Positions 1 through 64,000 of a stretch of DNA of 64,000 bases are shown here, one piece after another; the first letter of the stretch is position 1, and the number at the start of each line of letters is the position of its first letter. The stretch covers positions 1,984,001 to 2,048,000 of the forward strand of contig NZ_JPOG01000001.1 in NCBI RefSeq assembly GCF_000733765.1, written 5' to 3'. A model generated the notes under the pieces. The model was not told the DNA's origin and ran no database searches. It saw only the letters and a program-made list of their open reading frames with translations. Origin of the DNA: Algiphilus aromaticivorans DG1253. Lineage in GTDB: Bacteria > Pseudomonadota > Gammaproteobacteria > Nevskiales > Nevskiaceae. The translations under genes were made by a program, and so were the position numbers.

Positions 1-399
1 CGACACGCGCGGCGTCCGGACGTCCGCGTCGAGCTCCGTGACCACCATCGCGCTCGCCTGCGTGTCGAACCAGCGCAGCTTCGCCTGGCCGTCCTCGACG
101 AAGGCCAGCACGGTGTTCATGTTCTGGTCGAAGCTCAGCGACAGCTCGGTAATGTCGGCGCCGGTGTAGAGCACCGTCGTGTTGCCGGCCTCGTCCTCCG
201 CCACGATGTCGTGATCCGCGCCGTCATTGCGCTCGACGCGGTAGCACTTCCACACCTGAAACTGCAGGCCCTCGCTGGGATCCTGCAGGGCGACGCCGCC
301 GTCCTCGAAGTCGAGCAGCGGGCCGATGTTCGCGTTGGCGCGGGCGCCGAGGAATGCCGACTGGACCGGCTCTGTGGATAGACGCTCCTCGGGGATCAC
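1..399 (-). CDS. Partial virion protein, open at the window edge
   Basis: The frame is open from a GTG at 399 to the first base, 133 codons, and continues outside the window. The GTG overlaps the TGA of the preceding gene (GTGA), a translational coupling used throughout this operon. The visible part is acidic, with several strand-like stretches (QFQVWKCYRV, TTVLYTG), and has no signal peptide or membrane segment. I do not recognise the family. As the last visible gene of the late operon, after the connector and tail-end proteins, it is most likely a tail or tail-spike component. Confidence 0.75.
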   Translation of the reverse strand, partial: MIPEERLSTEPVQSAFLGARANANIGPLLDFEDGGVALQDPSEGLQFQVWKCYRVERNDGADHDIVAEDEAGNTTVLYTGADITELSLSFDQNMNTVLAFVEDGQAKLRWFDTQASAMVVTELDADVRTPRVS

Positions 400-1328
400 G
401 TCTTACGGCCCCAGGAGTGTGAGAACTCGATGGTCAGCTCATCGCTATCGGTCTTGTCGATATCTGGGCTTACAACGAACTGATAGGCGCCCCAACCAAG
501 CTGCACCAGGAAGCCGCCTATACCGCTCGGGAAGTTTGCTGTGTCGATCCCCCATGTAATGGTCGCCGAGCGTTCGTAGGTGCCGTTTACGTAGGAACTG
601 GTGGACGCGCTATTCCCAGAAGTGGATGAGTTGGCGGACGGCCTCCCGGTTATTGCTGCGAGCGAAGCCCCAGATTCCAGGCACTGGAATCGACCGCCGT
701 TTGTGTACTCGATGGCCCTGAGTCCGTCCTCCCCCATAGTCCACCCGAAGGCTGAGCTTCCCGAATCCACGTTCGCAGCGCGCGCCGTGTAATCGTGCGT
801 CGTCCCGCGCAACTCGATCTGCCCCGTGGTGTCCACGGTCGGCGGATACATTCGGAACTCGTAGGTCACGTCGAGCGTTTCGTCGCTCAGGATCGTGATC
901 GTGGTGGGGTCACCATTGCCGTCGAGGATCAGCGCACGGCTGAAAGCGTAGTCAGCGTTTCCGCTGGAATTGATACCGACGCCGACCTCGGCAAGGTTTC
1001 CGGCGGCAACCCCTTCGCCGAAGCGATAGATGTTCCGCATAAACCGGTAGTACGGCGCCGAGGACTGATTGCCGCCGGTGCTGCTCTGCTTCGTGTTGGT
1101 CGTGGCGACCAGTGACGCCATCGTGGTGTCGTTGGCATTCGGCGCGTCGCTCCCGCTCCCGACGTGGCAATACCGCAGCCAGCTATTCGACGTCCCCATC
1201 AGATCGAGACCGAAGTCCGTGATGAGGTTCTCGAACTCGGCCAACAGGCGCCGCGTACCGTCGCGCTTGACCGCCTCCAGCTTGAAGAATCCGGCGCACT
1301 GGCTGTGCAATTTGATGCTCTGCTTCAT
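396..1328 (-). CDS. Putative tail/virion protein
   Basis: A 310-residue protein in the late operon. The first 60 residues contain a basic stretch (KLEAVKRDGTRRLL) and then a motif ending WLRYCHVGSGS; the rest is Gly/Ser/Thr-rich and strand-prone, typical of tail-tip or appendage proteins. No membrane segment. The ATG at 1328 overlaps the upstream TGA (ATGA), which fixes the start. Proteins with a similar start occur in podoviruses of Burkholderia-like hosts as unnamed virion proteins; this is from memory. The role is inferred from position and composition. Confidence 0.75.
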   Translation of the reverse strand: MKQSIKLHSQCAGFFKLEAVKRDGTRRLLAEFENLITDFGLDLMGTSNSWLRYCHVGSGSDAPNANDTTMASLVATTNTKQSSTGGNQSSAPYYRFMRNIYRFGEGVAAGNLAEVGVGINSSGNADYAFSRALILDGNGDPTTITILSDETLDVTYEFRMYPPTVDTTGQIELRGTTHDYTARAANVDSGSSAFGWTMGEDGLRAIEYTNGGRFQCLESGASLAAITGRPSANSSTSGNSASTSSYVNGTYERSATITWGIDTANFPSGIGGFLVQLGWGAYQFVVSPDIDKTDSDELTIEFSHSWGRKT

Positions 1329-1888
1329 ACAGCCTCCAGGCTTCCGGACGCGATATGCGCACCGGCGCTCTCGGCTTCCTCGGGGTTGGGAAGCTCGTAT
1401 TCGATGAGGTTGAAGACGTTGCCCAGCGCGCCGGACTGGATGGACGCGCCGCCGCTTTCGGCTTCGTCGACCCCCGCGTCCAGCTCGCGAAGGAAGAACG
1501 TCTGCTCAAGCAGGCCGCTCTCGATATGGGCGCCGAAGGTCTCGGCCTCGTCCATGCCGGCGTCGAAGCTCTGGACCTTGGATCGCAGTTCGCCCTGAAC
1601 CAGCGCAGCGCCGGCGCTTTCGGCGCTCTCGATCGGCGGCTGGATGACGCGGCCCTTGACCACCAGCGCGCCTCCGGATTCGGACTCCTCGATGACCTTC
1701 ACCGGATACGGCGGCGACGTCAGATACTCCAATTTGTCGAGAAACCGCCCTTTCCCGAGGCTCCCCCAAGCCTCCAGATCCCCAGACAGCAGCCGCGCGT
1801 TCTCGGCCCGCTGAGCGAATCCATTGGGCAGCCGCTCGGGGTCCGCCCGACGCACTTCGCCGCGGAAGACCTCGATCGAAACCTTCAT
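1325..1888 (-). CDS. Tail-end protein with internal acidic repeats
   Basis: A 187-residue protein with two parts. Residues 1-60 (FRGEV near the start, then NARLLSG and LEAW) match the 66-residue product of the gene just upstream (1893-2093). Residues 67-185 hold five imperfect repeats with the core E-A-E-S-x-G-A-x-I-x-S-G-x-L, starting near residues 67, 87, 112, 140 and 170. The repeats are acidic and alternate small and hydrophobic residues, as in beta-solenoid or fibre segments. The family is not recognised. The ATG at 1888 lies five bases after the previous stop codon, so the two copies are read from one transcript. Confidence 0.8.
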   Translation of the reverse strand: MKVSIEVFRGEVRRADPERLPNGFAQRAENARLLSGDLEAWGSLGKGRFLDKLEYLTSPPYPVKVIEESESGGALVVKGRVIQPPIESAESAGAALVQGELRSKVQSFDAGMDEAETFGAHIESGLLEQTFFLRELDAGVDEAESGGASIQSGALGNVFNLIEYELPNPEEAESAGAHIASGSLEAV

Positions 1889-1892
1889 GGGG

Positions 1893-2093
1893 CTACCCGT
1901 GGTCGGGGTATTCGGGCGATGTCAGGGTCGGCGTGACCTTGTTCAGCAGCGTGTCGCGCTTCTTGTCCTGCCAGGCGTCCAGCGAGCCGGTGAGAAGGCG
2001 CGCGTTGGTCGCCTTCTGCGCGTAGCCCTTGGTCAGCCGCCACGCGCCCAGCCGCGGCACTTCGCCGCGAAAGGTGTCGATGTTGAGCTTCAC
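1893..2093 (-). CDS. Short paralogue of the downstream tail-end protein
   Basis: A 66-residue protein. The GTG at 2093 overlaps the TGA of the gene before it (GTGA). It aligns over nearly its whole length with residues 1-62 of the next gene: both have FRGEV, a G-(Y/F)-A-Q segment, NARLL and a final TSP-x-YP. It stops exactly where the second copy goes on into its repeats. It may be a separate N-terminal domain, or the remnant of a full-length copy truncated by a stop codon. A tandem duplication is seen directly; its function is unknown. Confidence 0.72.
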   Translation of the reverse strand: MKLNIDTFRGEVPRLGAWRLTKGYAQKATNARLLTGSLDAWQDKKRDTLLNKVTPTLTSPEYPDHG

Positions 2094-2710
2094 GGGTGCG
2101 ACAGGACGCGGAAGCCGTGCTGGCGGTGCGACATATCCGCCTTCGTCTTGGCCCGGTGGGTCTCCGAATCGAAGCGCTGCTGGTGGTACTGGCCGCGCTG
2201 CGGATCGGTCCACGCCTTGTCCGGCTGGATCAGGAGCCAGGCGAGCGCACCATCGGCCAGGGCGTCATCCCACGTTCGGGCCAGCGCCTCGGGTACCTGC
2301 GTGGCATCCGTCGCCGGCTGCAGGTAGACCGTCACCTTGAAGTCGGTGGCGTTGTCCTCGTAGGGCGCCGGGTCGACAATGAGCGTGCCGGGCGGTTCGT
2401 AGTAGTAGAAGCGCGGCGCGTCGCGCTGCCCTTCCTCGAAGCCGACCAGCTCCTCGCGCGACATCGGAGATAGGTGCCGGTCCTTGTAGGTCACCGCATG
2501 CACGCCGAAGACTTCCTGCCCCGTCTCGGTGGACGCGAGCGTGTAGTTCGGCTGCGACTCGGTCAGCGCCACCGTCAGCGTCTCGCGCAGGAAGCGCGAG
2601 CGGTAGCAGAAGCGCTGCGCCGCAACGCGCAGGGCGTTCACCATGTGCGCATCCGGGCAGCGGGTGGCGAATGGCCGCACCAGCGGCAGCATGTCCTTGA
2701 ACGTCGTCAT
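2090..2710 (-). CDS. Head-tail connector/adaptor protein
   Basis: A 206-residue protein. The N-terminus is helical with basic residues (QRFCYRSRFLRETL), followed by a strand-rich middle containing a YYYEPPGTL-like segment and a helical C-terminus (LADGALAWLLIQPD, then an RGQYHQQRF stretch). This pattern, and its place after the capsid genes, is that of gp6-like head completion or adaptor proteins of tailed phages. The ATG overlaps the previous gene's TGA (ATGA). It should act at the portal neck. The family assignment is by pattern and context only. Confidence 0.7.
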   Translation of the reverse strand: MTTFKDMLPLVRPFATRCPDAHMVNALRVAAQRFCYRSRFLRETLTVALTESQPNYTLASTETGQEVFGVHAVTYKDRHLSPMSREELVGFEEGQRDAPRFYYYEPPGTLIVDPAPYEDNATDFKVTVYLQPATDATQVPEALARTWDDALADGALAWLLIQPDKAWTDPQRGQYHQQRFDSETHRAKTKADMSHRQHGFRVLSHP

Positions 2711-3369
2711 ACCGCCCCCGTCTGCGACTCAGTGCGCTCGGTCGGCATGGGCGCATAGGCGCCCTGCCCCTGCGTCTTGACGCCCAACAGGCGCTCGAAG
2801 ATGGCGATGTTCCGGTCGAACTTGCCGGTGTCACCGCGCTTCGTGTTCTTCGCATAGGCGTGCGCCAGAACGAAGTGATAGAGCACGGATTCGTAGGTGT
2901 CCGGAAGCGGTAGATCCTCCGAATCCGCGGTCACCCGCGTCGGCTGCGCGGAATAGACCAGCTGCACCGCGCCGGTGGCGCGCGGGTAGACGTAGAAGGC
3001 CTTGGTGTCCCGCTTGTCGTAGACCCAGTGTTCGACGTCGTCGCCGGTGGCGACATGCCAGGCCGGGTCCATCGCCGTCAGATCCTCGGCGTCGATCAGC
3101 GTCACCGCGCGGCCCGTCTGGTCGCCCGACTCGCCGTTGCGCACGACGTTGAGCGGGATGATCCCGTCAGCCGGGATCGTCTGGCGCGACGTAGTGTCGT
3201 CGAGGGTGTGCATTACGCTGGTGGCCGTGGCGTCCGGCTTGTGGTTCGCCACGGCCATTGCGCCCGCGTTCAGATCGTCGCGCAGCTCGTCGTGATCCCA
3301 GCGACCCTCGCCATCGTCGAGCAGCTTCTTGCTGACCCGATCCAGAACGTCGCCGACGGTGAGCGCCAT
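2707..3369 (-). CDS. Head-tail connector protein (DUF6682-like)
   Basis: A 220-residue protein starting with a short helical domain (VGDVLDRVSKKLLDD, then LNAGAMAVANHKPDA), a strand-rich centre with a YVYPRATGAVQLVY segment, and a C-terminal helix bundle (YESVLYHFVLAHAYAKN, then FDRNIAIFERLLG). This N- and C-helical, beta-middle plan is that of phage adaptor proteins such as DUF6682; the name is recalled, not searched. It starts three bases after the upstream stop and is coupled to the next gene. It probably binds under the portal during neck assembly. Confidence 0.72.
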   Translation of the reverse strand: MALTVGDVLDRVSKKLLDDGEGRWDHDELRDDLNAGAMAVANHKPDATATSVMHTLDDTTSRQTIPADGIIPLNVVRNGESGDQTGRAVTLIDAEDLTAMDPAWHVATGDDVEHWVYDKRDTKAFYVYPRATGAVQLVYSAQPTRVTADSEDLPLPDTYESVLYHFVLAHAYAKNTKRGDTGKFDRNIAIFERLLGVKTQGQGAYAPMPTERTESQTGAV

Positions 3370-3372
3370 CGC

Positions 3373-3804
3373 TTACGCCGCCTGATTGCTCAGATAGTGG
3401 ACGGCATCGGCGATCTCGCTGGCCGACACGCTGAATCCGCAGGCGCTGACTACGGCGTTGACCTTGGGCTTGCCCTGCGTGGTGTAGTCCTCGCTGCCGA
3501 GGCGCTGGATAGCCTCGATGATCGCGCTCATGCGCTCGTCGTTTTCATACTCACCTGCCGAGTCGTCGGCGGCCGTGGCGTCCTGCTCACCGTCATCGGT
3601 GGCGGGCGGCGCTTCCGGTGCCTGTTTGCCCGACGGCTTCTTGTCGCTCCAGACGTCGGGGTGCTTGAGATACTTGGGCGCGTCCGGGGCCCAGACGTCG
3701 TGGTAGGTGCCGTAGCCCTCCCAGACGCGGCCGGAGTCGCGCATGAGGTTGTCCTTCTTGGCGGCCTTGCGGCCGACGTAGTAAATCCGAACCGTATCGG
3801 TCAT
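3373..3804 (-). CDS. Hypothetical head-region protein
   Basis: A 143-residue protein. The start is the ATG at 3804, preceded by AGGAG at a good distance; an upstream in-frame extension lacks a ribosome site. Residues 1-50 are basic and aromatic (RIYYVGRKAAKKDN), residues 55-90 form an acidic, Pro/Ala-rich linker, and the last 45 residues look like a small helical domain. No family is recognised. Its place between decoration-type and connector genes suggests a minor head or neck protein. Confidence 0.65.
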   Translation of the reverse strand: MTDTVRIYYVGRKAAKKDNLMRDSGRVWEGYGTYHDVWAPDAPKYLKHPDVWSDKKPSGKQAPEAPPATDDGEQDATAADDSAGEYENDERMSAIIEAIQRLGSEDYTTQGKPKVNAVVSACGFSVSASEIADAVHYLSNQAA

Positions 3805-3862
3805 GGGGTGCTCCTGTTCGTGAAAGGTGGGGCGCCCCGCATGGAGGCGCCCCGATTGCCGC

Positions 3863-4294
3863 TTAGTGGCCGATGAACTCGTAGAACAGCACGACCGTGG
3901 CCTTGAGGCCGGCGGAGATTGCTGCCCCGCCGACCGTCGCCACCAGGTCGAACTCGCTCGGCACGACCACCGGCGGATTCCCGGCATTCGCCCGGAACAT
4001 GCCGGCCGTGGCTACGTCCTCTGCCGCGAGGAAGTGATCGACATCGTCGGTCGCCCCCGAATCGACAGTCTTGTAGCCGAGGTCGAGCGTTGCGCTCGCG
4101 GCGTTGGTGTCGGTGAACAGGATCGCGTCGATGATCCGCACATCGCCCTGCAGTCGGGCGAAGCGCAGAACGTCCGCGATGGAGGCCTGGGCGTCCAGCG
4201 TGATCTCGCGAACGAGAACGGACTGGTTGCCGTAGGTGCCGCCATGCGGGATCGACCCGGGATTCTGGAAGTCCAGCGCGTCAATGTTGGCCAT
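3863..4294 (-). CDS. Head decoration-like structural protein
   Basis: A 143-residue protein with a strong ribosome site (AAGGAGG) before the ATG at 4294. It is rich in small residues and strand-prone (VREITLDAQ, IIDAILFTDTN, KATVVLFYEFIG), with no membrane segment. It follows directly after the major capsid gene, the usual place of a decoration or head-fibre protein, and its strong ribosome site suggests high expression. The role is inferred from position and composition. Confidence 0.7.
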   Translation of the reverse strand: MANIDALDFQNPGSIPHGGTYGNQSVLVREITLDAQASIADVLRFARLQGDVRIIDAILFTDTNAASATLDLGYKTVDSGATDDVDHFLAAEDVATAGMFRANAGNPPVVVPSEFDLVATVGGAAISAGLKATVVLFYEFIGH

Positions 4295-4306
4295 TGGTAG
4301 CCTCCT

Positions 4307-5527
4307 TTAGACCGACGGCGCCGCGTGGTCCACGACCCAGACGCCGTGGTCCGTCTTCTCACCGTCGAGATCGAAGGTGAGCTTGCGGTAGCCGTTCATG
4401 AGTGACGTGGAGACTTCCAGGCGGTTGCCGTGATCGGTCTCCTCCTCGTGCCAGTCGATGTAGTAGCGCGACCGGCTGTGCTGACCGTAGGCGCAACCCA
4501 GCGCCTGGGCCCCCAGCACGATGGCGCGGTCCACGTCGGTGCCCGGCTGGGCGGTGCTGATCGAGCCACCGCTGTACTCGCGCAGATCCTTGCCCGAAGG
4601 GATACGGATCACGCGCCGGGACTTCTTGATGAGGATGTTTCGCCACATCAGGTCGCCCGAACCGAACAGCGGGTGCTTGGCGATCGAGCCGCGCGACACC
4701 GCGTTGCTGACGAGGGTGTTCCAGTCCTGCGCCGAGCTCGACGCGCGAAGCTGGTTGTACCCACGGGGGCTGACGTACATGCAGTACATCGGCTCCTCGT
4801 CGTCCGCAGCCGCGTCACCCTCGATACGAATGCCCTGCAGCGGGTAATCCGACTCGTCGATGAGCGTGCGCAGATCCTCGATCGTCTCCAGCGTCAGCGT
4901 GTCGCTGCTGTCGATGTCCGAGGTCGTGCCCAGGCCGGTGCCGGGGATGAAGCGCCGGTTCTCGGTGGGCGGCTGAACCGTGTTGACCACGACGTCATTG
5001 AAGTCGGGATCGTTCTCGAAAGGCACGTTCCAGTCGCGACCGCCCTGATAGCCACGCGCGCCGGCGAGATGCACCTGGCACAGGTTGTCCATCAGGGTGT
5101 TGTTCCACCCCTCGAGGTTCGCCATCGACAGCATGCGGAGCTCGTGGACCGTGCGCTGCTGCGTCATGCGACCGCCGGGATCCACACCGCCACGCGTCTG
5201 GTCGATGGTGATCTCCTGCGAGGCGAACTTGAGGTTCATCATCCGGCCGGCGAGACGGCGATCACCCATGATGGGCTTGCCGTTCACGACGTCGATGATG
5301 TCGACGCTCACCTTGTCACCGGCGCCCTTCGAGAGATCACGAATCTCGACGATGGGGTAACCGCTGGAGGTTTCCTGACGCAGGCTGCGCGCCGCGTCGC
5401 CCTGCTTCGGGACCGGGCCGGTCATCTTGCCGCGGAAGGTCTTGCGCCGCGACAGCTTGGTGAACAGCCCGACCGAAAACTTCTTGACCGCGCGGGGATC
5501 ACCCGCCGGGATATTGGTGCTCGGCAT
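4307..5527 (-). CDS. Major capsid protein (DUF4043/N4 gp56-like)
   Basis: A 406-residue protein expected to form the icosahedral shell. It has a basic N-terminal arm (TKLSRRKTFRGKMTG), a domain with GDRRLAGRMMNLKFASQEI and ITIDQTRGGVD, a central YCMYVSPRGYNQLR stretch and a C-terminal TSLMNGYRKLTFDL segment. These are features of the DUF4043/N4-gp56 class of HK97-fold capsid proteins as I know it. A strong AAGGAG ribosome site precedes the ATG. It lies between the scaffold and decoration genes, the classical order. Confidence 0.85.
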   Translation of the reverse strand: MPSTNIPAGDPRAVKKFSVGLFTKLSRRKTFRGKMTGPVPKQGDAARSLRQETSSGYPIVEIRDLSKGAGDKVSVDIIDVVNGKPIMGDRRLAGRMMNLKFASQEITIDQTRGGVDPGGRMTQQRTVHELRMLSMANLEGWNNTLMDNLCQVHLAGARGYQGGRDWNVPFENDPDFNDVVVNTVQPPTENRRFIPGTGLGTTSDIDSSDTLTLETIEDLRTLIDESDYPLQGIRIEGDAAADDEEPMYCMYVSPRGYNQLRASSSAQDWNTLVSNAVSRGSIAKHPLFGSGDLMWRNILIKKSRRVIRIPSGKDLREYSGGSISTAQPGTDVDRAIVLGAQALGCAYGQHSRSRYYIDWHEEETDHGNRLEVSTSLMNGYRKLTFDLDGEKTDHGVWVVDHAAPSV

Positions 5528-5539
5528 GACGTTTACTCC

Positions 5540-6595
5540 TTATCCATGCCGGCGAAGCCACTCGTCGATGTCCTCATTCGAGTACCGATCGACCTTCGCC
5601 GCGAGCGCTTGCGGGGACATATCGTCCTCGCCTTCCTGCTGGCTCTGGCTTGGCGTGGCTCCGCCAGGGATGTCGCTGATCCCGGCGGGCACATCGTCCT
5701 GCTTGGACGACACGGCAGCACCCTGATCGGTCTTGGCCTGCTGGCCGTCGTCGCTCTTGGTGTCGCCGCTGCCCGCCGGGGCTGGGTCATGCAGGTCCAG
5801 CTCGGCCTTGGTCAGCTCGACCGCCTTCTTGAACCGCTCCTCCAGGGGCTTGTCCGCCCATCGAGGGGATTCGCGAAGGCGCTGGTCGTGCGCCACGGCC
5901 GCAGCCCATGCGTCGCCGTTCTCGGCCTGCCACGCGGACAGGTCGGGGTTGGCGTCGATGTGCGTCTGGATCTCCGACTGCGTCTTCTGACGCTCACTGG
6001 CCTCGCGTTGCTGGGTCTGCTTGCGCATCTCCTGCATCGCCTGGTGCGCCTCGTTGGCGCGCGCATTGGCGGCCTTGATGGCGTTGACCAGCTCGGCCGG
6101 GTAGTCGTCCTCGTTGAGGCCTTCCAGCGGGTCGCCCTGCTGCTGAACCTGATCGCCCTGGGCTTCCGCGTGCTCGGTCAGTTTCTGGCGCATCTGCTCC
6201 AGTTCCTGATCCTTGCGCTTGGCTTCCTGGGCCTGTTCACGCAGCTGGCTGTTCTCGCGCTCGGCTTCTGTCGCCCGGCGCCGCGTCTGTTCCAGCACGT
6301 GGTACGGGATGACGTTCTTGCCGTCGCGCGTGAGCACGCCGTCGGGTTGCTGCTGGTCGGTGCCTTCACCGTCGCCGGCCTTGGCCTGGTCGCTCTGCGA
6401 CTGGCCGCCGTCTTCGGTGTCCTTCGACTTGTCCGCTTCGGCGCTAGGCGCCGCGGCCTGCGAAGCCGCTCCGGTATCGCTGTGCGAATCGTCGTCTCGG
6501 GATAGAGCTGCGGAGAAATCCCCGCCCTCGTCGAGTTCCTTGCCGAGCTCGTCTTCCAATGCTCGAAGATCCTCTTGGTCGCTGTTGTCCTGCAT
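5540..6595 (-). CDS. Capsid scaffolding protein
   Basis: A 351-residue, strongly charged protein with predicted long helices (residues 95-195 contain an uninterrupted Glu/Gln/Arg-rich coiled-coil-like region) and an acidic Ser/Asp/Gln-rich N-terminus. It has no enzyme motif. Composition, length and place between portal and capsid genes fit an internal scaffold that guides capsid assembly and then leaves the head. An AGGAG ribosome site lies before the ATG at 6595. A terminator-like hairpin lies between this gene and the portal gene. Confidence 0.85.
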   Translation of the reverse strand: MQDNSDQEDLRALEDELGKELDEGGDFSAALSRDDDSHSDTGAASQAAAPSAEADKSKDTEDGGQSQSDQAKAGDGEGTDQQQPDGVLTRDGKNVIPYHVLEQTRRRATEAERENSQLREQAQEAKRKDQELEQMRQKLTEHAEAQGDQVQQQGDPLEGLNEDDYPAELVNAIKAANARANEAHQAMQEMRKQTQQREASERQKTQSEIQTHIDANPDLSAWQAENGDAWAAAVAHDQRLRESPRWADKPLEERFKKAVELTKAELDLHDPAPAGSGDTKSDDGQQAKTDQGAAVSSKQDDVPAGISDIPGGATPSQSQQEGEDDMSPQALAAKVDRYSNEDIDEWLRRHG

Positions 6596-6660
6596 GCTTG
6601 CTCCTGTCTCGTGGGAGTCACGTGGTGGGATGCCGTGATGTCCGCCACGGCGCGGAAACG

Positions 6661-6685
6661 AAAAAGCCGCCTCGGTGGGCGGCTT
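6661..6685 (-). terminator. Terminator-like hairpin after the portal gene
   Basis: Read leftward, a GCCGCC stem (extended by an A-T pair or two) closes a six-base loop and is followed by five T. It lies inside the late operon between portal and scaffold, so it would reduce rather than end transcription. Its sequence is almost the same as the hairpin at 17,242-17,264. Confidence 0.7.
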
Positions 6686-6706
6686 CGGTGATTCGGTTTG
6701 GCTGGC

Positions 6707-8785
6707 CTACTGCCAGCGGTAGAGCAGTTCTTCCTCCTCCTCGGGAGGCGGCTGCTGTAGCTCGCGCAGCTTCTGCGCGGTCTCGGCGCGGGTCTGCTCG
6801 GTCTCGGCCTGCGTGTGCTCGGCCTCCAGCGGCAGCTGCTGCGTCTCGGCCGTGGTCTGCTGCGCTTCGGCGGCCTCCTTCTCGGCGCGCGCGGCGCTGT
6901 AGCGGGCGTCGCCCTGCTCCTTGGCGATACGGGCGCGCTCCAGCTCGGTCGCCATCTGCTCCTTCTCCTGCGCCTTCTGCGCCTTCTGTTCAGCCTGGGC
7001 GCGCTCCTCGTCCGTCATCTCCTCGGCGCTCTTGCCCACGCCGGTCAGCTGGCGGATGCGGTCGGCGATCTTCTCGCGCTGCGGCAGGTCGCTGGCCTCG
7101 ATGACCATGTCGAGCAGCGGCGCCTGCAGATCCGGCGGCAGCCGCTTCACCATCTCGGCCATCTGCTGGTACTGCTGGGCGCGGAAGGTCGCGCTCTGCG
7201 GCACTTCGTCGACAGCCACGGTGACGTTCGCGCGCGTGACGTCGTTGTTCAGCACGCGCTGGCCTTCCTTCTCCTCGGGCTCGTTGAGCTTCACCACCCG
7301 GCGGCCGTTCGGGCTGTCGACCGTCACCTGCTTCTGCCGGCCCTTCAAGTCCTCGACGATCAGGCTCATCAGCAGCTTGCCGACGCGGTTCTTGGCCTGC
7401 CGGTAGTTGCCGTTGATCTTGGCCAGCGTGGTCGTGCCCTGCTCCACTAGGCTCTGAATCGCCTTGCCCGAATCCGCGCCGCTCTCGCCCTTGCCGAGCA
7501 TCGACTGATAGATGCCGCCGGCGTCCTGCAGCGTCTGCTTCGAGTCCTGATAGACCTGGAACTGCTCGCTGTTCAGGCTCTGGTTGTCATCGACCCGGAA
7601 ACCCTGCGCGTTGCGGCGCTCGGGGTTGGTGACGATGTAGGCGTCACGGCGCGCGGCCTCCATGCGCGTGCGCTCGTGGTCGTCCACGGCGTCGCGGTCG
7701 GCGATGACCCGGCTGGCCGACAGGCCCCACAGCATCTTGCTGCGCCGCGCATTGACCTCGTCCTGCAGCGGGCGCATCCGTCGGATGATCCCGTAGGGAA
7801 CGCGCGTGCGGCCTTCCCGGTAGCCCCAGAACGGGATGTAGGGGAAGTCGTTGTGGTTGAAGGGCGTCGGCCGGTCGTCGATGCACAGGCCGCCGATCCA
7901 GAACGCGCGACGCGCCTTGGCGACCACGCCGCGCTTGACGGCCGTGATGCCGCGCTGAACCGCGGCGATGTGCAGCGGGTTGTCCTTCTGGAACTCGATC
8001 ACGCGCTGGTCGGACGTCGTGATGACGTCGACGTGATGCCAATCGCGATACCAGACCTCCTCCAGCTGCAGGCGGTTGCGGTCCAGGTCGATCCAGTCCA
8101 GCTCGGTCGTGGTGTAGTCCCGATAGTGCTCGCCGCCGCGGCTGTACAGGTCGGCCTCGAACAGCCGTCGGCCGTCGACCTCCTCGCCCGTGTAGTAGGG
8201 GCCCAGCTCGCGGATCTGCTTGGCCTTGTGCGGAAAGACCTTCTCCAGGTGGTCGCGGTCGTAGAAGCGCCGGCGCAGCAGGTAGCGCGCGTCCGACAGG
8301 TCCGGCTCCTCCGAGCGCGGATCCCACCAGAACTCGCGCCAGTCGCGGCGCTTGATCCGGTACTGGTAGCGGAAGGGATCGGGGCTGCGGCTGACCTCGA
8401 CCCAGCCGATACCGGCGCGCACCTGGTCGGCATAGGCCTCGCCGCACTCCTCGTCGGCGTCGGTCATGCGCTCGGCTTCCTTCACCTCCTTGCTAAGCGC
8501 CAGCGCCACGTCGTCCCAGTCCTCGCCGGCCGGGCGGCACACCCAGTCCGTGCGGCCGCGCACCTCCATGCCGAGGATCAGGTCGATGGTCGGCGCCACC
8601 AGGTTGACGACGACAGGCGGGATGCCCCGCTCCTCCATCGTCTGCAGCGCCTCGCTGTTCAGCTGGTTGCCGTCGTAGTAGTCCTCGTTGACCTGCGCGT
8701 CCAGGCGCCATGCCGGCTGCTGGATCGCCTCCCAGCGATACTTCGTCAGCTGCTCGAAGCCGAGCTTGTCCTTGCTGCCGGCCAT
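6707..8785 (-). CDS. Portal protein (P22-type)
   Basis: A 692-residue protein forming the dodecameric DNA channel at one capsid vertex. The N-terminal half has the P22-portal pattern: EDYYDGNQL near residue 34, then PPVVVNLVAPTIDLILG and GRTDWVCRP, later GIGWVEVSRSPDPF and the REFWWDPRSEEPDL stretch. The last about 110 residues are a charged Gln/Glu/Ala-rich coiled coil, like the barrel of long portals. The ATG overlaps the TGA of terL (TGATG-type coupling). Order terS-terL-portal-scaffold-capsid supports the call. Confidence 0.92.
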   Translation of the reverse strand: MAGSKDKLGFEQLTKYRWEAIQQPAWRLDAQVNEDYYDGNQLNSEALQTMEERGIPPVVVNLVAPTIDLILGMEVRGRTDWVCRPAGEDWDDVALALSKEVKEAERMTDADEECGEAYADQVRAGIGWVEVSRSPDPFRYQYRIKRRDWREFWWDPRSEEPDLSDARYLLRRRFYDRDHLEKVFPHKAKQIRELGPYYTGEEVDGRRLFEADLYSRGGEHYRDYTTTELDWIDLDRNRLQLEEVWYRDWHHVDVITTSDQRVIEFQKDNPLHIAAVQRGITAVKRGVVAKARRAFWIGGLCIDDRPTPFNHNDFPYIPFWGYREGRTRVPYGIIRRMRPLQDEVNARRSKMLWGLSASRVIADRDAVDDHERTRMEAARRDAYIVTNPERRNAQGFRVDDNQSLNSEQFQVYQDSKQTLQDAGGIYQSMLGKGESGADSGKAIQSLVEQGTTTLAKINGNYRQAKNRVGKLLMSLIVEDLKGRQKQVTVDSPNGRRVVKLNEPEEKEGQRVLNNDVTRANVTVAVDEVPQSATFRAQQYQQMAEMVKRLPPDLQAPLLDMVIEASDLPQREKIADRIRQLTGVGKSAEEMTDEERAQAEQKAQKAQEKEQMATELERARIAKEQGDARYSAARAEKEAAEAQQTTAETQQLPLEAEHTQAETEQTRAETAQKLRELQQPPPEEEEELLYRWQ

Positions 8786-10320
8786 CAGACCCAGCCTCCG
8801 GCGCTGCGACGCGGGTTGGGCGCGCCGACATCACCGCCGGCCGCCGCGCCCGCGAACGTCAGAACGAACGAATCCGCGCGGTCGGGGCTGCGGCCGTTGT
8901 CCTTCTTGTACTCGGTCTTGTCTTGCATAAGCAGCAGTCCGTCTTTGTGCCGATAGCGCATGGCGCATAACTGAGCGGCCAGCTCCCCGTCCCGGGGTAG
9001 GCTGACCGGCGGCTCGTTCAGGTAGTCATTCGCCCGGCGCCACATGAGGGCGCGCAGGTTCCAGTTCCGGTTGTCCTTCAAGCGCTGGCCGGTGTGCACG
9101 CCGCGCGTGACGTTGGCCCACCGACCGAGGCGCAGCTGGTCGAAGGCGCTGACGCCCGGCCCGTCCAGCTCGATGACGATCTCGGCGATGTGCTCGCCGC
9201 CACTCTCTAGATCCGCGCACAGGCCCTCGACCACGCTGGCCAGACCCGGCCCGCTCAGCCCCTTGCGCGGCACCTGTTCTTTGGTCAGGCGCCCCTTGCG
9301 CGGGGTGATGACCGCCTCGTCGTCTCCGAAGTGCGCCGCATCCACGCCGAGGATCCAGCCGCCGACGGCGTCGACGTGCGCCGGCCCGTTGCGCTGGGCG
9401 TCGCTGACCGCCTCACCGTCGATGTAGGCGTCGGCGATCGACGCTGTGTAGTTGATGTCGATCTCGCGCGCGACGATCGCCGCGTCCAGATTCTCCTTCT
9501 GCTTGGCGTACCAGGCGTCGTCCTTCCTCGGGTCGTCGCTCCAGTGGAAGGTGAAGACCGGCACCCTGCCGCTGTGCCGCTTGCGGGCGAAGGCATCGCC
9601 GGCCGTGTTCGGGGTACTGACGTCGATGTTGCAGTTGGACGTCTGCGACAGCGCCGCCTCGATGCTCTCCTGATTCTGGATAAACGCCTTCTCGTCGACG
9701 ATGTACATCGCCGCACGGTTGCCGCGGCCGATGTTGTCGCCGGCCTCGCCCACGATGGCCGCGTCGTTCTCCGGGTTGATGAGCCGCATGTACGGCGCGT
9801 GCTTGCGCCGGTCGAAGCCGACCGGCCGGAACTCGGGCGGCAGCAGCTCGATGAACTGGCGCAGCTTCCAGAAGATCGACTTCGGGTCGCCGATCTTGTC
9901 GACGTACTCCTCCTTGCGGCTGCCGAATCCGAAGACCGTGGCCGGATGGAACAGCCACATCCACGCCGCGAAGCCGGCGCAGAGCCACGTCACGCCCATG
10001 TCGCGCGACTTCTCGACCAGGCCGTTCTCCCGGCCACGCCAGCGGTCGTAGAGCCAGTCGATGAACTCCCGCTGCTTTGCAAACAGCAGGAAGGGCACCA
10101 CCACGGGCAGCCCGACCTCCGCATTGCGCGGGTCCGAGGTCATCCCCCAGTCGTGGATGAAGTCGGCCGGGTGCTCGGCGTAGTAGGCCTTGATCGCCGG
10201 CAGCGCCTCCGGGTCGTCCTGAATGCTCTTGAGGCGCGCCACGCGCTCGGCGTAGACGGCGCCATAGTCCGGATTGCGCCAGTCGAAGCCCTCAGTCTCG
10301 ACCGGCGCGGCAGCTTTCAT
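8785..10320 (-). CDS. Terminase large subunit (ATPase-nuclease)
   Basis: A 511-residue DNA packaging motor. Walker A-like EKSRDMGVT lies at residues 103-111 and Walker B MYIVDE at 205-210. The C-terminal RNase H-like nuclease has acidic residues at Asp327 (GVDAAHFGDD), Asp386 (IELDGPG) and Asp483 (DRADS). It cuts concatemers and pumps DNA through the portal encoded next to it. The gene follows terS by six bases and overlaps the portal start. Length is normal for TerL; no damage seen. Confidence 0.94.
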   Translation of the reverse strand: MKAAAPVETEGFDWRNPDYGAVYAERVARLKSIQDDPEALPAIKAYYAEHPADFIHDWGMTSDPRNAEVGLPVVVPFLLFAKQREFIDWLYDRWRGRENGLVEKSRDMGVTWLCAGFAAWMWLFHPATVFGFGSRKEEYVDKIGDPKSIFWKLRQFIELLPPEFRPVGFDRRKHAPYMRLINPENDAAIVGEAGDNIGRGNRAAMYIVDEKAFIQNQESIEAALSQTSNCNIDVSTPNTAGDAFARKRHSGRVPVFTFHWSDDPRKDDAWYAKQKENLDAAIVAREIDINYTASIADAYIDGEAVSDAQRNGPAHVDAVGGWILGVDAAHFGDDEAVITPRKGRLTKEQVPRKGLSGPGLASVVEGLCADLESGGEHIAEIVIELDGPGVSAFDQLRLGRWANVTRGVHTGQRLKDNRNWNLRALMWRRANDYLNEPPVSLPRDGELAAQLCAMRYRHKDGLLLMQDKTEYKKDNGRSPDRADSFVLTFAGAAAGGDVGAPNPRRSAGGWV

Positions 10321-10326
10321 CGCCTC

Positions 10327-10896
10327 CTACTTGTTGCCGCGTATGTGCTTCATGTAGGCCTCGCTGGGATCAATCTGCGTGTTGATCTCCAGCGGCTTAC
10401 CCTCCGGCGTCGAGTGCTCGACCTGCGACCGCTGCGAGAACCGATCCGGCGCCATCCGCTCGGCGCGCCACAGCTTGTTCTTGCTGCGCGCGATGCGCAG
10501 CGTGACCTGGTGCGGCAGCAGCTTCGCGCCGTCATCCGGCGGGTCCAGATCGTCGTGCGACATCTGCACCAGCGCCTCGGCGCCCATGCGCTCCGCCTCG
10601 TTGGTTTCCTGCGGGAAATCGCGGCGCAGCCGGTAGTACATCGTGTTGTAGATGATCCCTTCCTTGTAGCAGGCGCCCATGATGGTGTCGCCCTCGCACA
10701 CGCGGTCGAGTACCTTCTGGCACTGCTCGTCGGTCAGGCAGCTGCTGCCAGGCGGCCGGCCGCGCTTGCCGGTCTGGCGGTAGGCGGCGGGCTTGTCCTT
10801 CGTAACCGCCTTCGCAATCTTCCGCTTCGGCGCAGCCTTCTTGGCAGCCGCCTTCTTGGCCGCGGTTTTCTTCGCGGCTGGTTTGGGTTGTGCCAT
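10327..10896 (-). CDS. Terminase small subunit
   Basis: A 189-residue protein upstream of terL. Residues 1-35 are a Lys/Ala-rich tail (AAKKTAAKKAAAKKAA) like histone H1 tails. The rest contains a helix-turn-helix-like segment (CLTDEQCQKVLDRVCEG, then ACYKEGIIYNTMYYRLRRD) of the kind that recognises packaging sites. A C-terminal segment probably binds TerL. About 170 bases upstream hold no gene and could contain the packaging site. The call rests on position and the HTH; Lys-rich tails of this kind are unusual but known in DNA-binding proteins. Confidence 0.8.
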   Translation of the reverse strand: MAQPKPAAKKTAAKKAAAKKAAPKRKIAKAVTKDKPAAYRQTGKRGRPPGSSCLTDEQCQKVLDRVCEGDTIMGACYKEGIIYNTMYYRLRRDFPQETNEAERMGAEALVQMSHDDLDPPDDGAKLLPHQVTLRIARSKNKLWRAERMAPDRFSQRSQVEHSTPEGKPLEINTQIDPSEAYMKHIRGNK

Positions 10897-11068
10897 AGAG
10901 GCCTCTATCTAGTTCACTGACGCGAGCCGCGGCTGATCACTGCGACGGGCGCGCCGGATGATTCGCTGGCGCGGGACCGGTTCCTGCAGGTGGTCGTTCG
11001 GTGGAATGCGTAGATGGCAGCTGGGGAGCGGCCGGTGACGGCGCAGGTCAGGTCGTATTGCGATTAGA

Positions 11069-11815
11069 TCAGGCGCCAATACCGAGGTTGTAGTGTTGCT
11101 GAGCGACAGCGGTAGTGGGGGCGTAATCATAGAGCGCAACTTCGTCGATAGGCCCGTCGTGAGGGCGAAGATCGTCATTTAACTGCTGATTGCTACAGCC
11201 CACGAAAATGCGCGTCTCCGCAGTCGCCAGCGATAGCGCTGAGCCACCTGTTCGCGTTCCCGTTCTCTCAACGCCGTTCAGAATCATGTACGGGTCGTCG
11301 GTATCCACAGCGCCCGACGGGACGACGAAAACGCAGTGCGCAGGCGCATCGTCTGCAATCGGGCCGTACCACAGATTTCCGCCGTTGTGCCGCCATCGGA
11401 TGCCAAGTTCCCCGCCCTCGTACTCGAATACCAGATCTAGCGCTTCGCCGTCGTTCTCTGGGCTGCCAGTACCAAAAACCCGCTGATCATCACTGACAGT
11501 TTGCGCCTCGGCCCAGAACTCAATTGCGCGGGCCGCGGCGCCTGATGGGAACCAGGACCCTTGGGCAATATCGACAAAGCCGGCAGAAAAACGGACAGCG
11601 GAATTGCCGCCTACGACAAGGGGCGAAACACCCTGCGTGTAGGTGCCGCTATACGTGCCATGACGCCCGTTACCGCTTGCGTCGTTTGCCGTCGCCCCCG
11701 AAGTCTCGTCGAGCCGCCAGTACAGGACTGGCGACGCAGCTAGGACCGCGTCGCTATACGTTGCTGGGGGCGCCCCACTTGCTGCCGCGCCCATCATCAT
11801 CCGCCGCCCCCGCAT
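11069..11815 (-). CDS. LamG/concanavalin-like tail appendage protein
   Basis: A 248-residue protein. From residue 25 it shows the LamG/ConA-like pattern: PVLYWRLDETSG, NGRHGTYSG, AIEFWAEAQT, a central strand-rich region, and a closing GPIDEVALYDYAPT. Such domains bind sugars and are common on phage fibres. It is coupled (ATGA) to the fibre gene before it, so it may be the receptor-binding tip of that fibre. No signal peptide. Family assignment from motif pattern. Confidence 0.8.
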   Translation of the reverse strand: MRGRRMMMGAAASGAPPATYSDAVLAASPVLYWRLDETSGATANDASGNGRHGTYSGTYTQGVSPLVVGGNSAVRFSAGFVDIAQGSWFPSGAAARAIEFWAEAQTVSDDQRVFGTGSPENDGEALDLVFEYEGGELGIRWRHNGGNLWYGPIADDAPAHCVFVVPSGAVDTDDPYMILNGVERTGTRTGGSALSLATAETRIFVGCSNQQLNDDLRPHDGPIDEVALYDYAPTTAVAQQHYNLGIGA

Positions 11816-12726
11816 CAGAACCCGCTCCCCGCCATCATGGCGTCGACGGTCGTGCCCCCGTCGTCTGTCCGCAGGATGATCCGGTCGCGGCCGGAGCTGC
11901 TGAACGTCGGCGCGCCGGCGTCGCCCCAGTTCCAGCTGCCGGGCAGCGTCACGGTGTGCGCGCCCCAGTTCACGGCGACGATCTCCATGTCCGCGGGCAC
12001 GCCGCTGGTTGGCCAGTTGCTGTGCGCCACCGTCAAGTCACCGCTGGCCTGCAGCCGCTGCACCTTGGCCGCCGAGTAGTCGAACGTCACCGTCCCGGTG
12101 CCGACCGGGCCCTTGTCGACGTAGTTGGTGAGCTGCTCCACCTGCGCCTTGTCGGCGTCGGTGTAGGCGTTGGTGTCGGCTTCCCCTTCGTAGGCCGCCT
12201 TGATCTCGGCGCCCGTCTGGTCAGCCGTAGCGCCGGACTCGATGCCGTTGAGCTTGGACTTGTCCGTCGAGGACATGAAGCCCGCCTCGCCGGTCGTCGC
12301 GTTCGTGTGCTGGCTGCCGCGGCCCTGGTTGCCATGCGGGTGAACGTGGTCGCCGCGCGAGGCCTCGGCAGCGGTGCCGGCGCTGGCCGTGCCGAGTGCC
12401 GCGGGGGCGTCGTCCTCGAGCGACGTCGCGCCCGGCGCATCCTGCCAGCCGCGGTTGCCGCTGCCGTCCGTGGCGTAGAACTTGTTGTTGCCCGGCGACG
12501 GCGTGTCACCCACCAGCTGCAGGTCATCGTCAGCCGAATCGACCTCGATGCTGTTCTTGACCTCGGCGAAGATCGCGCTGCCGACGCTGGCCTCGGTCGC
12601 GAAGCGGTTGACGTTGCCGTTCTCGTCCTTGGTCGCCGGGACGCCGCTGTCGTTGATGAAGAACCAGACCTTACCGGCAGCCGCATTCGCGATCGCGGCG
12701 GCGGCGGTCTTCACCAGGCGGATCAT
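11815..12726 (-). CDS. Tail fibre protein
   Basis: A 303-residue protein. The centre contains fibre motifs: ASRGDHVHPHGNQG, GFMSSTDKSKLNGIESGA and EADTNAYTDADKAQV, all typical of trimeric side-tail-fibre shafts. The C-terminal 100 residues are strand-rich (MEIVAVNWGAHTVTLPG) and form a small head domain. It likely attaches the virion to the cell surface. It overlaps by four bases with both neighbours, giving a three-gene adsorption cassette (12723-13022, this gene, and the lectin-like gene). Confidence 0.87.
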   Translation of the reverse strand: MIRLVKTAAAAIANAAAGKVWFFINDSGVPATKDENGNVNRFATEASVGSAIFAEVKNSIEVDSADDDLQLVGDTPSPGNNKFYATDGSGNRGWQDAPGATSLEDDAPAALGTASAGTAAEASRGDHVHPHGNQGRGSQHTNATTGEAGFMSSTDKSKLNGIESGATADQTGAEIKAAYEGEADTNAYTDADKAQVEQLTNYVDKGPVGTGTVTFDYSAAKVQRLQASGDLTVAHSNWPTSGVPADMEIVAVNWGAHTVTLPGSWNWGDAGAPTFSSSGRDRIILRTDDGGTTVDAMMAGSGF

Positions 12727-13022
12727 GCGCCCACCTCGATCAGCCGGCCGTCCAGCTTGAGCGCGCCGTCGATGATCAGCTCGTCAACGATCAGCAGGTT
12801 CTCGCCCTCGTCGACCACCACCTCCTCGCCATCGGGGATCAGGTAGAGCGAGCCCGTGCCGCCCCCGCCGACGCCCTCGGGGATCATCGTGGGGTCAACC
12901 TTGCCGTCGGCGTTCAGCGCCGGGATCTTCCCCGCATCGGCTGCGCCGGCGCTTTCGTCGATCGCCTCCTGCTCGGTGATGTTGTAGGTGCTGGTGTCGC
13001 GGCGCAGGTACTTGTCGGCCAT
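12723..13022 (-). CDS. Fibre-associated N-terminal/adaptor protein
   Basis: A 99-residue protein starting ADKYLRRDTSTYNITEQEA, then a Gly-rich linker and a strand-rich end (GEEVVVDEGENLLIVDELI). The PALNADGKVDPTMIPEG segment resembles linkers in phage fibre proteins. It precedes the fibre gene with a four-base overlap. It probably links the fibre to the tail. Family not recognised. Confidence 0.65.
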   Translation of the reverse strand: MADKYLRRDTSTYNITEQEAIDESAGAADAGKIPALNADGKVDPTMIPEGVGGGGTGSLYLIPDGEEVVVDEGENLLIVDELIIDGALKLDGRLIEVGA

Positions 13023-13417
13023 TAGGCGCCCACCCGCCAGATCACGAATACGGCCTGGGCGATGATCGCCAGCACCATGCCGACCACCAGCTTGTTCGTC
13101 GTGCCCGTCCGATTGCTGACCGTTTCAACGCTTGCAGCAGCCCGCTCGACCATTGTCTCGACCTTGGACTGCCGGTCGCGAAGTTTTCCGATCTCAGTCC
13201 AGAGCTTGTGGTTCTCCTGCCGAAACTCCTCGCGCACCGAACCCTGCTGCTCCTGCATCTGCGCGATACGCGCGAGCTGGTGGGTGATGGTCCCCAGCTG
13301 GTCGCGTACATAGGGGTAGAAGTCGTCCCGATCCCGCTCGAGCTGCGTCAGCCGATGCTTCATCAGCTTCGTTTCACCACCGTCATGGTGGTCTTGCTCT
13401 GGGTTAGATGCACTCAT
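13022..13417 (-). CDS. Coiled-coil protein with C-terminal membrane anchor
   Basis: A 131-residue protein. The start chosen is the ATG at 13,417 that overlaps the Rz stop (ATGA); an upstream start would add ten residues. Residues 20-105 are a charged helix with heptad-like spacing, and the last 22 residues are one membrane segment (LVVGMVLAIIAQAVFVIW) followed by a short tail. It lies right after the spanin genes. It could be an accessory lysis protein or a tail-anchored membrane protein acting on superinfection; nothing decides between these. Confidence 0.65.
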   Translation of the reverse strand: MSASNPEQDHHDGGETKLMKHRLTQLERDRDDFYPYVRDQLGTITHQLARIAQMQEQQGSVREEFRQENHKLWTEIGKLRDRQSKVETMVERAAASVETVSNRTGTTNKLVVGMVLAIIAQAVFVIWRVGA

Positions 13418-13935
13418 TCCACCGTCTCGCTGTTGCGTTTCACCCATGTCTGCAGCGCCCGCATCCGGTTCAGTTCCCGGTTGCAGGTTTCGAGGTCTTC
13501 GGCGATGGCTTCTCCGAACGCTCCATCTCGATCGTCTGGAGCTTCGCCGGCGGCTCCATCAGCCACTCCGGCGGCGCCGGGCACGTCCGGATCACCTTGG
13601 TCTCCGGTGTCGTCGCGCACGCAGAGAGCACGAGCGCGATCCACAGCACGACCCACAGCGTCAGCGTCAGCTTCGCGGTCCTGTTCATACTCGGCCCTCG
13701 CCAGTTCGCTTGCGGCCAGGGCCCGGGCTTCCGCCTCGACCACGGCCTCGTCCAGTTCCACCTGCAGCGCGCGCGTCTCGGCCCGCGCCTGCAGTTCTTC
13801 GGCCTCGGCGGCCTTGAGCTTGATCGTCTGCACGGCCAGCGCGCCGGCCAGCATCGCGATGACGATGGCGGCAGTGGTTCCCGTCACGATCAGCCCCTTG
13901 TTGCGTGCGGCCCAGCGGCCGATCAGCGCCCACAT
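13414..13935 (-). CDS. Rz-like inner-membrane spanin
   Basis: A 173-residue protein with an N-terminal membrane anchor (residues 16-38, TGTTAAIVIAMLAGALAV) and a long periplasmic charged helix (about residues 45-95). i-Spanins fuse inner and outer membranes in the last step of lysis together with a lipoprotein partner. The partner gene is nested inside this one in another frame, the classical Rz/Rz1 layout. Start at the ATG overlapping the holin stop (TGATG). Confidence 0.85.
   Translation of the reverse strand: MWALIGRWAARNKGLIVTGTTAAIVIAMLAGALAVQTIKLKAAEAEELQARAETRALQVELDEAVVEAEARALAASELARAEYEQDREADADAVGRAVDRARALCVRDDTGDQGDPDVPGAAGVADGAAGEAPDDRDGAFGEAIAEDLETCNRELNRMRALQTWVKRNSETVE
13470..13688 (-). 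CDS. Rz1-like outer-membrane spanin lipoprotein
   Basis: A 72-residue lipoprotein wholly nested in the Rz gene in a different frame. It has a basic start (NRTAK), a hydrophobic stretch and a lipobox ALVLSAC with Cys24, then a short Pro-rich periplasmic part (CPAPPEWLMEPPAK), the signature of o-spanins. Partner of the surrounding gene. No separate strong ribosome site is obvious, as is common for nested Rz1. Confidence 0.85.
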   Translation of the reverse strand: MNRTAKLTLTLWVVLWIALVLSACATTPETKVIRTCPAPPEWLMEPPAKLQTIEMERSEKPSPKTSKPATGN

Positions 13936-14174
13936 CAGCGCATCCCGCCCTTGGCGAATGACTCGATGGCGCAGTTGCTCATGTAGGCGATCATCGGAGC
14001 GCAGCCGACCCACATCGCGGACTGCGCCAGCGGCCGCATATCAGGCGCGCCGTCCGCACCGAGCGCAATGGCCAGCGTGGTCAGCGCGTAGGCCGCGCCG
14101 GCAAAGGCCAGGCCCGTCCAGGCCATCCAGCGGCGGTGTCGCCACCAGCGCTCGGGGTCGGGATGTTCGCTCAT
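13935..14174 (-). CDS. Holin-like protein
   Basis: A 79-residue protein with two hydrophobic segments (about residues 17-38 and 50-66), and a basic, Trp-rich start (DPERWWRHRRW). Size, two segments and location between endolysin and spanins fit a class II holin that makes the inner-membrane lesion for lysis. It overlaps the endolysin stop by four bases. The sequence itself is not a family I can name. Confidence 0.75.
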   Translation of the reverse strand: MSEHPDPERWWRHRRWMAWTGLAFAGAAYALTTLAIALGADGAPDMRPLAQSAMWVGCAPMIAYMSNCAIESFAKGGMR

Positions 14175-14740
14175 GCCAGCACCTGGCTCGCGATGCGGTG
14201 GCGCAGCCAGCCGTACATGAAACGCTCATCCTTCCGGCGCCGCTCCACCAGATCCACGTAGTAGGCGCCCTGCAGGCAGTTGAGCAGCACGAACAGGGCT
14301 TTCTCGCCCTCCGCGCCGCGGTGCTCCAAGTAGTCGGCGAGCGCGCCGGCAGTGGCCGGACCCATCCGGCCGTCCTCCTTCAAGTCCTCGTAGTGCTGGC
14401 CGCCGTCGTTCAGCGCATTCAGCGCCCGCTGCAGCAGCCGTACCGCGCGGCGCATGCCGATGTTGACGCCCGTGTCCATGACCTCGGCCGTCACCTGCTC
14501 GCTGTACTCGGCGATCAGCTCGAGCCGCGGGCCGGCGTAGTAGCGCGCCAGATAGATGCTGCGCGCCTCGTCCTCGCCCAGGCGCCGGACGTCGTCGGCC
14601 GTGCACTCCACAGTCCGCGAATCCTGCAGCGTCTCCAGGGTGATGCCGTACTTCGTCGGGCCGCCGCTGTCGGCCGGGTCGTTGGTGTACTCGTCGCCCT
14701 CTGCCCGCAGGATTCCGTCGATGACGTCCTGCACGTTCAC
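14171..14740 (-). CDS. Endolysin, GH108 muramidase
   Basis: A 189-residue peptidoglycan hydrolase. The GH108 (DUF847) signature is clear: Glu14 in RAEG, then DSGGPTKYGIT; the C-terminal half has the peptidoglycan-binding-3-type pattern (LQRALNALN, then DGRMGPATAGAL). Glu14 is the expected catalytic acid. There is no signal peptide, so release needs the neighbouring holin. The GTG start overlaps the TGA of the 37-residue gene upstream. Confidence 0.9.
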   Translation of the reverse strand: MNVQDVIDGILRAEGDEYTNDPADSGGPTKYGITLETLQDSRTVECTADDVRRLGEDEARSIYLARYYAGPRLELIAEYSEQVTAEVMDTGVNIGMRRAVRLLQRALNALNDGGQHYEDLKEDGRMGPATAGALADYLEHRGAEGEKALFVLLNCLQGAYYVDLVERRRKDERFMYGWLRHRIASQVLA

Positions 14741-14850
14741 GGCAGCATCCCCAGCGAGCGCGCGATGCCCAGCATGAAAAGCAGGCCGGCAGACACCACG
14801 GCGATACTCGCAAGCCCCAGCAGGAACAGGGCGAATCCGAAGTCGATCAT
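14737..14850 (-). CDS. 37-residue single-pass membrane protein of the lysis cassette
   Basis: A short frame with a perfect AGGAGG ribosome site seven bases before the ATG at 14,850. The product is almost entirely one membrane segment (FALFLLGLASIAVVSAGLLF) with Asp3 near the start and a basic end. It overlaps the endolysin start (GTGA). It may be a second holin, a pinholin-like protein or an antiholin. Confidence 0.7.
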   Translation of the reverse strand: MIDFGFALFLLGLASIAVVSAGLLFMLGIARSLGMLP

Positions 14851-14886
14851 GGGGTGCCTCCTGCGGCTGGTCGCGCGTTTCACGAG

Positions 14887-15090
14887 TTATCGAGCGGCCA
14901 CGGGCCGGCGGATTGCCGCAGTGGCGGCCGGTGTCATGCCGCGCACTGCCTTGAGTCGCCGAGCAGCGCGCCGTGTTTCGTTTGAACCGATGCCGGAGGC
15001 GACGATCGTTTCCACCCAGCGTCGATACGCGAGATGACGCAGACGCAGCTCGACCCGCGCCCGTGGCGTTGTCGCGTCGTTCTCAGGCAT
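14887..15090 (-). CDS. Small basic protein
   Basis: A 67-residue, very basic protein (VELRLRHLAYRRWVE, ETRRAARRLKAVRG), probably helical. Its ATG lies inside the end of the previous frame (eight-base overlap), the same coupling style as its neighbours. The C-terminal half looks like a compact helix pair. No family recognised; a nucleic-acid-binding role is possible from charge alone. Confidence 0.55.
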   Translation of the reverse strand: MPENDATTPRARVELRLRHLAYRRWVETIVASGIGSNETRRAARRLKAVRGMTPAATAAIRRPVAAR

Positions 15091-15253
15091 TCGGCGTCTC
15101 CGCTGCGTGCTGTGCGTCCTGGCGGCGCCGTTCGCGCCGCTCCTGAATCTCTGCCTCGACCGCCTGCCGGCGCGCGTCGTCCTGATCCGTTACCGGGCGG
15201 CTGGTCGCCCCGCCGTTGGCGGTGGGCTGCCAGCAGCGGGCGGGCCAGATCAC
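15083..15253 (-). CDS. Small hypothetical protein
   Basis: A 56-residue protein beginning at a GTG that overlaps the TGA of the phosphoesterase gene (GTGA). Residues 25-50 form a charged helix (RRQAVEAEIQERRERRRQ). It links the phosphoesterase to the next gene by overlaps at both ends, which supports it despite its size. Function unknown. Confidence 0.55.
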   Translation of the reverse strand: MIWPARCWQPTANGGATSRPVTDQDDARRQAVEAEIQERRERRRQDAQHAAETPNA

Positions 15254-16347
15254 GCGGCAGACTTCCAGGACACCCAGTCCTTGGCGCCCGGCTTGCTCAC
15301 CTCCCCCAGCTGCACCGGCATCGAGATCGTGATCCCGTGCTCGGGGTGCGTCAGCCACAGAGCTTGCTGCGGCGGCTCGTAGGGGAAGTTGTTGGCGAAG
15401 GCGTACTCGTCGTAGCCCTTGAGGCTGCCGTTGACGATGAAACGCCGCAGCTGCATGAGCGTGTGGAAGTGCCCCATCAGCAGCGTGTCGTACCCGGTCC
15501 CGGTCTGGTTGTCGCGCGACCGCTTTTTGTGGTCGCCGCGCGTGATGGGGCCGATGGGGCCGATCATCCCGTCGCCGCCGCGGAACTGATCGCCGTGCGT
15601 CAGCTTGTACTTGTGCCCGTACAGCGTGTATAGCGCGTCCGACCCCTCCGGGATGTAGAACTGAACGCGCTTGTCGCCGCTGAACCAGCGGTCGAGCAGC
15701 GAATACAGGATCCAGTCGAAGTTCGTGGCGTTGCGTTGCTTCGCGCGCGGCTTGCGCGTCATTCGGCCGTGATTGCCCGTGACGCAGGGGATGAACACCT
15801 GTCCGAACTCGTCGGCCAGCGTCTGAATGCACCACACCTGCACGCCCAGCAGGTCGATCAGCGTCGGCCCGATGGGCATCTCGTTCGTGACCGACAGCTC
15901 CTCGTGGATGTCGCCCGTCACCATGTCGCCGCCCAGGGCGTAGACGATGCCCGGGTAGTCCGGGGTGACGACGTGCTCGCGCAGAAGAATCGTCGCCCGC
16001 TCGATCATCCGCTGCGAGCGGGTGTGCGCGACGTCGACGTCAAAGGCGTTGCTGCCGTCGATCTCGTCCTCGTTTACCACCTCGCCCCAGTGCCAGTCCG
16101 ACGCGAACAGCGTCGGCACGCCCGGCGCCTTCGCGCCCTTGCCTCGCTTGGTCAGCCACTTCGGCGGCTTCGGGCTCTGCTCCGACAGGTTGAGCAATTC
16201 GCGGCGAACCGCGCGCGCCGTAATGTCCTCCCGCTTGGCCTGCGCCAGCTCCCTGCGCAGCGTGCGAACCTGCTCCGCGAGCTCGTCGGCATGCTCCTGC
16301 TCGGTGTCAGCCAGGAAGCTCTCGCGTTCGTCTACTTTTTCCGCCAC
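15250..16347 (-). CDS. Calcineurin-like metallophosphoesterase
   Basis: A 365-residue protein with a coiled-coil start (residues 8-58) and a complete metallophosphoesterase set: SDWHWG at 83-88, GGDMV at 139-143, GNHGR at 191-195, THGD at 250-253 and a GHFH near 293. These supply the two-metal site for phosphodiester or phosphomonoester cleavage. Such genes are frequent in phages; substrates may be nucleic acid or nucleotides. It is the first large gene of the late operon. Substrate cannot be read from sequence. Confidence 0.9.
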   Translation of the reverse strand: MAEKVDERESFLADTEQEHADELAEQVRTLRRELAQAKREDITARAVRRELLNLSEQSPKPPKWLTKRGKGAKAPGVPTLFASDWHWGEVVNEDEIDGSNAFDVDVAHTRSQRMIERATILLREHVVTPDYPGIVYALGGDMVTGDIHEELSVTNEMPIGPTLIDLLGVQVWCIQTLADEFGQVFIPCVTGNHGRMTRKPRAKQRNATNFDWILYSLLDRWFSGDKRVQFYIPEGSDALYTLYGHKYKLTHGDQFRGGDGMIGPIGPITRGDHKKRSRDNQTGTGYDTLLMGHFHTLMQLRRFIVNGSLKGYDEYAFANNFPYEPPQQALWLTHPEHGITISMPVQLGEVSKPGAKDWVSWKSAA

Positions 16348-16571
16348 CAGGGCCTCACTCCGGCGTCACGGAACATCCGCTCGTAGAGCGGGCGCGATCC
16401 GTCGATGTCGTACTTCTCGCGCATCCATTTCTGCCAGGCAGCGAACGTGAGGGCCCTGCCCTCCTCTGCGCGCTTGGCAAAGAACTTGGCGTCCTCGATG
16501 GCCTCCGGCGGCAGGCTTTCGCCCCGCGGCTGCTGTGCGTGCTCATCGAGAAACGCATCCCGGTCGCTCAT
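16332..16571 (-). CDS. Small late-operon leader protein
   Basis: A 79-residue protein; the ATG at 16,571 has a GGAGG ribosome site, so the longer upstream extension is not used. The C-terminal half (WQKWMREKYDIDG then YERMFRDAG) shares a motif with the early protein at 19,587-19,952 (W-x-REK-x-D, then YER-x-F-x-DAG). It overlaps the phosphoesterase start. Function unknown; the shared motif suggests a common fold. Confidence 0.65.
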   Translation of the reverse strand: MSDRDAFLDEHAQQPRGESLPPEAIEDAKFFAKRAEEGRALTFAAWQKWMREKYDIDGSRPLYERMFRDAGVRPWWRKK

Positions 16572-17004
16572 AGCTGACCTCCGGATACGAAATAGAGACG
16601 CCCGCGCGTGGAGGGCGTCGTGGCTACGGTTGCTCACCGCAGCGCGATTGGGGCCGGTCTCTCCCGGCAGTCACACCGTTTTACAGTCTGACGACGGCTC
16701 GGTGTCGCCCTCTCTGGTTCGCGCTTGTGCCGGGTATGCGCAACCCCGCCATGTCCTCTCTTCCGGAGTAGTCACACCACTCTGGCGCCGATATTCGGCG
16801 CTTGCCTCTGTCGTAGGTGTCACGGATCGCGGCCGGGCACTCCCGACCCAAACGATAGGCTGGCCCCGCAGAGCGAGGCCGGATACTGGTTCGGCGGTTG
16901 GCCGATCAGCGAATTGCAGCAACCCCGGTTAACCGACGCGACCGCCCTAGTGATAGCGGCGCGCCCGGGCGCAGACTTCACGGCTGCAAACTGTTGAGGC
17001 CGGA
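16572..17004. other. Non-coding, structured stretch
   Basis: No convincing gene on either strand. There is a perfect hairpin at 16,785-16,801 (GCGCCGA, three-base loop, TCGGCGC), and two similar segments at 16,656-16,677 and 16,752-16,778 that share CTCTC, CCGG and GTCACACC. The minus strand shows an anticodon-arm-like ACTGTAAAA near 16,685 but no T-arm. It may be an untranslated leader of the late operon. Confidence 0.5.
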
Positions 17005-17178
17005 TCAGGACTGAGGGTACTTGTTCTCTGCCGCGTTTCGGATGGCGTCTTTGGCACGCTGCCGCTCCACGCGATGCGTCCTTTGCTTGATCCACTTGGC
17101 ATAGCCGGTGCCGCTCATTGGCCGTCGTGACCAATAGTCGTAGCCGGGCCCCTTCTGTCCTCTGATCGTTCTCGACAT
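17005..17178 (-). CDS. Small conserved phage protein (first late gene)
   Basis: A 57-residue basic protein with the motif GPGYDYWSRRP followed by a helix (YAKWIKQRTHRVERQRAKDA). Start ATG at 17,178 with a GAGG ribosome site. I recall short phage proteins with the DYWSRR and THR-x-ER pattern in tailed phages, all unnamed. It is the most upstream gene of the leftward late transcript, directly after the terminator-like hairpins. Confidence 0.65.
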   Translation of the reverse strand: MSRTIRGQKGPGYDYWSRRPMSGTGYAKWIKQRTHRVERQRAKDAIRNAAENKYPQS

Positions 17179-17191
17179 AACGACCTCGAAT

Positions 17192-17213
17192 AAAGCCCCG
17201 GTGATGCCGGGGC
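17192..17213. repeat. GC-rich hairpin upstream of the first late gene
   Basis: A perfect inverted repeat with arms GCCCCGG/CCGGGGC and a five-base loop lies just upstream of the ribosome site of the 57-residue gene. There is no T-run, so it is not a normal terminator; it may affect translation or antitermination. Confidence 0.5.
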
Positions 17214-17241
17214 GCCCGCGACGCAGTTGTCATGCGGGTAT

Positions 17242-17264
17242 AAAAAAGCCGCCTCGGGGGCGGC
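17242..17264 (-). terminator. Leftward intrinsic terminator at the head of the late operon
   Basis: Read leftward: stem GCCGCC/GGCGGC, five-base loop, then six T. No minus-strand gene lies directly to the right of it before 18,831, so it should stop a short leader RNA started between about 17,270 and 17,480. This is the layout of a late promoter followed at once by a terminator, as in lambda pR'-tR', where antitermination switches on late genes. The antiterminator itself is not identified. Confidence 0.72.
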
Positions 17265-17406
17265 TACATGCGGCGGTGGCAACCTCGGGAGAAGGGAGCA
17301 GCTTTCGCTGCGCGCAACGCCGCACGTTAGGGAATATGGTGCCTTGACTTAGGGGCGGCGTCCAGTTTTCAAGTCGCCTGTTTTCAATGGGTTACGTTTG
17401 CCAATC

Positions 17407-17438
17407 TGCCAGCTGGCAACTACTTCTGCCAGCTGGCA
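17407..17438. promoter_or_regulatory. Twin 12-bp palindromes (likely operator)
   Basis: TGCCAGCTGGCA occurs twice, at 17,407-17,418 and 17,427-17,438. Each copy is a perfect palindrome and the centres are 20 bp apart, about two helical turns, as expected for two dimers bound side by side. They lie between the leftward late genes and the rightward small-gene operon and could control either one. The binding protein is unknown. Confidence 0.7.
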
Positions 17439-17522
17439 AGAATCTTCGTCACATCGCCGCATCGCCGAGCGCATTTCCGGTAAGTGACTGCATACGAAGG
17501 AAATATTCTCGCTCTTCGTCTC

Positions 17523-17551
17523 TTGACCCTAACCTCGTTAGGGCGTATAGT
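17523..17551 (+). promoter_or_regulatory. Strong rightward promoter with embedded operator
   Basis: TTGACC at 17,523-17,528 and TATAGT at 17,546-17,551 are 17 bases apart, close to the sigma-70 consensus. The spacer holds a perfect inverted repeat, CCCTAAC, three bases, GTTAGGG (17,527-17,543). A protein bound there would block polymerase. It drives the four genes at 17,621-18,834, the last two of which encode HTH proteins that could bind it. A half site GTTAGGG occurs again at 17,326. Confidence 0.8.
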
Positions 17552-17620
17552 AGGAACCGTGGATAGGGAAACGGCCTACCACCCCATTCCCCGGGACCGG
17601 GGAGCAACTGGAGAAACAAC

Positions 17621-17962
17621 ATGGCAAACGTTCAAGCAGCAGTTCAGCAGATCCGCGACATCGCCGACCAGATCGATCGCATCGTGCCTCACGAGAGGGA
17701 TTCGAGCAGTCGGTTTGTCGAGAGCGAAATCCGCGAGACCGCCGAGTACACCCGCTACGTCGCCGACTGCATCGCCACGTGGGATGGTCGCCATATTGAC
17801 GAGGTAGGCCGGCAGGGCACTGGGGTCCTCGACTACAACGCGATGAAATTCGATATCGCGCAGTTCAAATTCGGATTCCCGGTTACCGATATCGCCGACG
17901 CTCTGATCAGTGAAATGGAGGCGGAGGCCGATGCTGCCGATGCCAGCAACGGAGACCGCTGA
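17621..17962 (+). CDS. Small acidic protein, first gene of an acr-aca-like operon
   Basis: A 113-residue acidic protein with helical predictions (VQAAVQQIRDIADQIDRIV, then RETAEYTRYVADCIATW) and an acidic Ala-rich C-terminus. It begins about 70 bases downstream of the strong promoter at 17,523. No family recognised. Small acidic proteins led by a repressible promoter and followed by an HTH gene are typical of anti-CRISPR loci, but nothing in the sequence itself proves such a role. Confidence 0.75.
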   Translation: MANVQAAVQQIRDIADQIDRIVPHERDSSSRFVESEIRETAEYTRYVADCIATWDGRHIDEVGRQGTGVLDYNAMKFDIAQFKFGFPVTDIADALISEMEAEADAADASNGDR

Positions 17963-17963
17963 A

Positions 17964-18260
17964 ATGCGCACCACGATCCAACCCTACATCGAGGAGCCGG
18001 TCGAGTTGACGGCGGGCGAACTCCAGGCCGAGGAGGGGCGGCCGCTGACGGTGCATGTTCACGGCTGGGATGCCACGGCATTCGGTGGCAAGGGCGGGCT
18101 GTTTGTGGAGCTGCGCTACGCCGGCGCCTATTCCGGCCCCTACAAACGCATGGTGCCGTCTCGCGCCGAGGCTGACGAGCTGGCGTCTGAGTGGCGGGCA
18201 TCGCTCGGTAACGGTGACCAGTGCGAATGCGCGACGTGCCGGAAAACCAATCCCCACTGA
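17964..18260 (+). CDS. Small protein with C-terminal cysteine cluster
   Basis: A 98-residue protein starting one base after the previous stop. The middle is strand-rich (PLTVHVHGWDATAFGGKGG, LFVELRYAGAYSGPYK), followed by a helix (SRAEADELASEWRASLG) and a Cys cluster (CECATC) at the end that may bind zinc. Its stop codon lies inside the first CRISPR-repeat-like hairpin. No family recognised. Confidence 0.75.
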   Translation: MRTTIQPYIEEPVELTAGELQAEEGRPLTVHVHGWDATAFGGKGGLFVELRYAGAYSGPYKRMVPSRAEADELASEWRASLGNGDQCECATCRKTNPH

Positions 18261-18334
18261 GGTGGGGAAACGGGCGATAGCTCACCTCTGCAGCGAACCG
18301 TTCCACGGATCATCCCCGCCTCGGCGGGGAACAC
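18244..18334. CRISPR. Two type I-E-like CRISPR repeat mimics, 62 nt apart
   Basis: Unit 2 (18,306-18,334, 29 nt) has flank CGGATCAT, stem CCCCGC/GCGGGG with a four-base loop and end AACAC. That is the exact geometry of type I-E repeats; by eye it matches 22 of 29 bases of the E. coli K-12 repeat read on the opposite strand (recalled, not searched). Unit 1 (18,244-18,272) has stem CCCCAC/GTGGGG, the same six-pair, four-loop shape with a compensatory A-T for G-C change. The 33-nt gap equals an I-E spacer. No cas gene is in the window. Unit 1 overlaps the end of the gene before it. It could be a mini-array, an RNA anti-CRISPR or simply two hairpins. Confidence 0.55.
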
Positions 18335-18350
18335 GGAGAAACATAGCGCA

Positions 18351-18626
18351 ATGAAAACGACCCCGCAATACCAGCGCCAGCCGGTGGGCAATCACGACCC
18401 GAACAGGGTCAACGGGCTATGGAAAAAAATCCGTGCGCTCTGTGATATCGACGACCGAGACGTCGCGGACGCGCTCAACGCGCGCGGCGTTTCGATCAGC
18501 CGCTCACGCGTCGCAGCGTGGTCACGGCGCGAGGATAGCGACAAATTCTCGCCGCTTAATGTCGCCGAGCTGGAGGCAGCGCTCGACGCGCTGATCGAGG
18601 CCGACCGTGCTGACCGACCTAAGTAA
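18351..18626 (+). CDS. DUF1456 (YehS)-like HTH protein
   Basis: A 91-residue protein. Residues 22-82 align with the DUF1456 pattern known from E. coli YehS: a first helix (LWKKIRALCDI), a D-x-x-DV-x-x-ALN segment, SRSRVAAWSRRED, a Leu-rich last helix ending ALI. This fold resembles a helix-turn-helix and may bind DNA. It follows the CRISPR-like hairpins directly and overlaps the next gene. It is a candidate regulator of its own operon. Confidence 0.78.
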   Translation: MKTTPQYQRQPVGNHDPNRVNGLWKKIRALCDIDDRDVADALNARGVSISRSRVAAWSRREDSDKFSPLNVAELEAALDALIEADRADRPK

Positions 18627-18834
18627 CTGGCCACCCTCCCCCGCCCCGACCGATATACGCTCGGCGCGCGAGGCCGCGGGGCTCACCCAGGCTCAGGCCG
18701 GCGCGCTGATCTATCGCTCTCCAGAGGTGTGGGCGAGCTGGGAGCGCGGGCGGCGGCCGCTGGATCCGGCGCTGTGGGAACTGTGGCAGATGCGGGCGGA
18801 AGATCCGGGGTGGATTGCGCGGGTGTCGATTTAG
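18607..18834 (+). CDS. HTH regulator, Aca-like by position
   Basis: A 75-residue protein from a GTG overlapping the previous gene. Residues 15-62 form an XRE-type HTH: SAREAAGLTQAQAGALIY, then EVWASWERGRRPLDPALWELW. It is the last gene of the unit and probably a dimeric repressor of the palindromic promoter at 17,523. Anti-CRISPR-associated (Aca) repressors are HTH proteins of this size placed after the acr genes; the relation is by architecture and not by sequence match. It ends convergently with the leftward early genes (four-base overlap). Confidence 0.8.
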   Translation: MLTDLSNWPPSPAPTDIRSAREAAGLTQAQAGALIYRSPEVWASWERGRRPLDPALWELWQMRAEDPGWIARVSI

Positions 18835-19298
18835 GAGGCCAGCCGCGCCGCCGCATCCCCCACCAGATCCATCAGCAGGATCTGCTTCGCCCCCCGGCAC
18901 GTCTCCATCGCCTTGTGCGCGCTGATCCCGCCGCAGCGCTTGCCGACCTCCGGCCAGTCGGGTATGTCCCAGCGGCGCATGCCGTGGACCAGGCGCTGCA
19001 CGCCGCGGTAGCGCACCGTCACCACCAGCTGGCGCTCGCGGTCCATACCCCGGACGTGGACATCCACCCGCCGGCTCCACTCGTGCTCCGGGTCGCGCTC
19101 GACGGCCAGAAGCTCCTCGAGAACCGGGTCGCTGTGCATGCCCTTACCGCGCGGGCCGCCGACCAGCTGGGCGTCCTCGGCCGCGCGCACCGCCGTCGCG
19201 CCGACGCCGATCTGCTCGAAACACGTCCGCGCCCACCAGCCCCAGTCCATCAACCAGCGCTCGGCGTCTGCCATCGTCATCCGGTTCGGATATCGCAT
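18831..19298 (-). CDS. Hypothetical, last gene of the leftward early operon
   Basis: A 155-residue, Trp- and Arg-rich protein (AERWLMDWGWWARTCFEQ near the start, then YRGVQRLVHGMRRWDIPDWP). The position after rusA, at the end of the early operon, is where lambdoid phages keep the late regulator Q, so a role in late gene control is possible. I see no family match; residues 115-150 (CGGISAHKAMETCRG) contain two Cys but no clear zinc motif. Confidence 0.65.
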   Translation of the reverse strand: MRYPNRMTMADAERWLMDWGWWARTCFEQIGVGATAVRAAEDAQLVGGPRGKGMHSDPVLEELLAVERDPEHEWSRRVDVHVRGMDRERQLVVTVRYRGVQRLVHGMRRWDIPDWPEVGKRCGGISAHKAMETCRGAKQILLMDLVGDAAARLAS

Positions 19299-19600
19299 GC
19301 CGTGACCTCCACTTCGAGCTTTCCACCGGGGGTAACCTCGCGGCGCAGGATCCGCAGGTCGATGATCTGGCTGTCGTCTTCCCAGACGCGGGCGCGGGTC
19401 AGTGCGTCGATGACCTGCTTGCTGTCCAAGCCGTAGGCGCGCCGGTCGGGCGGGCTCCAGGTGATGACCACGCGCATGGGGCCCGAACCCAGCGACGGCG
19501 CTTCCTGTTCCCGGCAGGCCCGCAGCGCGTCGTTTCGGTAGGCGACGGCCTCGGCGCGCTGCGGGTGCGGCAGCGTGAGCGTCGCCTTACGCTCCGGCAT
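19277..19600 (-). CDS. rusA: RusA-like Holliday junction resolvase
   Basis: A 107-residue endonuclease. The RusA pattern is visible: a WSPPDRRAYGLDSKQ segment with Asp, then D-A-L in QVIDALTRARVW followed by EDDSQI with two Asp, and a basic strand (LRILRREV). These acidic residues hold the metal that cuts four-way junctions, here useful for resolving replication intermediates before packaging. It overlaps both neighbours. Confidence 0.82.
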   Translation of the reverse strand: MPERKATLTLPHPQRAEAVAYRNDALRACREQEAPSLGSGPMRVVITWSPPDRRAYGLDSKQVIDALTRARVWEDDSQIIDLRILRREVTPGGKLEVEVTACDIRTG

Positions 19601-19952
19601 GCGCCCTCACCCATCGCGTCAGGTTGATGCCCGTGGAAGCCAGGTCCGCCAGCTGCGCGGGCGTCGCGCGCGCCTTGGCCAGCCAGACACTCATGTGCCG
19701 GCGCTCGCCGCCCAGGCTCAGCATCGCCGGCTCGCGCGTGACCTCCCCAGCGTCGTGAAAGATCCGCTCGTAGATCGACCGCAGCGGGAACCGATCGCCG
19801 CGCAGGTCTCCCTTCTCACGGAACCAGCGCAGGTAGTCCGGGCAGGCCAGCGCCCAGCGGCTGCACTGTTCGCGCATCGGGCAGCCGTCGTCGCAGGGGC
19901 AGCCGCTGGCGTCCTCGGCCAGCGCCTCCTCCAGTGTTCGGGTGCGGGGCAT
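19587..19952 (-). CDS. Cysteine-rich early protein
   Basis: A 121-residue protein starting at the ATG at 19,952. Residues 16-45 have a Cys cluster (CPCDDGCPMREQC, then ACPDYLRWF) that could bind zinc. It is followed by FREKGDLRGDRFP and YERIFHDAG, a motif shared with the late protein at 16,332. The C-terminal half (WLAKARATPAQLADL) is helical. No family named; seen in similar position in other prophages from memory. Confidence 0.68.
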   Translation of the reverse strand: MPRTRTLEEALAEDASGCPCDDGCPMREQCSRWALACPDYLRWFREKGDLRGDRFPLRSIYERIFHDAGEVTREPAMLSLGGERRHMSVWLAKARATPAQLADLASTGINLTRWVRAHAGA

Positions 19953-20428
19953 CAGGCGGCCTCTCGGAGTCTTGCAGCGTCGATGTAGGTAACCCCCACC
20001 GCCAGCGCCGACCATTCGTGCGACCGGATGCCGTACAGCGGACCCGGCGTCGCCTTCTTGCCGATCGCCCGGTCTTTCCCGGGGCCGTATCGGTCGATCA
20101 GCGCCTGCCGGACATTCGGGTCTTTCGCCCGTGCTGATCCGCACAGATTCAGCTTTACTGTGCGCCGATACACCAGCTCATGATCTCCCGGGTAGGCCTC
20201 GATGAAGCGCCCGATCCAGATGCACGTCTGGAACACGTCGGCGCCAACAGCCATGCCATAGCTGGCGATCCCCTCGACGGCCAGCATCGGGCAGTCGGGG
20301 AAGTGGGCGCCGTACAGCAGTGCGATCAGGTCTTCGTTGTCGCTGATCTCATGGTGCAGGATGCGATCGTCGTCGAGGTGCACGATTGCGCTCTGCTGGG
20401 GTCCGGGGTCGATGGCTAGTACGTTCAT
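19952..20428 (-). CDS. RuvC-like nuclease fold protein
   Basis: A 158-residue protein. It opens with the RNase H-like strand and catalytic Asp of RuvC (NVLAIDPGPQQSA, Asp7), then MLAVEGIASYG with Glu, and ends with an RSHEWSALAVGVTY segment. The order fits phage RuvC-like resolvases or nucleases. It lies among recombination genes, next to DUF1364 and upstream of RusA. Two different resolvase-like enzymes in one operon are unusual. Confidence 0.78.
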   Translation of the reverse strand: MNVLAIDPGPQQSAIVHLDDDRILHHEISDNEDLIALLYGAHFPDCPMLAVEGIASYGMAVGADVFQTCIWIGRFIEAYPGDHELVYRRTVKLNLCGSARAKDPNVRQALIDRYGPGKDRAIGKKATPGPLYGIRSHEWSALAVGVTYIDAARLREAA

Positions 20429-20811
20429 ACGACGCGCTCTCCGCGGGGAACAATCTTGCTGATCGGTTGTTGCTGCCTCGGCGCCCGCTGGCGCGTGCCG
20501 GCGACGACCAGGGCGCCATCCATGAACAGGATCAGCAGCGACTCGTCGTTCGCGCGTCGGAACGCTTCCAGCTTCTCCTCGCGCGGCGCCGGCACGTTGT
20601 CCAGCCAGTGATGGCAGCCGCTGCAGGCGATGCACCCGAAGATGTCGTGCGCCTTGAGCGACTTGCCCTTGCCGTGGATCTGGAAGTTGCTGTGCGCCCA
20701 GACCGACGTCGCCGGGTCGCCGTTGCAGTAGCCCGGCCGGCGGATCGTGCAGTCCCGACCGCGCGCCAGCTTGGTGAGTGCGGGGTTGCGGTAGTTCACG
20801 TCGGATCCCAT
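20425..20811 (-). CDS. DUF1364 zinc/HNH-like protein
   Basis: A 128-residue protein with the DUF1364 features: NPALTKLARGRDCTIRRPG, YCNGDPATSVWAHSN, GKGKSLKAHDIFGCIACSGCH, then HWLDN. The Cys and His residues form an HNH/treble-clef-like zinc site found in phage recombination regions. It is coupled to the RuvC-like gene by a four-base overlap. Nuclease or DNA-binding role; the family function is not established as far as I know. Confidence 0.82.
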   Translation of the reverse strand: MGSDVNYRNPALTKLARGRDCTIRRPGYCNGDPATSVWAHSNFQIHGKGKSLKAHDIFGCIACSGCHHWLDNVPAPREEKLEAFRRANDESLLILFMDGALVVAGTRQRAPRQQQPISKIVPRGERVV

Positions 20812-21011
20812 GCGTCTGACCAGACGTCTCGGTTATGCACCCGGCGCAGGTCGCCGGCATCGCTACGGATCCGGCTCACACCCTCCGGCCGCTCGCGCAT
20901 GATCCGCAGCGCCCGCTCGATCTTGACCACCGTGCGCTGGTCGCCCGGTGCCACCAGCGCCTCGTCCAGCGCGTTCTCGATCGCGTGCTGCTCCACGCCG
21001 GTCAGCCGCAT
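20796..21011 (-). CDS. Small hypothetical protein
   Basis: A 71-residue protein with an AAGGAGG ribosome site before the ATG at 21,011. Mostly helical and charged (VVKIERALRIMRERP). It overlaps both neighbours, which supports expression. Family not recognised. Confidence 0.6.
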   Translation of the reverse strand: MRLTGVEQHAIENALDEALVAPGDQRTVVKIERALRIMRERPEGVSRIRSDAGDLRRVHNRDVWSDAWDPT

Positions 21012-21262
21012 GCCTGCCTCCTTCGTGATTGGCGGCGCGGGATGCGGCGCCGCGCCGGGTCTGCTTGGGCGGCCAGGCGGTGCCATTCCTCGTTCGCCCC
21101 GGCCGCTTGCTCGGCGTAATCGACAGCGTCTCGGACCCCGGCGAAGAACCGGCGCAGGCTGCGGTGCAGCAAGGCGGCCTCAGCGGCGCGCAGCACCATC
21201 CGAACGGCCTCGCGCGCCTCATCACCGGTCAGAGCGTTGGCGATGCTATCGGCGCGGGTCAC
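21002..21262 (-). CDS. Small hypothetical protein
   Basis: An 86-residue protein; its GTG overlaps the NinB stop (GTGA). Residues 5-60 are helical and Ala/Arg-rich (EAREAVRMVLRAAEAAL, RRFFAGVRDAVDYAEQ), and the tail is very basic (ARRRIPRRQSRRRQ). It may bind nucleic acid, but no family is recognised. Confidence 0.58.
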   Translation of the reverse strand: MTRADSIANALTGDEAREAVRMVLRAAEAALLHRSLRRFFAGVRDAVDYAEQAAGANEEWHRLAAQADPARRRIPRRQSRRRQACG

Positions 21263-21708
21263 TGCAGCGCCTCCTCGTCCTGCGGCCACTCCAGCCCGAC
21301 GCCCTGCCGGCGATATCGGTCGTATACCTCCTGCAGGTACTGGCTCAGCTGCGGCTTCGTCATCAGCGACGTCACCGGGAACCAGCGCATCAGATCCAGC
21401 TTCTCCTCGTGGCTGAACCGGCCCTTCACCAACCGGTCGTAGCGCTGGCGGAAGTCCTCGTCGTCCGTCCGCAGGATCGGCACGCCCAGCTCGAGTTTGC
21501 ACTGGCAGCGCACCTCCTCGGCCGTGCAGTCGCCCAGCTCGCGTGCAATCTGCGCGTACCAGACGTGCGTCAGGGCATTCTGGTCGAGGGAGCGCTTCTT
21601 GCCCTCTTTCCACTGCACCTTGAGATAGCGGTGCTGCTTCCAGGCCTCGCGCATCGTGCCGAGGAGCTTCTGCAGGCTGGGCTCGCTGTTGACGATCGTT
21701 TCAGGCAT
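21259..21708 (-). CDS. ninB: NinB-like recombination protein
   Basis: A 149-residue protein. The NinB hallmark RSLDQNALTHVWYAQIA occurs near residue 39, followed by charged helices (EDFRQRYDRLVKGRF) and a C-terminal GVGLEWP. NinB (Orf) of lambda replaces RecFOR in phage recombination by helping load the annealing protein on SSB-coated DNA. Together with the Bet and exonuclease genes in the other arm it suggests a full lambda-like recombination set. Start at 21,708. Confidence 0.8.
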   Translation of the reverse strand: MPETIVNSEPSLQKLLGTMREAWKQHRYLKVQWKEGKKRSLDQNALTHVWYAQIARELGDCTAEEVRCQCKLELGVPILRTDDEDFRQRYDRLVKGRFSHEEKLDLMRWFPVTSLMTKPQLSQYLQEVYDRYRRQGVGLEWPQDEEALQ

Positions 21709-21988
21709 CGGCCGCCTCCGTTTCGCTGCGTAGCCGCTGGCGCAGCCGCGCCAGGTACTTGTCGGTGCGCGCGTCGCCCCACTTCTCACGGAGCGTCGCA
21801 ATGCGCCGCTGGCGCGCCTCCTCGTCCATGTTGACGAACAGCTCCCGGGCGGAGCCCAGCAACTTCCCGTCGGCCAGCTCCGCCTCTCGCCGGGAAATCT
21901 CTGCCGGAGTCAGAAGCTCGCCGTTGTAGCCGATGCGGTCATTGGCCTCGGCGACGCCGGCCCAGGTGCGGGTGATGTCGGCGGTCAT
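21701..21988 (-). CDS. Hypothetical early protein
   Basis: A 95-residue charged, helical protein (PAEISRREAELADGK, EARQRRIATLREKWGD). It overlaps the methyltransferase stop (ATGA) and the NinB start. Family not recognised. Confidence 0.65.
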   Translation of the reverse strand: MTADITRTWAGVAEANDRIGYNGELLTPAEISRREAELADGKLLGSARELFVNMDEEARQRRIATLREKWGDARTDKYLARLRQRLRSETEAADA

Positions 21989-22908
21989 GCGGCGCTCCGG
22001 ATCTCGGTCAGGAGGTCCGTGACGACCGGCGGGCAGACGGCGTTGCCGAGCATCTGCGTGGCGTCGCGGTGCTTGGCCGGCAGGCGGTAGGTGGACGGGA
22101 AGCCCATGGCGTCCCGGTACTCGCCGGCGGTGAGCATTCGCGTGCGGTCGCCGTCAACGACGCCCCATCGGTCAACGGTGGTAATAGTCCCGATCGGGCG
22201 ACTAAGCGCTCGCCCAGTGCGACCTGACCCGCTGGAGTAGTACGGCATCACGAAGCGCTCGCCGAAGCGCTGGCGCCCGCTCTGGATGCGCGCCTTCGTT
22301 GCGTCGGCACGACCTGGCTTGTCGATCGGCGACCAGTTGCCAGCGTCGAACCGGATGAAGGACGCCGCCGGCACGCGCTCCCGCGGCGCCATGCTCAGCA
22401 TCAGCGGGCTGCGCGTCCGGGTGCAGACGATGTAGACCCGGCGCCGGTGCTGCGGCACGCCGTGGTCAGCCGCGTCGATGATGTGCGGCGCAACCTGATA
22501 GCCCAGCGCCTCGAGCGCCTGCCTCCAGACCGGGTACAGCTGCCAGCGGCAAAACTCCGGCACGTTCTCGACCACGATCACGCGCGGCTGGTGGAACTCG
22601 GCGCAGCTGACGACGGCCCATGCGGTGCTGCGCGTGGCGTCGTGATGCGGGCGATCTGTCCCACGCGCCCGGCTGTGCCCCTGGCAAGCCGGCGAGGCCA
22701 GCAGGATGTCGTGCGCCGGCACGCGCGACCAGTCGGCCTGGTGCAGGTCCTGGCAGCTGTGCTCGGTGTCCGGGTGGTTGTCGGCGTGCACCTGCACGGC
22801 GGCCTGCCAGTGGTTCGCGGCCCACAGCACGCGGACGCCGGCCTGTGTGGCGCCAGCGGTGAAGCCGCCCGCGCCGGCAAATAGATCCACTGCGGTGGCC
22901 CAGCTCAC
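21985..22908 (-). CDS. DNA (cytosine-5) methyltransferase
   Basis: A 307-residue enzyme that transfers methyl from S-adenosylmethionine to cytosine C5. Motif I FAGAGGFTAG lies at residues 10-19; motif IV is SPACQGHS with the catalytic Cys at about 94 (the usual Pro before Cys is Ala); motif VI VVENVPEF; motif VIII DHGVPQHRRRVYIV; the C-terminal motif X ends in MLGNAVCPPVV. No matching restriction enzyme is next to it, so it is an orphan methylase, likely used against host restriction. Confidence 0.92.
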   Translation of the reverse strand: MSWATAVDLFAGAGGFTAGATQAGVRVLWAANHWQAAVQVHADNHPDTEHSCQDLHQADWSRVPAHDILLASPACQGHSRARGTDRPHHDATRSTAWAVVSCAEFHQPRVIVVENVPEFCRWQLYPVWRQALEALGYQVAPHIIDAADHGVPQHRRRVYIVCTRTRSPLMLSMAPRERVPAASFIRFDAGNWSPIDKPGRADATKARIQSGRQRFGERFVMPYYSSGSGRTGRALSRPIGTITTVDRWGVVDGDRTRMLTAGEYRDAMGFPSTYRLPAKHRDATQMLGNAVCPPVVTDLLTEIRSAA

Positions 22909-23465
22909 GCCGCCCCACCCAGCTTCGGCAGAGACTCGCCTGCCGATCGCGCCTCACCAATCTGTCGGACGTTCTGGCTGCTGTGAATGCCGAGCTTCGA
23001 CCGCGGCGTGCCCGGCGCCTCCATGCACTTGTAGGCGTCGATGAACTGCTTGCGCGCCCACGTCAGCTGGCGCGTCTCCATCATGCAGAATGACTGCCAG
23101 CCGCCCTGATCTTCGATAGCGGCCAGTGCACGCGGGTCTTCGATCGGGCAGTCCTGATACGGGCCGGTGTTGCGCAGCGCCTCCAGCGCCTTGCCCCATG
23201 CGGATACCGCCTGCGCCTCCAGGTCGGCCTCCTGGTCCCTCGCCGATCCTTCAAGCCTGCGGATCACGTCGGCCGGCTTCGGCATCCACTGCCCGGATTC
23301 CGGATCTCGGACATGGGCCCGGAGCGCGTGGTCGACGTCGTCGAGCGAGTGATCGCCGAGCGTCGCCCACCACAGCCGCAGGGACGCGGCGGTCACCTCG
23401 CGGCCGTAGATTTCCGCCATGCCCGTGACCAGCTCCGCAAACTTCGCCTTGTCCTCAGTGCGCAT
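22905..23465 (-). CDS. DUF6475-like replication protein (P-like)
   Basis: A 186-residue protein. The first 75 residues have the pattern FAELVTGMAEIYGREV, then DDVDHALRAHVRDPESG and MPKPADVIRRLEG, typical of DUF6475-type phage replication proteins (name from memory). It follows the O-like gene with an overlap, the position of lambda P, which loads the host helicase. The C-terminal part (WQSFCMMETRQLTWARKQF) fits the same family. Confidence 0.75.
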   Translation of the reverse strand: MRTEDKAKFAELVTGMAEIYGREVTAASLRLWWATLGDHSLDDVDHALRAHVRDPESGQWMPKPADVIRRLEGSARDQEADLEAQAVSAWGKALEALRNTGPYQDCPIEDPRALAAIEDQGGWQSFCMMETRQLTWARKQFIDAYKCMEAPGTPRSKLGIHSSQNVRQIGEARSAGESLPKLGGAA

Positions 23466-24450
23466 TGCCGCCCTCCTCTTCGAGCCATTGCTGTGCGGCC
23501 GTCGCCGTCCTGCGGGCAGCGGCGGACATGCCGGTCATATCCGGGGCGTCAGCCAGCCGGAGGAACTGATCGACGTGCTTGGCGTCCCGGCAGATCAGCT
23601 CGATGTCGTCGTACCGGGTGGCTCGGTCGTTCTCGCCCATGTGGTGCGGTGATCGGGTGCAGCCGTCCACCGCGGCGATCAGGTCCGATGCGGTGTAGCC
23701 GTCTTTCAGCCGGTCCCGAATCCGGGACATGCGCTTGTCGTCGAGCTTGGCCTGCGGGTGCTGCATGACCCGCTGCCAGTGCTGGAAGACGCGGTGGATG
23801 TCGTCGGCGTAGCGGTTCGCCGGTGGCTTGTCCGTCCGTCCTTGCGAAACTGGGGGGATCTTCGGGTGATTGCTCGCCGTCGAGCCGCTCGGCTCGACAG
23901 GGTCGGTAGACCCAAAGTCCTGTTCCTGTTCCTGCTCCTGTTCCTGTTCCTGTTCCTGATTCGCCATAGCCTTACCGGAAGGCTTCGGCGAAGGCTTCAC
24001 GTCAGGCTTTTCGCAAGACTCAGTGAAAGCCTTTAAGTAGCTGTCACCAAAGGATTTCAGAGCCTCGCATAGCGCCTCATAGGCGCGCGCTTTTAGGGGG
24101 CATTCAGGGAGAATGGCCCACTCGGCAGCCCAACTCTTGACGACGTTCGGAGACTCCGGCTTGTTCGACTCGATAGCCTTCGGCAGCCACACCAGTCGGG
24201 CCCCAAAGTCGGCTTCCGCCATGCCTTGATCGAAGACTTCCTGAAAGGCTTTGTCGAAGGCTTCCTGATCCCAACCCAACTCCTCAGCAATCGCCGCGCG
24301 GCCAGCGCGGAACAAGCCGGGGATGGGGCCAGTGTGCGGCCCGGTTAATAGGTGCAGCCATAGCCCCTGTCCGCAAGGAGGTATTGGGGATAGCGCGCGG
24401 AACTTGCGATCGCTCCAGGTGCGAACCTCAACCTTCCGGTAGCGGCTCAT
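23455..24450 (-). CDS. Replication initiator (O-like)
   Basis: A 331-residue protein. Residues 1-95 look like a phage replisome-organiser N-terminal winged helix (YRKVEVRTWSDRKFRALS, then RAAIAEELGWDQEAF). Residues 170-185 are an alternating Gln-Glu repeat encoded by a 6-bp DNA repeat (23,919-23,961). The C-terminal part has helices like those of O/DnaT-type proteins (HRVFQHWQRVMQHP, RIRDRLKDGYTASDL). It should bind the phage origin, which in lambda lies inside the O gene. Start at the ATG overlapping the HNH gene stop. Confidence 0.8.
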   Translation of the reverse strand: MSRYRKVEVRTWSDRKFRALSPIPPCGQGLWLHLLTGPHTGPIPGLFRAGRAAIAEELGWDQEAFDKAFQEVFDQGMAEADFGARLVWLPKAIESNKPESPNVVKSWAAEWAILPECPLKARAYEALCEALKSFGDSYLKAFTESCEKPDVKPSPKPSGKAMANQEQEQEQEQEQEQDFGSTDPVEPSGSTASNHPKIPPVSQGRTDKPPANRYADDIHRVFQHWQRVMQHPQAKLDDKRMSRIRDRLKDGYTASDLIAAVDGCTRSPHHMGENDRATRYDDIELICRDAKHVDQFLRLADAPDMTGMSAAARRTATAAQQWLEEEGGNAH

Positions 24451-24932
24451 GATTGGCGCCCCATTGCAGCCAGGACGTCCCTCTTGTCTTGCTTCTGCTT
24501 CCGCCTGTTGCAGGTTTCGCACAACACCTGCAGGTTGTCTGGAGTGCTGCGCCCCCCGGCCTTCAAGGTCAGCACATGGTCGAGGACTAGCACCAGCTGC
24601 TGGGCATCGCCCGGGTGACCACACCACAACGCGGAACGACCGTCGTAGTCCGTTGGGACATCAATAGCGGCGGCAAGGCATTTTCTGCACCGGTAGTTAT
24701 CTCGGTGCATCACATAAGCGCGCAACGCCGCATGAAGGGGGTACTTAAACTTCAAGCGACGCGGGCTTCTTACCTCCGGCCATTGACGGCCTTTGTGGTC
24801 CGTCCAGAAACCTGCGATCTCCTGTGTGCCCAACCGCACAGACGGCACTACAGCAGGCTTGCGAACATCACCACCATGGACAGCTATGTGCCGACGCCTG
24901 AGAGGCAACAAGACTTGGCCATCCGAGCGCAT
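24447..24932 (-). CDS. HNH endonuclease
   Basis: A 161-residue protein. The C-terminal 85 residues hold an HNH site with two CxxC pairs: YRCRKCLA, VLDHVLTLKAGG, DNLQVLCETCNRRK. The start (ATG at 24,932) is uncertain, since only a weak ribosome site precedes it; it begins two bases after the upstream stop. HNH nucleases in replication operons may nick DNA or be homing enzymes; no intron is seen here. Confidence 0.82.
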   Translation of the reverse strand: MRSDGQVLLPLRRRHIAVHGGDVRKPAVVPSVRLGTQEIAGFWTDHKGRQWPEVRSPRRLKFKYPLHAALRAYVMHRDNYRCRKCLAAAIDVPTDYDGRSALWCGHPGDAQQLVLVLDHVLTLKAGGRSTPDNLQVLCETCNRRKQKQDKRDVLAAMGRQS

Positions 24933-24934
24933 GG

Positions 24935-25183
24935 CTACCGGCCCTCGGCCGGCCCAGTTCCGGCACTGCCGCGGCCGCGCTGGATCAGTAGCTTGGTCAT
25001 CGTCGCCCGACCCCACAGGTGCTCGTAGATGAGATCCCGCACGTACTCCGACTTCGACTTCCCTTCCGCGCACGCCAGCATTGCCAGCGAGTCGTTGGCG
25101 TCCTCGCAGATCCACGCCTTGCACTCGGCGGTGGCCTTGCCAAGCGGGTCCGAGCCCCGCGCGAAATCCGTTGTGTCGTTCAT
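24935..25183 (-). CDS. Ribbon-helix-helix-like small protein
   Basis: An 82-residue protein. The segment GKSKSEYVRDLIYEHLWG is typical of the second helix region of Arc/MetJ-type ribbon-helix-helix DNA-binding proteins; before it lies LAMLACAEG which may be the ribbon and first helix. It starts at 25,183, only 21 bases from a divergent plus-strand gene at 25,205, so it could control that promoter. Function inferred from the motif. Confidence 0.65.
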   Translation of the reverse strand: MNDTTDFARGSDPLGKATAECKAWICEDANDSLAMLACAEGKSKSEYVRDLIYEHLWGRATMTKLLIQRGRGSAGTGPAEGR

Positions 25184-25204
25184 CCCTAACTCCCGAGGTG
25201 TGAA

Positions 25205-25525
25205 GTGAATCGCTACCTTGTGCAGGTGCGCTGCTCTGCCGGCACCACGGACCGCGAACGCATGAGCGCGTCCACAACCCGCATCCGGAACCTGTTGGCC
25301 GCGGTCAGCGGCGATGACTGCTCGACGGCCTGGACATCCCTGTGCGGGACGCTGTGCGGCTTCGTGCTGCGCACGGCCATGCCGGCGGCGTCCCTGCATC
25401 GCGAGATCGCGCTGCGCGGCGCCGTGCGCGAGACGGACCATCTGCTGGTCGTCGCGCTCGGTAGCGACTGGTCCGCCACCGGCTTCGAGGGATGCGCCGG
25501 ATGGCTCCGGCGCAGTGATGGATAG
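25205..25525 (+). CDS. Cas2/SinR-like fold protein, copy 1
   Basis: A 106-residue protein from a GTG with GAGGTG before it. It has the order strand (YLVQVR), helix, strand (TAWTSL), strand (GFVLRT), helix (SLHREI), strand (HLLVVALG) and a closing SATGFEGCAGWLRR, as in ferredoxin-like Cas2/SinR proteins. It is a paralogue of the next gene and lies on the plus strand inside the leftward early region, so it is probably a separate cargo gene. Function unknown; the fold is inferred. Confidence 0.7.
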   Translation: MNRYLVQVRCSAGTTDRERMSASTTRIRNLLAAVSGDDCSTAWTSLCGTLCGFVLRTAMPAASLHREIALRGAVRETDHLLVVALGSDWSATGFEGCAGWLRRSDG

Positions 25526-25593
25526 GATTCGCTGGCCTTTCGTCTCGCGCTCCGGCACCGTTGGCGCTCGGGAGAAAACAAGGGAGAAGGGCC

Positions 25594-25926
25594 ATGGCAA
25601 GTCGCGTGTATCTGGTGCAGATCCGTTTCGCAGACGGGGCCGACCAGCGGCGCATCCTGGAGTCGATGCGCGAGATCAACGACCTTCTCAGCCGCATGTC
25701 GGAATCCGGCGCGCGCATCGCTTGGACGGCTGCCGAGAACCAGATGGTCGGCCTCCTGCTGAAATCCGAGAAGCCGGCCCGGGCGATCTTCAACGAGATC
25801 CACTCCCCGATGACCAGCACGGCCAGCCCGTTTCTCTCCGGCGATCAGGCCATCGTCCTCGAGGTTGGCGAGGACATGGCCGGCAACGGGTTCAGTTCCT
25901 GCTGGGCGTTTCTCCAGCACCGGTAG
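25594..25926 (+). CDS. Cas2/SinR-like fold protein, copy 2
   Basis: A 110-residue paralogue of the gene at 25,205: both begin with YLVQ-(V/I)-R, have a WT-x-x-x-x strand, a helix after LL-K/R segments, and end in D-x-x-(I/L)-V-x-x-V/A-(G) and a final GF-x-x-C-W/A-x-FL/WL. Start at 25,594 with GGAGAAGG before the ATG. The duplication indicates that these are real genes under selection. Function unknown. Confidence 0.72.
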   Translation: MASRVYLVQIRFADGADQRRILESMREINDLLSRMSESGARIAWTAAENQMVGLLLKSEKPARAIFNEIHSPMTSTASPFLSGDQAIVLEVGEDMAGNGFSSCWAFLQHR

Positions 25927-26086
25927 GCGGGTCGCCGAAGATATCGGCCATCCCAGCCTGTGCGATGGCATCACGGTTGCGCTCGATCCATCGGTACAGG
26001 CGGGACTCCCCCGCCGCCTCAAGGAACCACCGCTTGAGCGGATTGCGCCGGATGCGCCGGCCAAGCTCGACTTGTGCTTCATCCAT
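25892..26086 (-). CDS. Small hypothetical protein
   Basis: A 64-residue frame on the minus strand, overlapping the end of the preceding plus-strand gene by 35 bases. The product is a charged, likely helical protein (GRRIRRNPLKRWFLEAA, YRWIERNRDAIAQAG). A weak ribosome site AGAGG is present. Codon use is like that of its neighbours, but without a family match it stays tentative. Confidence 0.45.
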   Translation of the reverse strand: MDEAQVELGRRIRRNPLKRWFLEAAGESRLYRWIERNRDAIAQAGMADIFGDPPTGAGETPSRN

Positions 26087-26205
26087 GGGGATGCCTCTGC
26101 AGGCGGTGTTGCTGAATAGAAAGCGGCCGCAGCGGCAAGCGCCAGCGGCCGAGATGGCCAGCGGCGTAGGGGGACGCCTTTTGCTGGCCCAGGGAGAGAT
26201 GTCGA

Positions 26206-26382
26206 ATGGATTACGATTCGATGCCGATGGGGCTCGTCATCCGGTACATGCGTCGTTGCGTTTGCGCGGTCTCCAACCACCGCTGGCAGTTCCGCGGGCG
26301 GTCCTTGGAGGGCGACAAGCTCTTCACGTGCACGCGATGCGGCAAGCGCATGGTGGGGCGAAGTGTTGTCCGATGGAGCTGA
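26206..26382 (+). CDS. Small zinc-ribbon protein (DUF1660-like)
   Basis: A 58-residue protein with Cys18 and Cys20 in MRRCVCAVSNHRWQFRG, then FTCTRCGKRM, which can bind zinc. The arrangement recalls DUF1660, a small prophage family with a GHRW-like and a CxRCGK motif (from memory). A GGGAG lies before the ATG. Its end is three bases from the convergent Cro-like gene. Confidence 0.6.
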   Translation: MDYDSMPMGLVIRYMRRCVCAVSNHRWQFRGRSLEGDKLFTCTRCGKRMVGRSVVRWS

Positions 26383-26384
26383 AG

Positions 26385-26657
26385 TCACGCGGCCTTCCCC
26401 GTAACGCCGCAAGTGACCACGTAGTGAATGCCGTTGCCGTCTCGCAGCCACGTGACTTCTGGGCACAGCTCCTCGCAGGTGACGGCGCCGTCGGTAGCTC
26501 GCTCGACGTTTGCGGCTTCATCCCGCGGCACGCCGCGCTTACGCCAGTTGCTGACACGTTGTTTGCTCACGTTCAACGCGCGCGCAAAGGCCGCTGGTCC
26601 GTTGAGCATTTCGATTGCCCTGTCGAGAGCGTCGGTCGCGTGATGTGGCTTGCCCAT
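26385..26657 (-). CDS. Cro-like (YdaS-type) HTH protein
   Basis: A 90-residue protein starting at 26,657. The HTH is AIEMLNGPAAFARALNVSK-type: FARALNVSKQRVSNWRKRG, followed by ATDGAVTCEELCPEV, as in YdaS/Cro proteins that pair with phage CI repressors. It is the first gene of the leftward early operon, divergent from cI, and its promoter is shared with operator-like repeats. It should repress cI during lytic growth. Confidence 0.86.
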   Translation of the reverse strand: MGKPHHATDALDRAIEMLNGPAAFARALNVSKQRVSNWRKRGVPRDEAANVERATDGAVTCEELCPEVTWLRDGNGIHYVVTCGVTGKAA

Positions 26658-26663
26658 GTGCGC

Positions 26664-26693
26664 AGTTAACACCACGTGTACGTCTGCTGTCAA
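26664..26693 (-). promoter_or_regulatory. Leftward early promoter
   Basis: On the minus strand TTGACA (26,693-26,688), an 18-base spacer and TTAACT (26,669-26,664), seven bases before the Cro-like start codon. The spacer contains ACAC, three bases, GTGT, a possible operator half pair. It shares 22 of 30 bases with the rightward promoter at 27,936. Confidence 0.7.
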
Positions 26694-26709
26694 ATTGACG
26701 TGAACCCGA

Positions 26710-26730
26710 GCGTAAACCCGCCGTTTACGC
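26710..26730. promoter_or_regulatory. Operator palindrome in front of cI
   Basis: Perfect inverted repeat with 8-bp arms GCGTAAAC/GTTTACGC around five bases, ending eight bases before the cI ATG. A second smaller one, GTCAA-A-TTGAC, lies at 26,689-26,699 over the leftward -35 box. Likely CI and Cro binding sites. No Shine-Dalgarno sequence precedes cI, so its mRNA may be leaderless as in lambda prophage. Confidence 0.72.
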
Positions 26731-26738
26731 TTGCTGCT

Positions 26739-27356
26739 ATGGATCTTCAGGAACGCCTACTGAAGCGGCTGCTCGCTTTGAAGGAGAGTCAGTCGCTGCG
26801 TGACATTGATGTCGCCGATATGGTCGGCGTCTCCAAAGCCGTCTGGGGTAACTGGAAAACGCGCGGGCGTGTCTCGAAGGACGGTGTCGTCCTGATCGAG
26901 AAGAACATGCCGAATTTGATGACGGTCGGCCCGGAGCTCGACGATGCCCGCATGCGCGGCGCGAAGGTCAACGTGATTTCCTACGTCATGGCCGGAGAGT
27001 TCGACCCAGCAGTCGATCCATACCCACCTGGCGACTCCGGCGAAGAGCCTTTGTCCTGCCCGGTGCCGCATTCCGAGCATGCCTTCGCGCTGCGTGTCCG
27101 CGGCTCATCCATGACGGCCCCTTACGGGCGCAGCTACCCGGAAGGCTGTTACATCTTCGTGGAGCCCTTAAAGCGGTCGCCTGTCACGGGCGATCGGATC
27201 ATCGCGAAGCTCGCAGAAAGTGACGAGGTGACCTTCAAATGCTACATGTACGAGGATGGACGCCAATGGCTCAAGCCGCTGAATCCACAACATCCGCCGA
27301 TCCACGAAGAGTTCCGCGTTCTAGGTACCGTTATCGGCAAGTGGGAGCCGGAATAG
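26739..27356 (+). CDS. cI: CI-like repressor, HTH plus S24 peptidase
   Basis: A 205-residue repressor. Residues 8-45 form the HTH (DIDVADMVGVSKAVWGNWK). The C-terminal half is a LexA/S24 autoprotease: cleavage site Ala85-Gly86 in VMAGEF, Ser124 in RGSSM and Lys157 in RIIAKLAES. It keeps the prophage silent and is expected to cut itself with RecA* after DNA damage. It is divergent from the Cro-like gene, and an in-frame longer start lacks support. Confidence 0.92.
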   Translation: MDLQERLLKRLLALKESQSLRDIDVADMVGVSKAVWGNWKTRGRVSKDGVVLIEKNMPNLMTVGPELDDARMRGAKVNVISYVMAGEFDPAVDPYPPGDSGEEPLSCPVPHSEHAFALRVRGSSMTAPYGRSYPEGCYIFVEPLKRSPVTGDRIIAKLAESDEVTFKCYMYEDGRQWLKPLNPQHPPIHEEFRVLGTVIGKWEPE

Positions 27357-27844
27357 TCCTTGCCCTGCTATGTGTGTCAGAGACGATAGCGAGCGATGCC
27401 TATCAATGGACCAAGCATCGCGTCGCGGTCAACGTGCAGTGCGAAGATGAATCGGTACGCTCCCAAATCTCCAGCTTCATCCGCAGAGAACTACGCGATC
27501 TTGGTGACGTTGTAGTCACTCACCATGCAGCTGATTTCGCTCTAGCGGTCGTCGCCATTCGGTGGGATTCGCGTGAGACCGACATTTACGCTGCGTCCGT
27601 CCTCCTAACCGAGTCCGCGATGCCTCCCAGCCGGTTCTTGCGCCCCACAGACTTTCCAGAGGACCAGATTAAGTTGCTGGACGAGATGTATGGCGGAATA
27701 CCACAAGCGCTCGATCACAACCTCGTCGTGGGCGGAATCCCGTCCATCAAAGCTGCATTCACAGAACAAATTGCCGAGTTCGACGCAGCCTTTCTTGAGC
27801 CGGTGCGCCGGTACCGACGGCAGCTCGACGAGCTGTCGGACTAG
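27341..27844 (+). CDS. Exported protein in the lambda rex position
   Basis: A 167-residue protein if the GTG at 27,341 is used; it overlaps the cI stop. The start has a hydrophobic stretch (AGIVLALLCVSETIASDA) that reads as a signal peptide or anchor. The rest (RVAVNVQCEDESVRSQI, FIRRELRDLGDVVVTHH, FALAVVAIRWDSRE) has an alternating strand-helix pattern; no family recognised. Being next to cI, it should be made in lysogens and may protect against other phages. An earlier start in the same frame is possible. Confidence 0.7.
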   Translation: MGAGIVLALLCVSETIASDAYQWTKHRVAVNVQCEDESVRSQISSFIRRELRDLGDVVVTHHAADFALAVVAIRWDSRETDIYAASVLLTESAMPPSRFLRPTDFPEDQIKLLDEMYGGIPQALDHNLVVGGIPSIKAAFTEQIAEFDAAFLEPVRRYRRQLDELSD

Positions 27845-27894
27845 CAGTAGCGCAGACCAGACCGAACCGCATAAAGAATAACTTTCGGCGAATC

Positions 27895-27913
27895 AGTCGC
27901 TAAGCGACTTTCT
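27895..27913 (+). terminator. Terminator of the cI transcript
   Basis: AGTCGC, loop TAA, GCGACT, then TTTCT. A short six-pair hairpin 50 bases after the rex-position gene and 23 bases before the rightward early promoter, separating the lysogenic and lytic transcripts. Confidence 0.6.
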
Positions 27914-27935
27914 ACGCCCTCAAGTTCACATGGCG

Positions 27936-27965
27936 TTGACAGCTATCGTCTACTTGGTGTGTACT
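27936..27965 (+). promoter_or_regulatory. Rightward early promoter
   Basis: TTGACA at 27,936-27,941, 18-base spacer, TGTACT at 27,960-27,965. It has 22 of 30 bases in common with the leftward promoter, including GACAGC, the CGT and TGGTGT parts of the spacer, and the last ACT. It drives the genes from 28,005 on. Confidence 0.75.
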
Positions 27966-28004
27966 GTCTCCACGGTAGTCAACAGGAACCGACGGGAGAA
28001 CGAA

Positions 28005-28181
28005 ATGCCAAGCCACAACCTCACCACCCTGAAAAGCCGCCTCCGCGCACTGCCCGACTGGCACCCGCGCGCCCAGCGCATCCGGCAGCAGATCCAGGAG
28101 ATCGAGGCCGAGCGTGATGAAGCGCCGCAGCAGGCGCAGACCGCGCAGACCAACCGCGCCGCGCTGGCGCCCTCCACCTGA
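28005..28181 (+). CDS. Small charged protein, first rightward gene
   Basis: A 58-residue helical protein (NLTTLKSRLRALPDWHP, RIRQQIQEIEAERDEA). Start at the ATG at 28,005 with GGGAGAA before it; an earlier in-frame start would read through the promoter. Family not recognised. Confidence 0.65.
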   Translation: MPSHNLTTLKSRLRALPDWHPRAQRIRQQIQEIEAERDEAPQQAQTAQTNRAALAPST

Positions 28182-28219
28182 TACCCACTGGCCGCCCGCT
28201 GGCGGCCGAGGAGATTTCC

Positions 28220-28405
28220 ATGTCCGAAAAGGTGATCGAACTACGCACCCGCCGCGTCCTCTGCGACCCGGCTCTACCCAGCACCTACCAGCCCACCCGC
28301 ACGGTCGAACAGGACGAGCGCGAGCGCGTCTTTGGTCGTGACCACGCGGCGGCCTTTGCCAAGCGTCGTCGGCAGGACAACGACGACGGGCCGGTGGCGG
28401 CATGA
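28220..28405 (+). CDS. Small hypothetical protein
   Basis: A 61-residue basic protein (VIELRTRRVLCDPALP, then DERERVFGRDHAAAFAKRR). A GAGGAG ribosome site precedes the ATG. It overlaps the next gene by four bases. Its opening MSEKV resembles that of the gene at 36,347 but the rest differs. Confidence 0.62.
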   Translation: MSEKVIELRTRRVLCDPALPSTYQPTRTVEQDERERVFGRDHAAAFAKRRRQDNDDGPVAA

Positions 28406-28614
28406 GCGTGCGCAACGACGGCGGGCCGGCGTTCGCCCACGGCAACCCGGACCAGGGTGGCGCCGCTGGGATGTCCATGCGCGATTACTTCGCCGCGAAG
28501 GTAATGCACGCCCTGATTACACGCCTAGAGCTAAAGGATGACCCAAAGAAGGTTCCAGGGGTTGCGTACGCGGTGGCTGACGCAATGCTCAAGGCGCGGG
28601 AGAGCACGCCATGA
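28402..28614 (+). CDS. Conserved small phage protein
   Basis: A 70-residue protein with the motif NDGGPAFAHGNPDQ and GMSMRDYFAAKVM, then a helix ending YAVADAMLKAR. This GMS-(L/M)-RDYFAAK pattern is very common in tailed-phage early regions, always unnamed. The four-base overlaps at both ends support the call. Confidence 0.75.
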   Translation: MSVRNDGGPAFAHGNPDQGGAAGMSMRDYFAAKVMHALITRLELKDDPKKVPGVAYAVADAMLKARESTP

Positions 28615-29084
28615 GTTACGACGACATGCCCGAACGCCCCACGCAGCCATGGGAGCCCAACGTCCCCGGCCCGCACTGGCCTGAGCCGACGAACGCCGAC
28701 CGCAAGAAGGCGCTCGACAACCTCATCGAGCAGCGCATGGAGTGCCGGCTCGCGAGCGACCTGACGAGCGAGGACGGCCGCGACCGGCTGTTCGAGGACA
28801 TCCACGAGGCCCTGGCCGGCACCGACCAGCTCAGCGTGCTGTGCATCTGCTACGCCGAGCGGGACGACGCCGAGTTCGGGCGGGTGCTGGCTTCGGTGCT
28901 GCGGCGCTACCACGAGTCGCTGATCGGCTCAGAGGCAATCGAGCGCGAGGCCGAGCAGGTACGGAACAACCGGATCGCGAAGCAGCGGCGCGAGGCCGAA
29001 GTCGAGCGGGACTACGCAGCCGATATGCAACACCAGCGCTCGGTCGACGACCGGCTGGATCACGAACAGGAGAACGCGGCATGA
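28611..29084 (+). CDS. Hypothetical protein upstream of Bet
   Basis: A 157-residue acidic protein, helical in its C-terminal half (AIEREAEQVRNNRIAKQRREA). It overlaps the Bet gene (ATGA). It may act with the recombination genes that follow. Family not recognised. Confidence 0.7.
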   Translation: MSYDDMPERPTQPWEPNVPGPHWPEPTNADRKKALDNLIEQRMECRLASDLTSEDGRDRLFEDIHEALAGTDQLSVLCICYAERDDAEFGRVLASVLRRYHESLIGSEAIEREAEQVRNNRIAKQRREAEVERDYAADMQHQRSVDDRLDHEQENAA

Positions 29085-29893
29085 ACCAGGCAGTAGCAGA
29101 GCACCACGAATCCGACAACGTCACGCCGCTGGCGCCGGCCGGCAGCAAGCAGCAGACGCTGACGCATCGCTTCGCCGAGCGCTTCCACGTCGAACCGACC
29201 AAATTGTTCGAGACGTTGAAGTGCACGGCCTTCCGGCAGCAGGACGGATCGGCGCCGAGCAACGAACAGATGATGGCCCTGATGGTCGTGGCCGACCAGT
29301 ACAAGCTGAATCCGTTCACCCGCGAGATATACGCCTTCCCCGACAAGGGCGGCATCGTCCCGGTGGTGGGCGTCGATGGATGGGCGCGGATCATCAACCA
29401 GCATCCGCAGTTCGACGGCATGGACTTCGAGCAGGACGCCGAGAGCTGCACCTGCACGATCCACCGCAAGGACCGCAAGCACCCCATTCGAGTGACCGAG
29501 TGGATGGCCGAGTGCTCGCGCGGCACGAAGCCCTGGCAGAGCCACCCGCGCCGGATGCTGCGCCACAAGACGATGATCCAGTGCGCCCGCGTCGCCTTTT
29601 CCTTCGCCGGGATCTATGACCCGGACGAAGCCGAGCGGATCACTGAGGAGAGCGCGACTACCGAGCCGCCGTCCCAGGACGTGCGCCCGGAGCTCGAAGC
29701 GTATCCCGACGACCGCTTCGCCGCGAATCTCGACAAGTGGCGGCAGGTCATCCAGTCCGGACGCATGACCCCAGACGAAATCATCGCCACCGCGAGCACC
29801 CGCGGCGTCCTGAGCGACGAGCAGAAGCAGCAGATCCGCGACTGCGAAGTCACCGACGCCGAGTTCACCGACGCCGAAGGAGAAACCGAATGA
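29081..29893 (+). CDS. bet: Bet-family single-strand annealing protein
   Basis: A 270-residue protein that anneals complementary DNA strands in phage recombination. Family signs: FRQQDGSAPSNEQMMALMVVA-type segment (SNEQMMALMVVADQYKLN), PFTREIYAFPDKGGIVPVVG, VDGWARIINQ, and the basic PRRMLRHKTMIQCARVAF. Its gene is followed with overlap by the exonuclease, the same pair as lambda bet-exo. The C-terminal part (DDRFAANLDKWRQVI) is a variable tail. Confidence 0.93.
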   Translation: MNQAVAEHHESDNVTPLAPAGSKQQTLTHRFAERFHVEPTKLFETLKCTAFRQQDGSAPSNEQMMALMVVADQYKLNPFTREIYAFPDKGGIVPVVGVDGWARIINQHPQFDGMDFEQDAESCTCTIHRKDRKHPIRVTEWMAECSRGTKPWQSHPRRMLRHKTMIQCARVAFSFAGIYDPDEAERITEESATTEPPSQDVRPELEAYPDDRFAANLDKWRQVIQSGRMTPDEIIATASTRGVLSDEQKQQIRDCEVTDAEFTDAEGETE

Positions 29894-31440
29894 GCGCACA
29901 AATCATTGAAGCCCCGCAGGGCAGTGAGGCCTGGCACCAGCACCGCGCCAACCACTACAACGCCAGCGATGCGCCGGCCGCCTTCGGACTGAGCCCGTAC
30001 AAGAAGCGCGCCGACCTGCTCGCCGAGCTGGCGACCGGCTACACGCCGGAAGTCGACGAGCACACGCAGCGGCGCTTCGACGACGGACACCGCCACGAGG
30101 CGACCGCCCGGCCATGGGCTGAGGAGATCATTGGCGAGGAGCTGTTCCCCGTCGTGCTCGCCGACGAGATCGACGGCCTTCGCCTGTCGGCGTCCTATGA
30201 CGGCCTGACCATGGCGCGCGACATCGGCTTCGAGCACAAGACGCTGAACGCCAAGCTGGATGCAGCACTCGCGGATGGCGAGATCCCGGAGGAATACCAC
30301 CCGCAGCTCGAGCAGCAGCTGCTTATCGCCGGCGCCGAGAAGATCCTGTTCATGGCTTCCAAGGGCGACCGCGAGACCATGCGCTACGCATGGTACGAGT
30401 CGCGCCTCGACGTGCGCGAACGCCTCCTCGCGACATGGAAGCAGATCAGCGAAGACGTGCCGGCCTACGAGCACAAGCCCGAGAGCAAGCCGCAGGCCGT
30501 GGCCGCCCCTGTCGATGATCTTCCCGCCGTCTCCGTGCAGGTCAAGGGCGAGATCAGCGTCGTCGACAACTTCAAGGCCTTCGAGGCCGCGCTGCGCGAC
30601 TTCATCGACAACCGGCTGATCCGCGAGCCGCAGACCGATCAGGACTTCGCCGACCTTGACTCGCAGATCAAGGCGCTCAAGAAGGCCGAGGCTGCGCTGG
30701 ACTCGGCCGAGCAGTACGCCATCGCACAGGTCGCCTCCATCGACGAGATGAAGCGCACCAAGACCACGCTGCACGAACTGGCGCGGCAGAACCGGCTTAT
30801 GGCCGAGAAGCTGCTGGAAGCCGAGAAGAAGAACCGGCGCAACGAAATCTTCGATCAGGCCCGGCAGCAGCTGCATGACCACATCGCCGAGATCAACAAG
30901 GGCCTCGGCAAGATCAAGATGCCCGACGTGCCGTGCGACATCGCCGGGGCAATGAAGAACAAGCGCACGCTGGAAAGCCTCAAGGCCGCAGCCGACCAGG
31001 CCGTCGCCGACGCCAAGATCGAGGCCAGCCGCATCGGCCAGAAGATGCAGGCCGGACTCGCGGTCCTGCGCGAAGAAGCCCAGGGCTATGAGGGGCTGTT
31101 CCGCGACGCACAGCAGCTGGTGCAGAAGGACGCCGAAGACCTGCGGGCCGTGGTCCGCGACCGGATCCGGGAGCAGAAGGAGGCCGAGGAACAGCGCCGG
31201 CAGGAGGAGGAAGCCCGCAAGGCTGCCGAAGCCGCCAAGGAGCATGCTCCAGCGCCCGCGCCTGCCCCGCCGGCCGCCGAACCCTCCCCAGCGCCCAAGG
31301 CCGCCGCCAAAGGCGCACAGGCGCCCGCACAGCGTCCGAGCGATGACGAGATCGTGAGCGCGGTTGCTGCGCACTTCGCCGTCAAGCCGGACACCGCGCG
31401 CGGGTGGATTGCCGAGATTCAGCTGCGGAGGGCTGCGTAA
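29890..31440 (+). CDS. YqaJ/lambda-exo-like exonuclease with C-terminal coiled coil
   Basis: A 516-residue protein. Residues 5-170 are the YqaJ viral recombinase nuclease: GSEAWHQHRANHYNASDAP, FDDGHRHEATARPWAEE, GLRLSASYDG, GFEHKTLNAK, EYHPQLEQQLLIAG; these give the acidic and Lys residues of the active site. Residues 200-450 are a long charged coiled-coil region like DUF1351 proteins, then a Pro/Ala-rich linker and a small helical end domain. Typical YqaJ exonucleases are about 200-320 residues, so this is a fusion. It resects ends for Bet. Confidence 0.9.
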   Translation: MSAQIIEAPQGSEAWHQHRANHYNASDAPAAFGLSPYKKRADLLAELATGYTPEVDEHTQRRFDDGHRHEATARPWAEEIIGEELFPVVLADEIDGLRLSASYDGLTMARDIGFEHKTLNAKLDAALADGEIPEEYHPQLEQQLLIAGAEKILFMASKGDRETMRYAWYESRLDVRERLLATWKQISEDVPAYEHKPESKPQAVAAPVDDLPAVSVQVKGEISVVDNFKAFEAALRDFIDNRLIREPQTDQDFADLDSQIKALKKAEAALDSAEQYAIAQVASIDEMKRTKTTLHELARQNRLMAEKLLEAEKKNRRNEIFDQARQQLHDHIAEINKGLGKIKMPDVPCDIAGAMKNKRTLESLKAAADQAVADAKIEASRIGQKMQAGLAVLREEAQGYEGLFRDAQQLVQKDAEDLRAVVRDRIREQKEAEEQRRQEEEARKAAEAAKEHAPAPAPAPPAAEPSPAPKAAAKGAQAPAQRPSDDEIVSAVAAHFAVKPDTARGWIAEIQLRRAA

Positions 31441-31694
31441 TGGAAGACCGAAAGCTATCGCATCACCTTGTGCCCGGCTTGGAGCTGGCCGCGGTATTCA
31501 CGCTACCCGATGCCGACGGTGACATCGGCGTCTATCAGGTTGGCCGCGCCGGCATCACACGCATCTATGTCGTCGAGGAACCCGGCCCGATGTCGATGCT
31601 GCCATGGGCGCGCGTCGAACACGAAAGCCAGCCGCCGGCACTCATCAACCTGCAACACGTCGAGCAAGTGCGGCTCGCGGAGGAGACCGCCTGA
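31440..31694 (+). CDS. Small hypothetical protein
   Basis: An 84-residue protein; its ATG overlaps the exonuclease stop (TAATG). Strand-rich (GLELAAVFTLPDADGDIGVY, ITRIYVVEEPGPMSML). It is the partner in a row of overlapping genes. Family not recognised. Confidence 0.65.
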   Translation: MEDRKLSHHLVPGLELAAVFTLPDADGDIGVYQVGRAGITRIYVVEEPGPMSMLPWARVEHESQPPALINLQHVEQVRLAEETA

Positions 31695-31933
31695 TGCGCA
31701 CCCGCTACCGCTACACCCCAGAGCAGAAAGCCAAGGCCGCGGCTGCCGGCGTGGACATGCAGACGGTCGCCACCCGCGTCAGCGAAGGCTGGGACCGGGA
31801 GAAGGCCCTGACCACCCCGAAGCGCAAGCCGGGCGAGTCCGGCCGGAAGAACAGCCGCAACGGCCGCCACCCCTGGACGATGGCGATCAACATCGAGCGG
31901 GCGGCTGAGAACCGCCGGGGCGGTGCGTCGTGA
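31694..31933 (+). CDS. HTH-like small protein, copy 1
   Basis: A 79-residue basic protein. The segment VDMQTVATRVSEGWDREKALTTP is split here for reading: GVDMQTVATRVSEGWD is the common phage HTH of the type that starts A-x-x-(G) and ends R-x-GWDxExAL. A basic tail with GRKNSRNG follows. It is a paralogue of the next gene. Likely DNA-binding; role unknown. Confidence 0.7.
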   Translation: MRTRYRYTPEQKAKAAAAGVDMQTVATRVSEGWDREKALTTPKRKPGESGRKNSRNGRHPWTMAINIERAAENRRGGAS

Positions 31934-32121
31934 AGCTCACCGAATCCCAGATAGCCACCGCCAAGGCCAACGGCCTCGCCCTAGCCACGGTCCACGGCCG
32001 CATTCGCCGCGGCATGGACCCGGACAAGGCCGTACACGCAGCACCCGCAGATCCCGCCGCCGGCGGACGCAAGAACAGTCGCAAGCCGGGCCACCAGTGG
32101 CGCGGGCGGTTTGCGGGCTGA
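31930..32121 (+). CDS. HTH-like small protein, copy 2
   Basis: A 63-residue protein from a GTG overlapping the previous stop (GTGA). LALATVHGRIRRGMDPDKAV followed by GGRKNSRKPGHQW matches the plan of the previous gene (HTH plus GRKNSR tail). A tandem duplication. Confidence 0.68.
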   Translation: MKLTESQIATAKANGLALATVHGRIRRGMDPDKAVHAAPADPAAGGRKNSRKPGHQWRGRFAG

Positions 32122-32147
32122 GCATCACCACCCACACAGGAGCACCC

Positions 32148-32525
32148 ATGAGCAACAGTCACACCAACATCGCGGAGCTGATCGGAGAGCTGAACGCCGG
32201 CATCTACGAGCAGCAGATCAACAGCGCGCTTTCGGACATCGCGGCGCACGTCTGCGAAACCGGGAAGGAGGGCCAGCTGACGCTGACCTTCAAGGTCAAG
32301 CAGATCGCCGACTCCTCGCAGGTCAGCATCGAGCACAGCCTGAAATCGGTCGTGCCAAAGCTGCGCGGCAAGGTCACCGAGGAGCACTCGACGCAGACGC
32401 CGCTGCACGTCGGCCGCGCCGGGACGCTGACGATCTTCCCCGACAAGCAGCAAGCGATGGACATGGGTGCCGGCGCCGCCACGGGCCGCACCGACTCCAT
32501 CGGAAGCCGCGAGGAGGACAAGTAA
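32148..32525 (+). CDS. Hypothetical protein paired with DUF2303
   Basis: A 125-residue protein. The middle is strand-rich (GQLTLTFKVKQIADSSQVSI) and the first part helical (AELIGELNAGIYEQQIN). An AGGAGC ribosome site precedes the ATG at 32,148. It ends one base into the DUF2303 start. Small proteins of this type often precede DUF2303 in phages (from memory). Function unknown. Confidence 0.72.
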   Translation: MSNSHTNIAELIGELNAGIYEQQINSALSDIAAHVCETGKEGQLTLTFKVKQIADSSQVSIEHSLKSVVPKLRGKVTEEHSTQTPLHVGRAGTLTIFPDKQQAMDMGAGAATGRTDSIGSREEDK

Positions 32526-33328
32526 TGGAAGCCCAGGCCATCCAAGAGATCAAGAGCCTCGTCCTCGCCGGTGAAGGCCGGCGGACGCTGGAAACCGACC
32601 GCCCTGCGCTGGTGCTCGACGGCCAGATCCACGACATCGAGCACCTGCATCCCGGCCGCTGCCGGTTCCGCGGCAAATACACCACCAATGTGCTCAGCGA
32701 GTTCGTCAACTACGTCAAGGGCCACGGCAGCACGGACGGCTCGGGCGTGTTCATCGACGCCGACAACATGACGGCAACAGCCTTCCTGAACCTCGGCGAC
32801 GTGGAGGATCCCGGCCATGCCGACTGGCGCGCGGCGCTGCAGCTCAAGCCCACGGCCGGCTATCAGGCGGTGCGCGGGGTGGAGAATCAGGCGCAGTCCC
32901 AGCGCGAGCTCGCCGAGTTCTGCGAGGACTGGTACGCCTTCCTGTCCGCGGAGGCCAACGGCGAGCAGATCCCGATGAACGCCGCAATCCACGCGATCCG
33001 CGAACTGACGATCGAGCAGCTGAAACGCTCGAAGCACGAGGACCGCGACTTCGGCGCCAGCCGCACGGCGCTGGAGGACATCGAGGCCAAGGCGCGCGGC
33101 GAGATGCCGACGCACCTGCTGTTCGAGACGCAGCCCTATCTCGGCTTCGAGCCCCGCCAGATCCGCATGCGCATCTCGGTGCTCACGTCGCACGACAAGC
33201 CGGCCCTGAGCCTGCGCGTCGTTGGTCGCGAAGCGCTGGTCGAAGACCTCGCGCGCGAGTTCAAGACGCGGCTGCTCGAGCAGGTCGGCGAGTCTGCCAA
33301 CGTGTCCATCGGGACGTTCTCGCCGTGA
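32525..33328 (+). CDS. DUF2303 (YfdQ) protein
   Basis: A 267-residue protein with DUF2303 features: VNYVKGHGSTDGSGVFIDA, then MTATAFLNLGD, HADWRAALQLKPTAGY, and ELAEFCEDWYAFL. Frequent in phage early regions next to recombination genes, but its action is not known to me. The ATG overlaps the previous stop (TAATG). Confidence 0.86.
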   Translation: MEAQAIQEIKSLVLAGEGRRTLETDRPALVLDGQIHDIEHLHPGRCRFRGKYTTNVLSEFVNYVKGHGSTDGSGVFIDADNMTATAFLNLGDVEDPGHADWRAALQLKPTAGYQAVRGVENQAQSQRELAEFCEDWYAFLSAEANGEQIPMNAAIHAIRELTIEQLKRSKHEDRDFGASRTALEDIEAKARGEMPTHLLFETQPYLGFEPRQIRMRISVLTSHDKPALSLRVVGREALVEDLAREFKTRLLEQVGESANVSIGTFSP

Positions 33329-33648
33329 GGATTGCCCTCTACTTCGCCCTGGGCGCAGTGCTCTGCGCTGCCGCCCTGGGCGCGGGTATCGGTGCAGGCA
33401 TGGCCGCATTCGACCAGCCGGCGCTAGTAGAGCGCCTGCACACCTGCCCCACCACCGAATCCCCGCGCAGCTGGCCGCGGGTTGTAGAGCAGCCGTCCGC
33501 GCGGAGTGTCGCGCTGCCGGTATCCGTTGAACCGCTTGAACCGCTGACGCTGGGACCGCGAGCTGTCGGAGCGCGTATGGGCCAGCCAGCAACCACAGAT
33601 GGCCGCCCCGGCCGGCGCGCTGGGGCGGCTTTTGGGGAGGCTGTATGA
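33325..33648 (+). CDS. Small membrane protein
   Basis: A 107-residue frame from a GTG overlapping the DUF2303 stop (GTGA). Residues 3-27 form one membrane segment (ALYFALGAVLCAAALGAGIG); a Cys at 41 (HTCPTTESP) follows. The C-terminal 20 residues are encoded by a terminator-like hairpin (33,602-33,633), so the true end or role of that part is unclear. Confidence 0.58.
   Translation: MRIALYFALGAVLCAAALGAGIGAGMAAFDQPALVERLHTCPTTESPRSWPRVVEQPSARSVALPVSVEPLEPLTLGPRAVGARMGQPATTDGRPGRRAGAAFGEAV
33602..33633 (+). terminator. Terminator-like hairpin inside the early operon
   Basis: GCCGCCCC, 12-base loop, GGGGCGGC, then TTTT. It lies within the 3' part of the frame at 33,325-33,648 and just before the gene at 33,645. 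It could be an antitermination-controlled terminator dividing early from delayed early genes. Confidence 0.5.
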
Positions 33649-33884
33649 CAGAGACCGACCTGCTCGGCGATGCAGTACAGCAACTGCCGCCATCCAACGG
33701 CTACGCCGCGCAGCCGGGCACCGGCCCGGAGGGCGAGACGTGCCGAACCTGCCGCCACTACACCCGCAAGCGGATGTCGAAGGTCTACCGCAAGTGCGGG
33801 CTGATGGCGGAGGTGTGGACGAACGGCCACGGAACAGACATCAAGGCGAGCGCGCCGGCGTGCCGGCGATGGGAGGCCGCATGA
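33645..33884 (+). CDS. Small zinc-binding phage protein
   Basis: A 79-residue protein with ETCRTCRHYTRKRM, YRKCGLM and APACRRW: four Cys as in a zinc knuckle common in phage early proteins. It overlaps both neighbours by four bases. Function unknown. Confidence 0.72.
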   Translation: MTETDLLGDAVQQLPPSNGYAAQPGTGPEGETCRTCRHYTRKRMSKVYRKCGLMAEVWTNGHGTDIKASAPACRRWEAA

Positions 33885-34294
33885 CCACCGACACCGAAGT
33901 GAGGCCTCTGACGGCCCATGAAGCCACGCGCAGCCTGCCGTCGTTACGCGGATATACCGATATTGCGGGCCACGTCGCTGCCATCGCCGACGGCCGCCAC
34001 GCCGTCTACGACACCGCGACGCACGAAGCCGTGGAGCGCCGCGAACTCGACGCCATGCGAGAGACGATCAAGGCACAGGACGCGCTGCTGGACGAGCGGA
34101 AAGCGGAGCTTGAGCGGTTGCGCGGCGGTTGGACGAATTACGCGGGTGACGTGTTTCACACGGTGCGCATGGAAACATTGGAGCGCTACGAAAAAGCATT
34201 GACCCAGATCGCTAACTCGACGAGCAGTGACGACCCGTGTCGCGCTCTGGTTGATACGGCGCGATTGGCACTGAAACAGGAGCAAGAGCAATGA
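33881..34294 (+). CDS. Hypothetical protein
   Basis: A 137-residue protein, helical with a coiled-coil segment (ELDAMRETIKAQDALLDE, RKAELERLRGG) and a C-terminal helix (PCRALVDTARLALKQE). It resembles Ea22-type accessory proteins of phages in its coiled-coil and variable plan. It overlaps the NADAR gene start (ATGA). Confidence 0.62.
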   Translation: MTTDTEVRPLTAHEATRSLPSLRGYTDIAGHVAAIADGRHAVYDTATHEAVERRELDAMRETIKAQDALLDERKAELERLRGGWTNYAGDVFHTVRMETLERYEKALTQIANSTSSDDPCRALVDTARLALKQEQEQ

Positions 34295-35415
34295 CCGACA
34301 TAACTGAAACCTTGCGTAATAGAGCTAATTTTTTTGAGAATCCAGATTACGCCAATAACTCGTTTCCGGGAAGCCTAATAACACCGTTGGCTTTAGAGTT
34401 GCGTCAAGCCGCCGACGAAATCGACCGCCAAAATGCTGAGATTCAGCAACTGCGCGCCGAGCTTGCGGAGCGGAATGGGCAGGAGCCGGTGGCTTGGCGG
34501 CACGATAATCCCGCGCGCGTTGATGTTATCGCTGACGAAGTGAAACGCTTACTGAATGGAGCCAGTGCGTCATCCGGGCATTTACACAGGACGCTAGACA
34601 AAACCGCCCACTACACAATTCCCCTCTACCGACACCCACCCTCCCCGCGCCCGGCGGTGCCGGAGGGCGATAACCACAAACTGGACACCGATGAGCAGGT
34701 GTTCTTCTACGAGCAAGAGTTCTATGTCCTGTCGAACTTTTCAGCGTTCACCCTGACCTGGAAGGGGTTGCGATTCGATACGTCGGAAGCTGCCTATCAC
34801 TGGGAAAAGTTTCCGATGGCGCATGAAATACGCGACAGCATCCGTACTGCAGCATCAGCACATGACGCCTTTCAAATAGCTGCGGAAAATAAGGATCATC
34901 GTCGAAAAGATTGGGACGACGTAAAAGTCGATGTGATGAAAGACATATTGCGGGCCAAAGCGCACCAGCATGAATATGTCCGCCGCAAGCTACGAGAGAC
35001 TGGTCACCGAGAGTTGATTGAGGATTCTTGGCGCGATTCTGTGTGGGGTTGGGGGCCAGATCGGAATGGACAGAACCTGCTAGGCAAACTTTGGATGGAA
35101 GTTCGAGAGGAAATGCTCACCGCCGCCCCCACTCCCCCAGCGGACGCATCGGGCGACGGGCGGGAGGCGTGGCGGCCGATGACTGAGTTGCAGAAGCCGG
35201 CCGGCGGCCAGTGGGACGGCGTCACCTATGTAGCGGCGATAACCGAGTACGGGAACATTCTGCTCGCGACCGACATGGGCGCGTGGAATATGTACCAGCA
35301 CCCGGACCCAGAAGAACCGCCGCTGATCGGGTGGTATCCGCTGCCACGCGGCCGGTGGTGGCGCAGAAAATCCGCCGCACAGGCCGAGAAGGGAAGGGAT
35401 GGCGATGCGTACTAA
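34291..35415 (+). CDS. Ea22-like / NADAR / DUF551-like fusion protein
   Basis: A 374-residue three-part protein. Residues 35-118: coiled coil and EPVAWRHD, ending HYTIPLYRHP, as in Ea22-like proteins. Residues 137-274: NADAR (YbiA) domain with FYEQEFYVLSNFSAF, LTWKGLRFDTSEAAYHW, and WGWGPDRNGQNLLGKLWME. Residues 294-352: DUF551-like (WRPMTELQKPAGG, GWYPLPR). NADAR proteins remove ADP-ribose from guanine or act on ADP-ribosyl metabolites, and some counter DarT-type toxins. The gene is clearly richer in A+T than its neighbours, a sign of recent gain. Confidence 0.86.
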   Translation: MTDITETLRNRANFFENPDYANNSFPGSLITPLALELRQAADEIDRQNAEIQQLRAELAERNGQEPVAWRHDNPARVDVIADEVKRLLNGASASSGHLHRTLDKTAHYTIPLYRHPPSPRPAVPEGDNHKLDTDEQVFFYEQEFYVLSNFSAFTLTWKGLRFDTSEAAYHWEKFPMAHEIRDSIRTAASAHDAFQIAAENKDHRRKDWDDVKVDVMKDILRAKAHQHEYVRRKLRETGHRELIEDSWRDSVWGWGPDRNGQNLLGKLWMEVREEMLTAAPTPPADASGDGREAWRPMTELQKPAGGQWDGVTYVAAITEYGNILLATDMGAWNMYQHPDPEEPPLIGWYPLPRGRWWRRKSAAQAEKGRDGDAY

Positions 35416-35662
35416 AGCATCAGATTGGTACGCCCCAAACACTGGCCGGACTCTCTACGGCATCAAGGTTTATCACGAGGGCAAGTGGGCGCACGCGATG
35501 CAGGACGGCAAGCCTCTGATTTTCCATTCAGAGCTTGAGAGAGACGAGAAGCGCCGCGAGCTACGCAAGCAGGTCATGCACACCGTCCACGAATGGGTAT
35601 CGGTCCATAGGCCGTTCCTGCCGGGAGCCGTTTCCGACCGCTCCGGGGAGGCTTGGCGATGA
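35399..35662 (+). CDS. Small hypothetical protein
   Basis: An 87-residue protein; ATG at 35,399 or the in-frame ATG at 35,405, which is better spaced from the AAGGGA ribosome site. Basic in the middle (ELERDEKRRELRKQV). Overlaps the NADAR gene end. Family not recognised. Confidence 0.6.
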   Translation: MAMRTKASDWYAPNTGRTLYGIKVYHEGKWAHAMQDGKPLIFHSELERDEKRRELRKQVMHTVHEWVSVHRPFLPGAVSDRSGEAWR

Positions 35663-35817
35663 GTAGAGGAATGATTTATTTCCGCACGAACCGACACACG
35701 CTTTTCATCCTGCCGACTATGGCTATCGGCACAGAGATGGGATCCGGCACCCCGTTCCTGGAGTTCGCTTGGCTGTTTTGGGCTGTTGGTATTGGCGAGG
35801 CCGCGCGCGATGAGTAG
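35659..35817 (+). CDS. Small hydrophobic protein
   Basis: A 52-residue protein, coupled to the previous gene (ATGA). It has a hydrophobic stretch (FLEFAWLFWAVGIG) near the end that could be a membrane segment. It overlaps the next gene by eight bases. Family not recognised. Confidence 0.55.
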   Translation: MSRGMIYFRTNRHTLFILPTMAIGTEMGSGTPFLEFAWLFWAVGIGEAARDE

Positions 35818-36163
35818 GGCGGAGAGCGAAGAAGCCCTGCACCGCAAGCTCGTGCATCTCGGCGACCTCATGGGCGACGGCGAGCACCTCGAACCGGGAG
35901 GGGGATGGATCAGCCGAGAGTACCGCCGCATATGCGTGGCGCTCGGCATCGTGAAGCCAAAAACCCGCAAGGCAAAGGACAACGGGCAGGTAGACGCCAG
36001 AATGGCGGAGCGTTTGCAGGCCGTGACCTGTCAAGAATGCAGCGGGGCGCTTCGGCAAACGCGATCGGGATCAATGCGCGCGCAGTGCGTCAACTGCGGC
36101 GCCAAGTTCCAACTGCTGAGAACAGTGAAGCGCGCCTCGCGCAAGGCGGTGGGCGGTGAGTGA
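35810..36163 (+). CDS. Zinc-ribbon protein
   Basis: A 117-residue protein starting at the ATG at 35,810. Helical first half (EEALHRKLVHLGDLMGDG) and a C-terminal zinc ribbon (VTCQECSGAL, then CVNCGAKFQ) with a basic end. Likely nucleic-acid binding. Confidence 0.68.
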   Translation: MSRAESEEALHRKLVHLGDLMGDGEHLEPGGGWISREYRRICVALGIVKPKTRKAKDNGQVDARMAERLQAVTCQECSGALRQTRSGSMRAQCVNCGAKFQLLRTVKRASRKAVGGE

Positions 36164-36350
36164 ACCTGATATGGAAAGGCAACGGTTCCGGCAGATAGGG
36201 CGCGCGACGCCCGGGTCGCCAGCGGGAGACGTTTACGTCAAGGAATCGGCGATAGCGCAGAATGGTTTAGCCGAGTGCAGTCGGCATGTCCGGGAGTTGT
36301 TTCAAGCCGCCTATGACCAGAAGCGCGCCTCGCGCGGGAGGGGTGAATGA
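36156..36350 (+). CDS. Small hypothetical protein
   Basis: A 64-residue protein from a GTG within the end of the previous gene. C-terminal helix (SRHVRELFQAAYDQKRAS). Overlaps at both ends support it. Family not recognised. Confidence 0.58.
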   Translation: MSEPDMERQRFRQIGRATPGSPAGDVYVKESAIAQNGLAECSRHVRELFQAAYDQKRASRGRGE

Positions 36351-36622
36351 GCGAGAAGGTCGTCAGCCTACGCCCCGACCCGCACGCTCAAGGCCCGTGC
36401 GTGTGCCTGTCGTGCCGCCACGAATGGCGCGGCGTCTGGCCGGTTGGTACGGATGAGCTGGAATGCCCAGCGTGCGGCCTGCTGAAAGGCGTCTCGAAGG
36501 GGCTCTACTACCCCGACGAGGGCGAGCCGATCCGGGTTTGCCAGTGCGGCAACGAGTTCTTCCTGATGCGGCCCGACGGGCATTTCTGCCCGGCCTGCGG
36601 CCGATACCAGAGGTATGAGTGA
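36347..36622 (+). CDS. Double zinc-ribbon protein
   Basis: A 91-residue protein with eight Cys in four pairs: CVCLSCRHEW, LECPACGLL, CQCGNEF, FCPACGRY. Two zinc sites are likely. Proteins with this first motif (SCRHEWRG) are common in phage early regions. It overlaps the gene before it by four bases. Confidence 0.72.
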   Translation: MSEKVVSLRPDPHAQGPCVCLSCRHEWRGVWPVGTDELECPACGLLKGVSKGLYYPDEGEPIRVCQCGNEFFLMRPDGHFCPACGRYQRYE

Positions 36623-36846
36623 TGAGCGAATCCGAAAAGGTCGTGCTGTTCCCCGGCATCACGAAGCTCGACCTGCCTGCCGACCGCGTCCTGGATGCCG
36701 CCAAGGATCAGCTCGACCGCTGCGTGATCCTCGGGTACGACGCCGACGGGGAGGAATATTTCGCCAGCTCGATCGCCGATGGTGGCGACGTCTTGTGGCT
36801 GATCGAGCGGATGAAGAAGGCGCTGCTGGAGGTTCCAGACCGATGA
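36622..36846 (+). CDS. Small conserved phage protein
   Basis: A 74-residue protein. VLGYDADGEEYFASSIADGG-type centre (ILGYDADGEEYFASS, then DGGDVLWLIERMKKALLE) recurs in phage proteins from memory, with unknown role. The ATG overlaps the previous stop. Confidence 0.68.
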   Translation: MSESEKVVLFPGITKLDLPADRVLDAAKDQLDRCVILGYDADGEEYFASSIADGGDVLWLIERMKKALLEVPDR

Positions 36847-37004
36847 CCTACGAACAAGGCCTGACCATAGCCCGCAAGCACGGCCTGGCCGCCGAGTTCC
36901 GCCGGGCCTACCGATTTTTCAAACCGTGGTGGGCGTTCTGGCGGTCGGAGGATTCGGCCGTTGCTGATGCTTTGGCGGATTGGGATATGGGAGTCACGCT
37001 ATGA
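36843..37004 (+). CDS. Small phage protein
   Basis: A 53-residue protein (YEQGLTIARKHGLAAEFRRA, then FFKPWWAFWRSED). ATG overlaps the previous stop (ATGA). Similar short frames are common in phage early operons. Function unknown. Confidence 0.62.
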   Translation: MTYEQGLTIARKHGLAAEFRRAYRFFKPWWAFWRSEDSAVADALADWDMGVTL

Positions 37005-37186
37005 CTACACCCGAACTTTGGGACTCCAGGCAGATCGCCGACTACCTGCGCCTGGAGCGCAAGACGGTGCTGAATCGCGTCGTCCACGAACCGGGCTTCC
37101 CAAAGCCCATCGCGGCGGCGAAGCGCAACCGGCTTTGGGTGAAGGATGAGGTCATCGAGCACTTGATTCGGAGGCGGGCGGCATGA
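37001..37186 (+). CDS. xis: AlpA/excisionase-like HTH protein
   Basis: A 61-residue protein with a winged-helix pattern: ELWDSRQIADYLRLERKTV, then HEPGFPKPIAAAKRNRLW and VKDEVIEHLIRRR. AlpA/Xis-type proteins steer the integrase toward excision. It lies two genes before the convergent integrase, as expected. Symbol by analogy only. Confidence 0.75.
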   Translation: MTTPELWDSRQIADYLRLERKTVLNRVVHEPGFPKPIAAAKRNRLWVKDEVIEHLIRRRAA

Positions 37187-37479
37187 AGACGGTCGATGAC
37201 ATTCTCAGAGTTTCCGCTACGTCTCTCGCAACCGGGATTGGCGACCGGATTCTGGATGCAGCGGCCACCCGGCTGGGTTTGCGGCTCAGCATCTCAGACG
37301 CCGCAGTGCGGATGACAACAATGATCCGTGGCGACGTGACCCGGTTCTTTCTTGACGGAGAGCCGCTGATCGAGGTGCTTCCCGTAGCGATAAGACACAA
37401 GGACAACAAGATCCACGCCAGCTTTCATTACCGCCTGCTCGATCCTAATCCAACCGCCCGGCAATATCCGAAGCCGTAG
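37183..37479 (+). CDS. Hypothetical protein next to integrase
   Basis: A 98-residue protein (VDDILRVSATSLATGIGDR, then FFLDGEPLIEVLPVAIRH). It overlaps the xis-like stop and the 3' end of the convergent integrase gene by 35 bases. Family not recognised. Confidence 0.65.
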   Translation: MKTVDDILRVSATSLATGIGDRILDAAATRLGLRLSISDAAVRMTTMIRGDVTRFFLDGEPLIEVLPVAIRHKDNKIHASFHYRLLDPNPTARQYPKP

Positions 37480-38419
37480 CCCGGTAGTACCGCAGTAGCT
37501 GGCGCAGATCCCGATGGCCCGTGGCGCGCGCCAGATCGTGAATGTCCAGGCGCTTCGCCATGCGGGTGATGGCCGTGGCCCGGCTGTCGTGGAAGGTGAA
37601 CTGCCCCTCCAGCCCTGCCCGCCGGCGCAGCTTGCGGAACGTCGCGTCGAAGGTGCCCGCCTCGATCGGGAACGGCCGGCCGCGGTCCATCGGTTCCAGG
37701 ATGGCGACCGCCGCCCGTGACAGCGGCACGTCGCGCTGGCTGCCGTTCTTCGTCTTCGGCAGCCGCACGTATTTCTTCTCGAGGAAGATGCAGTCTCCGG
37801 TCAGGCCGCGGATCTCCCCAGCGCGCATGGCCGTCTCCAGCGCCAGGTCGAAGGCCGCTGCCACCATCTGCTGCACCGTCTCCGGCTTCACGCCACGCTG
37901 GTAGCGCGCCACCGCGAATATCAGCACGGCCTGTTCCTCGCTGACCAGCTGCTCGCGCGCCGGTGGCGCCGGGGGCTTGCGCACGTCGCGCACCGGATTC
38001 TCGCGCGTCCAGCGCCACTCACGGCGCGCCATCTCCCACACGGACGACAGCAGGGTGAGCTCACGCAGCACGGAGCCCGGCCCGACCTCACGAAGGCGCT
38101 GGTCACGCCAGGCCGCAATCTGATCCGGCTGGACGTCGACCAGCATGTCATCGGCGAACACCATGTCGCGCTCGAAGCGCTTGAGGCGCACCGTCTCCCA
38201 CCGTTCGCCCGGCTTCGTTGGGCTCACCTCCTCGCGGTACTTCTCCATCGCCGCGCGCAGCGTCTGCCGGCCGCCGGCTCGCCCGGAGCGTAACCGCTCC
38301 TCGATCTCCTCGGCCCAGGCGCGCGCTTCGGCCTTCGTCCGGCACGTCTTCGTCCGGCGCTCGCCGCGCACATAGACCTCGACCGTCCAGCGGTCACCCC
38401 GCTTGCGGTAGCTCGCCAC
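37445..38419 (-). CDS. int: Tyrosine integrase
   Basis: A 324-residue site-specific recombinase. An arm-binding-like start (RKRGDRWTVEVYVRGERRT), a core-binding helical domain (about 55-150), and the catalytic domain with Arg199 (TAMRAGEI), Lys222 (PKTKNG), His277 and Arg280 (FHDSRAT), His302 (TGHRD) and Tyr311/312 (YYR). All active-site residues are present. It sits at the prophage end, with repeats upstream of its start. Confidence 0.94.
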   Translation of the reverse strand: MASYRKRGDRWTVEVYVRGERRTKTCRTKAEARAWAEEIEERLRSGRAGGRQTLRAAMEKYREEVSPTKPGERWETVRLKRFERDMVFADDMLVDVQPDQIAAWRDQRLREVGPGSVLRELTLLSSVWEMARREWRWTRENPVRDVRKPPAPPAREQLVSEEQAVLIFAVARYQRGVKPETVQQMVAAAFDLALETAMRAGEIRGLTGDCIFLEKKYVRLPKTKNGSQRDVPLSRAAVAILEPMDRGRPFPIEAGTFDATFRKLRRRAGLEGQFTFHDSRATAITRMAKRLDIHDLARATGHRDLRQLLRYYRATASDIAGRLD

Positions 38420-38429
38420 CCCTTCTCCC

Positions 38430-38472
38430 TGACGTAGTTCTTGACGGAGTTATGCGGGAGAAACTACGTCAA
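38430..38472. repeat. Repeated motif TGACGTAGTT upstream of integrase
   Basis: TGACGTAGTT at 38,430-38,439, a close copy TTGACGGAGTT at 38,441-38,451, and the reverse copy AACTACGTCA at 38,462-38,471. The spacing of direct and inverted copies just outside int resembles integrase arm sites or an int operator. No exact attachment core can be named from one end only. Confidence 0.6.
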
Positions 38473-38631
38473 GACGGGAACAGTAGGGAATAGCGCGCGT
38501 CACGCTTCGATCGCAAGCGGCTGATTTCAGGGGCTATTGGGAAGCGCCGGGCGGCGCCGTCGCTGGTCAGGAATTAGCCAGCAGTGCCTCTCCTCGGCAC
38601 CAGCCAGCAAGGCGATCAGCGATCGCACCGG

Positions 38632-38658
38632 AAAGGGAAGCCAAACGGCTTCCCTTTT
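38632..38658. terminator. Terminator between purA and the prophage
   Basis: Stem AAAGGGAAGCC, four-base loop, GGCTTCCCTTT, with T-rich end on the plus strand and a shorter one on the minus strand. It likely ends purA transcription and shields the prophage from it. The stretch 38,480-38,744 holds no gene or tRNA that I can recognise. Confidence 0.72.
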
Positions 38659-38744
38659 TCGTTGGAGCACTCCAGCGGCGAGCGGACAATAGCAGCCCGA
38701 GCGGGTTACCGCGCAGCGCGTGAGTGGGTCGACAACGTTGTGGC

Positions 38745-40052
<1,308 letters not shown>

Positions 40053-40078
40053 CTAGCGGTCAGCCACGCGCAGCGGCT

Positions 40079-41056
40079 TCAGGCCGATGCCAGCAGTTCA
40101 TTGATGTCGGCCGAAAAGCCTGTCGCCGGACGCGGCGCACCGAAGACGTCGCCGATGCCGTCATAGCGGCCGCCGCGCGCCAGCTCGCGCGCACTGTCGG
40201 CCCCAAAAGCGGCAAAGCTCAGGCCGGTCTGATAGCGGTAACCGCGCAGCTCCGAGAGATCGACGTGCAGGTTCGCACCGCGGTCGGCCAGCGCCATCGT
40301 GACGGCGTCCAGCGCATCCAGCGCTGCGCCCACTGCCGGCGTCGATGGCAGTGCCGCGCGCGCTGCCGGCAGTACCTTCTCCGGTGGGCCGTGCAGGCTC
40401 ACCAGCTGCGCCAATGCGTCGCGGGTTGCCTCGGGCAGCGCCGCCGCGCGCAGCCAGTCCGCAAGTTCCGGCTCGCATTTGCGCTGCAGGATGTCGAACA
40501 GTACCTGCTCGTCCGCCGGCCGCAGACCTGTCTCGGCGACCAGGTCCTGATAGATCCCCATGTGCCCGAGATCGAGCAGCGGCTGGCGCACGCCGGCCAG
40601 CGACAGCGTCTGCGCCATCAGGTCGATGATCTCGAGATCGGCGTTCAGCGACGCGTCGCCGAAGAGCTCGCAGCCGGCCTGGCGCGGCGCGCGAGCGCCC
40701 CCCGGCGTATCGGGGTGGGTGCGCAGTACCGAACCGAGATAGCACAGGCGCACGGCCTCGTCGCCGGCGAATCGCGTGGCGGCGATACGCGCAGCCTGAG
40801 GCGTCATATCCGCCCGCAGGCCGAGCATCCGACCACTCACCGGGTCCACGAAGCGGAAGGTCTGATCCTCGAGATCCTCGCCGGCGCCCACCAGGAGACT
40901 GTCGAGGTGCTCGACCAGCGGCGTCAGGATCAGGCCGTACCCCCGCTCTCGATAACAGTCGAGCAGGCGTCGGCGCAGCTCCTCGGCGAGCCAGGCCGCC
41001 TCCGGCAGCAGCTCTTCGACGCCGTCCGGCAGGAACTCGGCGCGGCGCGCGCTCAC
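40079..41056 (-). CDS. hisZ: ATP phosphoribosyltransferase regulatory subunit
   Basis: A 325-residue HisRS-like protein without tRNA function: PDGVEELLPEAAWLAEELRR start, FRFVDPVSGRMLGLRADMT and RADMTPQAARIAATR (motif 2), QAGCELFG. It pairs with short HisG for the first step of histidine synthesis. The gene lies beside purA as in Pseudomonas. Its ATG overlaps the DUF2065 stop (ATGA). Confidence 0.93.
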   Translation of the reverse strand: MSARRAEFLPDGVEELLPEAAWLAEELRRRLLDCYRERGYGLILTPLVEHLDSLLVGAGEDLEDQTFRFVDPVSGRMLGLRADMTPQAARIAATRFAGDEAVRLCYLGSVLRTHPDTPGGARAPRQAGCELFGDASLNADLEIIDLMAQTLSLAGVRQPLLDLGHMGIYQDLVAETGLRPADEQVLFDILQRKCEPELADWLRAAALPEATRDALAQLVSLHGPPEKVLPAARAALPSTPAVGAALDALDAVTMALADRGANLHVDLSELRGYRYQTGLSFAAFGADSARELARGGRYDGIGDVFGAPRPATGFSADINELLASA

Positions 41057-41244
41057 AGCAGACGCACCAGCTGCAGGATGATCAACCCGCCGACGATCGC
41101 ACTGACGCCAACAAAGCGCAGTTGCCGATCATCCAGTGAGGCCAATCGCAGCATGGTCTCCCGCCAGCGCGACGGTGCCGCGAAGGGCAACAGCCCTTCG
41201 ATGACCAGCACCAGCGCCAGCGCCCGGAAGAGATCCTCCCACAC
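41053..41244 (-). CDS. DUF2065 (YjeT) membrane protein
   Basis: A 63-residue inner-membrane protein with two segments (LALVLVIEGLLPFA, and VSAIVGGLIILQLVRLL) and the family motif EGLLPF, then W-R. It lies between hflC and hisZ, as in Pseudomonas, or hflC and purA, as in Escherichia. Function unknown. Confidence 0.9.
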   Translation of the reverse strand: MWEDLFRALALVLVIEGLLPFAAPSRWRETMLRLASLDDRQLRFVGVSAIVGGLIILQLVRLL

Positions 41245-41253
41245 GGCGCCCCC

Positions 41254-42123
41254 TTATCGATCCGACTTCGGATTGAAGTAACGGAAGAGTTCGCCGTCAG
41301 GCTCCAGGACCATGACGTTATCTTCGGAGGCAAAGGCCTCGCGATAGACATTCAGCGAGCGGTAGAAACGGTAGAACTCGGCATCCTTGCCGTAGGCGTC
41401 GGCATAGACCTCGGCCGAGCGCGCGTCACCGGCACCGCGGATCTCCTCGGCCTTCTTGTAGGCCTCGGCCAGGATGACCTCGGCCTCGCGGTCGGCGCTG
41501 GCGCGAATCTCTTCGGCACGCTCGGCGCCGCGGGCGCGGAAATCCGCCGCCACGCGCTGGCGCTCGGCACGCATGCGCTGGTAGACCGATTCACTGACCT
41601 GATCCGGCAGATCGATGACCTTGACGCGAACATCGACGATGGTCACGCCCAGCTCCTGCACCGGCTCCTTGGTGCTGGCCTGCACGGTCTGCATGATGGC
41701 GTTGCGCTCGTCGGAGACGGCCTCGCGAATCGTGCGCTTGGCGAACTGATCGCGCATCGCGCGATTCATGATCGAAGCGAGGCGATCGCGAGCCACCATT
41801 TCCTGGCCACCGGTGGCGCGATAGAACTCGCGCAGGTCCGCCACCTCCCACTTGACGTAGTAGTTGACCTTGACCTGCTTCTTCTCCGACGTCAGGAATT
41901 CCTGCGGCTGTGAGTCGAGGCTCATGATGCGCCGCTCGACGCGACGCACGTTCTGCACGAAGGGCGTCTTGAAGTGCAGCCCCGGTTCGTAGTCCAGACC
42001 CTGGACCTCGCCGAACTGGAAGAGGATGACGCGCTCGCGTTCGTCGACGATGAAGAAGGACTGGCTGAGGGTAAAAAGACCCAACAACACCAGTCCGATC
42101 ACGAAGATTTGACGGTTACTCAT
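41254..42123 (-). CDS. hflC: HflC protease modulator
   Basis: A 289-residue SPFH-domain protein. N-terminal anchor (FVIGLVLLGLFTLSQSFFIV), then VDERERVILFQFGEV, and the coiled-coil region with ADREAEVILAEAYKKAEEI. Forms the HflKC cage around FtsH in the inner membrane. Coupled to hflK (ATGA). Confidence 0.96.
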   Translation of the reverse strand: MSNRQIFVIGLVLLGLFTLSQSFFIVDERERVILFQFGEVQGLDYEPGLHFKTPFVQNVRRVERRIMSLDSQPQEFLTSEKKQVKVNYYVKWEVADLREFYRATGGQEMVARDRLASIMNRAMRDQFAKRTIREAVSDERNAIMQTVQASTKEPVQELGVTIVDVRVKVIDLPDQVSESVYQRMRAERQRVAADFRARGAERAEEIRASADREAEVILAEAYKKAEEIRGAGDARSAEVYADAYGKDAEFYRFYRSLNVYREAFASEDNVMVLEPDGELFRYFNPKSDR

Positions 42124-43286
42124 CAGCGGGTCCCCCGGCTGCGGCTTCTGGGATCGGGCAACGTGGTGGTGTTACCGCTACCGCCACCACCCAGGATGCC
42201 GCCACTCGAGTTGCTGCTGCCGCTGCTCTTGCCACCGGATTTCTGCATACGATTCAGCATCTGCTCGATGGGCAGCATCATCACCGATCCGGAACCGTCC
42301 ACATCCACCAGCACCGTGCTGGTCGTCGACAGCACCTCGGACATCACGTCGAAGTAGAGCCGGTCACGCGTGATCTCGGGGGCCTGGCGTACCTCCGCGA
42401 CGAGCTGCGTGAAGCGCGAAGCGTCACCCTGGGCACGTGCGACGACGCGCTCGCGGTAACCCTCCGCCTGCTCGGCCAGCCGCGCCGCTTCACCGCGGGC
42501 GCGCGGAATGCGCTCGTTGGCGTAGGCCTCGGCCTCGTTGATCTGGCGCACCTGATCCTCGCGCGCCTTGATGGCGTCGAAGAAGGCGTCCTGCACCTGA
42601 GCGGGCGGCTTGGCGTCGGTCAGGTTGACGTTGGTCACGAACAGGCCCGTGCCGTAGCTCTCCAGGATCTCCTGCAGCCGATCGCGGGTGATGTTCGCCA
42701 CCTGGTCGCGCGCGTCGACCAGGGTGTAGTCCAGCGTGTTCTGACCTACCACCTCGCGCAGCGCGCTCTTGGTCGCCTGCGACAGCGTCTCGTCCGGGTT
42801 ACGGACATTGAAGAGATAGGCCTCGACGTCCGAGACGCGATACTGCACGCGCAACTCGACCTCGACGATGTTCTCGTCCTTGGTGAGCATCAGCGTGCGG
42901 TCGGAGGCCTCGCGGATCTCGGTGACGTTGATCGTCTCGACCCGCTGGATCGGCGCCGGGATATGCCAGCGCAGGCCGGGCTGCGTCACCGTCGTGAAGG
43001 CACCGAATGTCATCACGACGCCCTGCTCCCGCTCATCGACGATGTAGAAGCCCGAAGCCAGCCAGAGCGCGACGATGATGCCGCCGAGCACGATGGCCGC
43101 CCCCATCAGGGGGCCCTTGCCAGGGCCGCCGGAACCGCCACTGCCGCCGCCATTACCGCGGCCGGTGAAGCGCTCCTTGAAACGCTTCAGCATCTGCTCA
43201 AGATCAGGGGGCGAATTGGACCCGTTGGACCCGCGACCGCCGGACCCCCAGGGATCCTTGCCGCCGCCCGGTTCGTTCCACGCCAT
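42123..43286 (-). CDS. hflK: HflK protease modulator
   Basis: A 387-residue SPFH protein. Gly-rich cytoplasmic start (GGGKDPWGSGGRGSNG), one membrane segment (AAIVLGGIIVALWLASGFYI), SPFH domain (VDEREQGVVMTFGAFTT) and a Gly/Ser/Asn-rich tail. Partner of HflC. Length slightly below that of E. coli HflK (about 420). Confidence 0.96.
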   Translation of the reverse strand: MAWNEPGGGKDPWGSGGRGSNGSNSPPDLEQMLKRFKERFTGRGNGGGSGGSGGPGKGPLMGAAIVLGGIIVALWLASGFYIVDEREQGVVMTFGAFTTVTQPGLRWHIPAPIQRVETINVTEIREASDRTLMLTKDENIVEVELRVQYRVSDVEAYLFNVRNPDETLSQATKSALREVVGQNTLDYTLVDARDQVANITRDRLQEILESYGTGLFVTNVNLTDAKPPAQVQDAFFDAIKAREDQVRQINEAEAYANERIPRARGEAARLAEQAEGYRERVVARAQGDASRFTQLVAEVRQAPEITRDRLYFDVMSEVLSTTSTVLVDVDGSGSVMMLPIEQMLNRMQKSGGKSSGSSNSSGGILGGGGSGNTTTLPDPRSRSRGTR

Positions 43287-43340
43287 TGTCAGCTCCGTAT
43301 GGGGAAGTTCGGCCCGTTCGAGCCGTTAAAGAAGCACAGT

Positions 43341-44648
43341 TTAGCAGTCCGCCTGCCGCGCCGGATCAGCTGTCGCGGCGTCCCACGGGATACCGGCAGC
43401 CGCACACATGCGTTGCAGCTGCTCGCGCGGCATGTGCAACCGCAGTCGCATGGTGCCGTTGGCATCCGCAGTCTCCGAGCGCACCGCATGGGCGTCATAG
43501 AGTCGGGCGCGCAGCCGCGCTTCTTCCGGCGGCAGGTAGATATCGATCTCCTCCATGCCACCATGGAAGAAAGCGCGCACCGCCTCGCGCAGCCGGTCCA
43601 GGCCATCTCCGGAAACGGCCGAGACCGCGACACGCCGGCCCTCGCCCGCCGTGTCGAGTTCGCGATCTTCCTGCGGCAGTAGATCGGTCTTGTTACAGAC
43701 CATGATGCGCGGTACCTCATCGGCGCCGATCTCATGCAGCACGGCCTCCACCTGCTCGATGCGTTGTTCGCGCTCGGGGTCGGACCAGTCGACAACGTGC
43801 AACAGCAGCTCGGCTTCTCGGGTTTCCTCCAGCGTTGCGCGGAAGGCAGCCACCAGATCCGGCGGCAGATCCCGGATAAAGCCCACGGTATCGGCGAGCA
43901 CGACGTGATTGCCCGGGTCGAGGGTGAAGCGGCGCAGCGTCGGATCCAGGGTGGCGAAGAGCTGCTTCGAGGCAAAGGTATCGCCGGTAGTCAACGCGTT
44001 GAAGAGCGTCGACTTGCCTGCATTGGTGTACCCGACCAGCGAAACCGTCGGTGTCTCATTGCGCTGGCGCGATGCGCGAGAGCGCGCGCGGCGATTGCGC
44101 ACGGTATCCAATCGCTTCTCGAGCATGCGCATGCGGTCGCGGATCAGGCGACGGTCGGTCTCGAGCTGGGATTCACCGGGGCCGCGCAGACCGATGCCGC
44201 CCTTCTGTCGCTCAAGGTGAGACCAGCCGCGCACCAGGCGCGTTGCCAGATGCTGCAGCTGCGCCAGCTCGACCTGCAACTTGCCCTCGTGCGTGCGCGC
44301 GCGCGAAGCAAAGATGTCGAGGATCAGCCCGGCGCGGTCCAGCACGCGACAGCAGAGCAAACGCTCCAGGTTGCGCTCCTGGCTGGGCGACAGGTCGTGG
44401 TTGAAGACCACCAGATCGGCGTCCTCGGCAGCGACCAGCTCGGCGATCTCTTCGGCCTTGCCGCGCCCTACGAAGTGGCGCGGATCCGGCTTCTGGCGCC
44501 GACCGCCGACGCACTGCCGCACCTCGGCGCCCGCCGAGCGCGCCAGCTCGACGAACTCGGCCGTATCGGCCTCGGTATCGGTACCCGGAAAGCTGACATG
44601 CACCAGGATGGCGGTCTGGCCAACCGCAGTGGCCTCGTGCTCAATCAT
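43341..44648 (-). CDS. hflX: GTPase HflX
   Basis: A 435-residue ribosome-splitting GTPase. N-terminal nucleotide-binding-like domain (FVGRGKAEEIAELV), Walker A GYTNAGKS at 206-213, DTVGFI at 253, NKTD in the C-terminal part. Helps rescue stalled ribosomes. It follows hfq, as in related bacteria. Confidence 0.96.
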   Translation of the reverse strand: MIEHEATAVGQTAILVHVSFPGTDTEADTAEFVELARSAGAEVRQCVGGRRQKPDPRHFVGRGKAEEIAELVAAEDADLVVFNHDLSPSQERNLERLLCCRVLDRAGLILDIFASRARTHEGKLQVELAQLQHLATRLVRGWSHLERQKGGIGLRGPGESQLETDRRLIRDRMRMLEKRLDTVRNRRARSRASRQRNETPTVSLVGYTNAGKSTLFNALTTGDTFASKQLFATLDPTLRRFTLDPGNHVVLADTVGFIRDLPPDLVAAFRATLEETREAELLLHVVDWSDPEREQRIEQVEAVLHEIGADEVPRIMVCNKTDLLPQEDRELDTAGEGRRVAVSAVSGDGLDRLREAVRAFFHGGMEEIDIYLPPEEARLRARLYDAHAVRSETADANGTMRLRLHMPREQLQRMCAAAGIPWDAATADPARQADC

Positions 44649-44666
44649 GCGGGCATCGCGGCGATA

Positions 44667-44915
44667 TCAGCTCTCCGACTGCTCTTCGCTGTCGTCGATG
44701 TCGGCGACACGCACCGGTCGCGCCGGCACAATCGTGGAAATAGCGTGCTTGTAGACCATCTGGCTGACCGCATTGCGCAGCAGCACGACGAACTGGTCGA
44801 AGGATTCCACCTGCCCCTGCAACTTGATCCCGTTAACCAGATACACCGAGACCGGGATGCGTTCCTTGCGCAGCGTGTTGAGGAAGGGCTCCTGCAACGT
44901 CTGTCCTTTGGTCAT
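44667..44915 (-). CDS. hfq: RNA chaperone Hfq
   Basis: An 82-residue Sm-like hexamer subunit. Sm1 [20 protein letters not shown] (within residues 25-45), Sm2 [14 protein letters not shown], and an acidic tail ([11 protein letters not shown]). Pairs sRNAs with mRNAs. ATG overlaps the miaA stop (ATGA). Confidence 0.97.
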
Positions 44916-45940
44916 GCCTGCTTTCCTTTTATGTTGGTCTCGCGGCTGCTGTGCGCCGCGATAGTTCTTTGAACTTCATTATCACACCATGCAGCAGCGG
45001 CTGCTGCTGCACCCCCTGTGCTCTGGACATTGAACACCGCGTCGCCATCGTGCACAAGCACCCGCTCCACCAGCCCGCTTCGCAGCCAGGTCGTCTGACG
45101 CTTGGCGAGCTGGCGCGTGGCCTTGATGGCCGCCGCCGTCGCACTCTCAAGGCTGCATTGCCCATCGAGATACTGCCAAAGCTGACGATAACCGACCGCC
45201 CGGATGGCCGTTAGTTCCGCGTGCAGATCGCCGCGGGCGTGCAGCGCGCGCACTTCGGCCAGCAGGCCGGCTTCCAGCATGACCTCAAAACGCTCGGCGA
45301 TGACCGCACGCAGCGCTTCGCGCTCCAAGGGCTCCCAACGCACCACGCGCAGCGGACCGAGCGCCGCCACCGGCCGCCCCCCATCCTGCAGAGCGCTGGC
45401 GCGCCCGCCGCTGAGCGCCACGATCTCCAGCGCGCGCTGGATGCGGCTACTGTCGTTGGGATGCAGCTGCGCGGCCCGCACCGGGTCCTTCTTCGCCAGC
45501 TCGGCGTGCAGCGCCGGCCAGCCCTCGGCTTCGGCCTTTGCGGCGATCCGAGCGCGCAGCGCCGGATCGGCCGAAGGTAGATCGGAGAGGCCGCCGAAAA
45601 GCGCGCGAAAATAGAGCATCGTCCCGCCGCACAGCACCGGCACCCGGCCGCGGTCGCGAATCTCGGCCATGCAGCCGGCGGCGTCGATGGCGAACTGAGC
45701 CGCCGAATAAGTCTCGGCGGGGTCACGGATATTGATCAAATGATGCGCCACGCGCGCCTGCTCTTCGGCGCTGGGCTTGGCGGTACCGATATCCATGCCG
45801 CGATAGACCTGCGCCGAGTCGACGCTGATCAGTTCCCCGCCCAGCCGCTCGCAGAGATCGAGCGCGAAACCCGACTTACCCGAGGCCGTCGGCCCCAGCA
45901 CGACGATCGCCGGAATCTGCGCCACCGTTCTACTGCCCAC
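44912..45940 (-). CDS. miaA: tRNA dimethylallyltransferase MiaA
   Basis: A 342-residue enzyme that adds dimethylallyl to A37 of tRNAs reading U-starting codons. P-loop [14 protein letters not shown], then [19 protein letters not shown], and [13 protein letters not shown]. The tail is longer than in E. coli (316 residues). Overlaps mutL by 11 bases. Confidence 0.96.
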
Positions 45941-47774
45941 GCATGAAGAGCCGATCCAGCGCCGACAGCGGCATCTGCACCCAGGTCGGGCGGCCGTGGC
46001 TGCACTGGCCGGAACGCTCGGTGGCCTCGATATCGCGCAGCAGCTGCGTCATCTCGGGCAGGCTCAGCCGCCGGTGCGCCTTGATGGCGGCCTTGCAGGC
46101 AACATCGGCCAGCACGCGCTGCTGGGCATCCAGTACTTCGCCCAGATGATGGCTGCCCTCGGCATCTACCGCCACGCCCAGCACGCGCTTGAGCAGCGCT
46201 CCGGCGGCCTCGGCCGAGAGGATGGGCGGCGCGGCGCGCAGGCGCAGCTGGCCCGGCGCGCTGCGCTCGATCTCGAGCCCCAGCTCGGCCAGCTCGGCCG
46301 CGCGCTGCTCCCCATAGTCGGCCACATCCTCGGGGACCGTCACGGCCACCGGAACCAGGTACTGCTGCCGCGGAATGGTGCCGGCCGCGTACTGCGCCTT
46401 CAGGCGCTCGAAGAGGATGCGCTCGTGCGCGGCGTGCTGGTCGACCACGACCAGGCCTTCGTTGTTCTGTGCAATCACGTAGATGCCGTGCAGCTGGCCC
46501 AGGGGTTCGCCGAGCGCCGCGCCGCTTGCCGCGCGCGGCGGCACTTGCGGTCCCTCCGACGGCACGTCTTGCGCTGACGCCGTCGCCGCCTCGGTGGCTA
46601 CGGCGGTCTCCGTCCCGGCGGCTTCCCGCGCTTGCGTGGCGGAAAAACCCGACGGCGCGTAGCGCGCCTCGGCCTCGGCAACCCGCACCCAATCCGCTAC
46701 TGATGGCGCTGGCGGAGCCGGCGCATGCCCACCGCCGCTGCCGCCGCCGCGGCCCGCAGCGGGTGCGTACTGATGCTGCCCGGAATCGGGGCGTATGGCG
46801 CCCAGCGCGCGCTGCAGCGACTGCTGCAGGAACTCGTGCACGCGCCCGGAATCGCGGAAACGCACCTCGCGCTTGGCCGGGTGCACATTGACATCGACCC
46901 GCGCCGGATCCAGCGACAGGAAGAGCAGGAAGGCGGGATGGCGCGCGCCATGCAGCACATCGGCATAGGCCCGCCGCACGGCGCCGGCCACAACGCGGTC
47001 GCGCACCGCGCGGCCGTTGAGGAAAAAGTGCTGCATATCGGCCTGCGCGCGCGAGAAGGCCGGCACGCTGATCCAGCCCTGCAGGCTCATGCCCATTGCG
47101 GCGGCCTCGACCGGAATCGCGTTGGCGAAGAATTCCTCGCCAATGAGCTGGCGAGCCCGCGCCTCCAGCGTCTGGGGCGGGCAGCGCCAGAGCGTGCGGC
47201 CGTTGTGCGACAGCGCCATGCCGACATCGGCGCGCGCCAGCGCCAGCCGCTTCAGCGCCTGATCGACATGGCGCGCCTCGGTGGCCTCGGCGCGCAGGAA
47301 CTTGCGCCGCGCCGGCGTATTGCAGAAAAGATCCCGCACCTCCATGGTCGTGCCGAGCGGCTGGGCGTCCGGCGTCAGCTCGCCGTCCAGGCCGCCCTCG
47401 CCGCGCACAGCCCAGCCGTGCTCGGCCTCGGCTGTGCGCGAGGCCAGCTTGAAGCGCGATACCGACAGGATGCTCGCCAACGCCTCGCCGCGGAAGCCGA
47501 AGCTGGCAACGGCCTCCAGATCGTCCAGCGAGGCAATCTTGCTGGTGGCATGGGCGCTGCAGGCCAGCGCCAGTTCATTGGCGTCGATGCCGCAGCCGTC
47601 GTCGCGCACGCGCATCAGCCGCAGCCCGCCCTGCTCCAGATCCACCGACACCGCGCGCGCGCCGGCGTCGAAGCTGTTCTCCACCAACTCCTTGATCACC
47701 GAGGCCGGCCGCTCGACAACCTCACCGGCCGCGATCTGGTTGACCAGTTCTAGCGGGAGACGCTGTATAGACAT
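45930..47774 (-). CDS. mutL: DNA mismatch repair protein MutL, endonuclease type
   Basis: A 614-residue GHKL ATPase. [11 protein letters not shown] at 29-39, DDGCGI at 58-63, GFRGEAL at 93-99. A Gly/Ala/Pro linker (about 330-425) leads to the dimerisation domain with the metal-site motif DQHA(X)2E(X)4E at residues 445-456, ACK at 559-561 and CSHGRP at 591-596. This is the endonuclease-active form found where MutH is missing. It nicks DNA near mismatches after MutS. Confidence 0.96.
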
Positions 47775-48076
47775 GTAGGAACGTGTTCGGCCACGAGAGG
47801 CACGGATGGAAAACCGCAGATTGCGGGCGATCGAGCCGCTTCAAGAAGTGGCGGGGCCACAGATTCGCATAGATGGCGAGATCGGGGGAATGGACGACTC
47901 GCGGCTTTGCGGCGAACCACGAGGCGCCCCTACTGGCGCCACTTCCCCATACCGCAAAGCTGCCGCACATATCCGGGACAGAATATAGATTTCCCCAAAC
48001 ACCGCAGCGAGAGACCATGCCGACGCACTGCAGCGAGAGGCCGTACCGACGGACGCGTCCGCACACCGCCCTGATG
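47775..48076. other. Intergenic region upstream of mutL
   Basis: No gene is visible. A nested inverted repeat (47,901-47,963) has outer arms GCGGCTTTGCGG/CCGCAAAGCTGC (one mismatch) and an inner GGCGCC pair. It may end the DUF899 transcript. A promoter for mutL should lie to the left of it, but no clear box stands out. CCACAGATTCGCA at about 47,859 is similar to the sequence at 51,075. Confidence 0.5.
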
Positions 48077-48301
48077 CTATGACGGCCTCCGCCCGGACAG
48101 CGCCCGGACCCAGGGAGCCAGATGGAAGAAGCTCATCAGCAGGTACATCAGGACCATTTCGCTCAACGGCCACGCCCCTTGTCCGACCGAGCAGAGGGCA
48201 ATCCGGCCATCGCCGGCAATACCGCTCACCAGCGCCATGCCCGCAAAGATCGGGGCGGCCGCCAGGCCGAGCCAGTCGGCCGCGTCGATGGCATCAGCCA
48301 T
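48077..48301 (-). CDS. Small membrane protein next to DUF899
   Basis: A 74-residue protein with two membrane segments (LGLAAAPIFAGMALVSGIAG and SEMVLMYLLMSFFHLAPW). Starts within the end of the DUF899 gene (eight-base overlap), so it is co-expressed with it. Family not recognised. Confidence 0.7.
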   Translation of the reverse strand: MADAIDAADWLGLAAAPIFAGMALVSGIAGDGRIALCSVGQGAWPLSEMVLMYLLMSFFHLAPWVRALSGRRPS

Positions 48302-49070
48302 CGCTGTACTCGTCGTGGCGCCGCCACCAGACACCGTGCTCGTTGCGCCCCATCGGCGCACGGTCGAGCCACTGGTACATGCTCCACAGGTCGTCCAGCC
48401 CGCGCGCATAGGCCGAATAGGTGTGATAAACGACGCCGTCCTCCAGAACGAAGGCGCTCATACCCGGTCGGTCGCGGTGGAAGGTAGGGACATGGGTGCC
48501 GCACATGGCGGCGATGCGTGCCTCGGCGGTCAGGCCGCCGACTTCCGCATCCGGGCGCCATTCGAACACCGGCTCGTGCCGATAGTTGTACTCGACGTCG
48601 CCTGCGCGCTGCTGCGCCTCGGTGAACCAGATGCTGAAATCGGCATTGAAATCACTGTCGTGCGACGAGGCCCAGGGGAAACGCCAGCCCATGCGCCGCC
48701 TGTAGGCCAGCAATCGGGCGAGCGGCGCCCGCGACGCCGCCATGAGCGTGACATCGTGGTGGGCGAGATGCACGACGATGGGGTCGAAGCCGTCCGCGGT
48801 CGAGGAGCACGAGGGGCAGCCTGCGCTGTAGTCGGGGCCGAACATGAAGTGGTAGACAAGAAGCTGCGAGCGACCGTCGAAGAGGTCCGCCAGCGAGGCA
48901 GGCCCGGCCTCCGTCTCGAAGCGGTAGTCCTTGTCGATCCGCACCCGGGGCAACGCCTGCCGCTGGCGCGCCAGCTCGTCGCCGCGCCGGGTCAGCGCCT
49001 TCTCGGCCTCGAGCAGCTCGAGTCGGGCCGCGAACCACTCTTCGCGTGTTCCGATCGTATGCTGTGTCAT
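48294..49070 (-). CDS. DUF899 family thioredoxin-like protein
   Basis: A 258-residue protein with clear DUF899 features: REEWFAARLELLEAEKALTR, ALPRVRIDKDYRFE, LLVYHFMFGPDYSAGCPSCS, and MGWRFPWASSHDSDFNAD. The CPSC may be redox-active. Biological role unknown. Divergent from the regulator at 49,169, which may control it. Confidence 0.92.
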   Translation of the reverse strand: MTQHTIGTREEWFAARLELLEAEKALTRRGDELARQRQALPRVRIDKDYRFETEAGPASLADLFDGRSQLLVYHFMFGPDYSAGCPSCSSTADGFDPIVVHLAHHDVTLMAASRAPLARLLAYRRRMGWRFPWASSHDSDFNADFSIWFTEAQQRAGDVEYNYRHEPVFEWRPDAEVGGLTAEARIAAMCGTHVPTFHRDRPGMSAFVLEDGVVYHTYSAYARGLDDLWSMYQWLDRAPMGRNEHGVWWRRHDEYSDG

Positions 49071-49168
49071 CGCTTCCTCTCCTGCGGTCGATTGGCGCAG
49101 GAGAAGCTAATCGCCGGGCGGCACGCGATGAGAGTGACAAGTTTGGCGCGATCCCGAAGGACTCGCCG

Positions 49169-50389
49169 ATGGATTCGTTGATCAATGCCGCGGCGCGCGC
49201 GCTTGCTGCAGGCGACCCGCTCGGTGCACTGAACCGGGTGGCGCTGCGCGACGATGCGCCGGCCCTGGCACTGCGCGGCATCGCGATGGCGCAGCTCGAC
49301 GAGCTCGACCGCGCCCGGGCGCTGCTGCGCCGCGCCGCCCGCGCCTTCGGCCCGGAGGAAGTCGTGCATCGGGCGCGATGCGTCGTCGCCGAGGCCGAAG
49401 TGGCCTTCGCCGCGCGCGATCTGAACGGGCCCGTGCAGGCGCTGATCGCGGCCCGCGCCGCGCTTTCCGAGCACGGCGACGCCACCAATGCCGCGCACGC
49501 CGGCATTCTGGACGCGCGCCGTCTGCTGCTGGCGGGCCGTATCGACGAAGCGGAGACGGCGCTGGGCAAGGAAACGACCGCATCCCTGCCACCCGCGACC
49601 GGCGCTCTGCACGCACTGGTCGCCGCCGGCATCGCCATGCGCCGCCTGCGCACCGCGGAAGCGCGTGCCGCGCTGTTCCGGGCCGAAGGCGCTGCCCGCG
49701 CCGCGGCGATCCCGGCACTGGCGGCGGAAGTCGAGAACGCGACCCGCATGCTGAGCGCGCCGGCCGCGCGCCGCTGGCGGAACGGCGCGCAGCAGCTTCT
49801 CACCCTCGCCGAGGCCGAAGCGCTGATGGCTTCCGGGCAGCTGGTGGTGGATGCCTGCCGGTTCGCCGTGCGCTTCGGCAACGACACGGTGTCGCTGGCC
49901 AGCCGCCCGATCCTGTTCACCCTCGCCCGCACGCTGGGCGAAGCCTGGCCGGACGACGTCGCGCGCGAGACGCTGGTCGCGCGCGCCTTCCGCCTGCGGC
50001 TCGACGACGAATCGCATCGCGCCCGCCTCCGCGTCGAGATGGGCCGGTTGCGCGCCGCACTGCGACCGATGGCCGGCGTCCGCGCGACGCGGCGCGGCTA
50101 TGTGCTCGCACCGCGAGCGGCATGCGAGGTCGCGGTGCTGGCGCCGCCCGTGGACGAGGCGCACACGCAGGTCCTGGCGTTGCTGGCGGACGGCCGGGCA
50201 TGGTCGAGCTCGGCACTGGCAACCGTCCTGGGAACCAGCCAGCGCAGCGTGCAGCGGTCGCTCGGGGCGCTCGCCGCGGCCGGGAAGGTGCAGTGGCTCG
50301 GTCGCGGCCGCGCCCGTCGCTGGACGCTGCCCTCGGTGCCCGGATTCACGACAGCCTTGTTACTCCCCGCCGCACTGCCCACTGATTAG
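49169..50389 (+). CDS. Helical-repeat transcription regulator with C-terminal winged helix
   Basis: A 406-residue protein, Ala/Arg-rich. Residues 1-190 are TPR-like helical pairs (LDELDRARALLRRAARAFG); residues 215-320 resemble an OmpR-like winged helix (ARETLVARAFRLRLDDESH, then VRATRRGYVLAP); residues 330-390 contain a second HTH (SALATVLGTSQRSVQRSLG, LAAAGKVQWLGRG). Starts at 49,169, divergent from DUF899, so probably its regulator. The two HTH-like regions make it unusual. Confidence 0.78.
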   Translation: MDSLINAAARALAAGDPLGALNRVALRDDAPALALRGIAMAQLDELDRARALLRRAARAFGPEEVVHRARCVVAEAEVAFAARDLNGPVQALIAARAALSEHGDATNAAHAGILDARRLLLAGRIDEAETALGKETTASLPPATGALHALVAAGIAMRRLRTAEARAALFRAEGAARAAAIPALAAEVENATRMLSAPAARRWRNGAQQLLTLAEAEALMASGQLVVDACRFAVRFGNDTVSLASRPILFTLARTLGEAWPDDVARETLVARAFRLRLDDESHRARLRVEMGRLRAALRPMAGVRATRRGYVLAPRAACEVAVLAPPVDEAHTQVLALLADGRAWSSSALATVLGTSQRSVQRSLGALAAAGKVQWLGRGRARRWTLPSVPGFTTALLLPAALPTD

Positions 50390-50399
50390 GATGCGGCGC

Positions 50400-51038
50400 A
50401 TGAAACGATCAAACGCAGACATCATCCAGGAGCACGGCCCCTTCCCCGGCGTCGAGGGCGTGCACGGGCTTACCTACGACGGCGACAGCATCTGGTTCGC
50501 CAGCAAGTGCGGACTGACCGCGCTCGACCCGGAGAGCAGCGCCATCCGGCGCACCCTCGAGATCGCGGCCGATGCCGGAACCGCCTACGACGGCCGCCAC
50601 CTGTTCCAGCTCGGCGACGGCCACATCCAGAAGGTCGATCCGGAAACCGGCAGCGTGCTCGGCACCATTCCGGCGCCCGAAGGGGGCGCTTCCGGCATGG
50701 CCTGGGCCGAAGGCACGCTGTGGGTCGGGCAGTATCGCGACCACAGGATTCACCAGCTCGACCCGCAATCCGGCGCCATCCTGCGCACCATCGAGAGCGA
50801 CCGCTTCGTCACCGGCGTGACGTGGCTCGACGGGGCGCTCTGGCACGGTTGCGGCGACGGTGACAACTGGGCGATCCGGCGAATCGATGGCGCCACCGGA
50901 GACGTCCTCGAGAGTCTCGATCTGCCCTCCGGGACGATGGTCTCCGGCCTCGAATCGGACGGCGTCGACCGCTTCTTCTGCGGCGGCGGCGGGAGCGGCA
51001 AGGTGCGGGTGGTTCGCCGGCCCGGCGCCGCGAGCTGA
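50400..51038 (+). CDS. Vgb/glutamine cyclotransferase-like beta-propeller
   Basis: A 212-residue protein with repeats of the type GLTYDGDSIWFASKCGLTAL, GTAYDGRHLFQLGDG, GMAWAEGTLWVGQYRDHRIH, GVTWLDGALWHGC: four or more blades of a beta-propeller, close to a streptogramin-lyase-like plan. No signal peptide. ATG at 50,400, or nine bases earlier in frame. Co-transcribed with the regulator before it (gap of about ten bases). Confidence 0.78.
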   Translation: MKRSNADIIQEHGPFPGVEGVHGLTYDGDSIWFASKCGLTALDPESSAIRRTLEIAADAGTAYDGRHLFQLGDGHIQKVDPETGSVLGTIPAPEGGASGMAWAEGTLWVGQYRDHRIHQLDPQSGAILRTIESDRFVTGVTWLDGALWHGCGDGDNWAIRRIDGATGDVLESLDLPSGTMVSGLESDGVDRFFCGGGGSGKVRVVRRPGAAS

Positions 51039-51074
51039 ACCGCACGTAGACGCAGGTTCGGAAGAGCTCTGAAG

Positions 51075-51157
51075 CCACAGATTTCGCAGATTCAGGGGAT
51101 TTTCTCTGGTGGCGCGAACTTCACCGGCGCTCACCGGAACCACAAAGAAATCTGTGG
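51075..51157. repeat. Inverted repeat between convergent genes
   Basis: CCACAGATTTC at 51,075-51,085 and its exact reverse complement at 51,147-51,157, arms of 11 bp about 60 apart. It lies between the convergent propeller and oppF genes and may work as a two-way terminator. Confidence 0.55.
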
Positions 51158-51159
51158 TT

Positions 51160-52148
51160 CTATCGCGGTTCGCCACCACCACCGCCCGCCGGGTGCAGAT
51201 GGCACGCCGCCAGATGCACCGGCTGCCCCGGCGCCGCGGCATTGACCAGCGGCGGAATCTCAGTGCGACAGCGGTCGAAGGCTTCCGGGCAGCGCGGGTG
51301 GAAGGGGCAACCGGCCGGCGGGTGCGTGGCCGAGGGCACGTCGCCGGGTAGGACGATGCGATTGCGCTTGGTCTGCGGGTCGGGCACCGGCACGGCCGAC
51401 AGCAGCGCACGAGTATAGGGGTGCCGCGCACCATCGAAGAGGGTGGCGGCGTCGGTCTGCTCGACGATGCGGCCCAGGTACATCACCGCCACCGCGTCGG
51501 CGATGTGGCGCACCACCGCCAAATCGTGCGAGATGAACAGGAAGCTGATCCCGAAATCGCGGCGAATATCAGCGAGCAGATTCAGGATCTGCGACTGCAC
51601 CGACACATCCAAGGCCGACACCGCCTCGTCGGCGACGATGAAGCTGGGCGACAGCGCCAGCGCGCGGGCGATGCCGACGCGCTGGCGTTGACCGCCTGAG
51701 AATTCGTGCGGATAGCGCGTCGCCATCGCCGCGCGCAGCCCGACGATATCGAGCAACTCGAGGACGCGCGCCTGCCGGGCATTGCGGTCGCCGACGCGGT
51801 GCACGAGTAGCGGCTCCTCCAGGATCTGACCAATGGAACGCCGGGGATTGAGGGAGGCGAAGGGGTCCTGGAAGACGATCTGCATCTCGCGCCGGCGGGC
51901 GCGCAGAGCGCGGCGGGAAATACCGGTGACTGGGCGACCATCCAGTGCAACGCTGCCCGCGGTGGGCTCCTGCAGGCGCAGGATGGCGCGCCCCAGCGTC
52001 GACTTGCCGCAGCCGGATTCGCCGACCAGCGCCAGCGTCTGGCTGCGCGCGATGTCGAGATCGACGCCGTCGACCGCGCGCAAGGGCGGCTTCGGCGGAA
52101 AGCGGCGACCGCCGAAGTACTTCTTCAGGCCACGGACTTCCAGCAGCA

Positions 52149-52149
<1 letters not shown>
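51160..52149 (-). CDS. oppF: Peptide ABC transporter ATP-binding protein (OppF/DppF)
   Basis: A 329-residue ATPase. Walker A GESGCGKSTLGRAI, Q-loop FQDPFASLNPR, signature FSGGQRQRVGIARAL, Walker B FIVADEAVSALD and the C-terminal oligopeptide motif HPPAGCPFHPRCP. With OppD it powers uptake of peptides. Start ATG overlaps the oppD stop. Confidence 0.92.
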
Positions 52150-53116
<967 letters not shown>

Positions 53117-53120
<4 letters not shown>

Positions 53121-53974
53121 TCGGCCACCTTGCGCGGATCGAGCGCGTCCTGCAGCGCGTCAGAGAAGAAATTGAAGGCCATGACCAGCACGAACATCGC
53201 TGCGGAGGCGGCAATGAAGTTGTTGAAGAAGCCCGCCGTCACCTCGTTGGTGGACTGCGAGATCATCAGCCCCCAGGAAACGCCGTCCTGCACGCCGAGC
53301 CCGAGGAAGGACAGGATCACCTCGGCCTTGATGGCGGTGACGAAGACGATGGTCGCCTGCACCAGCAGGATGTGGGTCGTGTTGGGCAGCACGTGCCGGA
53401 AGATGATCGCCGTCTGCGACACACCCACCGCACGCGCAGCCTCGACGAACTCCATGGCACGCAGCTTGATGACCTCGCCGCGCACATAGCGCGAAGTCGT
53501 CGTCCAGAAAGTCGCGATCATCGCCAGGTGCATGGCCATGGCGTGCCCCTGCATGGCATAGGCCACCGCTACCACGAAGAGGAAAAAGGGAATCGCATCC
53601 AGCGTGCCCTTCAGCCAGAGGATCAGCTCGTCGAGCCAGGAACCAGCGAAGTAGCCGGATAGCGCGCCGAAGATTGCGCCAAGCAGTGTCGAACTGATGG
53701 CCACGACCAGCCCGATTTCGAAAGCCACGCGCGTGGAGTAGATCGTTCGCGCGAAAATGTCTTGCCCGTTACGCGTGGTGCCGAACCAGTGCTCGCCCGA
53801 GGCCGGCGCGAAGCTGTCGGCGCCGATGTCGGACCAGGCCTGCCCGGCCAGGCCTGCCCAGACAGCGCAGGCGACGAGAAAATAGAAGGCGACCACCGCC
53901 AGCGCGGTCATGCCGGCACGATCGCGCAGCAGGCGCCGGCCGGCTCGCAGCCAGATGCCGCCACCCGCGCTCAT
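53117..53974 (-). CDS. oppC: Peptide ABC transporter permease (OppC/DppC)
   Basis: A 285-residue inner-membrane protein, N-terminal segment (LAVVAFYFLVACAVWAGLAG) and typical OppC domain: HWFGTTRNGQDIFARTIYST, ARAVGVSQTAIIFRHVLPN (coupling helix EAA), LSFLGLGVQDG, and LDPR at the end. Four to six segments. Overlaps oppB by four bases. Confidence 0.92.
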
Positions 53975-54924
53975 TGAACGGCCACGCGCGGGTCGAAGAC
54001 CCGGTAGAGCAGATCGTTGATGACAAGCACGACGACGAAGAGCAGCGCAGTCACCCCCACCACGGCCTTGAGCACCGGCTGGTCACCGGTGGTCACCGCG
54101 TCGAAGGCCAGCTTGCCGGCGCCGGGGATGCCGAAGTAGCTCTCGATGAGCAGGCTGCCGGCGATGACGATGGAGGGAATCGAGAACATCACGCGCGTGA
54201 TGATCGGGATCATGCTGTTCTTCAGCACGTACTTCCACAGGATCGTGCCGGCACCGGCGCCGTAGGCGCGGGCCGTGCGGATGTGGTCGCGGCCGATCTC
54301 CTCGACGAAAACCGCACGGTAAAAGCGCGTGTTGTACCCCAGCGAGACGAAGACAATGGAAAGCGTCGGCACTGTCACGTAATAGAGATAGCTACCCAGG
54401 CTGGACATGTCCCAGCCACGCACCGGAAAGAAGTTCAGCCCGTAGCGCGACGAGAAGATGATCTGGAAGGCGATGATGATGATGATGAAGCTGATGCTCA
54501 TCCCCACCACGGAGAACGCCATGATCGAGCGGTCGATCCAGCCGCCGCGGTACCAGGCCGCCACCAGCGCCAGCGCTACCCCCAGAACGTTACCGATGAT
54601 GAAACCCGGCAGCGTCAGTGCCAGCGATATCGGCACCGCGTCGGCGAGCAGCGCGGTGACCTCCTGGCCGGTGGACAGCGAGCTGCCGAAGTCGAAGGTC
54701 AGCATTTCCCACAGATAATCGATATACCGTGCCCAGAAGGGCTGGTCGTAGCCCAGTTGAGCGCGGACCTGCGCGATCTGCTCGGCAGTCGGGTTCTTGC
54801 CAAGCAGCTCGTAGGTCATCTCGGGGCCAAAGTAGACCATCAGCAGGAAGCTGATAAAGGTCACGCCCAGGATCAACGGTATGCCAGTAGCGATCCGCCG
54901 CAGAAGAAAGGCCAGCGTGCGCAT
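53971..54924 (-). CDS. oppB: Peptide ABC transporter permease (OppB/DppB)
   Basis: A 317-residue inner-membrane permease. RRIATGIPLILGVTFISFLL start, LGYDQPFWARYIDYLWEML, DFGSSLSTGQEV, EEIGRDHIRTARAYGAG (coupling helix) and the closing LLYRVFDPRV. Partner of OppC. Confidence 0.92.
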   Translation of the reverse strand: MRTLAFLLRRIATGIPLILGVTFISFLLMVYFGPEMTYELLGKNPTAEQIAQVRAQLGYDQPFWARYIDYLWEMLTFDFGSSLSTGQEVTALLADAVPISLALTLPGFIIGNVLGVALALVAAWYRGGWIDRSIMAFSVVGMSISFIIIIIAFQIIFSSRYGLNFFPVRGWDMSSLGSYLYYVTVPTLSIVFVSLGYNTRFYRAVFVEEIGRDHIRTARAYGAGAGTILWKYVLKNSMIPIITRVMFSIPSIVIAGSLLIESYFGIPGAGKLAFDAVTTGDQPVLKAVVGVTALLFVVVLVINDLLYRVFDPRVAVQ

Positions 54925-54933
54925 TGACTGCTG

Positions 54934-56763
54934 CTAGCCCTCCACAGCCTCGGCGGCCTCAACGGCCTCGGCGTCAACGGCCTCGACGTCAACGAAGCGC
55001 AGCCAGAAGCCGCCCAGCACCTGCCGGTCCGGCAGTCCGCGCACCTGCTTGTGCCACAGCGTCACGCGCGAACGCGTCAGACCGAGAACGCCGACGCAGT
55101 CATCAATCAGCATCTCGTTCATGCGGTGATAGATAGCCGTGCGCTCGGGCCCCGGCATCATCTCGGAAGCCTTCTCGTAGAGTCGGTCGTATTCGGAGTT
55201 GCGGTAGTTCGAAGCGTTGCTCCCCGGGGCGGCGTTCGGCCCGTAGAAGAGCTGGAGGACATTCTCAGCGTCCGGGTAGTCCAGACCCCAGCCGTAGCCC
55301 ATGATGGACAGCTCCGAGTTGCGCAGCGCGCGGTTGTAGTCACCGAAAGTCGCGAAACTCTCGGCCTGTACCTTGTCGCGCGGAATGCCAGCGTCCGCCA
55401 TATTGCCGCGGAAGGCTTCGAACATCTCGCGCGCCAGCGACGAAGTCACCAGCCCGTATTCCATCTCAGGGATGTTGTCGGCATTCCAACCGGCGGCCTC
55501 CAGGCGCTCGCGGGCGCGCTCCGGATTGTGCGTCACGGAATCGCGCGACAGATCCTCGTCGAACTCCTCCAGAATCGGCGGGATCACACCCGGGAAAACG
55601 ATGCCCAGCCCGGCGTAGAAGCGATCGTTGCGCTGCTGCCAATCGAAGGCGTCGCGCATGGCGCAGCGCAACTCGCGGTTACGCTCCTGGCGCTCGGGAT
55701 CCTCGTTGTAGCCGATGGCCGGGTCGTCCATGTTGAAGACCGTGAAGACCAGCCCCGCCTCCGGACCCGTGTCCATGTGATAGCGCTCGGCGTATTCGGA
55801 TTCCAGCGTCACCGGATCCTTCGAGGCTAGTACGGCATCGGTCTGCTCCACCGGCACGCCGGAGAGCATGATCTCGCGCCCGGAGGTGAAGGAGGCCCAA
55901 CGCGCAGCCGACTCCTGGATGAAATCGATCTTCAGCTGATCGACGAAAGGCGGCGCCTTGCCATCGAGATGCTCGATGCCGAGATCGCTGTGCGCTGCTT
56001 TCTCATAGCCTTCGTAGGCAAGATCGAGCGGCTCCTCGCGGAAGTTCGGGTTGGGGTCGAAGCGCACCTGCGTGCGCGAGTAGTGCGTCAGCTCCCATGG
56101 GCCCGAACCGATGGCTTTCGTGCCCAGGTCGCGGCCGTGCGCCTCAACGGCTTCCGGCGGCACAATGCCGGAAAAGCCCATTGCCAGCGTGTGCACGAAC
56201 TGCGGGAAGGGACGCGTCAGCTCTACACGTATGGTGAAATCGTCAACAGCGCGCAAGCCGGGCACCGCCTCGTCGTAATCGGCACCGGCCTCGACCCACT
56301 CCTTCATGCCCTTGATCTTGCCTTCCCATAGCCATTTGCCCTGGGAGGTGTTTTCGGGGTCGAAGTGGCGCTTGAGGGAGTAGACGAAATCGTGAGCCGT
56401 GACGGTGCGGCTCTTGCCACCCTCGAAAACCGGACTGTCGATGTAGCGCCCGGTCTTCTTGAGGGGAATGGTATAGACCAGCCCATCGTCGGAAATCGTC
56501 GGCATTTCAGCCGCGAGATTCGGCACCAACTCGTAGGGCCGCTCCAGATACTTGTAGCGGTAGAGCGTGTCGTAGGCATTGACGACAACGACATTGGCGT
56601 AGACCGTCGCGGCATGCAGCGGATCGAGATTCGTCGGCACGCCGTCCTCGGAGTGCCGATAGACCTTGAGATCCTCGTCCGATCCGCCGCCCGAACAGGC
56701 CGACAGGCAGACAACGGCGAGCAATAGGGCGCAGCCGGCGCCGCGGTGCAGAGCGCGCTTCAT
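54934..56763 (-). CDS. oppA: Peptide ABC transporter substrate-binding lipoprotein
   Basis: A 609-residue family-5 binding protein. Signal with lipobox LSAC (Cys23), then KVYRHSEDGVPTNLDPLHAA, the SBP-5 core (FVYSLKRHFDPENTS, FVHTLAMGFSGIVPPEAVE) and a C-terminal YGWGLDYPDAENVL. The C-terminus ends in a repeated Ala-Val-Glu segment (VDVEAVDAEAVEAAEAVEG-like), unusual for the family. First gene of the operon. Confidence 0.92.
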   Translation of the reverse strand: MKRALHRGAGCALLLAVVCLSACSGGGSDEDLKVYRHSEDGVPTNLDPLHAATVYANVVVVNAYDTLYRYKYLERPYELVPNLAAEMPTISDDGLVYTIPLKKTGRYIDSPVFEGGKSRTVTAHDFVYSLKRHFDPENTSQGKWLWEGKIKGMKEWVEAGADYDEAVPGLRAVDDFTIRVELTRPFPQFVHTLAMGFSGIVPPEAVEAHGRDLGTKAIGSGPWELTHYSRTQVRFDPNPNFREEPLDLAYEGYEKAAHSDLGIEHLDGKAPPFVDQLKIDFIQESAARWASFTSGREIMLSGVPVEQTDAVLASKDPVTLESEYAERYHMDTGPEAGLVFTVFNMDDPAIGYNEDPERQERNRELRCAMRDAFDWQQRNDRFYAGLGIVFPGVIPPILEEFDEDLSRDSVTHNPERARERLEAAGWNADNIPEMEYGLVTSSLAREMFEAFRGNMADAGIPRDKVQAESFATFGDYNRALRNSELSIMGYGWGLDYPDAENVLQLFYGPNAAPGSNASNYRNSEYDRLYEKASEMMPGPERTAIYHRMNEMLIDDCVGVLGLTRSRVTLWHKQVRGLPDRQVLGGFWLRFVDVEAVDAEAVEAAEAVEG

Positions 56764-56839
56764 GGCAGTTCATCCGATGCAGGGCCGCAAGTCAGCGGCA
56801 ATACGGCAAGGCTAGCAGCCCGCGCCGCCTCATGCGCCC

Positions 56840-58192
56840 TCAGGGAATGTGCAGCACCTGGCCGACGCGGAGCATATCGCCGTCGAGAGCATTTGCCCGG
56901 CGCAGGCGTGCCGACTCGACGCGGTAGCGCTCGGCGATCTCGCTCAAGGTATCGCCGCGCCGCACCTCGTGGCGCCGCGGCTCGGCACGGGCCTGCTGCT
57001 CCGCACCGCTCTCGACGTAACGCAGCGGACGGTAGTTCTCGAAGTAACCCCGGATGCCGTCGAAGACCGATCTCGCGACCTTCTGCTGGAAGGCCGAAGT
57101 GCCGAGCTTGCGCTCCTCGCCAGGGTTCGTGATGAAGGCGGTTTCCACGAGCACGGAAGGAATGTCGGGCGCCTTGAGCACCATGAAGCCCGCGCGCTGC
57201 ACTTCGCCGCGCTGGAGCTTGTTGAGCTGGCCGATCGACTGCAGCATGCGGTCGCCGGCATCGACGCTGGCCTCGATGGCCGCCGACTGCGAGATATCGA
57301 GCAGCACATGCTTCAGCGTGTCGTCCTTGCTGGAAAGCTGCACGCCGCCGATCAGATCGGCCTCGTTCTCCTGCTTCGCCAGCCAGCGCGCCTGCTCGGA
57401 GCTGGCGCCGCTGCGCGACAGCGTGTAGACCGCACTGCCCTGCACGCTCGAATCCTTGAAGGCATTGGCGTGCAGAGAAACGAAGAGATCGGCTTGCGCC
57501 TGCCGCGCCTTGGCGACGCGCTCGCGCAAGCCGACGTAGTAGTCGCCGTCGCGGATCATTATCGCGCGGAAGCCGGGCTGACTGTCGACCAGCGCCGCCA
57601 GCTTGCGCGCGATCGCCAGCACCACCTCCTTTTCCTTGAGACCGGTAGCGCCGACTGCGCCGGGGTCCTCACCACCATGACCGGCGTCGATGGCGATGAC
57701 GATGTCCTTGCGCTCCAGCCGTGCCACCGGCTCCACCGCCGGCGCCGCAGAAGTGTCGGGCTCGGCACGCGTGTTGCCCTGCGCCTGGCGACCTCCGGCT
57801 GTCGCCAGGTCGACGACGATGCGATGCCCGTAATCGGCCTGCGGCTGCAGCGCGAAGCTGCTGGCACGCGCATCCCGGCTCAGATCGAGCACAACGCGCA
57901 GTCTCCCGTCGGGCTGACGCGCGCTGCGCAGACCGGCGATGACACCATCCTCGGGAAGATCGTTGCTGAATTCGCCAGGGCTGACACCGTCGAGGTCGAT
58001 GACCACGCGCTCCGGGTCAGCCAGCGTGAAAACGCGGTGCGCCGCGGCCCCGCTGAGGTCGAAGACCACACGCGTATTCTGCGGGCCGTCCCATACGCGC
58101 ACGTCGCGCAACTCCGTCGCCGCCGCGGGTGCAGCAGCGAACAGCATCGACAGCAGTAGTAGACATCTGGCGCGAATGGACTTCGAAGGCAT
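56840..58192 (-). CDS. amiC: N-acetylmuramoyl-L-alanine amidase AmiC/AmiB-type
   Basis: A 450-residue periplasmic amidase. Signal peptide (residues 1-25), AMIN domain (VRVWDGPQNTRVVFDLSG), Amidase_3 zinc domain (IAIDAGHGGEDPGAVG, SLHANAFKD, ALKAPDIPSVLVETAFITN-type segment) and a C-terminal LysM (RRGDTLSEIAERYRV, LRVGQVLHIP). It cleaves septal peptidoglycan to separate daughter cells. The LysM end is as in E. coli AmiB, the usual neighbour of mutL. Confidence 0.93.
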   Translation of the reverse strand: MPSKSIRARCLLLLSMLFAAAPAAATELRDVRVWDGPQNTRVVFDLSGAAAHRVFTLADPERVVIDLDGVSPGEFSNDLPEDGVIAGLRSARQPDGRLRVVLDLSRDARASSFALQPQADYGHRIVVDLATAGGRQAQGNTRAEPDTSAAPAVEPVARLERKDIVIAIDAGHGGEDPGAVGATGLKEKEVVLAIARKLAALVDSQPGFRAIMIRDGDYYVGLRERVAKARQAQADLFVSLHANAFKDSSVQGSAVYTLSRSGASSEQARWLAKQENEADLIGGVQLSSKDDTLKHVLLDISQSAAIEASVDAGDRMLQSIGQLNKLQRGEVQRAGFMVLKAPDIPSVLVETAFITNPGEERKLGTSAFQQKVARSVFDGIRGYFENYRPLRYVESGAEQQARAEPRRHEVRRGDTLSEIAERYRVESARLRRANALDGDMLRVGQVLHIP

Positions 58193-58286
58193 GGTGGCCT
58201 CCCTGGACAACCCCATTTCGCACGCTACGCCGGGCCGCCCGAAAATGCAAGGCCTATTTCCTTTTCAAACAGATACTAAGCACAAC

Positions 58287-58772
58287 TTACTCATGCAGCG
58301 AATGCAAAGTCTGCTCTAGCCGACCGTTTTGTCGTGCATCGATCTCCGCACTGCGCCCCTTCCCCTGCAGCGTCAAGCGAATCGCGAGATCGATCGCCGG
58401 CAGTGCCCCGGCGGCGCGCTCGGGCCACTCCACCAGCCAGAGCGTGGACTCGGGCGGACTGTCGCGCAGACCCAGCATGTCCAGCTCCTCGGCATCGCCA
58501 AGCCGGTAGCAGTCCATGTGCAGCACGCGACCGGCTGGGCTCTCGTAGGGCTCGACCAAGGTGTAGGTCGGGCTGCGGATGGTCCCGGTCACCCGGAGTT
58601 CGCGCAGCAGCGCACGCGCCAGCGTGCTCTTGCCCGCGCCCAGCGAGCCTTCCAGCGCAATCACTCCGGCCACCGGTCGCGGCAAAGTCTTTGCCAGCGC
58701 CCGCCCCAGCGCCTCGGTGGCAGCCTCGTCGGGCAAATCGCGACGCATCCCCGGCACGGTGTCAGGCGCCAC
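58287..58772 (-). CDS. tsaE: tRNA threonylcarbamoyl adenosine ATPase TsaE
   Basis: A 161-residue ATPase of the t6A tRNA modification complex. Walker A GSLGAGKST at 42-50, then VTGTIRSPTYTLVEPYES and LHMDCYRL, and LWLVEWPERA. Overlaps nnr by 11 bases; the ATG at residue 9 is an alternative start. Confidence 0.95.
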   Translation of the reverse strand: MAPDTVPGMRRDLPDEAATEALGRALAKTLPRPVAGVIALEGSLGAGKSTLARALLRELRVTGTIRSPTYTLVEPYESPAGRVLHMDCYRLGDAEELDMLGLRDSPPESTLWLVEWPERAAGALPAIDLAIRLTLQGKGRSAEIDARQNGRLEQTLHSLHE

Positions 58773-60288
58773 GCACTGCCGGGTTCACAGCAGCGCGCAG
58801 CCGATCGATCAGATCCCCCGGCACCATGCCGCGCTCGCCGCCCGCCGCCGCCAGATCGCCGGCATGAGCGTGCGCCGCCACAGCAGCCGCCGCTGCATCC
58901 ACGGGTGCCAGTCCCTGCGCCAGACAGGCAGCGACCACGCCGGTCAACACGTCGCCACTGCCACCGCAGGCCATACCGGGATTACCGTCAGTGCATAGCC
59001 AGGGCGGCTGGCTGCCATCGTCGATCAGCGAGCCAGCGCCCTTCAGCACGACCGTTGCGTCGTAGCGCTCGGCGAGCGCGCGCACAGTCTTGATGCGGTC
59101 GGCTTCGATCTCGGTATTGCTCGTTTCCAGCAGGCGGGCGGCCTCACCAGGATGCGGGGTAAGCACCGCCCCCGGCACGGCCGTCGGCATCTCGGCCAGC
59201 AGATTCAGCGCATCGGCATCCAGCACGCGTGGCAGCGCGTTGTCGCGCAGCGCGTTGAACAGGCTGCGCCCCCAGCCGTCGGTACCCAGACCCGGGCCCA
59301 GCGCAAGCACCGTGGCGCGCTCCAGCAACGGCGCCAGATCCTCCGGCCCCTCTACGCTGCGCAGCATCAGCTCCGGCTGTGCGGCGCACAGCGCCGCGGC
59401 GTGCTCCGGATGCGTGGCAACGCTGACCAGACCCGCCCCGGAACGCAGCGCGGCGCGCCCTGCGAGCAGAGCGGCGCCGGCGTAACCCGGCGCGCCGCCC
59501 ACGATCAACACGTGCCCGAAGCGGTTCTTGTGGGCATCGCGCCCCCGCGGCGGGAAATAGCCGCGCAGGGACGCTGCGTCGAGCCGGCGCGCCCGCGGCG
59601 CGATGCCTTCGTAGACTGCCGCCGGGACCCCCAACGGCTCGCAGCGCACGATCCCGGATGCAGCCGCGCCGCCAGACGTGTGCAGACCGACCTTGTCGCC
59701 AATGAAGGTCACCGTCAGATCCGCGGCCACGGCCGCGCCGGGCGCGGCGCCCGTGTCGGCGTTGCGGCCGGAAGGAGTATCAACGGCCAGCACGCGCGCA
59801 CCGTCGACGCGCGCGGCGTTGATGATCGCGATAGCCTCGGCCGCTTGTCCTTCGGGCGCCCGCGACAAGCCAGTGCCCAGCAGGGCATCCACGATCCAAA
59901 CCGACTCGTCGTAGGCGCCCTCGCCGGAGCGCTGTGGCGGCGCCACGGGTGCAGCAACATCGTCGGAGATCGCTCCGCACGCCTGCCAGGCCGCGCGCGC
60001 GGTGGCGGCGTCGCCACGCCGCTCTCCGGGCAACTCGCGCAGATCCACCGACACCCCGTCGGCTGCCGCCAGACAGGCGATCTCGTAACCGTCGCCACCG
60101 TTGTTGCCGGGCCCGCAGAAGACGACCAGGCGATCCGGCAGCCCCCAGGCCCGCCTCGCCTGACGCCACGCCGCTTGCGCGGCGCGTTGCATCAGCGTGT
60201 AGCCGGGAATGCCGTGGTCCTCGATGGCGCGCCGATCGAGCTCGCGCACGTCGGCAGCGGCGTAGAATTGCAGCCATGGCTCGCTCAT
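58762..60288 (-). CDS. nnr: Bifunctional NAD(P)H-hydrate epimerase/dehydratase
   Basis: A 508-residue repair enzyme for damaged NAD(P)H. N-terminal epimerase: GNNGGDG at 61-67, DALLGTGLSR, ADLTVTFIGDKVGLHT. C-terminal ADP-dependent dehydratase: AHKNRFGHVLIVGG, TPHPGEAARLL, GNPGMACGGSGDVLTG. Divergent from queG, the two starts overlapping at 60,287-60,288. Confidence 0.95.
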   Translation of the reverse strand: MSEPWLQFYAAADVRELDRRAIEDHGIPGYTLMQRAAQAAWRQARRAWGLPDRLVVFCGPGNNGGDGYEIACLAAADGVSVDLRELPGERRGDAATARAAWQACGAISDDVAAPVAPPQRSGEGAYDESVWIVDALLGTGLSRAPEGQAAEAIAIINAARVDGARVLAVDTPSGRNADTGAAPGAAVAADLTVTFIGDKVGLHTSGGAAASGIVRCEPLGVPAAVYEGIAPRARRLDAASLRGYFPPRGRDAHKNRFGHVLIVGGAPGYAGAALLAGRAALRSGAGLVSVATHPEHAAALCAAQPELMLRSVEGPEDLAPLLERATVLALGPGLGTDGWGRSLFNALRDNALPRVLDADALNLLAEMPTAVPGAVLTPHPGEAARLLETSNTEIEADRIKTVRALAERYDATVVLKGAGSLIDDGSQPPWLCTDGNPGMACGGSGDVLTGVVAACLAQGLAPVDAAAAAVAAHAHAGDLAAAGGERGMVPGDLIDRLRAAVNPAVRGA

Positions 60289-61375
60289 GGCGCCGAGTAT
60301 AGTGAGCAACGCGTTCCCGCTGGATTTGCTCAGCCTGTCCGGGCAACTGCGCGACTGGGCGGCCGAGGAAGGATTCTCGGATGCCGCGGTCGCGCGCCTG
60401 GACCTGAGCGCGGACCGCGAGCACCTGCGCGATTGGCTCGCCCGCCAGCGCCACGCCGACATGCAGTGGATGGCCGAGACGGCAAGCCTGCGCGCCGACC
60501 CCGAAGCGCTGCGCCCCGGCACAGGCAGCGTCATCTGCCTGCGTATGGACTACGGCCTGGATTCCGCCGAAGCCTGGCCGGTGCTGCGCGATTCTCGCCG
60601 CGCCTATGTCTCGCGCTACGCGCTGGGCCGCGACTACCACAAGCTGATGCGCAAGCGGCTGGCGCGGCTCGCCGAGCGCGTGGGCGCAGCCATCGCCCCG
60701 CACGGCTACCGCGTCTTCGCCGACAGCGCACCGGTACTGGAGAAGGCGCTCGGGCGCAACGCCGGCCTCGGCTGGATCGGCAAGCACACCCTGCTGCTGA
60801 GCCGCGAAGCCGGCTCCGGCTTTTTCCTCGGCGAGATATTCACCGACCTGGCGCTGCCCTCAACGGAAGCCGAGGCGACGCCGCACTGCGGCAGCTGCCA
60901 GGCCTGCATCGACATCTGCCCGACCCAGGCCATCGTCGCCCCCTACGAGCTGGACGCCGGCCGCTGCATCTCCTATCTCACCATCGAGCACCGCGGCAGC
61001 ATTCCGGAGCCGCTGCGCCCGGCCATCGGCAACCGTATCTTCGGCTGCGACGACTGCCAGCTGGTCTGCCCCTGGAACCGCTACGCCCAGCGGGCCACGA
61101 TCCCGGACTTCGCGCCGCGCCACGGCCTGGAGGGTACCGAGCTGGTCGACCTCTTCGCCTGGAGCGAGGACGAATGGGAGGAGCGCACCGCCGGCATGGC
61201 GCTGCGCCGCGCCGGCTACAGCGGCTGGCTGCGCAATATCGCCGTGGCACTGGGCAATGCGCCCGGTGAATCGGGAGTCATCGCCGCGCTGCGGGCGCGG
61301 GCGGATCACGAGGACCCGGTTGTGCGAGAGCATGTGCAGTGGGCGCTGGGGCGGCATCTGGCGACTAGCGAGTAG
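60287..61375 (+). CDS. queG: Epoxyqueuosine reductase
   Basis: A 362-residue iron-sulfur enzyme that makes queuosine in tRNA from epoxyqueuosine, using cobalamin. FADSAPVLEK at 144-153 holds the catalytic Asp, GWIGKHTLL follows, and two 4Fe-4S clusters are shown by CGSCQACIDIC (201-211) and CDDCQLVC (254-261). Start could also be a GTG a few codons inside. Confidence 0.95.
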   Translation: MAPSIVSNAFPLDLLSLSGQLRDWAAEEGFSDAAVARLDLSADREHLRDWLARQRHADMQWMAETASLRADPEALRPGTGSVICLRMDYGLDSAEAWPVLRDSRRAYVSRYALGRDYHKLMRKRLARLAERVGAAIAPHGYRVFADSAPVLEKALGRNAGLGWIGKHTLLLSREAGSGFFLGEIFTDLALPSTEAEATPHCGSCQACIDICPTQAIVAPYELDAGRCISYLTIEHRGSIPEPLRPAIGNRIFGCDDCQLVCPWNRYAQRATIPDFAPRHGLEGTELVDLFAWSEDEWEERTAGMALRRAGYSGWLRNIAVALGNAPGESGVIAALRARADHEDPVVREHVQWALGRHLATSE

Positions 61376-62338
61376 CGCAGTTCACCCACAGACTGAGCAA
61401 TTCATAGCGCCCGCTGCACAACGGATAGTTGGAACCGCTTGTGCTCGCGGGTTCCGCGTCCTGATACCGCTGCACTATCGAATGTGCTCTTAGGGCCTTG
61501 CGGCAACCTTTTCTGATACCGGCGTGCTCAGGGATTCCGCGCTTGATACGGGCAAGCTGCCGTAGCACCGGTTGACTGAGGCGCGGGGTACTTTGGTTCC
61601 GGCCAAAGTACCCAAAGCCATGGTGCCCGCCGGGTGGCCTGCCGCGGGTGAGCCCGACCGAAGCGCCGGTGGCGCTTCGCAGCGGGCGAACGCCCGGACA
61701 AGGATGTCCGGGCCGGGTCACTTAGCGAGGCAAGAGCCGAGCTTAGTGACAGCGGCGGTTCGGGCAGTAACGCTTGTGCCGGATAGCTCCTGTGTTTCGG
61801 AGCGCGAAGATCGCTGCGGTCACTAGGCTCGGTCGTCCGGACCTCGCCAAGTGACCCGGGCTGGGCCTTCCATGGCCCAGCCGTGATGCGCGCTGCGACT
61901 TGCCGCCGGCAAGTCGGTCGCGCATCACCCCTCAAAGGGCACATATCGCTCTGGCTCGCCGCTTCGCGGCATCGCTGCAAATGGCGAGGACGTCATCGCG
62001 CGATGTCGCGAAGCGACGAGCCGTTCCGCCTTCCCCCTTGGTGGCGCGGCGGCTAGCGGCGCACGCAGGGGAGGATCGGCCCGGACGGCCGATCCAGCCG
62101 TGACGGGACAGGATGTCCCTTCACGGCGGCCCCGAGCACGCCACCAGCCGCCGGGACTCCAGGCCGCCGCAGGCGGGCCGGAGCTCCACCTCGGGGTGTC
62201 CTCTCTTTGGTTCCTTGCTCTGGACAAGCAGAGAAAGGAACCCGCGCCAGTCGCGCGGCTACAAGCGATAGCGCAGAGGTTATGGGGCGCGGAACTCACG
62301 AGCAGGGACGGGAATAGAGCCGCCCTAGCGCCACAACC
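61376..62338. repeat. Hairpin-rich intergenic element
   Basis: No credible gene in 960 bases. It is bounded by a perfect 10-bp hairpin at 61,587-61,612 (GGTACTTTGG) and one at 62,209-62,242 (GGTTCCTT with an inner CTCTG/CAGAG). Inside are CCGGGTCACTTAGCGAGG at 61,713 with its reverse complement at 61,842 (17 of 18), a 7-bp hairpin at 61,861-61,880, and GTGATGCGCG...CGCGCATCAC at 61,883-61,928 with an inner 9-bp stem. It could be a dispersed repeat or a structured RNA. Confidence 0.65.
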
Positions 62339-63487
62339 TCAGGCCGAAGCAGACACCTCGGCCCCAGCCCGCTGCTCAGCCAACACGGCACCCAGCGCCT
62401 TCAGGCAGAAGTCCACATGCGCCTCGTCGGCGCACTGCCCCATCAAGCCGATGCGCCAAACCTCGCCGGCGAGATCACCCAGGCCGGCGCCGATCTCGAG
62501 CCCATGCTCGTTGAGCAGACTGGCGCGCACGGCGGCCTCGTCGATGTCGTCGGGCACGATGACGCTGTTGAGCTGCGGCAGGCGCTCGGCCTCGGGCACC
62601 AGAAGCTTCAGCCCGAGCTCGGCCAGGCCGGCGACCAGGCGCTCGTGCGCGGCACGATGACGCGCCCAGCTTTGCTCCAGCCCGGTCTCGTGCAGCATCA
62701 ACAGGGCTTCGTGCAGACCGTAGAGGGCGTTGATAGGCGCGGTGTGGTGATAGGCGCGCTTGGCGCCGCCCTGCCAATAACCCATGACCAGGCGCAGGTC
62801 CATGAACCAGCTCTGCACCTCGGTCTGGCGCTCGGTCACCCGCGCCACGGCGCGCGGCGAGAAGGTCACCGGCGCCAGCCCGGGCGGGCAGGAGAGGCAC
62901 TTCTGCGTGCCGGAATAGACAGCGTCCAGTCCCCAGGCGTCGACCTCCAGCGGCATGCCGCCCAGCGAGGTCACGGTATCGACGATGGTCAGCATGCCGG
63001 CGGCCTGCGCCAGCTTCGCCAACGCTTGCGCATCGCTGGCCGCGCCGGTGGAGGTCTCGGCGTGCACGAAGGCCAGCACGCGGGCGTCGGCATTGTCCTT
63101 GATGGCCTGCTCGACGGCCGACACGTCCACGGCGCGCCCCCACGGGCTGTTCACCATGACCACCTCGGCCCCGCAGCGCTCGGACATCTGCTTCATGCGG
63201 CCACCGAAGACGCCGTTGGCGCAGACGATGATCTTGTCGCCCGGCTCCAGTAGGTTCGCGAAGCAAGCCTCCATGGCGACGGAGCCGGGGCCGGAGACCG
63301 GGAAGGTCAGAGCGTTTTCAGTGCGGAAGGTTTGGCGCAGCAGCGCGCAGATTTCATCCATCAGGCCGACGAAGGCGGGGTCGAGATGACCGATCGTCGG
63401 GCGCGCCATGGCTTGCAGGACGCGGGGATGGACATCGGAGGGGCCGGGCCCCATCAGCGTGCGCCGGGGCGCTTCGAAGCTCTTCAT
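62339..63487 (-). CDS. Alanine/serine-glyoxylate aminotransferase
   Basis: A 382-residue class V PLP aminotransferase. LMGPGPSDVHPRVLQAM start, FPVSGPGSVAMEACFANLL, CANGVFGGRM, IVDTVTSLGGMPLEVD with the cofactor Asp, and the PLP-binding Lys196 in SGTQKCLSCPPGLAPV. It moves amino groups between alanine or serine and glyoxylate. Start at the ATG at 63,487. Single gene here, flanked by the hairpin element and a peptidase. Confidence 0.92.
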   Translation of the reverse strand: MKSFEAPRRTLMGPGPSDVHPRVLQAMARPTIGHLDPAFVGLMDEICALLRQTFRTENALTFPVSGPGSVAMEACFANLLEPGDKIIVCANGVFGGRMKQMSERCGAEVVMVNSPWGRAVDVSAVEQAIKDNADARVLAFVHAETSTGAASDAQALAKLAQAAGMLTIVDTVTSLGGMPLEVDAWGLDAVYSGTQKCLSCPPGLAPVTFSPRAVARVTERQTEVQSWFMDLRLVMGYWQGGAKRAYHHTAPINALYGLHEALLMLHETGLEQSWARHRAAHERLVAGLAELGLKLLVPEAERLPQLNSVIVPDDIDEAAVRASLLNEHGLEIGAGLGDLAGEVWRIGLMGQCADEAHVDFCLKALGAVLAEQRAGAEVSASA

Positions 63488-63582
63488 AGCGATTGGCCGT
63501 CGCACCTTTTCAGCGCGCGGCGAGGATTAAGAGACACTTGGGGCGCGCGAGTATAGAGGAGGCGGCGCGCAATCTCATCCAC

Positions 63583-64000
63583 TCAGGGCGCGGTAGCGGC
63601 CAGATTCCGCCGGGCGGCGTCGAGATCCGGGTCGAGTGCCAGCGCTCGCCGCCAGGCGCCGCGTGCGGCCTCGACCTCGCCACGTGCGCGACGGGCATTA
63701 CCCAGCGCCGCGTGCGCCAGTGCCGACTCGGGCCAACGCGCGACCGCGGCCACGTAGGCGGACTCTGCCAAGGCGATCTGACCCGCGCTCTCGGCCGGCG
63801 CAGCGGCACTCAGCCACTCACGCGGCGACGCGAACACCGGCACCTCCTGCGGGTCCGCGGCGACGACGGCCCAGCGCCCGGCATAGGACCAGCTGCGCAT
63901 GAAATCGGCCGAGTGCTCGAAGCGCCGCCGCTCGGTGCCGGAGCGCAGCACGACCCGCTCCTGCTCGGGATCCAGTCCCACCACCACCGCGTAGTGCCAA
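63583..64000 (-). CDS. C-terminal part of a PA2778-like cysteine peptidase
   Basis: Open at the window edge, 138 codons visible. It begins with WHYAVVVGLDP, whose His is the expected catalytic residue of a peptidase C39-like fold, followed by VVLRSGTERRRFEHSADF. Residues 75-130 are TPR repeats (AALAESAYVAAVARWPES-like, LAHAALGNARRARGEVEAA). This peptidase-plus-TPR plan is that of the PA2778 family. The Cys lies outside the window. Confidence 0.78.
   Translation of the reverse strand, partial: WHYAVVVGLDPEQERVVLRSGTERRRFEHSADFMRSWSYAGRWAVVAADPQEVPVFASPREWLSAAAPAESAGQIALAESAYVAAVARWPESALAHAALGNARRARGEVEAARGAWRRALALDPDLDAARRNLAATAP

Follow-up and report, generated by a model that had tools for sequence, protein, structure and literature searches.

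CreR is an RNA that regulates cas genes in I-B, I-E and V-A systems; it has a short guide between two degenerate repeats and limited complementarity to a cas promoter (reviewed in PMC12737573, PMC13131331 and PMC12948488). Repeat-like sequences other than the solitary phage repeats called Racrs can mediate Cas-dependent repression (PMC10651486). Among protein systems, the closest described relative of the locus reported here is the acrIC7-acrIC6-aca10 operon, whose repressor Aca10 (PDB 7XI5) recognizes a palindrome located between the promoter boxes (PMC9410881). Acr-aca operons, Racrs, acr genes with Racr neighbors and the CreR of hosts are already known. A phage-encoded CreR was not found reported in the literature, with the qualification that the source work on CreR is known to us through reviews, so that priority is uncertain. 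We suggest that the prophage locus described here is, with good probability, an acr-aca10 operon combined with a phage-encoded CreR mimic, by which host Cascade is made to repress its own cas operon.

The window analyzed is the 64-kb stretch C1:1984001-2048000 of a 3.8-Mb host genome, which was searched by pattern and by stretch; positions below are window positions unless marked C1. A tailed-phage prophage with capsid, portal, terminase, endolysin, replication and RecE genes surrounds the operon, and is itself a 61.8-kb virus entry in IMG/VR. The genes flanking the operon on both sides run leftward, and its four ORFs all run rightward. Promoter, palindrome and the four small genes lie where a first-pass annotation of this DNA had placed them (Table 1). 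The element is carried by two phages only, the second being the metagenomic phage L016 (IMGVR_UViG_3300035199_001163), which has no known host; a search of GenBank phages gave no related phage DNA. In L016 all four ORFs are present in the same order, at identities of 58% (ORF1), 60-61% (ORF2), 89% (ORF3) and 65% (ORF4).

Table 1. Features of the prophage operon and of the element antisense to it, in window positions.
Feature	Position	Strand	Basis
Sigma-70-like operon promoter, TTGACC-17-TATAGT	17523..17551	+	Consensus scan
Perfect palindrome CCCTAACCTCGTTAGGG, flanked by the -35 and -10 boxes; presumably the operator for ORF4 (Aca10-like)	17527..17543		Palindrome search
5' UTR of ORF1, with hairpin TTCCCCGGGACCGGGGA	17552..17620	+	Comparison with L016
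ORF1, 113 aa, candidate Acr, all-helical model	17621..17962	+	ORF list, structure model
ORF2, 98 aa, candidate Acr, alpha/beta model	17964..18260	+	ORF list, structure model
R1, degenerate distal repeat CGTTTCCCCACCTCAGTGGGGATTGGTTT, with T-rich tail (terminator-like)	18244..18272	-	Repeat pattern
Guide, 33 nt, TGGAACGGTTCGCTGCAGAGGTGAGCTATCGCC	18273..18305	-	Comparison with L016 and host
R2, I-E CRISPR repeat GTGTTCCCCGCCGAGGCGGGGATGATCCG	18306..18334	-	Repeat pattern, host repeat comparison
Region presumed to hold the promoter for the minus-strand RNA; weak TTGCGG-17-TATGTT at 18340-18368	18335..18416	-	Inference
ORF3, 91 aa, DUF1456	18351..18626	+	Profile match, E 2.3e-9
ORF4, 75 aa, GTG start, HTH_31, Aca10 homologue	18607..18834	+	Profile match, E 1.5e-7; PDB match

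The first-pass annotation had assigned HTH folds to the last two genes, DUF1456-like and XRE, and the profile matches are to DUF1456 and HTH_31. It had also proposed both of their products for comparison with Aca families. ORF4 matches a single PDB protein, Aca10 itself (7XI5, E 7.7e-12, residues 11-67), and ORF3 is a DUF1456 protein, whose relatives other than that of L016 reach only 24-32% identity. Further Aca10-like genes stand behind small uncharacterized genes in three phages, and Aca-like genes lacking acr genes also exist (PMC9410906). The first two genes it had called unknown. Neither ORF1 nor ORF2 falls into a Pfam or PADLOC family; they gave weak noise only with PHROGs and NCBIfam, and have no significant sequence match in the PDB. 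Their AlphaFold models, which were built from two-sequence alignments and are of low confidence (pLDDT 69 and 70, respectively), have no PDB fold match at E < 0.2. No relative of ORF1 was found beyond its own genome among 85 genomes of the same order, nor was there any match in a scan of genome contigs, and the known relatives of both proteins are those in L016. We regard ORF1 and ORF2 as candidate Acr proteins.

The operon promoter is the sole sigma-70-like site in a 3.5-kb region (0.5 on average in shuffles), and the palindrome that it encloses, CCCTAAC-CTC-GTTAGGG, has a 7-3-7 form and a single occurrence in the window. A perfect 7-bp palindrome is present in about 0.4% of shuffled 23-mers. 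The L016 promoter holds another perfect palindrome, CCTACAT-AAT-ATGTAGG, of the same form and at the same position, as one would predict if operator and repressor evolve in step. Binding of ORF4 to the palindrome would shut the operon promoter. The 5' UTR that follows is about 97% conserved in L016, whereas operator and coding sequence have diverged. Its hairpin loosely resembles the stem of the sense-strand I-E repeat, has a core that occurs in no other IMG/VR contig, and may be a second RNA element. Shortly before the operon, at 17405-17439, two exact copies of TCTGCCAGCTGGCAA lie 20 bp apart, each containing the 12-bp palindrome TGCCAGCTGGCA; no copies occur elsewhere in the window, and the two are a possible operator pair of another regulator.

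The host I-E locus is complete: its genes are cas3, cas8e, cse2, cas7, cas5, cas6e, cas1 and cas2, with a toxin-antitoxin-like pair between cas6e and cas1, and its array has 61 repeats. The cas genes are intact, and a suspected loss of cas1 and cas2 was rejected, as both are present, cas2 having been recognized by eye from its translation. In the toxin-antitoxin-like pair (C1:2849793-2850650), a small antitoxin-like gene accompanies a PIN-like toxin that has a DUF3368 domain; the two may be a CRISPR-linked addiction module. Within the array, spacers 6-9 contain CCGTGACGCAGG... and TGGCGGCTGCCG... twice in tandem, a duplication of two repeat-spacer units.

Four host spacers have perfect, AAG-flanked protospacers in the prophage, and five more match it with AAG and 1-4 mismatches; one further spacer, s33, has a perfect protospacer inside ORF1 itself (17871-17902), with the PAM CAG. 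Shuffled spacers gave no such AAG matches, and neither did 59.5 kb of other host DNA. Perfect, AAG-flanked matches of this kind lead one to expect an inhibitor, and survival of the lysogen despite its targeting spacers suggests that the I-E system is blocked or silenced, although other anti-CRISPRs or silent cas genes could also account for it. Together with the Aca10 homology of ORF4 and an operator that stays palindromic while its sequence changes in L016, these spacers make up three independent lines of support for the acr-aca interpretation that the first-pass annotation had drawn from gene arrangement.

That annotation had also noted CRISPR-like hairpins in the operon. The hairpins are real, but they have crRNA sense on the strand opposite to the operon (minus), where they make up a mini-CRISPR that appears to be aimed at a cas promoter region. 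Read in that sense, the element runs from R2 through the guide to R1. The two repeats start 62 nt apart, which is the spacing of an I-E array, and they are the only units in the 64 kb that fit a loose repeat pattern (0.03 expected). R2 is identical to the host array repeat at 25 of 29 positions, including the whole stem, and to the repeat of a CreR-like element of the host, described below, at 15/29; R1 is degenerate, with 14/29 positions shared with the array repeat. L016 has the same parts in the same order and at the same 62-nt spacing, and there the R1 stem is kept with a different loop. The 5' 17 nt of the guide (18289-18305) are identical in the two phages and the rest of the spacer has diverged. 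A scan of genome contigs for repeat plus seed gave a single match, by chance, in an SDR gene of Novosphingobium.

Little changed between prophage and L016 are also R2 and a stretch upstream of it that overlaps the start of ORF3. Across the first 22 codons of ORF3, one synonymous change is seen in the 21 codons with an unchanged residue, compared with 23 of 60 in the remainder (Fisher p 0.004). A constraint at the nucleotide level, such as a minus-strand promoter, would leave few synonymous changes here, and the pattern fits one; recombination could also have produced it, in a comparison of two sequences. The presumed minus-strand promoter, weak by consensus, is placed in this region mainly on account of the conservation. 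At the other end, a strong terminator-like hairpin, GGCCCGCCAACTTGGCGGGCC, closes the minus-strand element of L016 (L016:4875-4900), and its counterpart in the window is a T-rich tail only. Folded alone, the minus-strand RNA of the window pairs R2 with R1 (MFE -45.7) in place of two hairpins, whereas the L016 version forms two; Cas6e or co-transcriptional folding could prevent the R2-R1 pairing.

Since the R2 stem is palindromic and R2 lies directly before the ribosome-binding site of ORF3, in a strongly conserved region, the hairpins might instead act in the rightward mRNA, where binding or cutting by Cas6e next to the ORF3 start would let the operon sense Cas levels and tune its regulators accordingly. 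We think this very unlikely, because a full repeat, the 8-nt handle and the guide seed exist in crRNA sense on the minus strand only, and because a sensor leaves unexplained the match of the seed to a site at cas8e, to which we now turn.

The gap between cas3 and cas8e in the host holds a repeat, a spacer beginning with TGGAATGGTTCGCTGC (C1:2855661), a second repeat and a hairpin, an anatomy that makes the element CreR-like. A site AAG-TGGAAAGGTTCTCTG (C1:2855589) lies 69 nt before that spacer, upstream of cas8e. The 5' end of the prophage guide, TGGAACGGTTCGCTGC, agrees with the host CreR-like spacer at 15 of the first 16 nt, with a difference at position 6. Compared with the AAG-flanked host sequence at C1:2855592, the guide matches at positions 1-5, 7-11 and 13-15, the exceptions being positions 6 and 12; Cascade flips out every sixth base of the guide pairing (PMC5904413). 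The 18-nt motif AAGTGGAANGGTTCNCTG has one exact occurrence in the 3.8-Mb genome, which is the sole AAG site for the seed and is the one at cas8e. When about 128,000 33-mers of the window were compared with the region upstream of cas8e, 13 leading matches were reached by the guide alone; the next best with AAG reached 10, and the best host-array spacer 7 with any PAM. The guide copies themselves are preceded in the genome by CCG, which is no PAM but the end of the repeat, and they should on that account escape attack. We presume the AAG-flanked stretch to be the cas8e promoter; a consensus scan did not recognize the cas8e promoter itself. In their own I-E loci, two relatives of the same order (G435 and G440) have CreR-like mini-CRISPRs upstream of cas8e with other seeds, each with its own AAG-flanked near-match (the pairing in G435 was read by eye), and a third (G448) has a partial mini-CRISPR there.

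These matches bear on what the guide is for. Virus-borne mini-arrays of repeat-spacer-repeat anatomy are known (PMC6858448), and the element could by analogy be directed against rival phages for superinfection exclusion. That seems very improbable, as the first 23 nt of the guide, with every sixth base left free, match this prophage alone in IMG/VR, GenBank phages and plasmids gave chance-level matches only, and conservation is limited to the half of the guide that carries the seed, whose only AAG site in the host genome is at cas8e. Nor does the guide have a target within the prophage itself. The near-identity of the seed to the host CreR-like seed might also be the trace of a captured piece of host CreR that has no function, the anti-CRISPR work being done by ORF1 and ORF2 alone. 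We give this little credence: neither the repeat nor the flanks reproduce those of the host element, R2 being much closer to the array repeat than to the CreR-like one, and repeat, seed and upstream stretch have been conserved while ORF1 and ORF2 diverged to 58-61% identity.

A more serious competitor, still unlikely in our judgment, is a plain Racr, a repeat unit that soaks up Cas6e or Cas7 as a decoy and for which the sequence that follows is irrelevant. R2 is indeed a near-perfect I-E repeat in a prophage of an I-E host, and known Racrs adjoin acr genes, those of I-E type being inhibitory (PMC10651486). Yet a decoy needs neither the 17 nt that stay identical after the handle while the rest of the spacer diverges, nor the host CreR-like seed and the AAG target at cas8e that these nucleotides carry; moreover, a second repeat-like unit at I-E spacing has been kept in both phages. 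The sequences show the anatomy, the repeat and seed identity, the unique target, the conservation in two phages, the self-targeting and the Aca10 homology, and judged by its sequence the mini-CRISPR should work like CreR.

We infer from these features minus-strand expression and processing of the RNA, repression by it, Acr activity of ORF1 and ORF2, and binding of the palindrome by ORF4. In the model that we propose, the rightward transcript would yield the candidate Acrs, the DUF1456 protein and the Aca10-family repressor, and the minus strand would yield a small RNA, R2-guide-R1, that host Cas6e would process to a crRNA-like guide in Cascade. Through the seed shared with the host CreR-like RNA, Cascade would then settle at the AAG site, the presumed cas8e promoter, and block cas transcription. 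Cascade can bind DNA when AAG is joined by only 5 seed pairs, and interference takes more than 18 (PMC5904413). With 13 effective leading pairs, Cascade would be expected to bind without activating Cas3, leaving the chromosome undestroyed. Off-target Cascade binding in E. coli often has no effect on transcription (PMC5904413), so the position of the site at a promoter matters. The phage RNA would thus amount to an added dose of the host's CRISPR off-switch and lower cas expression; it may also occupy Cascade, as Racrs do. Cascade already made would be dealt with by the candidate Acr proteins. Acrs are reported to lift the repression by CreR, with a rise in cas expression as the result (PMC12737573, PMC13131331, PMC12948488). 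A phage CreR could offset this Acr-induced burst, provided that Cascade still binds DNA, and would act upstream of the protein Acrs.

It is likely, in our view, that the phage supplies a guide RNA in which the host CreR seed is copied and through which Cascade comes to repress the cas operon that encodes it, and that the element antisense inside the acr-aca10 operon is in this sense an RNA-guided anti-CRISPR acting at the level of transcription. Acr proteins and decoy RNAs block Cas proteins; here, if this is true, a working Cascade would be put to use as a programmable repressor of the cas genes, which would help to account for the coexistence of an intact I-E system with a prophage that holds four perfect protospacers. 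The model predicts that Acrs from such loci spare DNA binding by Cascade, for instance by blocking Cas3. More cases may be sought by a simple rule: a repeat unit in a phage, with a seed behind it that matches the cas promoter of the host.

Of the systems described previously, CreR is the most similar in plan, with I-E repeat-like units flanking one short guide (R2 and R1 at 62-nt spacing), a limited, AAG-flanked seed complementarity upstream of cas8e, and a seed that the prophage shares with the CreR-like element of its host. CreR is, however, encoded within the cas locus, whereas the prophage element lies antisense in an acr-aca operon about 0.85 Mb away, serves the phage, and has an R2 closer to the array repeat than is the repeat of the host element. 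Repression by CreR has been demonstrated in hosts other than this one. With Racrs and other solitary repeat units, of which I-E examples are known, the locus shares a phage mimic of the repeat of the host subtype beside acr-type genes (PMC10651486). A Racr traps Cas proteins with a solitary repeat; here a conserved guide seed is aimed at the region upstream of cas8e, and R2 has R1, degenerate as it is, 62 nt away. The locus is best called a variant of phage RNA anti-CRISPR: its location sets it apart from CreR, and it may not be solitary as a Racr is.

Virus-borne mini-CRISPR arrays (PMC6858448) resemble it as single-spacer arrays that lack cas genes and use the Cas proteins of the host, but the prophage guide addresses the cas8e upstream region of the host and no rival virus. 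The protein side of the locus is most like acrIC7-acrIC6-aca10 of Pseudomonas citronellolis (PMC9410881), in which two small genes likewise precede an Aca10-family regulator and a perfect palindrome lies between the promoter boxes, in a 10-1-10 form as against the 7-3-7 of the prophage operator. The prophage operon differs in that its ORF1 and ORF2 belong to no known family, in its extra DUF1456 gene, and in the mini-CRISPR that it carries on the opposite strand.

Follow-up and report, generated by a model that had tools for sequence, protein, structure and literature searches.

Cas-regulating RNAs, or CreRs, have been reported for CRISPR-Cas types I-B, I-E and V-A (PMC13131331, PMC12737573), and those of type I-E autorepress the cas genes through partial complementarity to the promoter (PMC13131331). 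A related build is found in the CreA RNAs, whose two divergent degenerate repeats are processed normally and whose guides need only nt 1-5 and 7-11 beside a PAM to repress a promoter (PMC8501985). The Racrs published so far act as repeats without a guide, and the survey that described them sought repeats not associated with other (partial) repeats. Here we describe a prophage element of Algiphilus aromaticivorans DG1253 that has two repeats and a guide. Judging by sequence comparison, we put at about 0.85 the probability that it is a viral CreR mimic, that is, an RNA anti-CRISPR that would make Cascade repress its own operon.

The element is surrounded by prophage genes in the window that we analyzed, a stretch of 64,000 nucleotides (G000:C1:1984001-2048000) of the 3.8 Mb genome. 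It occupies positions 18334-18244 of the minus strand and is laid out as a crRNA-like gene in which repeat, guide and degenerate repeat measure 29, 33 and 29 nt. Repeat 1 (18306..18334, minus strand, GTGTTCCCCGCCGAGGCGGGGATGATCCG), which a preliminary description of this DNA had called unit 2, is a type I-E repeat, and repeat 2 (18244..18272, minus strand, CGTTTCCCCACCTCAGTGGGGATTGGTTT), its unit 1, is a degenerate one that would supply the 3' hairpin of the crRNA. Both of the repeat-like units reported there are indeed present, exactly 62 nt apart in register around a gap of 33 nt. The period of 62 is a canonical repeat spacing, that of the host array being 61. The compensatory base pair seen between the units is equally real, the stem reading CCCCGC/GCGGGG in one and CCCCAC/GTGGGG in the other, and folding gave each repeat a stem of seven pairs and a loop of 4 nt (−14.9 and −12.3 kcal/mol, z −2.9 and −2.5). 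With up to three mismatches allowed, the I-E core pattern GTTCCCCGCNNNNGCGGGGATGA has a chance expectation of 0.04 in the window. Its exact matches in the genome are phage repeat 1 and the 61-repeat array of the host, and with one mismatch it matches the second repeat of a CreR-like RNA gene of the host, described below.

When compared by hand with the host array repeat (GTGTTCCCCGCAGGCGCGGGGATGAACCG), repeat 1 is identical at 25 of 29 positions. It keeps every stem base; the four differences lie in the loop (three) and in the handle (one), the 5' handle expected after Cas6e cleavage being AUGAUCCG where the host has AUGAACCG. This resemblance is more telling than the one first noticed, to the E. 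coli K-12 repeat, although our recount agrees with the 22/29 given for it. Repeat 2 reaches 14/29 by hand count, with the stem and GGGGAT kept, and is weak by itself; we accept it as a repeat because of the 62-nt register and because a second virus keeps its stem with the loop changed.

A host type I-E array with the same repeat had been suggested as something to look for, and one exists: a complete type I-E system lies on the same chromosome, ~850 kb from the prophage element, with 61 repeats (25/29 to repeat 1) and 60 spacers. Its cas3, cas8e, cse2, cas7, cas5, cas6e, cas1 and cas2 genes are intact, each with its Pfam family. Within the array, at G000:C1:2845398-2845215, a neighbouring spacer pair (ATCGCGCTGTGG... 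and CTCGAACTCTCC...) occurs twice in tandem, as in a two-unit duplication.

Eleven of the 60 host spacers match the prophage with four mismatches or fewer, five of them perfectly, while reversed spacers used as a control gave 0 matches. AAG precedes nine of the 11 matches, and we therefore take AAG as the PAM. Four perfectly matched protospacers have this PAM: those of spacers 18 (2613..2644, plus strand), 37 (8376..8407, plus strand), 13 (29348..29379, plus strand) and 25 (14267..14298, minus strand), the last in the endolysin gene. The fifth, that of spacer 27 (17871..17902, minus strand), is preceded by CAG, perhaps a PAM variant or an escape; the same site in the sister virus L039 likewise has CAG, with six mismatches to the spacer. 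One protospacer with an AAG PAM (12868-12899) is matched by two host spacers, 16 with four mismatches and 23 with two, which differ as though taken from related phages. With intact cas genes and matching spacers, an active CRISPR system should be lethal to the lysogen, and from the genome sequence we infer that its type I-E system must be silenced. The protection could instead come from a protein anti-CRISPR encoded at another place in the prophage; a search of the five genes nearest the element gave no match to known anti-CRISPR families.

The guide between the repeats (18305-18273, minus strand, 33 nt, TGGAACGGTTCGCTGCAGAGGTGAGCTATCGCC) falls into two parts. Nucleotides 1-16 (18290..18305, minus strand, TGGAACGGTTCGCTGC) carry a seed that matches the host cas8e promoter, and for nucleotides 17-33 (18273..18289, minus strand, AGAGGTGAGCTATCGCC) no target was found. 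The target in the cas region (L002:15589-15606) reads AAG followed by TGGAAAGGTTCTCTG, with the PAM at 15589-15591 and the start of the protospacer at 15592-15606. Pairing involves nt 1-5, 7-11 and 13-15 of the guide, so that within nt 1-15 only nt 6 and 12 mismatch the target, and both belong to the guide positions left unpaired in Cascade (PMC8501985, PMC5904413). The AAG overlaps a predicted −35 box, TTGACA (cas strand, 15589-15584), which lies 18 nt upstream of a weak TAAGTT, before cas8e. Across the 3.8 Mb genome, TGGAANGGTTCNCTG occurs exactly three times, in the phage guide, in the cas promoter target and in the guide of the CreR-like host RNA; AAG joined to the seed (AAGTGGAANGGTTC) is found a single time, at the cas promoter; the prophage has no copy. 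The best of the 60 genuine array spacers has five such bases beside AAG at the cas8e promoter, compared with 13 for the phage guide, and only 1 in 20,000 shuffled guides reached 13 at the promoter with the demand for a PAM dropped.

The CreR-like gene of the host is a two-repeat RNA gene that lies antisense to the cas genes, with cas3 on one side and cas8e on the other (L002:15634-15721, G000:C1:2855634-2855721), and it consists of the repeat CGTTCCCCTGCGACAGGGGATGAACCG, the guide TGGAATGGTTCGCTGCCTGCCATGGAATGGCC and the repeat TAGTTCCCCGCATGCGCGGGGATGTAAGG. Going by its sequence, its layout and place are those of a CreR. The start of the phage guide agrees with its guide at 15 of 16 positions, including the non-pairing nt 12 and 16, and both guides pair with the target at the same nucleotides. 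From nt 16 on, pairing collapses in the phage, L039 and host guides alike. The protospacer also spans TATTAT (about 15608-15613), the likely −10 box of the host creR, which was picked by eye at a place where the scanner called no promoter; with this box inside the protospacer, the host creR may itself be repressed too. The cas8e gene was found in 6 of the 58 genomes of the family. A simple pattern search of the loci around the other five (L066-L070) gave no repeat-like element, and the single family match to the host creR region turned out to be an ordinary array.

Conservation of the phage element rests on two viruses, since L039 (IMGVR_UViG_3300035199_001163) was the sole second virus found; the locus was not found in named phages, plasmids or genome contigs of other species. 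The flanking genes of L039 on one side are 67% identical to those of the prophage. Over the predicted promoter, repeat 1 and guide nt 1-16 the two viruses differ at one position, in the handle, so that repeat 1 agrees at 28/29 and the guide start at 16/16. The end of the guide (nt 17-33), in contrast, agrees at 5/17 (Fisher p = 2e-5). In L039 the overlapping gene has zero synonymous changes in its first 12 codons (p = 0.019), although silent change was possible there. Repeat 2 retains its stem, with the loop altered. A seed that is kept beside a guide end that is lost is what seed-limited guidance predicts; it would not be expected of a repeat decoy or of a spacer matching another virus along its whole length.

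This pattern bears directly on the strongest alternative, in which the RNA would be a Racr that only mimics repeats and ties up Cas6e and Cas7 in useless complexes, the guide being irrelevant. Its phage location, close similarity to the host repeat and type I-E host would all suit such a decoy, and phage repeats that stand alone have been found to inhibit CRISPR (PMC10651486). We nevertheless consider it unlikely: the guide start is identical in both viruses and the guide end is not, the cas promoter holds a unique PAM-flanked match, and the two repeats stand at canonical spacing, whereas the published search took only repeats without another (partial) repeat nearby. The preliminary description had proposed a Racr of the published type; we depart from it because the guide is the most telling part of the element, bearing the seed of the host cas-regulating RNA and matching the cas promoter. 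A decoy effect may still add to the guided mechanism, as a non-targeting crRNA also weakens immunity (PMC10651486).

Three further explanations are each very improbable. One, also raised earlier, is a mini-array that excludes superinfecting rival phages through host Cascade and Cas3. Two repeats around a spacer-sized gap would fit it and archaeal viruses have such arrays (PMC6858448, PMC11656645), but the comparison of the 33-nt gap with phage sequences gave no match in 50,697 INPHARED phage records, nor in L039 besides the element itself. Moreover, L039 keeps the seed but shows no conservation over more than half of the guide. Nowhere in the genome except at the cas promoter does the seed have a PAM-flanked match, and this holds for the prophage as well. 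The repeats agree with those of the host at 25/29 and 14/29, where mini-array repeats are said to be identical to them (PMC11656645). In another reading, the RNA acts on some non-cas gene of phage or host, as a CreA-like antitoxin or a phage repressor. CreA RNAs are built alike and shut off the promoter of an adjacent toxin (PMC8501985), yet the cas promoter is the one place in the genome with AAG plus the seed, and the prophage has none. Last, the hairpins could be due to chance, or the element could be a relic without function, a fragment copied from the host cas region and left to drift. In favour, the guide start clearly derives from the host creR or has a common origin with it, down to the non-pairing nt 12 and 16; against this, promoter, repeat 1 and seed are selectively kept in a virus whose flanks are ~67% identical, as is the stem of repeat 2 with its loop changed.

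Production of the CreR mimic would require a promoter on the minus strand. Directly upstream of repeat 1 we located by eye TTGCGG-17-TATGTT, with a predicted −35 hexamer at 18363..18368 and a predicted −10 hexamer at 18340..18345 (both minus strand, both identical in L039). It would start transcription at ~18333, in the first bases of repeat 1; its match to the consensus is weak (7/12) and the promoter scanner did not call it. At the other end, the scanner reported a terminator-like match within repeat 2 (18268-18251, tail TTGGTTTTCC; shuffles average 0.6), and repeat 2 may thus also be a weak terminator in this prophage. In L039 a strong terminator-type hairpin (−22.6 kcal/mol, z −6.2), oriented like the RNA, directly follows repeat 2. 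It speaks for transcription of the minus strand, although its run of T is short and it was absent from the output of the terminator scanner. Counting against the model, the best fold of the whole 91-nt RNA pairs the repeats with each other instead of forming two local hairpins. The earlier reading is partly supported. Its general line, an antisense, crRNA-like RNA acting against the type I-E CRISPR of the host, was right, and the host does have a type I-E system with the same repeat; the mechanisms put forward for it are not the best fit.

The predicted −35 hexamer lies in the first codons of a plus-strand gene (18351-18626) that encodes a DUF1456 protein (Pfam PF07308), and the next plus-strand gene (18607-18834) encodes an Xre-like HTH protein; both products could be Aca-like regulators. 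Farther along, the prophage encodes a DNA cytosine methyltransferase (21985-22908, phrog_116) that perhaps acts against host restriction.

From the repeats, the unique match between guide and promoter, the CreR-like RNA of the host, the self-targeting spacers and the conservation of promoter, repeat 1 and seed, we infer the following course of transcription, processing, loading, repression and effect on immunity. A short minus-strand transcript from TTGCGG-17-TATGTT would begin at repeat 1, and host Cas6e would cleave both repeats to yield a crRNA made up of a handle of 8 nt, the 33-nt guide and a hairpin at the 3' end, a processed RNA of a predicted ~60-62 nt whose 5' start would be AUGAUCCGUGGAACGG. 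Once taken up by host Cascade, it would pair at nt 1-5, 7-11 and 13-15 beside the AAG PAM and so bring Cascade to the cas8e promoter, where it would cover the −35 box and stop transcription of cas8e and the genes behind it. Cas3 would probably not be licensed to cut the chromosome, as the rest of the guide stays unpaired. The supply of Cascade would then drop, each Cascade carrying the phage RNA would also be lost to immunity, and the RNA may weaken immunity further by competing for Cascade (PMC10651486). The phage would in this way evade the many matching host spacers and could persist as a prophage. Work in E. coli calls for caution with this model: off-target binding of Cascade via short seed matches left transcription unchanged, and repression by Cascade was weakened by PAM-distal mismatches (PMC5904413).

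CreR autoregulation has been presented as an advantage to the host, in that a protein anti-CRISPR that disables Cascade derepresses the cas genes. The phage copy would turn this circuit on the host: the better Cascade works, the better it would silence itself. The CreR mimic would also explain, in a way open to experiment, why a lysogen survives with 11 spacers that match the prophage it carries. More generally, the "spacer" within a phage repeat element could be functional, and searches for solitary repeats may have missed guided RNA anti-CRISPRs, because repeats with partners were set aside.

Degenerate I-E-type repeats were also seen in six other viral contigs (L071, L073, L074, L076, L081 and L083), 2-6 in each, with short, uneven gaps (~20-27 nt). 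Several contigs of the L071-L083 set have terminator hairpins after the repeats, and two guides of L081 begin TAACGGTTGCAC and TAACGGTCGCTC. These are possibly further guided or multi-repeat RNA anti-CRISPRs.

CreRs and repeat-decoy Racrs are already known, and a CreR mimic serving as an anti-CRISPR would be a new variant. It is quite likely, though somewhat less so than the mimic itself, that the element stands for a new anti-CRISPR class, and for the first phage-borne CreR: a phage guide RNA that would copy the seed of the host CreR, turn Cascade into a repressor of its own operon and let a heavily targeted phage live as a prophage. Our literature search found no report of a phage-borne CreR, which is weak evidence of novelty as most subscription journals lay outside its reach.

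Compared with the CreRs, the phage RNA is likewise crRNA-like and has two degenerate repeats at canonical spacing, with a PAM-adjacent seed match to a cas promoter, pairing restricted to the PAM-proximal part and Cascade-dependent repression as the proposed outcome; its guide start is nearly that of the host's own CreR-like RNA. It differs in that it is not encoded with the cas operon, where the host carries its own copy between cas3 and cas8e. It lies in a prophage ~850 kb away, has its own predicted promoter and would serve a virus instead of balancing host expression. With the Racrs (solitary phage repeat units such as RacrIF1) it shares the location on a mobile element and the small RNA that imitates the host CRISPR repeat. 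In contrast to them, it has a second degenerate repeat, kept in L039, and a functional-looking guide, and guided repression of a cas promoter is proposed for it and not only dead complexes; owing to its two repeats, the Racr survey would not have listed it. In the strict sense it is therefore neither a host CreR, being outside the cas operon, nor a Racr, not being solitary. The CreA RNAs of CreTA modules resemble it in their two degenerate repeats, in a guide that pairs through nt 1-5 and 7-11 and leaves nt 6 and 12 unpaired, and in having Cascade as the repressor, but the phage element would target a cas promoter and not a toxin, and no toxin gene was recognised beside it. The mini-CRISPR arrays of archaeal portogloboviruses also place two repeats around one spacer and are processed by host Cas proteins; their repeats equal those of the host and their spacers are directed against rival viruses, whereas here the repeats are not host-identical and the guide has no match in the INPHARED phage records or, besides the element itself, in L039. 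Finally, phage homologues of the host CRISPR repressor AmrZ were reportedly described by Borges et al. in 2020. There, too, a virus bears its own copy of a host regulator that switches cas off, with the difference that AmrZ is a protein and the regulator proposed for this prophage is a guide RNA.
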